This document shows, piece by piece, positions 1-38,810 of a DNA stretch of 38,810 nucleotides (the first letter of the stretch is position 1; the number at the start of each line of letters is the position of its first letter). The stretch lies in the NCBI GenBank assembly GCA_937923465.1, contig CALDUB010000016.1:1-38810 (forward strand), read 5' to 3'. Origin of the DNA: an uncultured Saprospiraceae bacterium. Its GTDB lineage: Bacteria; Bacteroidota; Bacteroidia; Chitinophagales; Saprospiraceae. The position numbers and the translations under genes are program-made. Below the pieces are notes generated by a model. The model did not search any database and was not told where the DNA came from. It saw only the letters and a list, made by a program, of their open reading frames with translations.

Positions 1-1166
1 TCCACTCGCTGATTGAGTTTTCGGCCATAAGCCGTTCGATTGGATGCCAGTGGTTTGTCTTTACCATAGCCGACATATTTCAGACGATTTGCATTAATAC
101 CACGTTCAATTAGATAATCAGCCACCGTTTTTGCACGTGCATTAGAGATATAATCACAATATTCTTTTGCAGGTTGTCCATTCGTGTGTCCACCAATCTC
201 TATTTTCAAATCACCGTTTTCGACAAGAAAATCCAATAATTCTGCCATAGCTTCATAAGAACGTGGAGGTATTCTGGTACTATCCGCGTCAAATTGAAGG
301 TTTTTGACAAGAATGGTTTGACCTACTTTAAATTTCTCTTTGCTGTTGTATCTACTTGTCGGTGCAGCAGGTTGAGTCGGTTTTATTACTGCTGTCTCAT
401 CAGGCTTCGTATTAGTCGAAGGCTCCGGAACTTTCGGAGCAGGATTATCAGGTTGAGTTTCGATAACGGCAGCGATTGCAGGCTCATCATTACAAGGAAC
501 GGGAACAATTGGCTGTGCATTATCTAAGAGAATATTTCCATTATAAGGAAATGGACAAGGAGTCTGATAGAAGGCTTCAAAAGTTATGTAACTATAACTC
601 TGTTTTGGCTCAAAGCGAAAATTAAACTCTAACCAACGCGTATTGATGACAAGGCTGCTTTCCGCTAATAGTTCTGCTTTTTTACAATATCCGTTGCCAC
701 CCCAAATTCTTAATTTAATGGGAGTAGCAAAGTTTATTTTTCTTGGAGCTGCCGATGCAATATCAAGACCTTTGCTACTCAATGCACTCAAATAAGTCGC
801 AGAACGCGCTAAGTGAATACTAAATTCATAACAACTGCCACCTTGAAGAGGAGAACTTAAACGTTGACCAATAGCTTCCCATGTTTCGTTTTCGCGGACG
901 ACCATACCCAAGTATGCTTCGCCTTCATAAGCTGTTTTGTCCACCTGAAATTCACTCGCTGGCACAGGATGAATATCAACTTGACTTTCACCAGGAAACC
1001 CACAATCAAACCAAGAGGAAGGCGTATGACTCAATTTTGGAAAATCCTCAAATGAAGGATTTTGCAACAAAATTGGCTGCTCGTCACTTCCATCAACAGG
1101 GATTTGCGCATCCATTGAGAAACTCAAAAGAAACAAGAATGAAAAGAAAGAAAATATAGGCTTCAT
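1..1166 (-). CDS. OmpA family protein, C-terminus truncated by window edge
   Basis: Reverse-strand reading MKPIFSFFSFLFLLSFSMDAQ... (signal peptide) through ...FDADSTRIPPRSYEAMAELLDFLVENGDLKIEIGGHTNGQPAKEYCDYISNARAKTVADYLIERGINANRLKYVGYGKDKP..., a typical OmpA peptidoglycan-binding domain; open to base 1, so absent from the ORF track. Confidence 0.88.
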   Translation of the reverse strand, partial: MKPIFSFFSFLFLLSFSMDAQIPVDGSDEQPILLQNPSFEDFPKLSHTPSSWFDCGFPGESQVDIHPVPASEFQVDKTAYEGEAYLGMVVRENETWEAIGQRLSSPLQGGSCYEFSIHLARSATYLSALSSKGLDIASAAPRKINFATPIKLRIWGGNGYCKKAELLAESSLVINTRWLEFNFRFEPKQSYSYITFEAFYQTPCPFPYNGNILLDNAQPIVPVPCNDEPAIAAVIETQPDNPAPKVPEPSTNTKPDETAVIKPTQPAAPTSRYNSKEKFKVGQTILVKNLQFDADSTRIPPRSYEAMAELLDFLVENGDLKIEIGGHTNGQPAKEYCDYISNARAKTVADYLIERGINANRLKYVGYGKDKPLASNRTAYGRKLNQRV

Positions 1167-1220
1167 TCTAAAATTATTTTTATTCAAAAGATAGTACAGT
1201 TTTGACGTGTTTATTCGATA

Positions 1221-1252
1221 CAAAGTTACAGTATGAATGAGGAAAAGTGCAA
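1221..1252 (-). promoter_or_regulatory. Putative Bacteroidota promoter for the ompA-like gene (TTG-N21-TAACTTTG)
   Basis: CAAAGTTA at 1221-1228 is TAACTTTG on the minus strand (TAnnTTTG consensus); CAA at 1250-1252 gives TTG 21 nt upstream. Confidence 0.4.
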
Positions 1253-1376
1253 GCGCTTCATCCCTCCACGCAGTTTTCTACAACTTAAAAACGATTAATA
1301 GACGTAGAATGTTGTCAAGCTCATTTTTAAAGAATTTGAAAACTTTAAGTTCTGTGTCAAAAGTCTAATAGGACAC

Positions 1377-3179
1377 CTAAATATTTTTTCTTTCAGGTAA
1401 TCGTCCCTTTACCAATGTCTGTAAAAGCAAAATTATTGCCGTAAATAGCGCAAGGCGTGCAATTAGGTCTTTCCAGAGTGTATAAAAGGTAGTTTCCTTG
1501 TTTAGATGCACTGTATCTTTGAGTGTGGTGCGTTCATTATATTTTGTTTGAGAAATAATATCGCCACGTTGATTAATGAATGCTGAAATACCTGTATTGG
1601 CTGAGCGAGCAATATCTCTCCGAGTCTCAATCGCGCGCAGAGAAGCAAAAGCCAAGTGTTGTTTGTGTCCCGCAGTATTATCCCACCAGCCGTCATTTGT
1701 CATGATGGCAATAAAATCTGCGCCAGGTGCATCTTTTCTATTGCGGATATATTCTGTATGATATGCACCAAACACACTCTCATAGCAAATGACAGGAGCG
1801 ACCGTCGCTGTTGTGCTATTAAAGTTCGTGCGATAAGGCTGTGTGCCCAATCCTTCCATACTTCCATCTAGTTTTTCTACCAATGGTTTTAGAAAGAAAA
1901 ATACCTTTTTGTAAGGCAATAATTCCGCTCCAGGGACAAATTTTGACTTACGATAAAACTGTATCGGTTGGTCTTTTTGCAATTGTACCGCAGCATTCAA
2001 GCCCTCGTAACGCATACCTATACTTCCATCTTTTCTGTAAGTCGTGCGTGTGGCAGGAGTATCTGCTTCATCATTTTTTAGTATATTATAGGCACTTGCG
2101 CCACTGACTATTTTTACTTTTGGAAACTTATCTAGAACAGCCTGAAAGCGTTTTATTGTTTTATTGGATTGCGGGTCATCTTCTTTTACGCTATTAAATA
2201 CTGTTTCTGGCAGAATGAAATATTCTGTTTTGGGCGTGATATTGCTCATTGCCAAATCTAAAACCTGTTGGTCGCGCACATTTTTATCAATCGTAAACTT
2301 CTCAAAATGCGGTTCGTAGTTAGGTTGTCCGACGATAACCTCTATTCCTTCCCCTTTTTCTGTATAATTAAAATACATCACCAGAGAAGCTAAGATAGGA
2401 ACAAGAACCAATGCACCTGCTTTTATAATCCCTAGCGTTTGTGGTTTTTCCTTTTGATAAAAATAAGGTGTTAATGCTCTAAAAATAAAGATATTGGCAA
2501 TCAAAATCCATAGCGAACCACCAAAAGCACCCGTATATTCGTACCATTGAATCCAAGAAGGAAAATCCGCAAAAGCATTACCTAAGTTTAACCAAACCCA
2601 TGATATTTCCCAGTTTAAATGCAGCAATTCAAAACACAACCAATAAGCTGCAAAGGCTGCATAAGCGACGCGTGGTACTTTATGTTTTGTCTGATGAAAC
2701 AGCAAAATAGGAACACACATAAATAATGCATTCAACCAAATAGCGACGATACCGGCTACGAATGCCGTATTTCCTACCCACCAAGTTGTCAAAATATTCC
2801 AAACAACAAAGGCATTATAGGCGTAACGCAATAATAATCTTTTGGAAGGAGTAGGGGAGTCATCCGCGATTTCTTTCTCAATCATCAACAGCGGTACAAA
2901 ACCAATAAACATCAAAATCGGTAACGGAATTGGAGGAAAACCAACAGAAAGCAAAACACCACTCAAAGTAGAAAGCCCCAACCAACGCCAGTTTTTTGGA
3001 TGTTTGGAGTAGCGACTGCCAATGAATAAAACGATGACCGCCCAAAGAGAAGTGAATAAAAAGAGAGGTAAATGCCCCCATAATTCTTCTGCTTGTACGA
3101 GGCTATACATCTTATAGCCCGAGAAAAGGGAGATTAAGCTGAATAATCCAATTAGACCCTGTTGCAATTTTTTACTCAC
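1377..3179 (-). CDS. lnt: Apolipoprotein N-acyltransferase
   Basis: Multi-TM N-terminus plus nitrilase-like domain with Glu (YFILPETVF), Lys (FYRKSKFVPGAE) and Cys (PVICYESVF) motifs and NDGWWDNTAGHKQHLAFASLRAIETRRDIARSANTG. Confidence 0.95.
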   Translation of the reverse strand: MSKKLQQGLIGLFSLISLFSGYKMYSLVQAEELWGHLPLFLFTSLWAVIVLFIGSRYSKHPKNWRWLGLSTLSGVLLSVGFPPIPLPILMFIGFVPLLMIEKEIADDSPTPSKRLLLRYAYNAFVVWNILTTWWVGNTAFVAGIVAIWLNALFMCVPILLFHQTKHKVPRVAYAAFAAYWLCFELLHLNWEISWVWLNLGNAFADFPSWIQWYEYTGAFGGSLWILIANIFIFRALTPYFYQKEKPQTLGIIKAGALVLVPILASLVMYFNYTEKGEGIEVIVGQPNYEPHFEKFTIDKNVRDQQVLDLAMSNITPKTEYFILPETVFNSVKEDDPQSNKTIKRFQAVLDKFPKVKIVSGASAYNILKNDEADTPATRTTYRKDGSIGMRYEGLNAAVQLQKDQPIQFYRKSKFVPGAELLPYKKVFFFLKPLVEKLDGSMEGLGTQPYRTNFNSTTATVAPVICYESVFGAYHTEYIRNRKDAPGADFIAIMTNDGWWDNTAGHKQHLAFASLRAIETRRDIARSANTGISAFINQRGDIISQTKYNERTTLKDTVHLNKETTFYTLWKDLIARLALFTAIILLLQTLVKGRLPERKNI

Positions 3180-3317
3180 AGATATAATTAATTTTGAATT
3201 TTGAATGTGGTATTTTGAATGACTTTAGTCTTCAAAACCAACGCGAATTTTACCCTTTTTAATTAAAAAACAAAATTTACCTATGAATATTCGGTATAAT
3301 ATAAACAACTGCCTGTT

Positions 3318-3902
3318 TTAGTCTCCCAGATATTGCAAACCTTCATCTTGTAGCTTTTCAACTAAACCAAACAGTAACTTAGGCTTTAAGCCTTGCCAAG
3401 CTATATCATTGAATATCCCTCCAAAGTTGAGATATTGATGTAGACGGGTGTCTTTTACCTCTTGTTCTACATGTTCGAGTAGGTTTAGCATGACAATATA
3501 GCCTTCGTCTTCTTTGATGTCATCCCACCATTCTTCATAATAATCATCATCTTCTCCATGAAAATTAAGGACATTGTCGCAGAGCAAAATGTATTTATAA
3601 ATGCCACGTTTGGTCATCTCGTCTATTACATCTCTTTTCAAAAACATAATATCATTAGTAACAGCGTCATTCCATTCGCCGATAAACTCAAATATAGCAA
3701 AGCCTTTATCGTAATCCACGAAAAGGATTTTCATGTAAAGAGTAGGGGAGCCAAAATTATCCCATTGAGGATGAATAAAGTAATTGTAAATCTTCTGAGA
3801 ATATTGAAATTCGCTGTACTGTCTTCCTGCAAAAGGAGATTTTGAATCTCTAGAAGATTCATATTTATCGCGCCAGCGGAAGTGAGGTTGGATATCGTGC
3901 AT
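3318..3902 (-). CDS. Conserved hypothetical protein (194 aa)
   Basis: Long ORF with plausible composition; no family recognised with certainty. Confidence 0.7.
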   Translation of the reverse strand: MHDIQPHFRWRDKYESSRDSKSPFAGRQYSEFQYSQKIYNYFIHPQWDNFGSPTLYMKILFVDYDKGFAIFEFIGEWNDAVTNDIMFLKRDVIDEMTKRGIYKYILLCDNVLNFHGEDDDYYEEWWDDIKEDEGYIVMLNLLEHVEQEVKDTRLHQYLNFGGIFNDIAWQGLKPKLLFGLVEKLQDEGLQYLGD

Positions 3903-3973
3903 TATTGCTTTTTTAATTATCTCGTATAACTCCCAAATAACGCAATATGCAATTTATTGTTTTTTTTTTTGAC

Positions 3974-4957
3974 TCAAAAAGCATCAATAACTTCAAGATT
4001 TTCTTTAAAAGAGAAGGAGTAGCTGACACTCGTGGTAATTCTGTAGGAAGTCGTTAGTTGTACGCCGTCTAGATTGCGATAGAGCGGAAAAGAGCCTTGT
4101 ATAAAGAAAGACACTTTGGAGCTGTGTGTGTACGAAGAACTAAGCGAAAGATAAGTCCAGTGCCCTCCAGTATTCGCTGTCTTTATTTCGTTTGTTTTAT
4201 CAAAGTCAGTATGACGATAACGCAAAGTCAACTGTGGCGCAAGGATGCTTTTTTTAATATAAAAACTCTTGCTCAATCCCGTGAAGAATTGAAATTCATT
4301 TCCAAACTCATAAATTTGTTGATTATTAAACCTTTCCGCAGGGGCAGTTAAGCGATAAGTTAAACCTGCATGAAGGTCGAAATTTTTATCAGCAATATTT
4401 TTGCGGGCATATTGAGAGCTAAAGAGGTAATCGAGCGCGCCTGTTCCTGGTTGTAAATCGGGCGGTAACAATAAGTTGGTTTCTTCATTTATCCTATCAA
4501 TTTTACCTGTAGGTGCTTTGATACCTAGAGCTGTCGATAGACCCGTTTTATTACTATTAATGAAATTGTATTGTACGAAAAAAACAATATCTCCTAAGCC
4601 GACTCCCTGCGAACTACTAGAAAAATTTAGAAAGTCTACATTTTCAATCTGGTTGCTGTATGAAAAAAGAGTCGTCAGAGCAATCCGTTTGTTGAGCGCA
4701 TAATTTAGGCGTAGCAATACCGAATTACTTAACCTTGTTCGAGTCTTGTCTTCCAGTTCTTTAGTCTGTACCAGTAAATCTTGCAATTTATTATTATCAT
4801 AAATCAAGCGAACAGAAAGAGTTTTCGAAGGATTTGCTGCGATGTCCAGATTACCTGAAAGTGGTGTCCCTCCAGAGCAACAACCTTGACTATATCCAGC
4901 GTTGACAGCAAGGAATAATAAGGTAATAAGCAAAAAGAATTTGATTGAATGAGGCAT
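3974..4957 (-). CDS. Predicted outer-membrane beta-barrel protein with CCSGG mature N-terminus
   Basis: Signal peptide MPHSIKFFLLITLLFLAVNAGYSQ then GCCSGGTPLSGNL; alternating amphipathic strands and terminal aromatic-rich strand. Confidence 0.65.
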   Translation of the reverse strand: MPHSIKFFLLITLLFLAVNAGYSQGCCSGGTPLSGNLDIAANPSKTLSVRLIYDNNKLQDLLVQTKELEDKTRTRLSNSVLLRLNYALNKRIALTTLFSYSNQIENVDFLNFSSSSQGVGLGDIVFFVQYNFINSNKTGLSTALGIKAPTGKIDRINEETNLLLPPDLQPGTGALDYLFSSQYARKNIADKNFDLHAGLTYRLTAPAERFNNQQIYEFGNEFQFFTGLSKSFYIKKSILAPQLTLRYRHTDFDKTNEIKTANTGGHWTYLSLSSSYTHSSKVSFFIQGSFPLYRNLDGVQLTTSYRITTSVSYSFSFKENLEVIDAF

Positions 4958-4961
4958 AAGT

Positions 4962-6083
4962 CTACTGGAAATTTTTAAACTGATAAACTTTTGCTTTACC
5001 GTTGATAATAACTCCTAACACGCGCTCTTTATTTGGTAATCTGTCGTCTTCATACTCAATCGGATAGGAAAGCCAGTCGTTGTCTGTAATATAACTTTCA
5101 TAAGGATTTACTGTATAATCTTTGCCAAATCCAGTTTCCGTTGTCATTACGAGAGGTTCTCTGTATAACTGCTTTGCTGTACTCCATTTGGTTTCAAGTA
5201 CTTGATAAATCTCCATTTTATCTTCAATCAGTTGACCGTTTACACAATCTTGGCGCATTTGTGACCAGATACTCTCGGTTTCACGGTCATAAGGCATGAC
5301 ATTTCCATTATATAGTAAACCAGATACACCAAATGTTGTCGTGATATTGTTCTGTGTTCTATTCCACATGGTGGCTGTTCCTGTAATAGGACAAAATGAC
5401 AAGGAATAACTAAAATCATCTACAACATCATTAACGATTTCATGCCAATTGAGAATAGAGTGTGGATATATTTTTGTCTCATCTCCTATTGTTACAACTA
5501 TCACTAAATCATTGTCTTCAATAAAATAAGCTCCTGCTTCAATAAAATCTCTTTCAAGATAAGTTTCAAACTGTGGAGCATCTACTGCTGGAATAGCATC
5601 TTGACCTAAAACGGTAAATACATTTTCAGTCGGAATAGTCCAGCCCACAGCAGGTGAGTTAGCAGATATATTACCTGAATGTTCTTCCCCTGAATGAATA
5701 TTGAGACCAGGGAACATCGTCGCCCAAGCAAACCAAAAACCAATGTAAGAATTGACCGAAACTAATTGCTCTCCTTCGCGGGGTCCTTCTATGGCTCTTC
5801 CCTCTATATTCCAATTATTTCCCTCGTTATCTTTCATGACAGCAGGGAAGTTCCGCTGTACAACTTGAAAATCAAGCAGAGTCCCGTCTGCAGTCTTTCT
5901 ATTAAAAGCTATCATGAAATTACTTTTTTCACTACCAACGACAACGATTGCTTCCCCTTCAAATTCATCGGACAAAACGGTAATACTGCCCTCAGAGCTA
6001 TCAGAAGGAATAATAGTAGGTGTTTCTTTTTTACAAGACGTAAAAAATAGTATAGATAGGAATATGGTAATTCTTAATAGCAT
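4962..6083 (-). CDS. DUF3179 domain-containing lipoprotein
   Basis: Lipobox-like LFFTSC; DUF3179 motifs IYPHSILNWHEIVND, LSFCPITGTATMWNR, FGVSGLLYNGNVMPYDRETESIWSQM. Confidence 0.85.
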   Translation of the reverse strand: MLLRITIFLSILFFTSCKKETPTIIPSDSSEGSITVLSDEFEGEAIVVVGSEKSNFMIAFNRKTADGTLLDFQVVQRNFPAVMKDNEGNNWNIEGRAIEGPREGEQLVSVNSYIGFWFAWATMFPGLNIHSGEEHSGNISANSPAVGWTIPTENVFTVLGQDAIPAVDAPQFETYLERDFIEAGAYFIEDNDLVIVVTIGDETKIYPHSILNWHEIVNDVVDDFSYSLSFCPITGTATMWNRTQNNITTTFGVSGLLYNGNVMPYDRETESIWSQMRQDCVNGQLIEDKMEIYQVLETKWSTAKQLYREPLVMTTETGFGKDYTVNPYESYITDNDWLSYPIEYEDDRLPNKERVLGVIINGKAKVYQFKNFQ

Positions 6084-6251
6084 TTTTGTTTTTTTATAAT
6101 TGAAGACTATGATTTATAGTATTGTGAAACTGTATTCGTTATTTTACTTTTACAAAAGCAAATAAATAGTGTCACCTATCTTCACAACCAACAATAAGCT
6201 AATTTAGTTTTTTTTATCTGAATGAACTGTCGTAGTCAAAACGAAAAGGGC

Positions 6252-6294
6252 AAAAAAAAGAAGCAACCAAACACGAGGGTAAGGTTGCTTCTTT
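6252..6294 (-). terminator. Intrinsic terminator downstream of susD-like gene
   Basis: AAAGAAGCAACC (6257-6268) pairs with GGTTGCTTCTTT (6283-6294); on the minus strand the stem is followed by a run of T. Confidence 0.8.
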
Positions 6295-6320
6295 ATTTAA
6301 GTCAATAAACTAATGATTTA

Positions 6321-7757
6321 TTAGTTTACGTCCCACCATAATTTGGTACTCAAATCATTCGGGTTACTTGTTACTTTTCCTAATTCTTCACCATTACGAG
6401 TCTGCTCAGAAACAGGGTAAGGTAAACGTACTGGAATAACATCATTTACAGCAGCAGCAGGTAATACCAATTCTGGCTGGTCTAAACGACGCCATTCAGC
6501 CCATGCTTGTGGTCCGTTCATGTAAAATGCCAACCATTTTTGAACACCTACAGATTCTTTCCAGTTAGCTGCATCATATGCATTAGCTGCCAAGTAAGTA
6601 CTGATAGCATCAGCATCAGAGAAACCCCAGAAGTTCATAGAAGCAGTAACACCTGCATCGTAAGCAGCAGCAGCATCACCATCTAAAAGACCTCTTTGGT
6701 AAGCTTCTGCTAACATAAAGTTAACTTCAGCTGCATCCATCATCACCGCTGGTGCTGTAGCTGCACGTACACCTGCAGCTGGACGAGAAGTGATTGAACT
6801 TAAAGCAAACGCTTCAGCATCAGGAAGACCAGAAGGCATACCTACATACTCGTCTGAAACATTTAACGCTGCATAAGCAGAAATACGTGGGTCACCTTTT
6901 TCTGTTAATGTATTAACTAAGACATCAGAAACACCAAAGTCATCACGTCCGTTAATATCACTGTCGATGAATAGTGGGTTAGCGATACCAGGGTTAGCAT
7001 CAAATGCCCATATTGCATTTTGTGAATTATCAGTAATTAATTCGCCGATACCTCCAATTACAGAGCGTGCAGTTACTTCGTCTACATCAGACATACGTAA
7101 TGCAACACGCATCAATAAAGAGTTACCAAAACGTATCCAAGATCTTGCATCGCCATTATAAATTGGCTCACCGCCAGCAAAAGAAGCAGCACCTGCATCC
7201 ATTGAAGCTAAAGCAGCTTGTAATTTAGAAACAATACCAGTATAGACAGCTTCTTGGCTATCATAAGATGGTAATGGATTTTCTATTGGTTGCAAAGCTG
7301 CAGAAAATGGAATGTTACCGTATCCATCCACTAATGCGTGGTATGTATATGCTTCCAAAATGCTGATGATACCTAATTGGTTAGCTTTTTCAGCTGCCGC
7401 GATACCTTCGTCTTCTGTAATGATTCCTTTAGCTACATTTAACTCACTTAACACATTCGCGTATAAGTCAATCCATGCATCATTAAAAGAGTTACCGTCA
7501 ACTACGAAGCGAGATTCTTCTGCATATTCAACTTGAGACCACATCTGAGTGACCAACATTGTCCATTCTGCGTTGTAGTTACGACTGTGTAAACGATCGT
7601 TCAACTCATATTGAGCTTGGACAACTAAGTTTACTGCAGGGACTTGTGTTGGACTGTTTGGGTCTACATTTAGTTCTGTAATATCTTCACAGCTGGTCAT
7701 TCCGAAGAGGAAAATACCTGCAAGTGCTGCGAGACTTAATTTTAAATTAATTTTCAT
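6321..7757 (-). CDS. SusD/RagB-like outer-membrane lipoprotein (SusD-like_2 type)
   Basis: MKINLKLSLAALAGIFLFGMTSCEDITELNVDPNSPTQV lipobox and SusD-type helical repeats; ATG at 7757 preferred over the track's TTG at 7796. Confidence 0.88.
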   Translation of the reverse strand: MKINLKLSLAALAGIFLFGMTSCEDITELNVDPNSPTQVPAVNLVVQAQYELNDRLHSRNYNAEWTMLVTQMWSQVEYAEESRFVVDGNSFNDAWIDLYANVLSELNVAKGIITEDEGIAAAEKANQLGIISILEAYTYHALVDGYGNIPFSAALQPIENPLPSYDSQEAVYTGIVSKLQAALASMDAGAASFAGGEPIYNGDARSWIRFGNSLLMRVALRMSDVDEVTARSVIGGIGELITDNSQNAIWAFDANPGIANPLFIDSDINGRDDFGVSDVLVNTLTEKGDPRISAYAALNVSDEYVGMPSGLPDAEAFALSSITSRPAAGVRAATAPAVMMDAAEVNFMLAEAYQRGLLDGDAAAAYDAGVTASMNFWGFSDADAISTYLAANAYDAANWKESVGVQKWLAFYMNGPQAWAEWRRLDQPELVLPAAAVNDVIPVRLPYPVSEQTRNGEELGKVTSNPNDLSTKLWWDVN

Positions 7758-7784
7758 ATTGAAAAAGATATTTAAAAATTGATT

Positions 7785-7817
7785 ATGAAGAGTCAAAATT
7801 TAATTTTGACTCTTCAT
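7785..7817. repeat. Perfect 16-bp inverted repeat in the susC-susD intergenic region
   Basis: ATGAAGAGTCAAAATT (7785-7800), T, AATTTTGACTCTTCAT (7802-7817); arms are exact reverse complements. Confidence 0.95.
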
Positions 7818-7963
7818 GTCAATTGATTTTTAATTAAAGTTTACTTCATAAATGAAGCTTTTACAAGGCTATATTTTATTGTAGCCAAGTGAATTTAAAG
7901 CTCTATTTAATTAGCATCAAATATTATAAACGATTGGTACATTTACAATATTATGTAATGAAT

Positions 7964-10900
7964 CTAAAGTTTGAAACTCAAGTTTACACCAATTGTACGT
8001 GTAGATGGAATTTGAGCATTTTCTAAACCTTGTGCATTACCAGCACCATTAACACCTTGTGGGTCTAAGTGAGGTAAATCAGCAGATAAGATTGCTAAGT
8101 TACGACCGTAAACGCTGATACGCATATCACGTAATGATGTATTACCAAATACTGAATTTGGCAAAGTGTAACCTAAACGTACTTCACGTAATTTTAAGAA
8201 ACTTGCATCATATACATTTGGTGCAGCAACTCTCCATTGACTCTGGAAGTAGTTGTTTTGTGGGTCCATGATAGCGATATCATTTTCTGAACCGTCTGCT
8301 TTCACACCTGGTAAGATTAAACCTGTTTCACGGATGTCATCAACACCGTTGAAAGTTACAGTTTCATCAAGCATACCTGAGTATTTCGCCCATTGTAGTG
8401 AAGTAGAGTGTACAACACCACCTTTTTGGAAATCTAATAAAGCACTTAAGCTAAAACCTTTATAGTTTAATGCTGTACTGATACCACCTACGAAGTCTGC
8501 GATAGCAGAACCCAAGTAAACACGCTCATCAGTGAAGTTGTAAATACCATCTTCATTAACTGTTGGTCTTCCCTCATTACGAGTGATATTACCTTCTGCA
8601 TCTTCTTCGTAGTTTTCACGAATGTAATCTTGACCAAATAAAGCCATGTAACCAAAACCTTCAGCAACACGCAAGTCAGCTGCCCAAGTACCACCAATTG
8701 CGATACTTTCAACACCGTCTGCTAAGCTAACAACTTCGTTGTTCAACGTAGTGAAGTTAACACCTAAGTCCCAAGAGAAATCGTTAGTCTTAATTGGAGT
8801 ACCAGATAAAACTAACTCAATACCTGAGTTTCTCATTTCACCTGCGTTCAAGAAACGAGATGTAAATCCAGTAGTTGCTGATGCAGGTACTTCAAAGATT
8901 TGGTCAACAGTAGTACGTGTGTAGTACGCTGCATCAATACCTAAACGGTTTTTGAATAAACGTACATCAATACCTACTTCATATTCTGTTGTCAACTCAT
9001 TCTGAAGTAACAAGTTATTCTTTGCATTTGGTAAAGAGTAACGAGAGAAAGTACCTTGATTAGGAATCTGTGGGTCATATACATCATAAACACGGTATGG
9101 GTCAGTATCATTACCTACTTGTGCCCAACTTACGCGTGCTTTTGCAAAAGAAATAACTCCTAAATCAACACCTGGCATATCAGTGAATACTGCACTCACA
9201 GAAGCAGAAGGGTAGAAGAAAGAGTTGTTGTTCGGGTCTAATGTAGAAGACCAGTCATTACGACCTGTAACATCTAAGTATAAGAAGTTTTTGTAGCCCA
9301 AAGATGCAAATGCAAAAACAGAGTTAATTGCTTTGTTAGCTTCATCTGTCTCTACAGTAGCGTTACTTCTTGAGTTACGAATATTGTAGTAGTTTTCTAA
9401 TGATAAACCACCTACTGTCTGAGAAGTTGTACTACGTACAAATTGACGCATACTGTTACCACCTACACTACCATTTAAAGAGAAATCTCCAAATGTATTG
9501 TTGTAGTTCAAACGAACTTCTGTATTGTTTTCTTGGAAACGACGCTCTACTTCACTGTATTCAGCAGTTTCAACAGAAGCGATAGGAATACCTTGTCTTG
9601 TAGAGAACTGGTAAAAATCCGTACCTGTACGACCTGTAACAGATAAGTTTTCTGTCAATTCGTAAGTTAAGTTAATGTTTCCGTAAAAACGGTTACGTGT
9701 ATCCTCTTGCAAGTAATTGTCTCTTACCCAAAATGGGTTATCAAAAAATCTTGGGTCAGCATTGTAACCTAAGAAGTTGTTATCAGCATCTTTAGTTACA
9801 CCGACAGAGTTCCATGTATTTTGTTGTCCGCTTGTCCATTCAGAATTTCTCAAACGGTCTACATCCAACTGAGTTTGCCACCACTGAGTGAAGGCTTGTA
9901 ACGGGTTTGCATTATTGTAACCTGTTACATTACGGTTTTCTGCATCTGTACGTACGTAGTTACCTACGATGTTTACCTTCAACTTATCTGTTGCTTGCAA
10001 GCTAGAGTTGAAACTCAAAGAGTTACGCTGTAGTTCTGCATTAGGTAATGTACCTGATTGGTCTAAGTTTGTATAGCCCATACGGAATGAAGCTTTATCA
10101 CTTGCACCAGAAATAGCTACACCATTTTGTACTGTAACACCTGTTTCGAAAAACTCTTCGTAACCTGCAGAAGGTGCAGACCATGGACGCAACTCACCGA
10201 AGTTAGCTGATTGTGGGTCCCAAGAGTCCCAGTGACGTACCATTTGTCCATCAAGTTTAGGTCCCCAAGAACCGTCCTTTGCATAAATAGGAACAAGTTG
10301 AGTGACACCGTCTATTATAACTTCATCGAAACCACTTTCCGTATCAAGGATATCACCACCACCATATCGGCTTTGGTGAGGAAGAAGGTTGTTTACTTGG
10401 TCCCAAGCAATAGAAGAGTTTACTTCAACACCTAATCCTTTTTTCTGACCACTACCGTCTTTTGTCGTAATGATGATAACACCATTTGCACCACGACTAC
10501 CGTACAATGCAGATGCAGCACCACCTTTCAATACTGTCAAAGAAGCGATATTTTCAGGATTGATATCCTGAGCCATGTTACCGTAATCATACGGTGCAGT
10601 ATCGTCACCAAATCCACGTTGCTGTGAATTGTCAGAGAAGTTAGAGTTGTCAATAGGAATTCCGTCAACTACGAATAATGGTTGGTTCTCTCCTAAGAAA
10701 GAGTTAGCACCACGAATCGTAATACGAGAAGACCCACCTAAAGTAGAAGGACTACCTTGGATTTGTACACCTGCAATTTTACCCTGTAAAGAGTTAACTA
10801 CGTTAGTCTCACGAGAGTCAGATAGTTCGTCACCGCCAATTTCTTGGACAGCATAACCCAAAGATTTCTGTTCTCTTGAGATACCCAATGCAGTAACTAC

Positions 10901-11206
10901 TAATTCATCTAAAGTGACACCTTCAGATAACATAATGTCAACTACATTAGAGGCACCGACAGCAACTGCTTGCTCTTCGTAACCTGTGTAGCTTACAGTT
11001 AACATATTACTTCCTTCAGGTACTTTGATTGAATACTTACCGTCAATGTCAGTAACAGTACCAGAGGATGTTCCTTTTACGAGTATACTAGCACCAATTA
11101 ACGGCTCGCTGTCCGAATCGGTTACCATACCCGTAACAGTTCTTTGTGCCAGCGCGAAGCTAACAGCAAACAGAACCATACTAAGAGATAGCAAAAGTTT
11201 TTTCAT
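7964..11206 (-). CDS. SusC/RagA family TonB-linked outer-membrane protein
   Basis: Carboxypeptidase-regulatory-like domain (VTGMVTDSDSEPLIGASILVKGTSSGTVTDIDGKYSI), plug (LQGKIAGVQIQGSPSTLGGSSRITIRGANSF...PLFVVDGIPI), beta-barrel to the terminal LSFKL. Confidence 0.95.
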   Translation of the reverse strand: MKKLLLSLSMVLFAVSFALAQRTVTGMVTDSDSEPLIGASILVKGTSSGTVTDIDGKYSIKVPEGSNMLTVSYTGYEEQAVAVGASNVVDIMLSEGVTLDELVVTALGISREQKSLGYAVQEIGGDELSDSRETNVVNSLQGKIAGVQIQGSPSTLGGSSRITIRGANSFLGENQPLFVVDGIPIDNSNFSDNSQQRGFGDDTAPYDYGNMAQDINPENIASLTVLKGGAASALYGSRGANGVIIITTKDGSGQKKGLGVEVNSSIAWDQVNNLLPHQSRYGGGDILDTESGFDEVIIDGVTQLVPIYAKDGSWGPKLDGQMVRHWDSWDPQSANFGELRPWSAPSAGYEEFFETGVTVQNGVAISGASDKASFRMGYTNLDQSGTLPNAELQRNSLSFNSSLQATDKLKVNIVGNYVRTDAENRNVTGYNNANPLQAFTQWWQTQLDVDRLRNSEWTSGQQNTWNSVGVTKDADNNFLGYNADPRFFDNPFWVRDNYLQEDTRNRFYGNINLTYELTENLSVTGRTGTDFYQFSTRQGIPIASVETAEYSEVERRFQENNTEVRLNYNNTFGDFSLNGSVGGNSMRQFVRSTTSQTVGGLSLENYYNIRNSRSNATVETDEANKAINSVFAFASLGYKNFLYLDVTGRNDWSSTLDPNNNSFFYPSASVSAVFTDMPGVDLGVISFAKARVSWAQVGNDTDPYRVYDVYDPQIPNQGTFSRYSLPNAKNNLLLQNELTTEYEVGIDVRLFKNRLGIDAAYYTRTTVDQIFEVPASATTGFTSRFLNAGEMRNSGIELVLSGTPIKTNDFSWDLGVNFTTLNNEVVSLADGVESIAIGGTWAADLRVAEGFGYMALFGQDYIRENYEEDAEGNITRNEGRPTVNEDGIYNFTDERVYLGSAIADFVGGISTALNYKGFSLSALLDFQKGGVVHSTSLQWAKYSGMLDETVTFNGVDDIRETGLILPGVKADGSENDIAIMDPQNNYFQSQWRVAAPNVYDASFLKLREVRLGYTLPNSVFGNTSLRDMRISVYGRNLAILSADLPHLDPQGVNGAGNAQGLENAQIPSTRTIGVNLSFKL

Positions 11207-11321
11207 ACTAATTCAGTTTTAATACTTAAAAATGTGAGAAAAATTGATGAGACCTAAATTTGTATTTTTTGAGAAAACATCTATTGAGAAAACAGATGCA
11301 GATACATATAATTTAGTTCAA

Positions 11322-11350
11322 CAAATTTATTAAATAAGAAAATCTATCAA
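11322..11350 (-). promoter_or_regulatory. Putative susC promoter TTG-N18-TAAATTTG
   Basis: CAAATTTA at 11322-11329 and CAA at 11348-11350 on the plus strand read as -7 and -33 on the minus strand; ~116 nt upstream of the susC ATG. Confidence 0.4.
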
Positions 11351-11360
11351 GATAGATTTT
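11339..11360. repeat. 22-nt perfect dyad overlapping the putative susC -33 element
   Basis: AAAATCTATC-AA-GATAGATTTT, 10-bp arms. Confidence 0.9.
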
Positions 11361-11830
11361 AAGTTTTTTTGAAAATTATTAATAACAGCAGAACCACTCT
11401 TCTGGTCTTTTATAAAAAATATTTGCTGTTAATGTCTGGTAAGTGTTTACGCTTTACTTATAAAAAAATATTGGTAATAAATTAAATTTTAAAGTGACTT
11501 ACTTCAATTATGGTGTTTTGAGTAAGATGTATTTATTTTTACTTAATCTAATGTAATTCTGCTTGTGTATATTGATGGGACTTTCTACAGTAAAGAACGA
11601 TGACTGCTTTTGATACGCTGCCCCTATTTGCTTGTTTTATTGTAAAATATTTTAATCTTGTGGCGCAAAGATATTTAAGTATTTCAATTTTTCAGCAAAA
11701 AATCAAAAAATGGTAATTTAAATACTTCTTATGTCAGCTCAAATCAATTATTTAGGTTTTTGTGTCTTGTTTGTAAAGTACTTAAAGGCTATTTCTGTCA
11801 CGTCCCTTAGAGGCAAATTTTAAAGGGTTT

Positions 11831-13513
11831 TTATTTTTTTACTAAAAATCTAGCTTTCTCTTCTCCATAGTTACCGTTTTTGTCAAAGCCTCGTACGATT
11901 ACTTCGTATTCAGTACAGTAATCAGAAGTATAAAAACTTAATTCACTATTCTTCTGATTTAAATGAGAATTCCAATATAGTGTAGAGCGAAAATCAGGAT
12001 AAGAGCTCGTCTTGTTTTGCTCTTCATAAATCACTTGCTTAAATGATTCAGAAGCGGCAACAGCTGTGTACTCTACAAAACTAGAAGCATTTGACCATTT
12101 ATAATCCGCAAAGTTGTTTGTATTTGTATACAGAGAAATAATTCCACTAAATAAATAATCCCCTAATATATAGTTAGAAGTAATGACATCTATTCGTTCT
12201 AGTTTTACAGGATTTATTTTTAATAAAGCTTCAATATCAACAATAGGGACATTATCTAAGAGTACTAAGGGGTTGTTTAGTGTTTGCTTTGTCTCTGGAC
12301 TAAAAATAGTCAGAGTACGCTCGTTTGCTCTGCCTTTTACACTTACCGCTGGGATAATGTCTCGAAATATTTCTTCTACAGAAGCTAGACCAATGTAATC
12401 AGCTATTTGAATAGTAATGTCTGGTTGGCTAAAATTTGAAAATGTTTGAATAGTATCCTCTGGATAAACTTGCTTGAGAGCCTTAGCTGGAAATGCTTTT
12501 GATAGTTGCTGCTGCAAAAACAAGTCTTCTATATAGGCATGTTGCAAGCTGTCAAAACTCAGTAGTTCTTTCTCAAAGCCCGAGAAGTCATTCGCGAAAT
12601 CACTTAATATCAATAATTCTGCTGCTGTCTTCTCCTTCGGTGTTCCAACGAACAATGTCTGCACCTCTTGTAAATTTGATAATTGAAATGTAAAAATGCC
12701 TTCTTCATTAGTTTGAGTCGCGTGAATTTGAGCCTTCTCTCCTAATGCGGAAATAATGCACTGGATATCTGCAAGAGGTTCTTGTGTTTCTGGATTTTGC
12801 AGTAAACCATATATCCCAAAACCTCTTAGCTCAGGAAGATATTTTAAGGTGTCTTCTTTTAGATTTGCCGATTGAGGTCTGAGGAAGTTATTTGTACTTA
12901 TACCCGCAGCCATTGGTCTAACGGATACGGATGCCGACACGAAATCTGTAGGAAAATCTATGTTTAGATTAACTTTTTCGCGCGGAGAATAGTTTTTTTT
13001 ATCTGTCGAGATAGAAAGTGGCGTATCTGATACTAGATTATTAGTCTCTATTCTATCATTATTTGACTTTATATCATTTCCTTCAGCTATGGAAATTCCA
13101 GCAGATTTTGGATTGATAATTTTTAAAGTTGTCAAATAGTAAATGCTCGCGTCAAAATTTCTCTGATAAGCTGTGTACGCGCGCAAATAGTAGTTATTCG
13201 TAGGCAATTCTTCTGGCACAATAATACTTCCCTGAGCTACGCCACCTTTCAAAGCATATTTTTTCTGAACGAAAACCTGATTTTTATGATTAAAAAGTTC
13301 AACATACAAAATCTTGCTAAGAGGACTTTCCAATACGCCTTCAGTTAAACAAAAAGCTTTAAAATAGACCTTTTCATTGGTTAGGTAAAGATTTCTATCA
13401 GTATGAAGAGTTACTTCTTCGGTAGGAAGGGGCATACTGTCCTTTTGCCCTAAAAGGCAAAAAGAGATAAATATTAACGGAAATAGAATGAAGTTTTTGT
13501 ATTGATTTTGCAT
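11831..13513 (-). CDS. Hypothetical protein with MG2-like N-terminal domain and degenerate TonB plug-like region
   Basis: VTLHTDRNLYLTNEKVYFKAFCLTEG...YYLRAYTAYQRNF (MG2-like); later LDNVPIVDIEALLKINPVKLERIDVITSNYILGDYLFSGIISLYTN resembles a TonB plug. Confidence 0.65.
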   Translation of the reverse strand: MQNQYKNFILFPLIFISFCLLGQKDSMPLPTEEVTLHTDRNLYLTNEKVYFKAFCLTEGVLESPLSKILYVELFNHKNQVFVQKKYALKGGVAQGSIIVPEELPTNNYYLRAYTAYQRNFDASIYYLTTLKIINPKSAGISIAEGNDIKSNNDRIETNNLVSDTPLSISTDKKNYSPREKVNLNIDFPTDFVSASVSVRPMAAGISTNNFLRPQSANLKEDTLKYLPELRGFGIYGLLQNPETQEPLADIQCIISALGEKAQIHATQTNEEGIFTFQLSNLQEVQTLFVGTPKEKTAAELLILSDFANDFSGFEKELLSFDSLQHAYIEDLFLQQQLSKAFPAKALKQVYPEDTIQTFSNFSQPDITIQIADYIGLASVEEIFRDIIPAVSVKGRANERTLTIFSPETKQTLNNPLVLLDNVPIVDIEALLKINPVKLERIDVITSNYILGDYLFSGIISLYTNTNNFADYKWSNASSFVEYTAVAASESFKQVIYEEQNKTSSYPDFRSTLYWNSHLNQKNSELSFYTSDYCTEYEVIVRGFDKNGNYGEEKARFLVKK

Positions 13514-13558
13514 TTGAGTTTTTTCTATTTTTCTACGTTATTTAGATAGCTCTCAATC

Positions 13559-14719
13559 CTACTCTTCCCAAAAATCAGGCTCTACCACATCTCCTCCGTC
13601 GTCTCGACAATCCAAACATCCAGGAGGCATCAATGCGCGACCCTCAGGACCGAGTGTTATATAGATAGGCCAATCCCCCGGAGGAGTAGAACCTATAAAT
13701 AAACCTCCATAAGCCATATAGTCATGTAAACAATCTCTATTAAAAAGCTCAGTTTCGGGTGGAGGATTAAAAAAAGTTCTTTTTTCTGTAACGCCTGCCA
13801 CGAGGAAAAAACCTAAAACGGGTTCATCTGGGTTGGCGACATTTTCAACATTACCCCTGATTTGATAAGGCTGAGTTGTGTACAATGCAGCGTCAGAAGA
13901 TAATTGAGCCGATATACCTGTCCAGAATTCATAAGCATCTTTACTTAATGAATATTGTTTTACCAAGGGACTATACCGTCTTGATATAGAAATATCAGCT
14001 GATTTAATGAAGTGCAGAGGAACGCCTTCTACTGCCGAGTCTACGAAATCAGCAGTACTGTATGTTGTTACATTACTAATCGTATCCGTGCGCCAACAAT
14101 TGAACAAAGACGAAGGAAAAGGAAACTCTGTAACGACACGGTCTGTAAATGTAAAATCAATTGGTGCACTTGCTTCATATCTAAATGTCGCCTCTGTTAA
14201 CCACATTAGATAAGTTGCTTCATCTCCAACAGGCTCACTATCTACATAAAATTGATAACCAGGAAACTCTGCATTGGCATCAACAAAATATTTGCTTTCG
14301 ACCTCTGCGTATACATCTGCAATAGCAGGTGCCGCTCTCAATAATTGGTAGCTAGATTCGTAACTGTCGCCTGTCGCTGTGACAATACTTAACTTATAAC
14401 TATTACCTGCGACTCCTTGTATTCCATCGCTAGCTGTTTGATACGCTCCAGCCGATGTTTCACTCAAAATTTCACTTTCTCCATTCTCTTCTATGATTTT
14501 CACTACCGCATTTTCCAAAGGAGTATACACTATTCGGTCTAAGTCTGAAGACAAAGAAAGCCGCACTTTATATGGTCCTAGTGCATCAGTTATCTGACCG
14601 TCTACCACCAAGTTGTTTTGAAAATCTGTGAGTTCAGGATAAAATCTTTCCGTGCAAGCTGGTACGAAAATCAAACAAGCCAAAAAGATAACTAGTACGG
14701 ATAAAATCTTGTAATTCAT
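13559..14719 (-). CDS. DUF4249 domain-containing lipoprotein
   Basis: MNYKILSVLVIFLACLIFVPACTERFYPELTDFQNNLVVDGQITDALGPYKVRLSLSS; start reset to 14719 because the track's 14851 overlaps the upstream gene. Confidence 0.8.
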   Translation of the reverse strand: MNYKILSVLVIFLACLIFVPACTERFYPELTDFQNNLVVDGQITDALGPYKVRLSLSSDLDRIVYTPLENAVVKIIEENGESEILSETSAGAYQTASDGIQGVAGNSYKLSIVTATGDSYESSYQLLRAAPAIADVYAEVESKYFVDANAEFPGYQFYVDSEPVGDEATYLMWLTEATFRYEASAPIDFTFTDRVVTEFPFPSSLFNCWRTDTISNVTTYSTADFVDSAVEGVPLHFIKSADISISRRYSPLVKQYSLSKDAYEFWTGISAQLSSDAALYTTQPYQIRGNVENVANPDEPVLGFFLVAGVTEKRTFFNPPPETELFNRDCLHDYMAYGGLFIGSTPPGDWPIYITLGPEGRALMPPGCLDCRDDGGDVVEPDFWEE

Positions 14720-14729
14720 TGTAAACCAA

Positions 14730-17522
14730 TTAGTTGTCATAGTTTCCGAATTTAAAGCTATAAGTGAGAGAAATGATTGGCTGTGCAAAAATGGAAGTTT
14801 TAAATCCTCTGACCAGTCCACTTTCTGATGTAAAGAATACGTTGTAGGCATTCTTTCTTCCTGTCATATTATAAACTGAAAGGACCCAAGAGCTGTGCAA
14901 TAGTTTTTCTTTTTTGAGGTTTCCTTCTACTTTTAAAGATAAATCTGTTCTGAAATAATCTGGCACTCGATACGCATTTCTGCTCGTGAAATTAATTAAA
15001 GGAATACCATTTTGAGTGTAAACTGTGGTTGGATAAGTGACGGGTCTGCCCGTTGCATAAACGATATTTGAAGACAAACTTACACGACGATTAAATTTAT
15101 AATTCAAAACTAAATTAGTCGCATGTGGCTTGTCGTAATTCGCATTATAAGACTCTCCAAAATTTATCTGTCCACCCGAGAAACCTTGGTCAACCGTCAC
15201 CGCCGAGGAGGAATAAGTATAGTTTACCCAACCATTGAGACGACCTTTTGACTTGCGCAGCATCAACTCCACGCCATAAGCATTCAAGTCGCCTTGTAAG
15301 ACATCTCGTTCTGGAAACTCATTGACCAACAATTCTGCACCGTCTCTATATTCAACCAGATTTTTGGTAGATTTATAATATCCTTCCACTGAAAATTCTG
15401 CCTTTTTATTAAATACTTTCGTGTAAATACCTACAGAATATTGGTCGCCACGCAGCGGGTCAATATTGTAGTCTGTCAGTTTCCATTTGTCAGTAGGAGC
15501 GAGGGCGATTGTATTGGAAAGAAGGAAAATATACTGATGTGTGCGATTGTAAGATGCTTTGAATGATAATTGTGGAGAAACCACATAACTCGCCCCAAGC
15601 CTATAATCTAATCCTGTATGCGTAGTAATGCGTTCGTTTTTTCCAAAATTAAGAGTGTCTATAATAGACGTAGGATTTTTGGCGACACCCTCCTGATATT
15701 GATACACTTTATTTGGTCCTAAAAAGGAGTAAAAATTATAGCGCAAGCCACCGATGAGCGTTAGAAATGGCGAAATTTTCCATTCATCACTCAGGAAAAT
15801 ACCACCTTCAAGCCCCTTTTCTTCTCCTAAAATAGTTTGCTCCACCAAGCTTTCTGCACCCGCTGGAGAAAATTCGCCTCTGTCTATATCGTAAATAATA
15901 GCATTAGCACCATAGGTAACTCTATGATTATCAGTAGGTAAGAGCGTAAAATTTAACTTCGCTTCTCTATGTTCTAAAACCGAAGTTTGGAAATAAGCTT
16001 CACGTGCTATCTCCTTGTTTTCAACCGAAAGCGCATTGCGGCTATAAATAACAGAGGCATCTACATTGTGTCTAGGACTGATGACACGAGATAAGATTGC
16101 AGAGCCGCCACTATTCTGGTTGTCAAATTGAGATTTTCCACCAAAGTTGATATCGTCCAAACTGTGATAACCGAAAATATTCAAGCTATTTTTCTCATTT
16201 AAATCAAAAGAGAGTTTACCCGTCGCATCACCAAAAAATATCTTACTTTGATTAAAATCAGGATTGTCAATTAAGTCCAAAATATAATTTGAATAAGTAG
16301 AACGGACTCCTAAAAGGAAACTACTTTTCTCTCTTTGCAACGGACCTTCCACCAGTACTCTACCCGTTATTGGGCTAATACCGCCACGAACTTTGTATTT
16401 TTCTTTATCACCAGTTTTTGCTTTTACATTAAAAACAGAAGCCAGTCTACCTCCAAACTCCGCAGGAATATTACTCTTTGACAAAGAAAATTCTTCCACT
16501 ACATCAGAATTAAAAGCAGAGAAAAAACCAAACAAATGCGAAGTGTTATAAACAGGAATATTATCAATGAGAAAAAGGTTTTGGTCAGCAGGACTCCCAC
16601 GAACATTAAAACCAGCGGCACCTTCACCGACACTCTGCACACCAGGTAGGAGCGTGGATACTTTCATAATGTCATTCTCTCCCAATACTAAAGGAATTTC
16701 CTTGATACTCTCCGTCGATAGTAATTCTGTTCCCATTTGTGTATTACGCACGCGGTCATTGCGAGAAGAAGTGACGACAATATCATCCAACAAAACCTCT
16801 TTACCTTCTAATATTATATCAAAATTTCCGTCAGAAAGCAAGTCGATACGCACTTCTTTTGTGCTACTATTGAGATTGTCAATCTTTAAATTATACTTCC
16901 CTTTTTTTAGCGTCAAAGTATAGAAACCGTCTATATCTGTAGCTGTACCTTGTCCCGTTTCAGATACAAAAATAGTAGCCCCAATCAAAGGTTCTTGACG
17001 TTCGTCGTACACATATCCTTGAAAGCTTGCAGAGCTTTTGTTTAGCCCCTTTTGTTTATCACCAATAGCGATAACAGAGGCAATGAAATTTTGATTAGTT
17101 ATCAAGAAATCATTATTAACTACTTGATTGTCAGTAGATTCTTCTTCCTTTTCTTGTAGCGTCGGATAAATACTAGTTGGAATTTCTGTCTTTAATATTT
17201 CATTTGGAGTCAAGAAAATATTACCATAGCGGTCTATTGTGGCATAGAGATTTTTAGTTTTCAGATAATCAGTTAAAAATTGCTGGAGAGCTAATTCCTG
17301 TTCTATTTTTACAATAGGTAAACCAAGCACAGATTCGGGCGAATAGTAATATTTTACGGCAAAATTTTGCTCTGTCTTTTCAGTAAATTCAGACCAAGTT
17401 AATCCATTATAAGAACTATCTAATCGATACGCAGTTTCCTGTGCCGACAAAGTAGATATGCCTTGGAGTAGGAATATGAACAAGCACAGAATATAGAGGG
17501 TGAAGTTATTTTTTTCTATCAT
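14730..17522 (-). CDS. TonB-dependent receptor with N-terminal STN-like and carboxypeptidase-regulatory-like domains
   Basis: STN-like N-terminus, FQGYVYDERQEPLIGATIFVSETGQGTATDIDGFYTLTLKKG, plug VLLGENDIMKVSTLLPGVQSVGEGAAGFNVRGSPADQNLFLIDNIPVYN-type segment, barrel ending SLTYSFKFG. Confidence 0.92.
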   Translation of the reverse strand: MIEKNNFTLYILCLFIFLLQGISTLSAQETAYRLDSSYNGLTWSEFTEKTEQNFAVKYYYSPESVLGLPIVKIEQELALQQFLTDYLKTKNLYATIDRYGNIFLTPNEILKTEIPTSIYPTLQEKEEESTDNQVVNNDFLITNQNFIASVIAIGDKQKGLNKSSASFQGYVYDERQEPLIGATIFVSETGQGTATDIDGFYTLTLKKGKYNLKIDNLNSSTKEVRIDLLSDGNFDIILEGKEVLLDDIVVTSSRNDRVRNTQMGTELLSTESIKEIPLVLGENDIMKVSTLLPGVQSVGEGAAGFNVRGSPADQNLFLIDNIPVYNTSHLFGFFSAFNSDVVEEFSLSKSNIPAEFGGRLASVFNVKAKTGDKEKYKVRGGISPITGRVLVEGPLQREKSSFLLGVRSTYSNYILDLIDNPDFNQSKIFFGDATGKLSFDLNEKNSLNIFGYHSLDDINFGGKSQFDNQNSGGSAILSRVISPRHNVDASVIYSRNALSVENKEIAREAYFQTSVLEHREAKLNFTLLPTDNHRVTYGANAIIYDIDRGEFSPAGAESLVEQTILGEEKGLEGGIFLSDEWKISPFLTLIGGLRYNFYSFLGPNKVYQYQEGVAKNPTSIIDTLNFGKNERITTHTGLDYRLGASYVVSPQLSFKASYNRTHQYIFLLSNTIALAPTDKWKLTDYNIDPLRGDQYSVGIYTKVFNKKAEFSVEGYYKSTKNLVEYRDGAELLVNEFPERDVLQGDLNAYGVELMLRKSKGRLNGWVNYTYSSSAVTVDQGFSGGQINFGESYNANYDKPHATNLVLNYKFNRRVSLSSNIVYATGRPVTYPTTVYTQNGIPLINFTSRNAYRVPDYFRTDLSLKVEGNLKKEKLLHSSWVLSVYNMTGRKNAYNVFFTSESGLVRGFKTSIFAQPIISLTYSFKFGNYDN

Positions 17523-17590
17523 AAACAGTCGTCGTTATTTTTTACTAAAATCTCCTTTAGACTTGTTATTTTATAAGGGTAATAAGTCTT

Positions 17591-18289
17591 TTATTTAACG
17601 AAACTCATCAGTCGCATTAACTCAGGTAAAGAAGCCTTCTTAAATCGAATTTTCTCCTTTTTAGCAAATCGAATAATCTTCTTCTTTTGATTAGGAAACA
17701 AAGCTGCGAAATCTTTCAAAGAAGAAACTCCTATCTCCTTACCCGACAGCAGGACAGAATAACTGACCTGTGGTTCAGTATATTTACCATTTGGATATTT
17801 TTCAGAAAACTGGCTTAGGAAACTAACTTTTTGCAGGCGATAAAAAGTGAATGCGCCTTTATAGATGCGTTCTACATATCCTTTATTCTCTTTAAATGCT
17901 GGGATATTCTGTTTGCTAATGAAGAAATGCTGCCCAATAGAAAAAGAGTCTACAATATTATCGTTTAGAACGATTTCGAATGGAACGCCATTTTGTAAAG
18001 TCGTGGAGAGAATTAAGTCATCGGTCTCTAAGTTATAACGTAGAGTTTGTTGTTCGAATACTTCCCCTTTTGTAAATATGGTTCCTATTTTTTCTATTTC
18101 GGGATGAAAGAAAGGAGAACCTGCTGCATTCATTTTCTTTTGCACAAAAGGTCTTCCATTGACTAGCGCGTCATTTGTACTTAATTGTACATTTGTATAG
18201 TCAATTACAGCATTTACAGCAGAAGAGCTACTTTGGGCAATTGAGCACAGAGGGAATAATAGCAGTAGAAAGGACTGCAGATACTTCAT
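17591..18289 (-). CDS. Hypothetical secreted protein
   Basis: MKYLQSFLLLLFPLCSIAQS signal peptide; start at 18289 preferred over 18328. Confidence 0.65.
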   Translation of the reverse strand: MKYLQSFLLLLFPLCSIAQSSSSAVNAVIDYTNVQLSTNDALVNGRPFVQKKMNAAGSPFFHPEIEKIGTIFTKGEVFEQQTLRYNLETDDLILSTTLQNGVPFEIVLNDNIVDSFSIGQHFFISKQNIPAFKENKGYVERIYKGAFTFYRLQKVSFLSQFSEKYPNGKYTEPQVSYSVLLSGKEIGVSSLKDFAALFPNQKKKIIRFAKKEKIRFKKASLPELMRLMSFVK

Positions 18290-18407
18290 GTAAATATGTT
18301 TTAACAGTAGGTGAATTAGAAAATTCAAAATTAAAACGTTTTACACAAAATCAGGAAGTAAATTAGAAAAATATTGGTCAGATGATAACCTAAAGTAAAA
18401 ACAGCAC

Positions 18408-18845
18408 CTAAGGAACGGTGATAGAATATTCATATGTATCTTTTTCAGAAGAACTAGTATAAGAATAGGTAATAACCTGTTCTACAGGAGGAACAATCTC
18501 TACTTTTTTTACTTCCGCCTCCTTTGGTAATCGAAAATGTATCTGCAAGGTCTTATGAAAAATCAACTTGCCTGCTCGATTTTTCGGCATTTCAAATTTG
18601 AACAAGCCAATGATTCGTTTTGCTTCTTCATCACAATGTTCTCCAATTCCCTTTACCACCTTAATATTAAATGTTTTGCCAGTACGGTCAATAGAGTAGC
18701 GCAGATGTACCGTCCCTTCTATTTTTTCTTTTAGTGCATCTTGAGGGTAGCGCATATTTTCAGAAACAAAAGCGCGCAAAGCCTTCATACCTCCTTTAAA
18801 AGCAGGTGATTTAATAAATTTTCCTTTATTTCTCTCGTTCTTCAT
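18408..18845 (-). CDS. TonB C-terminal domain protein lacking an N-terminal membrane anchor
   Basis: PAFKGGMKALRAFVSENMRYPQDALKEKIEGTVHLRYSIDRTGKTFNIKVVKGIGEHCDEEAKRIIGLFKF...HFRLP matches the TonB C-terminal pattern; no hydrophobic N-terminal helix. Confidence 0.7.
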   Translation of the reverse strand: MKNERNKGKFIKSPAFKGGMKALRAFVSENMRYPQDALKEKIEGTVHLRYSIDRTGKTFNIKVVKGIGEHCDEEAKRIIGLFKFEMPKNRAGKLIFHKTLQIHFRLPKEAEVKKVEIVPPVEQVITYSYTSSSEKDTYEYSITVP

Positions 18846-19023
18846 TATCGTAAGTCGTCTTTTTAATGTGCAAGTAACAAGTTTAATGAACATACGCTAA
18901 ATATAAGGCTATTGTTCAATTAATTGATAGCTCTGTAACCAACGAATATTCTGTGTAAATAAAGCGCAAAAAATAGACAGAAAAAATCTCACCCGAATCT
19001 AAGCAATCTATCAAAAAAACACG

Positions 19024-19031
19024 TACCTTTG
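19024..19031 (+). promoter_or_regulatory. Putative -7 element TACCTTTG upstream of rpsU
   Basis: Exact TAnnTTTG match ~150 nt upstream of rpsU; no TTG at the expected -33 position. Confidence 0.45.
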
Positions 19032-19180
19032 CCGACCGTTTGGAAAAGCGGATGCAATACTAATATACGATAAATCAGATTTTTCGAACCTAGTTTAACT
19101 CATTGTATTCATTATCAATAAGTTAGCTTTAACTGAAAAAAGGATTTGATTTTATCATCATTTAATAAAGGAGTTTTTTT

Positions 19181-19372
19181 ATGTTAATTATTGATGTCAA
19201 AGACGGTGAAAACATCGACCGCGTTTTAAAAAAATACAAGCGTAAATTTGAGCGCGCAGGCTTCATGAAAGAATTGCGTCGTAGAAAGCACTTCACAAAA
19301 CCATCTGTGACACGTCGCGGTGAATTGTTGAAAGCAGCTTACAAAGCAGAAAAATACGGTACGCACTCATAA
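19181..19372 (+). CDS. rpsU: 30S ribosomal protein S21
   Basis: MLIIDVKDGENIDRVLKKYKRKFERAGFMKELRRRKHFTKPSVTRRGELLKAAYK. Confidence 0.96.
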   Translation: MLIIDVKDGENIDRVLKKYKRKFERAGFMKELRRRKHFTKPSVTRRGELLKAAYKAEKYGTHS

Positions 19373-19604
19373 TTTGTAAATACCCTGTTAAGTAAGTGTC
19401 CGTATACGTTTAAATCATTTTGAAGGTTTCAACAAAATAAAATTTAATCTATACAACTTGACATTATCTGTCCTTTGTTATACTTTAGTTGTGAATTAAA
19501 TCACAGCGTACTTCCAAAGCAATGAAAAAATAACGAACCAAATTTTGTTCGGCATTTTTAGTAAGAAAATAGTTATTTTAGTTGAAAACTAAAGAAATTT
19601 AACT

Positions 19605-19619
19605 TTTCACATTGTGAAA
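19605..19619. repeat. Perfect dyad TTTCACA-T-TGTGAAA upstream of xerC-like gene
   Basis: 7-bp arms, directly upstream of a TATATTTG (-7-like) at 19624-19631. Confidence 0.85.
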
Positions 19620-19667
19620 TAACTATATTTGAAGAGAGGAAGTTTTAACAAGTATTAGAGACAGAGG

Positions 19668-20570
19668 ATGAAGCAAGCGTCATTTTTAGACTACTTACAA
19701 CACGAGAAAAGGTATTCGCAGCATACGTTGACTGCTTATAAGTCTGACTTAGCGCAGTTCTTCGAATATATAGAAACAGTTAGTGGCCTCACTTCCGTAC
19801 AGGAAGTGGGGCATACTCATATACGGTCATGGGGTGTTTATTTATTACAAAATAAAAATACAACTACTCGTACGGTCACACGCAAGTTTTCTACTCTGAA
19901 GACTTACTTCAACTTCCTCCAACGCGGCGAGCACATCGAAAAAAATCCGATGCTGAAAGTCACCGCACCTAAGGTAGGCAAACGCCTGCCAGTATATATC
20001 AAAGAAGAAAATATTAAACGCCTTTTTTCAGATGTCAAATTTGAAGAAGGATACTCAGGTGCTCGCAATCGTATGATTCTTGACCTGCTTTATAGTACAG
20101 GTATGCGTCGTGGAGAGTTAACAGCTCTTCAGGTAGGCGACCTCAACTTTCACGAAAATCAAATCAAGGTTTTAGGTAAAGGAAATAAGGAACGCATTAT
20201 TCCTATTTCTTTTGACCTCCGCAAACGTTTACAAGCTTATCTTACTACACGTACAGAGGAATATCCAGACACAGACTTGTCAGGACTTTTTTTGACGGAC
20301 AAAGGAAAGCCTATGTATTCTGGTTATGTATATAATGTAGTAAAGCGATACTTATCTAAGGTGAGTACGGTAGAGCAGCGCAGCCCCCACGTTTTACGGC
20401 ACAGTTTTGCGACACATTTATCAGACCACGGAGCAGACTTGAATGCTGTAAAAGAACTCTTGGGTCATTCGAGCTTAGCGGCAACGCAGGTGTATACACA
20501 TAATAGCATCGAACGACTTAAGGAGATTTATCAACAAGCCCATCCCAAAGGAAAGGGAACTGATAGTTAG
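19668..20570 (+). CDS. xerC: Tyrosine recombinase XerC/XerD family
   Basis: TGMRRGEL, GKGNKER, SPHVLRHSFATHL, LLGHSSLAATQVYTH: the R-K-H-R-H-Y catalytic set; typical ~300 aa. Confidence 0.9.
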   Translation: MKQASFLDYLQHEKRYSQHTLTAYKSDLAQFFEYIETVSGLTSVQEVGHTHIRSWGVYLLQNKNTTTRTVTRKFSTLKTYFNFLQRGEHIEKNPMLKVTAPKVGKRLPVYIKEENIKRLFSDVKFEEGYSGARNRMILDLLYSTGMRRGELTALQVGDLNFHENQIKVLGKGNKERIIPISFDLRKRLQAYLTTRTEEYPDTDLSGLFLTDKGKPMYSGYVYNVVKRYLSKVSTVEQRSPHVLRHSFATHLSDHGADLNAVKELLGHSSLAATQVYTHNSIERLKEIYQQAHPKGKGTDS

Positions 20571-20740
20571 AAACCAATTTTTTCATAAAAATACAGTATG
20601 ATAACAAACTTACATTAATTTAAATTGTACTACATTTAAATAGGGGAGTTAAGGAGTCAAACATTACCATGTGAAATATTCACACCTCTTATTTAAATTT
20701 AAGTGCAAAATTTTCTTTACACCTTTAAAATTTACGACTT

Positions 20741-21046
20741 ATGACGATTCACACCAATGCAGTAGCTTTCAAAGCAGACACGAAACTTATAGAGTTCATC
20801 AATGCAAAATTAGCGAAGTTAGAACAGCTTTTTGATAGGATTATTGATGCCAGAGTTGTCTTAAAATTAGAGAATACAGGGCAGGTAAAAGATAAAGTAG
20901 CAGAAGTCAGAGTAAATCTTCCTGGACAAGTATTAATTGCTAAGCACTCACAGAAAACTTTTGAAGCATCTATTGACGCTATCATTGATAATCTGAAAAG
21001 ACAAATAAAGCGTTATAAAAATAAGCAACAAGCTAAGCGAAAATAA
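20741..21046 (+). CDS. hpf: Short ribosome hibernation promoting factor (HPF/YfiA family), copy 1
   Basis: MTIHTNAVAFKADTKLIEFINAKLAKLEQLFDRIIDARVVLKLENTG...AEVRVNLPG...LKRQIKRYK. Confidence 0.88.
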   Translation: MTIHTNAVAFKADTKLIEFINAKLAKLEQLFDRIIDARVVLKLENTGQVKDKVAEVRVNLPGQVLIAKHSQKTFEASIDAIIDNLKRQIKRYKNKQQAKRK

Positions 21047-21086
21047 TATTTCGTTCTAGACTTAGATTATTCGAGAAAACTCGCGG

Positions 21087-21122
21087 TAAAGCCGATTCGA
21101 TTTAATACTCGAATCGGCTTTA
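21087..21122 (+). terminator. Intrinsic terminator after hpf copy 1
   Basis: TAAAGCCGATTCGA / TCGAATCGGCTTTA 14-bp stem, loop TTTAATAC. Confidence 0.85.
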
Positions 21123-21279
21123 TTGTTTCTCAGAAGTAAACATAAGGAAGGGGATAAGTGTTATTAATCTACTTGTTGATTAGATGACCGTTTATATTTA
21201 GTCAATAAGTTTACATATCCTGAACCACAATATTAACAACTCGCCACTATTGCGAGCGAAGAACTAAAAAAGATTTACA

Positions 21280-21576
21280 ATGAAGATTAACTTAGAAACC
21301 GTAGAATTTGATGGTAGCCAACGTTTAACCGCATACACTGAAAAAAAGGTCAATGGTTTGACCAAATACTTTGATAGAATTATCGCTGCCGATGTTACTT
21401 TAAAAGAAACCTCAGATAGCAGAAATAAAAGCGAAGCCGAAATTCGCTTAAATGTGCCAGGTGATACATTGTTTGCATCATCTCGTGCAGAGTCTTACGA
21501 AAAGGCAATTACGGAAACTGTTACGGCATTAGAGCGCCAAATAAAAAAATATAAAGAAAAGTTGACAACTTTTTAA
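21280..21576 (+). CDS. hpf: Short ribosome hibernation promoting factor (HPF/YfiA family), copy 2
   Basis: MKINLETVEFDGSQRLTAYTEKKVNGLTKYFDRIIAADVTLKE...AEIRLNVPGDTLFA...LERQIKKYKEK; shares FDRII-A-V-LK and AE-R-N-PG with copy 1. Confidence 0.88.
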   Translation: MKINLETVEFDGSQRLTAYTEKKVNGLTKYFDRIIAADVTLKETSDSRNKSEAEIRLNVPGDTLFASSRAESYEKAITETVTALERQIKKYKEKLTTF

Positions 21577-21611
21577 TGTAGCGGAACTATTTCTAGCTAT
21601 AAAAATGTTGT

Positions 21612-21657
21612 AACGGGCAAAAGGATATTTTCAAAATTCTTTTGCCCGTTTTTTTTT
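21612..21657 (+). terminator. Intrinsic terminator after hpf copy 2
   Basis: AACGGGCAAAAG / CTTTTGCCCGTT 12-bp stem followed by T tract. Confidence 0.9.
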
Positions 21658-21792
21658 AAACTTAAATTAAAATTTTTCATAATACGGAACTTGCAAAACC
21701 AATTAGCCTAGTATAATGGGGATGAAAAGAAAAAAAAAGAACACTTTTTAAAAATAAATTAAAAAAGGGCTTTACTTTTCCAAAAAGTGTTC

Positions 21793-21800
21793 TATCTTTG
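21793..21800 (+). promoter_or_regulatory. Putative -7 element TATCTTTG for the tRNA-tuf cluster
   Basis: Exact TAnnTTTG match 87 nt upstream of tRNA-Thr. Confidence 0.5.
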
Positions 21801-21886
21801 CAGCCGCTAACGAAAACATAGCGAATGAGACATTTCTCAAAAGCGAGAAATGGCATCAATATTGAATATTAATTTAATGTGTACCA

Positions 21887-21959
21887 GCCAACATAGCTCA
21901 GCTGGTAGAGCAGCTGATTTGTAATCAGCCGGTCAGCGGTTCGAGTCCGCTTGTTGGCT
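21887..21959 (+). tRNA. tRNA-Thr(TGT)
   Basis: Acceptor GCCAACA/TGTTGGC, anticodon stem GCTGA-TTTGTAA-TCAGC, T-arm GGTTCGAGTCC. Confidence 0.96.
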
Positions 21960-22021
21960 CAAATTTGTTCTTTATTGACAATTTGAAAATCTTGATAAGT
22001 CAAGATGGTTTTTCGTTAGAA

Positions 22022-22104
22022 GGGGGTGCGCCGGAGTTGGAGAGCCGGGCTGGACTGTAAATCCAGTGACTACGTCTGAATAGGTTCGATTCCTATCACC
22101 CCCA
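22022..22104 (+). tRNA. tRNA-Tyr(GTA)
   Basis: Acceptor GGGGGTG/CACCCCC, anticodon loop CTGTAAA, long variable arm. Confidence 0.96.
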
Positions 22105-22217
22105 CACCAACAAGAATAAGGGATGGTTATTTCAAAATCATCCCTTTTCTTCTTTTAAATTGAAATTATGGATTTTAGATATATGCTGAATTTATTTACA
22201 GTGTGTGTCGAAAACAA

Positions 22218-22290
22218 GCGGGAGTAGCTCAGTTGGTAGAGCATCAGCCTTCCAAGCTGAGGGTCGCGGGTTCGAGTCTCGTCTCCCGCT
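22218..22290 (+). tRNA. tRNA-Gly(TCC)
   Basis: Acceptor GCGGGAG/CTCCCGC, anticodon stem TCAGC-CTTCCAA-GCTGA. Confidence 0.96.
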
Positions 22291-22479
22291 CTGTATAATT
22301 TTCTTTCGAAAAAACAGAGCCTTGTTTTTTCGAATGGAAAGCGTTTACGAAACTTTTTAAGTGAGTAGACGTAAATTGACTCGGTAGCAAATTTACATTT
22401 GTTACTCGCTTTATTTTGAGCTTATAAGCTAAGTAGTAGTATTGGTTGTTTAATTATTAGACAATCAGTAGTTATTAAA

Positions 22480-22551
<72 letters not shown>

Positions 22552-22625
22552 CAGATCTGTTCCGAATTGCTTCGGAGCAATTTTTAGAAACAAATTTAAT
22601 AAACGTCAGTTAAAATTATTGACCG

Positions 22626-23822
22626 ATGGCTAAGGAAACATTTCAAAGGAATAAACCGCACGTAAATATCGGAACAATCGGTCACGTTGACCACGGTAAG
22701 ACCACTCTGACGGCTGCCATTACATATGTATTATCAGGTGATGGTCTTGCCCAGAAGATGGATTACGATGCGATTGATGGTGCACCAGAGGAGAAAGAAC
22801 GTGGTATCACTATCAACACTGCTCACGTAGAGTACGAAACAGCTAACCGTCACTACGCTCACGTTGACTGTCCAGGTCACGCGGATTACGTAAAGAACAT
22901 GGTTACTGGTGCTGCCCAAATGGACGGCGCGATTTTAGTTTGTGCTGCAACAGACGGTCCAATGCCTCAAACTCGTGAGCACATCTTGCTTGCACGTCAG
23001 GTAGGTGTACCGAAAATTGTTGTATTCATGAACAAAGTTGACCTTGTTGATGATGAGGAAATGCTTGAGTTGGTAGAAATGGAAGTTCGTGAACTTCTAG
23101 ACCAGTATGAATTCGACGGTGACGGTTCTTCTGTCATCCCAGGTTCAGCATTGAAAGCTCTTGAAGGAGATGCTGCTGCTGCTGACCAAATTCGCGCACT
23201 AATGGCTGCATGTGATGCAGAAATCCCTGAGCCAGAGCGTGATGTAGATAAGCCATTCTTGATGCCTATCGAGGATGTATTCTCTATCACAGGTCGTGGT
23301 ACAGTTGCTACAGGTCGTGTAGAGCGTGGAGTAATCAACACTGGTGATCCAGTTGAGATTATTGGAATGCAAGCGCCAGATGAGAAGCCATTAACTTCAG
23401 TTGTTACAGGTGTGGAGATGTTCCGCAAAATCTTGGACCGTGGAGAAGCTGGTGATAACGCTGGATTGTTGTTACGTGGTATCGACAAAGAAGCTATCAA
23501 GCGTGGTATGGTAATCTGTAAGCCAGGTTCTGTTAACCCGCACAAACACTTCAAATGTGAGGTGTACGTATTAGGTAAAGATGAAGGTGGACGTCACACT
23601 CCTTTCTTCAACGGATACCGTCCTCAGTTCTATTTCCGTACTACGGATGTAACTGGTGATGTACACTTGCCAGAAGGCGTAGAAATGGTTATGCCTGGTG
23701 ATAACGTAACTCTTGAAGTTAAGTTATTAAGCACAATTGCAATGGAGAAAGGTCTTCGTTTTGCAATCCGTGAAGGTGGACGTACAGTAGGTGCAGGTCA
23801 GGTAACTGAAATCATCGAATAA
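22626..23822 (+). CDS. tuf: Elongation factor Tu
   Basis: [49 protein letters not shown]. Confidence 0.99.
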
Positions 23823-23851
23823 GAAAACTCGTAAGAGTTTTTATGATAAAG

Positions 23852-23891
23852 CGAATTAAGCATCCCTTTTTTGGGGTGCTTAATTTTCGCA
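23852..23891 (+). terminator. Hairpin/terminator after tuf
   Basis: GCGAATTAAGCATCCC ... GGGGTGCTTAATTTTCGC stem. Confidence 0.7.
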
Positions 23892-23934
23892 TGTTATAGG
23901 ATTTCTATTTTATAATTGAAATCCTATAATACAC

Positions 23935-24007
23935 GCGGACTTAGCTCAGTTGGTAGAGCAGCGGTCTCCAAAACCGCAGGTCGTAGGTTCGAGCCCTTCA
24001 GTCCGTG
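23935..24007 (+). tRNA. tRNA-Trp(CCA)
   Basis: Acceptor GCGGACT/AGTCCGT, anticodon stem GCGGT-CTCCAAA-ACCGC. Confidence 0.94.
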
Positions 24008-24012
24008 CAAAA

Positions 24013-24068
24013 TGTAAGATTTTCTTACAAAATAACAGTTGGTGTTTCACATCAACTGTTATTTTGTA
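24013..24068 (+). promoter_or_regulatory. Overlapping tandem hairpins between tRNA-Trp and secE
   Basis: TGTAAGA-TTT-TCTTACA (24013-24029) overlaps the left arm of TACAAAATAACAGTTG...CAACTGTTATTTTGTA (24026-24068). Confidence 0.75.
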
Positions 24069-24143
24069 GAGAGAATATTGCAATTTGAATTGATGTCCTC
24101 CTTTTTCTATTGAAAATCAATTCACACTATAAAAAGAAAAACA

Positions 24144-24335
24144 ATGGATTCTATTAAACTGTATTTGAAGGAAAGTTACAATGAGTTGATGAATAAAGTA
24201 ACGTGGCCAAGTTTCGCGAGCCTTCAGCAGAATACAATCGCAGTTATTATCGGTACACTGATTTTTACTGCTATTATCTACATCTTAGGTGCAGCAGCAA
24301 AAACTTTGTTAGTTGATTTCATCTATAATCTCTAA
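24144..24335 (+). CDS. secE: Preprotein translocase subunit SecE
   Basis: YLKESYNELMNKVTWPSFASLQQNTIAVIIGTLIFTAIIYILG; located between tuf and nusG. Confidence 0.95.
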   Translation: MDSIKLYLKESYNELMNKVTWPSFASLQQNTIAVIIGTLIFTAIIYILGAAAKTLLVDFIYNL

Positions 24336-24431
24336 GAAGATTTAAGATTTAGTGAACTGGGTTTTGTTTAAAGCTGTATAATCTGCTTTATTTAAAATTC
24401 AAAAATAATCATTCTAAAACTGCACGATAGC

Positions 24432-25208
24432 ATGGAAGACGAATTGCAAAAACCGGAAGAAGAAACACAAGAACCGCAAAATCAAGCGGAAGAGACTGCT
24501 CCAGAAACGGTTGCAGAAGATGTGTCTGCGGAATTAGATGATATGTTGGGTCTGGATGATGATGATAGTGAAGTGCCTACAGATGCGGCAATAGCAGCAG
24601 AGGCAACTACAGAAGACAATGTCCCCGTAGCAAAAGAGAAAGAGGAGCCAGCCAAACCAGCAGGTCCAATCACAAAGTGGTATTCTCTTCGTGTTATCAG
24701 TGGTAAGGAACGTAAGATTAAAGAGCGTGTAGAATTGGAAATTCAGCGTAATAACTGGGGAGAATTTGTTCGTTCTATTATTGTTCCTACAGAAAAAGTA
24801 TATAAGATTCGTAACGGTAAAAAGATGATTTCTGAAAGAAACATCCTTCCAGGTTACATGATGGTAGAAGCAACTCCTGATAATTTTACAGGAGAAATGA
24901 TTGCAGCTATCGCAAATACACCTAATGTTATTCACTTTTTGGGTAAAACAAACCCAATTCCGATGAGAGATGTCGAAGCACACCGCCTCTTAGGTAAAGT
25001 AGATGAAAACTCAGAGTTAGGTGAACAAATGGTTGAGCCGTTTATCGTAGGTGAAACTGTTAAAATTATCGACGGACCGTTTAGCGAGTTCGTGGGTGAT
25101 GTACTAGAAGTCAACGACGATAAAAAGAAGATGAAAGTAATGGTGAAAATCTTTGGTCGAGGTACCGAAGTAGAATTGAACTATACTCAAGTTGACAAAC
25201 AACAATAA
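24432..25208 (+). CDS. nusG: Transcription antitermination factor NusG with acidic N-terminal extension
   Basis: KWYSLRVISGKERKIKERVELEIQ...PTEKVYKIRNGKK...RNILPGYMMVEA...FIVGETVKIIDGPFSEFVGDVLEV. Confidence 0.97.
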   Translation: MEDELQKPEEETQEPQNQAEETAPETVAEDVSAELDDMLGLDDDDSEVPTDAAIAAEATTEDNVPVAKEKEEPAKPAGPITKWYSLRVISGKERKIKERVELEIQRNNWGEFVRSIIVPTEKVYKIRNGKKMISERNILPGYMMVEATPDNFTGEMIAAIANTPNVIHFLGKTNPIPMRDVEAHRLLGKVDENSELGEQMVEPFIVGETVKIIDGPFSEFVGDVLEVNDDKKKMKVMVKIFGRGTEVELNYTQVDKQQ

Positions 25209-25219
25209 AATATAGAAAG

Positions 25220-25250
25220 TTACCGTAGTCTATGGCTTCGGTAATTTTTT
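25220..25250 (+). terminator. Intrinsic terminator after nusG
   Basis: TTACCG(T)AG / CT(T)CGGTAA stem followed by TTTTTT. Confidence 0.75.
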
Positions 25251-25551
25251 GTGTAAAGATATAGCCACAAATGCTCCGAAACGCTTGAGTTTAATTATAA
25301 AATTCAAATCCGTTTTGCTTCCCTTTTGAGATTAGTGGTAAAATTGGCTGAATTACTCAATGAACTTCTCCTTTTTTGAGTAAGATAAGTCGGAATAAAC
25401 GGGGCTTGACCTCGAATTGAGCATTATATATTAGACTTTTAGAGAAAAGCAAAAGTTATACACAGGTTTTAAGGCAAAAAAGATACCAAGTATTATTTTT
25501 TGATTTAATGTGAATGCTCTTCATTTCTCACTAGTCCAAATTTTTTTTGTA

Positions 25552-25995
25552 ATGGCTAAGGAAATCGAAACGTTCGTAAAGTTGCAAGTACGCGGTGGCG
25601 CGGCTAACCCAGCACCACCAGTAGGACCTGCATTGGGTGCGAAGGGTGTAAATATCATGGAATTCTGTAAGCGTTTTAACGCGCAGACCCAAGAGAAGCA
25701 AGGGCAAATTTTGCCAGTTTTAATTACTGTCTACAAAGACAAGTCTTTTGACTTTGTAATTAAAACGACACCAGCATCTGCACAAATTTTACAAGCAGCG
25801 AAATTGAAAAGTGGTTCAGCAGTACCTAATCGTGACAAAGTCGCGACTATTGACTGGGAAGCATTGCGTCCAATCGCTGAAAATAAAATGCCTGACCTTA
25901 ACTGTTTTACCGTAGAAAGCGGTATGCGCATGTTGGCAGGAACAGCTCGCTCTATGGGTGTCATCGTAAAAGGTGCTCCAGAAGCAGAAGCTTAG
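25552..25995 (+). CDS. rplK: 50S ribosomal protein L11
   Basis: [46 protein letters not shown] at 25552 rather than 25510. Confidence 0.97.
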
Positions 25996-26132
25996 AAATG
26001 TATAAATGTTGATTGAGTAATTTATAATCATTCAACTTGTACAATTCAAGAAGGGAGCCGTGAAAATTAAGTTTTTTATGGCGCTAATTACCTCATCTAA
26101 GAGTATTTATTACTCTTTAAAATTTAATTAAA

Positions 26133-26825
26133 ATGGCAAGAGTTCCGAAAAAACGGAAAGTTGCAAACGAAAAAGTGGATAGTGAAAAGCTATACACTGT
26201 CGATGAAGCTTGTGCCTTGGTAAAACAAGTCAACACAACTAAATTCGATGCATCTGTAGATGTACACATTCGTTTGGGAGTTGATCCACGTAAAGCTGAC
26301 CAAGCTATCCGTGGTACAGTAACACTACCAAGTGGTACTGGTAAATCGAAAAAAGTTGTTGCATTCGTAACACCAGACAAAGAAGCAGAAGCTAAAGAAG
26401 CAGGAGCCGACTACGTTGGTTTAGCAGAATTAGTGAAGAAAATCCAAGATGGATGGACTGACTTTGATGTTGCTATTGCGATGCCACAAACAATGGCACA
26501 AGTAGGTCGTATCGGTCGTGTATTAGGACCCCGTGGTCTTATGCCAAACCCGAAAACGGGTACTGTAACCATGAATGTTGGTGATGCAATTAGAGATGTG
26601 AAAGGTGGTAAGATTGCCTTCCGTGTTGATAAATTCGGTATCATTCACTCTTCTATTGGTAGAGTAGGCTTCACACCTGCACAGTTGCAAGCAAACGCAA
26701 ATGAATTGCTTACTACTTTGGTGAAAATGAAACCTTCATCTGCAAAGGGTATCTATATGAAATCTGTGACTATGGCATCTACGATGTCTCCAGGTATCAA
26801 GATTGACCCTAAATCAATTAAATAA
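26133..26825 (+). CDS. rplA: 50S ribosomal protein L1
   Basis: KKRKVANEKVDSEKLYTVDEACALVK...LGPRGLMPNPKTGTVT. Confidence 0.97.
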   Translation: MARVPKKRKVANEKVDSEKLYTVDEACALVKQVNTTKFDASVDVHIRLGVDPRKADQAIRGTVTLPSGTGKSKKVVAFVTPDKEAEAKEAGADYVGLAELVKKIQDGWTDFDVAIAMPQTMAQVGRIGRVLGPRGLMPNPKTGTVTMNVGDAIRDVKGGKIAFRVDKFGIIHSSIGRVGFTPAQLQANANELLTTLVKMKPSSAKGIYMKSVTMASTMSPGIKIDPKSIK

Positions 26826-26868
26826 TCGTCGCTGAAGGTTTAATCTTTCAGTCCAAAAATATCTTATT

Positions 26869-27402
26869 ATGAATAAGGCAGAAAAAACGGCGATGATTGA
26901 GGAGTTGAAAACGAAATTTGAAACATCTTCATTTTTCTACGTGACCGACTCATCAACTTTGTCAGCAGAAAAGACAACAGTTCTACGTGGTATGTTCTTT
27001 GAAAAAGGCATCGAAATGCGTGTTGTGAAAAACACACTCGTTAAGAAAGCTTTAGAGAGTGCACCCGCAGAAAAAGGATATGCAGAAGTAATAGAAGCTT
27101 TGAAAGGCCCTACTGCTCTCTTATTCTCAGATGTAGCTAAAGCACCAGCAGAAGTTCTTAAAAAATTCCGTGAGGATAATGAACGTCCGTTGCTTAAAGC
27201 AGCATATATAGACACTGACGTATTCGTCGGTGACGAGCAAATTGAAGCGCTCACCAAACTCAAATCTAAAGAAGATTTGGTCGCAGAAGTTATCGCATTA
27301 TTGCAATCTCCAATCAAAAACGTATTGGGTTCTTTGCAGTCAGGTGGTCAAACTATCAGTGGCTTGTTAAAAACTTTAGAGGCGAGAGAAGAAGCTGCAT
27401 AA
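26869..27402 (+). CDS. rplJ: 50S ribosomal protein L10
   Basis: L10-like N-terminus and RVVKNTLVKKAL, GPTALLFS; placed between L1 and L7/L12. Confidence 0.95.
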   Translation: MNKAEKTAMIEELKTKFETSSFFYVTDSSTLSAEKTTVLRGMFFEKGIEMRVVKNTLVKKALESAPAEKGYAEVIEALKGPTALLFSDVAKAPAEVLKKFREDNERPLLKAAYIDTDVFVGDEQIEALTKLKSKEDLVAEVIALLQSPIKNVLGSLQSGGQTISGLLKTLEAREEAA

Positions 27403-27514
27403 ACTTTGCAGTTTTCTCGGTGCGTAAAAATTTAGCTCGGCGGTAAGATAATTATCTTCTTATCAAGATGTTGGCAAAGTGAAGTGTGAAAATCCCGAAT
27501 GGAGCTTTGCATTT

Positions 27515-27522
27515 TACCTTTG
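27515..27522 (+). promoter_or_regulatory. Putative internal -7 element TACCTTTG upstream of rplL
   Basis: Exact TAnnTTTG match in the rplJ-rplL gap; no well-spaced TTG found. Confidence 0.4.
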
Positions 27523-27560
27523 ACAATATATAATCAATCATGGCTTCCAAGTTACAACGC

Positions 27561-27581
27561 ACCAATTAATAATTAATTGGT
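27561..27581. repeat. Perfect 21-nt dyad 22 nt upstream of rplL start
   Basis: ACCAATTAAT-A-ATTAATTGGT. Confidence 0.95.
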
Positions 27582-27603
27582 AATATTTTAAAATCATTTT
27601 CAA

Positions 27604-27978
27604 ATGGCAGATTTAAGTGCATTAGCAGAACAACTCGTAAACCTTACAGTAAAAGACGTAAGTGAGTTGGCAACCATCCTCAAAGACGAGTACGGTATCG
27701 AACCAGCAGCAGCAGCAGTAGCAGTAGCAGGCCCAGGTGGCGCAGGCGGCGGCGAAGCAGCAGCTCAAACTGAATTCGATGTAATTCTCGAATCTGCGGG
27801 TGCAGCTAAGTTGAAAGTCGTAAAAGAAGTCAAAGACCTTATGGGTGTAGGCTTGAAAGAAGCGAAAGGACTTGTTGACGACGCTCCAACGACGTTGAAA
27901 ACAGGTATTCCTATGGCAGATGCAGAAGCTATCAAAACTGCTTTAGAGGCAGTAGGTGCTTCAGTTGAAATCAAGTAA
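27604..27978 (+). CDS. rplL: 50S ribosomal protein L7/L12
   Basis: Ala/Gly hinge and [46 protein letters not shown]. Confidence 0.98.
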
Positions 27979-28050
27979 GCTTCTTTGGACGACTGAAAGA
28001 CTGACCGAAGATTTATTCTTCATACAGTTTTTCTGCTTTCTAAGAGATAC

Positions 28051-28087
28051 GGTCGGAAAGTCTTCGGATTTTCCGACCAATTCTTAC
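28051..28087 (+). terminator. Strong UUCG-tetraloop terminator after rplL
   Basis: GGTCGGAAAGTC-TTCG-GATTTTCCGACC, 12-bp stem with one GU, then AATTCTTAC. Confidence 0.75.
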
Positions 28088-28212
28088 TTTTGAGCAAGTA
28101 AAATGAAATTTTTAATACCAAAACTGGTTGATAAACTTAATTTTTATGTGCTCCCTTCGCTAAATTTGTTTGTTTTAAACAAACTTATGACACGAAGATT
28201 CTACTGATTTTG

Positions 28213-28220
28213 TACCTTTG
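28213..28220 (+). promoter_or_regulatory. Putative -7 element TACCTTTG for rpoBC
   Basis: Exact TAnnTTTG match downstream of the rplL terminator and ~600 nt upstream of rpoB. Confidence 0.5.
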
Positions 28221-28281
28221 CCTTCTATTTAAAAAATGGATATAGAAAAATTATTCGTAATAAGTTGATTATCAGGCTCTA

Positions 28282-28316
28282 AGGCTTAGATAGATGTACC
28301 ACATCCTTCTAAGCCT
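28282..28316 (+). promoter_or_regulatory. Two-tier hairpin in rpoB 5' leader
   Basis: AGGCTTAGA-TA-GATGT-ACC-ACATC-CT-TCTAAGCCT: 9 bp + symmetric 2x2 internal loop + 5 bp. Confidence 0.85.
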
Positions 28317-28816
28317 ATCGTTGTTTATAGACTTTTTTAGTTTGAAAATGAACTTTTAGGAAGATTTGAATGTATTCATACTCGTGGCTTTGTGAAAAAA
28401 GTTACGAGAAAGGAAATATCTTTGATAAGTAGACGATTATGGAAAGAAATACATCTAATTTTAGTGTATTTTGGGAAGTATAGAGGAGAATTAGATATTT
28501 TCGTCAGACAAATATTTGAAAAAATAATTGGATTAGTAAAGACTTTTTTGATTTTTTTCAAAAATAAATTTGTTAGGTCGATTAGATGACGTGATAATTG
28601 TCTGAAAATGAAGGTTTTAAAAGGATAAAGCAGCAGCGATTTTTTTAATCGCTCACAGCGAAAAGAAAACGCGTATCAAACGCGACAGCATATATCGGAC
28701 ACTGTCCGAACCCACGGAAGACAAAATAAAGAGCGATCATTTATTTAATGGTCAATCATCAAATGTCCACCGTACTATAGAAATAAGAGTAGCTAACAAT
28801 ATAACCGGAATTGCAC

Positions 28817-31800
28817 ATGACCAATACAGGTATAGTGAGAGCTGAAGAGCGTAGAGTAAACTTCGGCAAGATTAAACTCTCAGGAGTTGACCCGGACTTA
28901 TTGGAAATTCAACTACAGTCTTTCCAAGAGTTTTTCCAATTGGAAACCACGCCTGAAAACCGCGGTAACGAGGGTTTATTTCGCGTTTTCCAAGAAAACT
29001 TTCCCATTACGGATGCCCGTAATATCTTCGTTCTTGAGTTTTTAGATTATTTCATCGACCCCCCACGCTACACCATTCCAGAGTGTATGCAACGTGGATT
29101 GACTTACAGCGTGCCCTTAAAAGCAAAGCTTCGTTTGTCATGTAATGATGAAGAGCACGTAGATTTCGAAACTATCGTACAGGATGTTTTCTTAGGAAAC
29201 ATCCCATACATGACCCCAAAAGGGACATTCGTAATCAATGGTGCTGAGCGTGTTATTGTTTCTCAGTTACACCGTTCTCCTGGTGTATTCTTTGGACAAT
29301 CTTTCCACCCGAACGGTACTAAGATTTATTCTGCCCGTGTCATTCCTTTTAAAGGTGCATGGATGGAGTTCGCGACTGACATTAATACTGTCATGTACGC
29401 ATACATTGACCGTAAGAAAAAATTTCCTGTAACTACATTGTTACGTGCGATTGGTTTCGATACGGATAAAGCCATTTTGAACATATTCGACTTGGCAGAT
29501 GAAGTAGAAACGAATGAAGAAGGCTTGAAAAATGCTGTTGGTCGTAAATTGGCTGCACGTGTATTAAAGTCTTGGAATGAGGATTTTGTAGATGAGGATA
29601 CAGGTGAGGTAGTAACAATCGAGCGTAACGAGATTATCTTGGAGCGTGACATCGTTTTAGATGAAGACAATATTAGCTTGATTAGAGAAGCTGGTGTTGA
29701 AAACATCATCCTTCAACGTGAAGATGTAGATGATGACTACTCTATCATTTACAATACATTACAAAAAGACCCGTCTTCGTCTGAAATCGAAGCGGTGAAC
29801 TATATCTACCGCCAGTTGCGTGGTACTGAGCCACCAGATGATGAAACAGCTCGTGGTATCATTGATAAACTATTCTTCTCTGACAAACGCTATAACTTAG
29901 GTGAAGTTGGACGTTACAAAATCAACCGTAAATTGGGAGGAGAAATCCCAATGGATACGCAGGTTTTGACGAAAGAAGATATTATCGAAATCGTTAAATA
30001 CTTAGTACGTTTGATGAATCAACGTGCAGAGATTGATGATATTGATCACTTAAGTAACCGTCGTGTCCGTACAGTAGGAGAGCAGCTATATGCTCAGTTT
30101 GGGGTAGGTTTGGCACGTATGGCACGTACTATTCGTGAGCGTATGAATGTACGTGACAACGAGGTATTTACACCGATTGATTTGATTAACGCAAGGACTT
30201 TGTCTTCAGTTATCAACTCTTTCTTTGGTACGTCACAGTTATCACAGTTCCTTGACCAGACAAATCCTTTATCTGAAATCACTCACAAGCGTCGTATTTC
30301 GGCACTTGGACCTGGTGGTTTGAGTCGGGAGCGTGCAGGTTTTGAGGTACGTGATGTTCACTATTCTCACTACGGTCGTTTATGTACGATTGAAACGCCA
30401 GAGGGACCGAATATCGGTTTGATTTCGACACTTTGTGTATTGGCGAAGGTGAACAAAATGGGTTTCTTGGAAACACCTTATCGTAAGGTAACTAACGGTA
30501 AAGTGGATTACGATGTAATGCCAGAATACCTTTCTGCAGAAGGAGAGGATTACATGAAAATTGCACAGGCAAATGCAGGTTTGGATGAAGCAGGAGCTTT
30601 TACCACTGACCGTATTAAGTCTCGTGAGCATGGCGATTTTCCTGTATTAACAGGTGAAGAAGTTGAATATATGGATGTTGCACCTAACCAGATTGTTGGG
30701 GTGTCGGCATCTTTGATTCCATTCCTTGAGAATGATGATGCCAACCGTGCCCTTATGGGCTCTAACATGCAGCGTCAAGCAGTACCTTTGTTGAAACCAG
30801 CTTCACCGATTGTCGGTACAGGTTTGGAAGGCAAGGTAGCGCGTGATAGTCGTATGTTGATTAACGCGGAAGGTGACGGAGTTGTTGAATATGTAGATGC
30901 GAATGAAATCGTTATCCGTTACGACCGTAGCGAGGAAGATTCTTTAGTTAGCTTTGAAGATGCACGTAAGACTTATACATTAATTAAGTTCCGTCGTACA
31001 AATCAAGGTACTAATATCAACTTGAAACCAATCGTACGTAAAGGTGACCGTGTAAGTAAAGGTCAAATCCTTTGTGACGGTTATGCAACTGAGAAAGGAG
31101 AATTAGCATTAGGTCAAAACTTGAAAGTGGCATTTATGCCATGGAAAGGTTATAACTATGAGGATGCAATTGTACTTTCTGAGCGTGTAGTTCGTGAAGA
31201 TATTTTCACTTCTCTCCACATCGAACACTTCGAAATTGACGTGCGCGATACTAAGTTGGGTGAAGAGGAATTGACAAATGATATTCCTAATGTATCGGAA
31301 GATGCAACGCGCGATTTGGATGAGCACGGTGTTATCCGTGTTGGTGCATGGGTGAAAGAAGGAGACATCATCATTGGTAAGATTACGCCGAAAGGGGAGT
31401 CTGACCCGACACCAGAGGAGAAATTGCTTCGTGCAATCTTTGGTGATAAAGCAGGTGATGTAAAAGATGCTTCACTAAAAGCACCACCTTCTACTAAAGG
31501 TATCATCATCAATAAGCAACTTTTCGCTCGTGCGAAGAAAGATAAAGAGCAGAAAGAAAGCGAGAAATTGTTGCTACAGAAGTTGGATGACCAACACGCT
31601 ATCAGCTTGAATGAGTTGAAAACGATTTTGGTAGATAAGTTGGCTGTTTTGGTGAAAGGCAAGACGAGTGAAGGCGTTAAGTCTGTTTACTCTGAAATGT
31701 TGATACCAAAAGGTACAAAATTCAACCAAGAGGTACTACGTGAATTGGAATATGCTTCTGTCGATTATAGCAATTGGACGGATGAGTTACCGACTAATAA

Positions 31801-32635
31801 GTTGATTGCTCAGTTGTTACACAACTACAGCATTAAAGTTAACGAGGAAGTAGGTAAGTACAAGCGTGAGAAATTCAACATCAGCATTGGTGATGAGTTA
31901 CCAGCAGGTGTATTGAAATTGGCAAAAGTTTACATGGCTAAAAAGCGTAAGCTGAAAGTGGGTGATAAACTTGCCGGTCGTCACGGTAACAAAGGTATCG
32001 TTTCGCGTATTGTACGTACGGAAGATATGCCATTCTTAGAAGATGGAACAGCAGTGGATATCGTATTGAATCCATTAGGTGTACCTTCTCGTATGAACTT
32101 GGGACAAATCTTCGAGACAGTATTAGGTTGGGCAGGTGAAAAATTGGGTGTCAAGTTTGCCACTCCAATCTTTGACGGTGCGAGCCAAGACGAAATCGAA
32201 GAGTATATCCAGAAGGTAAACTTACCGAGTTTGGGTCAAACTTATCTATATGACGGTGAGACGGGTGACCGTTTCCACCAGCAGGCAACAGTAGGTGTGA
32301 TTTACATGCTGAAATTGTCGCACATGGTAGATGATAAGATGCACTCTCGTTCTATCGGACCATATTCACTTATTACACAACAACCATTGGGTGGTAAAGC
32401 CCAGTTTGGTGGTCAGCGTTTTGGTGAAATGGAGGTTTGGGCATTGGAGGCATTCGGTGCTGCTAATATCTTGCAAGAGCTATTGACGCTTAAGTCGGAT
32501 GATATTCAGGGTCGTGCGAAAGCTTATGAAGCTATCGTAAAAGGTGATACTTTACCTGAACCGAATATTCCAGAGTCATTCAATGTACTTGTACATGAAT
32601 TGCGTGGATTAGCCTTGGACGTGAAGTTCGAGTAG
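28817..32635 (+). CDS. rpoB: DNA-directed RNA polymerase subunit beta
   Basis: Full-length beta; [61 protein letters not shown] at 28817 preferred over TTG at 28811. Confidence 0.99.
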
Positions 32636-32642
32636 AACAATC

Positions 32643-32697
32643 AAAGCTTCTTAACTCATTAGTTGACTTAAAGTCATTTGAGGAGTTAAGAAGTTTT
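32643..32697 (+). promoter_or_regulatory. Long hairpin between rpoB and rpoC
   Basis: CTTCTTAACTC (32647-32657) pairs with GAGTTAAGAAG (32683-32693), inner TGACTT/AAGTCA; 3' flank TTTT. Confidence 0.8.
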
Positions 32698-32743
32698 AAT
32701 TGTGTGAAATTAAAAAAGTTAACTTTTTAAAATACAGCAAAAT

Positions 32744-35700
32744 ATGCCGTTTAAAAAGAAAATACAAACAGCTCGTCAGGATTTCAGCAGCATTATTATA
32801 TCGCTGTCTAGTCCAGATGAGATTCTAGAGCGTAGTTATGGTGAGGTGTTAAAGCCAGAAACTATTAACTACCGTTCATATAAGCCAGAACGCGATGGTT
32901 TGTTCTGTGAGCGCATTTTTGGTCCTGTAAAGGATTACGAATGTTATTGCGGTAAGTACAAACGTATTCGTTATAAAGGCATCGTTTGTGACCGTTGTGG
33001 AGTAGAGGTAACAGAGAAGAAAGTGCGTCGCGAGCGTATGGGACACATTAAGTTGGTTGTCCCTGTTGTCCATATTTGGTTCTTCAAATCATTACCGAAC
33101 AAAATCGGTTACTTATTAGGTTTGAGTTCCAAGAAATTGGAGAGCATCATTTACTACGAAAGATATGTAGTTATCCAAGCGGGTATCACAGAAGATAGAG
33201 AGGAGCCAATCACCAACATGGATTTGTTGACTGAAGAGGAATACTTGGACATCTTAGATGCACTGCCTGCTGAAAATCAGCAGATGGATGACGACGACCC
33301 GAATAAATTCATCGCACACATGGGTGCTGATGCTGTCAGAATGTTGTTGGAACGTTTGGAATTAGACCAGTTAAGTTTCGCTTTGCGTCACCAAGCTGCT
33401 AATGAGACAAGTCAACAACGTAAATCTGAGGCATTAAAGCGCTTGCGCGTTGTAGAAGCCTTCCGTGATGCTAACTTACGTTTGGAAAATCGCCCCGAAT
33501 GGACGATTATTCAATACTTACCTGTAGTTCCACCAGAATTACGACCGTTAGTACCATTGGACGGTGGACGTTTTGCATCGTCAGATTTGAACGATTTATA
33601 CCGTCGTGTAATTATCCGTAACAACCGTTTGAAGCGTTTGTTAGAAATCAAAGCGCCGGAGGTAATCTTGCGTAATGAGAAGCGGATGTTGCAAGAGGCT
33701 GTCGATTCATTATTTGACAACTCTCGTAAATCTAACGCTGTAAAAGCTGAAGGTGGACGTGCTTTGAAATCTTTATCCGACATTTTGAAGGGTAAGCAAG
33801 GTCGTTTCCGTCAGAACCTTTTGGGTAAGCGTGTTGATTACTCTGGTCGTTCGGTAATTGTCGTAGGACCAACCTTGAAATTGCACGAATGTGGTCTACC
33901 TAAAGGTATGGCTTCTGAGCTTTTCAAGCCGTTCGTTATTCGTAAGTTGATTGAGCGCGGTATAGTTAAGACCGTCAAATCTGCGAAGAAACTAGTAGAT
34001 AGAAAAGACCCAGTTATTTGGGAAATTCTTGAGAATATATTGAAAGGACACCCGATTATGTTAAATCGTGCACCTACGCGGCACCGTTTATCTATTCAGG
34101 CATTCCAGCCACGTTTGATTGAGGGTAAAGCAATCCAATTGCACCCGCTTGTATGTTCTGCCTTCAACGCCGATTTTGACGGTGACCAGATGGCAGTACA
34201 CGTACCATTGAGCCAGGCAGCGATTTTGGAAGCACAAGTATTGATGCTTTCAAGTCATAACATGTTGAACCCACAAAATGGTTCTCCGATTACTATTCCT
34301 TCACAGGATATGGTTTTGGGTCTTTACTACATTACAAAAGAACGTCACTCGGCACCAGGGGCTATTGTAAAAGGTGAAGGTCGTACTTTCTACTCTTCTG
34401 AAGAGGTAGGTATTGCTTTTAACGAAGGGAAATTGGATTTACACGCAGTTATTAAAGTGCGTGTAGATACAGTAAATGATGAAGGTGAGAAGGTTGTCGA
34501 ACGTATTGAAACAACAACAGGTCGTGTACTCTTTAATGATGCAAGACCGACAGTGTTGGCTTTACCATTCTACAATCAAGTAATGTCTAAACGTAACTTG
34601 AAAAAAGTTATCTCTGACGTTATCCGTCGTTCTGATTTCGCTATTTGTGCAACTTTCCTTGATAATATCAAGGACATGGGTTTCATGTGGTCATACAAAG
34701 GTGGATTGTCTTTTAACTTGGGTGATTTGATTACGCCAACAGTTAAAGCACAGACTTTGATTGATGCACAAGCTTCAGTTGATGAAGTTTGGGACAATTA
34801 TAATATGGGTCTTATTACCAATAATGAGCGTTACAACTCTATTATTGATAAATGGGGTGCGGCAGATAATGCGATTACTGACAATCTCATGAAAGAGATG
34901 GCGGAGCACAAGCAAGGTTTCAACTCGGTATACATGATGTTGGACTCTGGAGCACGTGGTTCTCGTCAGCAGATTAAGCAGTTGTGTGGTCTTCGTGGAT
35001 TGATGGCAAAACCGAGAAAATCTGGTGATACAGGTGGGGCGATTATCGAAAACCCTATCCTTGCCAATTTCGTGGATGGTCTATCAGTACTTGAGTACTT
35101 TATCTCTACTCACGGTGCACGTAAAGGTCTTGCCGATACGGCATTGAAAACTGCCGATGCGGGTTATTTGACGCGTCGTTTGGTGGATGTTGCACAGGAT
35201 GTTGTTATCATCGAAGATGATTGTGATACATTACGTGGTATTGGTACTCGTGCTTTGAAAGAAGACGAGAACGTCATCGAATCTTTAGCAGGACGTATCA
35301 GTGGTCGTTACTCATTGTATGACTTAGTACACCCAGTAACAGGTGATTTGATATTGCCAGAAAACGAATACATCACACAAGACATCGCTGAACAAGTTGA
35401 AGAAGCAGGTATCGAAGAAGTCGTTATCCGTTCTGTTTTGACATGTGAAGTGAAGCGTGGAGTTTGTGCAAAATGTTACGGTAAGAACATGGCGAGCGGT
35501 CGTTTGGCTGAGCGTGGTGACTCTGTAGGTATTATTGCTGCACAATCAATCGGTGAGCCGGGTACACAGTTGACATTACGTACGTTCCACGTTGGTGGTA
35601 CTGCCGTAGTTACAAAGCAAGATAGTAGCATTACTTCTAAATTTGACGGTAAAGCAGTCTTTGACGGTCTACGTATCATCATGGGTAAGAATGATGCTGG

Positions 35701-37057
35701 TGAAGATATACAAATCAACTTGTCTCGTACAGGTGAGGTGAAATTAATGTCGGAAGACGGTTCGAAACTATATGTTTCGCACTTTATCCCTTACGGTGCG
35801 ACAGTTGGACTCAAAGACGGACAAACAGTCAAGAAAGGCGACATGGTCTGTGAATGGGACCCGTATAACAACGTTATCGTTTCTGAATACAAAGGTATTG
35901 GTCAATTTGAGAATATCATTGAAGGTCAGACGGTACGTACAGAGACAGATTCTTTAACAGGATTGTCTCAGAGAGTTATTACGGAGAGCAAGAACAAGCG
36001 TTTAATTCCAGGTATCAAAATCTCAAGCCCTGACGGTGAGGATTTACGTACTTATAACTTGCCAGTAGGCTCGTACATCTCTATAGATGATGGTGCGTCT
36101 GTTGATGTAGGTATGATTATCGTAAAAATCCCTCGTAAGACAGGACAGATTCAGGATATCACGGGTGGTCTTCCACGTGTAACGGAATTATTTGAGGCAC
36201 GTAATCCTTCTAACCCTGCTGTGGTTTCTGAAATTGACGGTACAGTTAGTTTCGGTAAAATCAAGCGTGGTAACCGTGAGTGTATCATTACGACGAAAGA
36301 CGGAATGAAGCGCAAATACTTAGTAGGATTATCTAAGCACATTCTCGTACAAGAGGGTGACTTTGTCCGTGCAGGTATGCCATTGTCTGACGGTGCTATT
36401 GCGCCGCGTGACATCTTGGATATCAAAGGACCTTTTGCTGTATCTTCTTACTTAGTAAATGGAGTTCAGGAAGTTTACCGTTCTCAAGGTATCCCGATTA
36501 ACGACAAGCACATTGAGGTCATCGTACGTCAGATGTTGCGTCGTGCACAAATCGAGGATCCAGGAGATACAACATTCTTGGAAGGTGAAGCAGTTGAGAA
36601 GTTTGACTTCTTGGGGCAAAATGACTGGATTTTTGATAAGAAAGTCATTACAAACAATGGAGATAGTAACAAGTTGAAACAAGGACAAATCGTTTCTTTA
36701 CGTCAATTGAGAGAGGAAAACTCTTTCTTGAAGCGTAATGACCAGAAGGTTGTTCAGTTCCGCGATGCTGTTCCTGCGACCTCAAGTTCATTGCTACAAG
36801 GTATCACGAAATCTTCATTGGGTGTAACCAGTTGGATTTCAGCAGCCTCTTTCCAAGAGACAACAAAAGTATTGAGTACTGCCGCTATCGGTGCGAAAAA
36901 AGACTTGTTGTACGGATTGAAAGAAAACGTAATTGTTGGAAAGAAAATTCCAGCAGGAACGGGTATGCGCAAGTTCAACGACTTGGTGGTGACTACGAAA
37001 GAAGCACACGACTCTTATACACAACGTCAAGAGATGTTGGAAGAGCCAGCTGAGTAA
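32744..37057 (+). CDS. rpoC: DNA-directed RNA polymerase subunit beta'
   Basis: [24 protein letters not shown] zinc site and [16 protein letters not shown] catalytic motif. Confidence 0.99.
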
Positions 37058-37123
37058 TTTCGAAGTACGAATTTACGATTTATGAAGTATGAGGGCTCTA
37101 GTCTTCGTCTTTGTGAGATATAT

Positions 37124-37163
37124 AAAACCTCTCTTCTGCCTTTGGGTGGGGGAGAGGTTTTTT
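37124..37163 (+). terminator. Intrinsic terminator after rpoC
   Basis: AAAACCTCTC / GAGAGGTTTT stem with T tract. Confidence 0.85.
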
Positions 37164-37222
37164 AGTTCATGTATTTCTTATCAGAAATGTTTATATTTTT
37201 ATAATATTTTATGAAAATGGAT

Positions 37223-37250
37223 TTGTCTAACTAACTCTTTTTTATCTTTG
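37223..37250 (+). promoter_or_regulatory. Putative promoter TTG-N17-TATCTTTG
   Basis: TTG at 37223-37225 and TATCTTTG at 37243-37250, ~110 nt upstream of the 157-aa membrane protein gene. Confidence 0.5.
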
Positions 37251-37359
37251 GTTAGCACTATTTTGAATTTATTGACTAAAATGAAGTAAATATAGATAAA
37301 CCCTAATTATCATTGAATATGGTAAGAGCTTTAACAATTTTCTAATTAAAAAAAACATA

Positions 37360-37833
37360 ATGAACAAATTACTCTACAGTATTGTACTTACTCTTTTTTC
37401 CTTTGTAGTTATTCCTTTTTTATTACTGCTACCAACTTATGTTTTGCCTGAAACTGAACTATTATCGTTGATTTTTGAGCCGATAGGTAAGTTGTCTTTT
37501 ATTGTCATCATGTCTTGGGTTTTACTGTTTATCATCCTGTTTATAAATATTATTACTTTCTCGAATTCAAGTTTAAAACTTTATTCTAAGACAGGAAGAG
37601 AAATATTTTTTCGATTATTTGCCATTTTAATGTTAGCAAATGGTATGTTTTATTTGTATAATATTGGAAGTCAATATTTTCGATATGCTCGAGAAGAGGC
37701 AGGCATGGGCGCTTTATATTATGTAGAGCAATTTTTATCTGGCTTTATACCCTTTTCAATTTACATAGCATTTTCTTTAGTAATCTTTGTTTTTATCTTT
37801 AGTAAGACAAAGCGTTGGCTAAGTTTAGAATAA
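37360..37833 (+). CDS. Hypothetical integral membrane protein (~4 TM segments)
   Basis: Four hydrophobic stretches in a 157-aa ORF preceded by a good promoter motif. Confidence 0.6.
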   Translation: MNKLLYSIVLTLFSFVVIPFLLLLPTYVLPETELLSLIFEPIGKLSFIVIMSWVLLFIILFINIITFSNSSLKLYSKTGREIFFRLFAILMLANGMFYLYNIGSQYFRYAREEAGMGALYYVEQFLSGFIPFSIYIAFSLVIFVFIFSKTKRWLSLE

Positions 37834-38153
37834 AATCAATCACATTTCACGGGATTTGTCAGAGAACCACAATTTTAAAATGTAATGAAGTACTTTGCTT
37901 TCGCTACTACTCTGTATGGCTTTTTTGTATACAGACCATGATAGATTACTTTTTAAGACTCTTAAATTTTACAATATAAGCAAGCGTATCTAATTTTATA
38001 CCCCATATCTGCCATTCATCACTTCCTTTCTCGCACAAATAACCTCTGATTTTGATATTAAAACAATTTTTCATTTCTTTCGTATTCAAAACAACAGCAA
38101 AAGAGAGATTGCTGATAAAAAATCTGTGAAAAATTAACCAAAATCAAGAGAAA

Positions 38154-38810
38154 ATGAAAACAACAATTCTAACATTTTTACTATTCGCATCAATTCTAAC
38201 TATTTCTGCTCAAGACTATCTTGTTCAAGTCGCAGTTTACGACCAAGCGGTTCCTGGCTATCATTTTTCGGAGCTTAACAGCCGTATTTTTTACGCGAAA
38301 GACAGCAATGACTTTCACCGTTATTACATTGGGAAATACAACAAATCAGAAGCCGAAAGCCAAGCATCAATCGCGAAAGGCAAAGGATTTATAGGTGTTT
38401 CTGTAGAAAGTATGGACAGCTTTGGAAAAGCCTGTGCGTGCGGATATGTGCCAAGACCAAAAGAAATTACGGCGTCTTTACGTTCTATCTTCTTTGATTT
38501 TGACCGCTACTTTTTGCGTCCAGAATCTAAGCAACGATTGAATGAATTGGTGCAAACACTTCGTGAAAATCCAACTTATCGCGCACGCCTCATGGCGCAC
38601 ACCGATGCAAAAGGTTCTAATTCTTACAATGAGACATTATCGCTCAATCGTGCGAACTCTGCCAAGCAGTATTTAATCGCACGTGGTATTTCTTCGTCTC
38701 GCATTGATACGCAGACGTTTGGAGAAACAGACCCGATTGCAAAAAATGAATTGGAAGGTGGACAAGATACCGAAGCAGGAAGACAGTTTAACCGCAGAGT
38801 TGAGTTAATA
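38154..38810 (+). CDS. OmpA family protein, 3' end beyond window
   Basis: MKTTILTFLLFASILTISAQDYLVQVAVYDQAVPGYHF...SIFFDFDRYFLRPESKQRLNELVQTLRENPTYRARLMAHTDAKGSNSYNETLSLNRANSAKQYLIARGISSSRIDTQTFGETDP...NRRVELI; open to window end, so absent from the ORF track. Confidence 0.9.
   Translation, partial: MKTTILTFLLFASILTISAQDYLVQVAVYDQAVPGYHFSELNSRIFYAKDSNDFHRYYIGKYNKSEAESQASIAKGKGFIGVSVESMDSFGKACACGYVPRPKEITASLRSIFFDFDRYFLRPESKQRLNELVQTLRENPTYRARLMAHTDAKGSNSYNETLSLNRANSAKQYLIARGISSSRIDTQTFGETDPIAKNELEGGQDTEAGRQFNRRVELI

Follow-up and report, generated by a model that had tools for sequence, protein, structure and literature searches.

The pyrBI operon of Escherichia coli is controlled by a leader-peptide attenuator that acts by ribosome occlusion; a short ORF ends at the foot of the hairpin, and no antiterminator is needed. 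In the same bacterium, an attenuator has been described at the rplL–rpoB junction (PMC4670729), and RNA processing at this junction is indicated by the title of Barry et al. (1980), which is cited in PMC5371410. Lacto-rpoB RNA (RF01709), a structured RNA of Lactobacillales that is named for rpoB, has been proposed to be cis-regulatory (PMC2864571), and for Flavobacterium psychrophilum, leader-peptide attenuation has been reported ahead of operons for amino acids (PMC9723704). Our literature search, with subscription papers mostly outside its reach, found nothing on the rplL–rpoB junction in Bacteroidota, and the balance between RNA polymerase and ribosomes seems to be little studied in this phylum in the literature found.

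We analyzed this junction in the window, a 38,810-nt stretch of DNA from an uncultured Saprospiraceae bacterium whose rpoB has its best named matches in this family, and in related genomes. A hairpin is located between rplL and rpoB here as well, and we liken it by its position to the attenuator of E. coli, where a hairpin at the junction decouples the two gene pairs from each other; the Saprospiraceae element differs in having a nearly fixed stem base, a paired tail that is not a clean U-run, and a frequent leader ORF. With pyrBI-type attenuators, it shares a short ORF that ends at the hairpin foot with no need for an antiterminator, but it has no clean U-run, its targets would be RNA polymerase genes, and the peptide sequence is free. 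Lacto-rpoB RNA resembles it as a structured RNA with an rpoB name, but belongs to Lactobacillales, and the Rfam covariance models (Lacto-rpoB, S15-Flavobacteria, and others) gave no match at the gathering score for the element or the leader, so that the Rfam search of the leader suggested in the initial annotation came back empty. Judged by its sequence, the element is a variant of the E. coli, Lacto-rpoB, and leader-peptide kinds that is new in its anatomy. The family-wide occurrence of the element and the leader ORF at one junction, which encodes parts of both the polymerase and the ribosome, makes the balance between the two testable.

Layout of the rplL–rpoB gap

The gap between rplL and rpoB comprises 838 nt in the window and 810 nt in the sister species, compared to 130–470 nt in most other Saprospiraceae. 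The sister species is the sole same-genus genome that was found, and the conservation of the gap was judged by alignment with it. The start of rpoB is most likely the ATG at 28817; an in-frame TTG is also present at 28811.

Table 1. Features of the rplL–rpoB region and their positions in the window.
Feature	Position	Strand	Basis
rplL (ribosomal protein L7/L12), upstream gene	27604..27978	+	ORF list and translation
Terminator-like hairpin after rplL, GGTCGG..CCGACC	28051..28078	+	Terminator scan, fold z −4.8, sister alignment
TACCTTTG, candidate −7 box of a Bacteroidota promoter	28213..28220	+	TAnnTTTG match; no −33 box
10-codon leader ORF, MDIEKLFVIS	28236..28268	+	ATG 28236, TGA 28268; position class enriched in family
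Conserved two-tier element of the rplL–rpoB gap	28265..28334	+	Covariance model R1 match, E = 1.8e-13
Upper stem of the element, AGGCTTAGATAGATGT..ACATCCTTCTAAGCCT	28282..28316	+	Fold and covariation
26-nt block, sister-identical, with palindrome CAAATATTTG	28503..28528	+	Sister alignment
Three later hairpins	28635–28653, 28695–28709, 28735–28753	+	Absent or changed in sister; fold z −2.9 to −4.9
rpoB	28817..32635	+	Most likely start at ATG 28817

All features listed in the initial annotation were recovered at their positions (the box at 28213–28220, the mini-ORF, the two-tier hairpin, the hairpins at 28635 and 28735, and the dyad near 28695–28709). The annotation had viewed the leader, whose length of about 590 nt follows from a start near 28226 and the rpoB ATG, as one structured unit that may control rpoBC. 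A 624-nt stretch folds better than its shuffles (z = −6.0). In the alignment with the sister, the blocks at about 28050–28080, 28190–28335, and 28500–28560 and the start of rpoB are conserved, and much of the remainder is 20–55% identical. The block 28190–28335, which comprises the −7 box, the mini-ORF, and the two-tier hairpin, is mostly 60–95% identical, compared to 30–57% in its flanks, and identity drops to 30–40% over 28340–28500. The three later hairpins, which had been regarded as further parts of the leader, do fold, yet they are not conserved in the sister. We therefore rejected the long leader as a unit, as conservation is limited to a hairpin of about 70 nt and the mini-ORF region; what stood of the proposed leader-RNA control of rpoBC is a covarying element between rplL and rpoB beside a short leader ORF.

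In the window genus, the terminator-like hairpin at 28051–28078 is followed by the −7 box and then by the conserved element. This hairpin is present in the sister too, with a longer loop. It has a short lower stem of its own and occupies the place where other Saprospiraceae carry the conserved element, of which it may represent another copy that has diverged. The block at 28503–28528 reads GTCAGACAAATATTTGAAAAAATAAT, with a 10-nt palindrome inside; the surrounding stretch is otherwise diverged from the sister, and the block was absent from the other fetched loci.

At the site of the candidate −7 box, the sister has TACTTTCG, which deviates from TAnnTTTG by one mismatch. No −33 box TTTG was found at the proper spacing from TACCTTTG at 28213; in Flavobacterium johnsoniae, the −33 box could not be identified (PMC7366714). 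The motif TAnnTTTG is common in the window (60 occurrences compared to 47 expected). In the 261 kb of the own genome that the promoter and terminator counts cover, TAC[CT]TTTG was found before ORFs 11 times in sense and 3 times in antisense orientation. A promoter at 28213–28220 with a start near 28226 is plausible. The rplJ–rplL gap (27403–27603, about 200 nt) contains TACCTTTG at 27515 and TTTGCA-N17-TATAAT at 27506, and rplL may have its own promoter in this gap.

A covarying two-tier hairpin between rplL and rpoB

The two-tier hairpin at 28282–28316 is a covarying RNA element, much beyond chance. The covariance model matched 116 of 150 Saprospiraceae genomes, which counts in favor of the explanation preferred below, and in every match that was checked, the element was located between rplL and rpoB. 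Its seven bottom pairs (GGCTTAG/CTAAGCC) and its tail (TATYGYYGTNT) are nearly fixed, and the upper stem and the loop are free. With 38 sequences, 10 of the 15 upper stem pairs were changed on both sides, and 92% of the cells paired, compared to 75% in shuffles; with 51 further genomes found by the model, pairing was 93.5% versus 80% and covariation 0.481 versus 0.201. The lower stem pairs the tail with the 18 nt preceding the upper stem. In 108 gaps, the upstream sequence was better fitted by its own tail than by the tails of other sequences (z = −8.3, 0/20000), and the lower stem covaried also among 82 gaps of less than 70% identity (z = −6.6). The absence of covarying helices from relatives had been named beforehand as a finding that would speak against a leader RNA, and both the upper and the lower stem covary. 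In the window, however, the lower stem ranks only 35 of 38, which counts against the explanation preferred below. The comparison establishes, at the level of sequence, the conserved element with both stems and its fixed place.

Usually, the element lies about 65 nt downstream of rplL. In four genomes, it is only 24–25 nt upstream of rpoB, so that the polymerase must pass it, and in at least five lineages, including that of the window, a separate strong hairpin or terminator lies between rplL and the element, which is nevertheless kept. The position near rpoB and the retention behind other hairpins or terminators point to an element that serves rpoBC rather than merely ending rplL. As the own genome has a single strong copy, a mobile or repeated element was rejected. 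A DNA operator formed by the inverted repeat GGCTTAG/CTAAGCC is unlikely, because the half-site spacing varies and the intervening bases covary as a stem.

Short leader ORFs upstream of the hairpin

In the sister, the counterpart of the leader ORF is also open (MNIDNFSVTS). All six codons that differ between the two are replacements, and the mini-ORF of the window alone would be dismissed for this reason. Chance-like in one genome, the leader ORF is recognizable by its position and frame across many. In a first set, an ATG-initiated ORF of 5–30 codons that ends at most 30 nt from the stem was present in 23 of 56 gaps, compared to 8.1 in dinucleotide shuffles, and a second set gave such ORFs in 17 of 52 other gaps (7.2 expected). 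Combined, 40 of 108 gaps had a leader ORF, with 15.9 expected (z = 7.7), and the z values of 13 control triplets were at most 2.9. When the gaps were thinned at 70% identity, by which relatedness among them was controlled only in part, 29 leader ORFs remained, compared to 10.7 expected. The 70% threshold was adopted because clustering at 62% identity or below left 6–16 gaps, too few for the test, given that even upstream DNA without any relation reaches 55% identity.

About 40% of the family have an ATG 30–50 nt before the stem and an in-frame stop 5–19 nt before it. The latter range contains 90% of the leader-ORF stops (45% in shuffles), and the ATG density has its maximum 40–49 nt upstream of the stem. 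For 61 ATGs of this region, early stops were found 3 times in their own frame but 17 times in each other frame (Fisher p = 0.00015). Lower stems were somewhat stronger in members with a leader ORF (Mann–Whitney p = 0.02). The position and frame of the leader ORF are thus established by the comparison, and the mini-ORF that the initial annotation gave for a possible 10-codon leader peptide belongs to this enriched class of ORFs, albeit with a peptide sequence that is not itself conserved.

The window, like about 40% of the family, has a short ORF just upstream of the hairpin, as is expected for a leader-peptide attenuator; the lack of peptide conservation and of the ORF in about 60% of the members count against the explanation preferred below. 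By eye, none of the listed leader peptides showed the repeated codons for a single regulated amino acid that mark the trp type. We infer that the selected feature is a ribosome that terminates at the hairpin foot and not the peptide.

Relation to terminators and attenuators

The stem of the element is G+C-rich, as in intrinsic terminators. In 61 of 108 genomes, the longest T run of the tail is at most 2, and the lack of a clean U-run counts against the explanation preferred below. Two ordinary terminators of the own genome (L133, L134) share the GGCTT..AAGCC stem base, which is followed by TTTTTT or TTTTCTT. Whereas own-genome terminators have this U-run, the element has a conserved, interrupted tail that is predicted to pair upstream, and by this anatomy it is no ordinary terminator.

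No partner for an alternative antiterminator pairing was found for either hairpin arm, which counts against the explanation preferred below; a trp-type switch is therefore not supported, and a riboswitch-like alternative fold was rejected for the same reason. Occlusion of the pyrBI type remains compatible with the absence of an antiterminator. Where the lower stem of a relative is good, the helix length would fit the roughly two turns of an RNase III processing signal, which would be cut in the stem. The fixed stem base suggests recognition by something and would be left unexplained by simple attenuation.

A possible coupling of rpoBC expression to translation

Tentatively, and with somewhat less than even confidence, we favor the view that the element, as a leaky attenuator or as a processing hairpin, holds rpoBC expression below that of rplJL, and that in part of the family the leader ORF allows a ribosome to occlude the lower stem. 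The polymerase would leave rplL or, in the window genus, perhaps begin at a start of its own near 28226; the emerging transcript would fold into the two-tier hairpin, and a fraction of the transcripts would be ended or cut there, so that less rpoBC than rplJL would be made. In many members, including the window, a leader ORF of 6–15 codons ends inside or just before the predicted 5′ strand of the lower stem, and a ribosome terminating on it would cover this strand, hinder the hairpin, and favor read-through. RNA polymerase synthesis would then follow translation capacity. What we infer is that transcripts are ended at a leaky site or cleaved there, in which direction this acts, and that ribosomes occlude the stem. 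Occlusion is least certain in the window, given the weakness of the lower stem there. As the element and the leader ORF both recur across the family, they probably help to set the amount of RNA polymerase. That a ribosome finishing an ORF of arbitrary sequence blocks the hairpin foot in much of the family, and so ties RNA polymerase synthesis directly to translation capacity, is rather doubtful.

The two-tier helix with its internal loop and interrupted U-run would also suit a hairpin that is mainly an RNase III-type processing site and that separates the rplJL and rpoBC messages without any termination or regulation, for which E. coli offers a precedent at this junction, again by the title of Barry et al. 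(1980) in PMC5371410. This is rather unlikely, as the nearly fixed stem base and tail and the leader ORF would be left unexplained. Alternatively, a protein could bind the element and control its own synthesis in this way, such as subunits of RNA polymerase or a ribosomal protein encoded in the operon. Seven nearly invariant pairs and a fixed tail, next to an upper stem that covaries freely, would agree with such autogenous control, as would the retention of the element in rpoBC leaders far from rplL. However, neither a known ligand motif nor a match to an Rfam leader was found, the stem sequence differs in other Bacteroidota, and the loop is not conserved, which makes such a site quite unlikely. 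We regard it as very unlikely that the element is a decayed old rplL terminator that plays no role in the control of an rpoBC unit with its own promoter: the stem base common to two ordinary own-genome terminators and the usual place about 65 nt after rplL would fit, but decay would not keep the tail bases and a covarying lower stem, and the element persists in lineages where rplL is already followed by a different hairpin or terminator and in some cases lies 24–25 nt before rpoB.

Even with a real element, the leader ORF could go untranslated and be a by-product of constraints that act on the sequence of the lower stem and the upstream DNA, in line with its presence in only about 40% of the members, the unconserved peptide, and the six replacements among six changed codons in the window genus. 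As the enrichment is specific for ATG (z = 7.7, compared to at most 2.9 for the 13 control triplets) and for its own frame, and as the signal first seen in 56 gaps was repeated in 52 others, we consider a by-product unlikely.

The junction in other lineages

In other families of the order, the element match was mostly lost, or a weak match was found elsewhere. Most other Bacteroidota have a strong hairpin with a different stem sequence at the rplL–rpoB junction, often with a U-run after it, and these equivalent hairpins, several with U-runs, count in favor of the explanation preferred above. In several other loci, no rplL was found in the 3 kb that precede rpoB. Four inspected gaps of the Chitinophagaceae type (L074, L083, L091, L098) have, in place of the element, a plain terminator that follows rplL and a TAnnTTTG box ahead of rpoB.

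In part of the family (e.g., L006, L010, L014, L163), TTGAACTTTTT is located downstream of the element, with TATTAT about 20 nt further on. TTGAAC occurred downstream of the element in 13 of 56 gaps (1.8 expected), and the TTGAAC..TAT motif after the hairpin in 8 of 56 (0.35 expected). This recurrence of TTGAACTTTTT..TATTAT is possibly a promoter or another element; as a second promoter, the TTGAAC..TAT pattern was not found upstream of ORFs in 261 kb of the own genome.

One locus of another genus (L235) has a layout like that of the window, with a strong terminator, TACCTTTA, the leader ORF MINLFSVTLS, and the element 9 nt later, and its peptide resembles MNIDNFSVTS of the sister. In another locus (L021), a second short stem, GGCTTAG-TCT-CTAAGTC, lies inside the leader ORF upstream of the element, and this could possibly be another duplicated arm.
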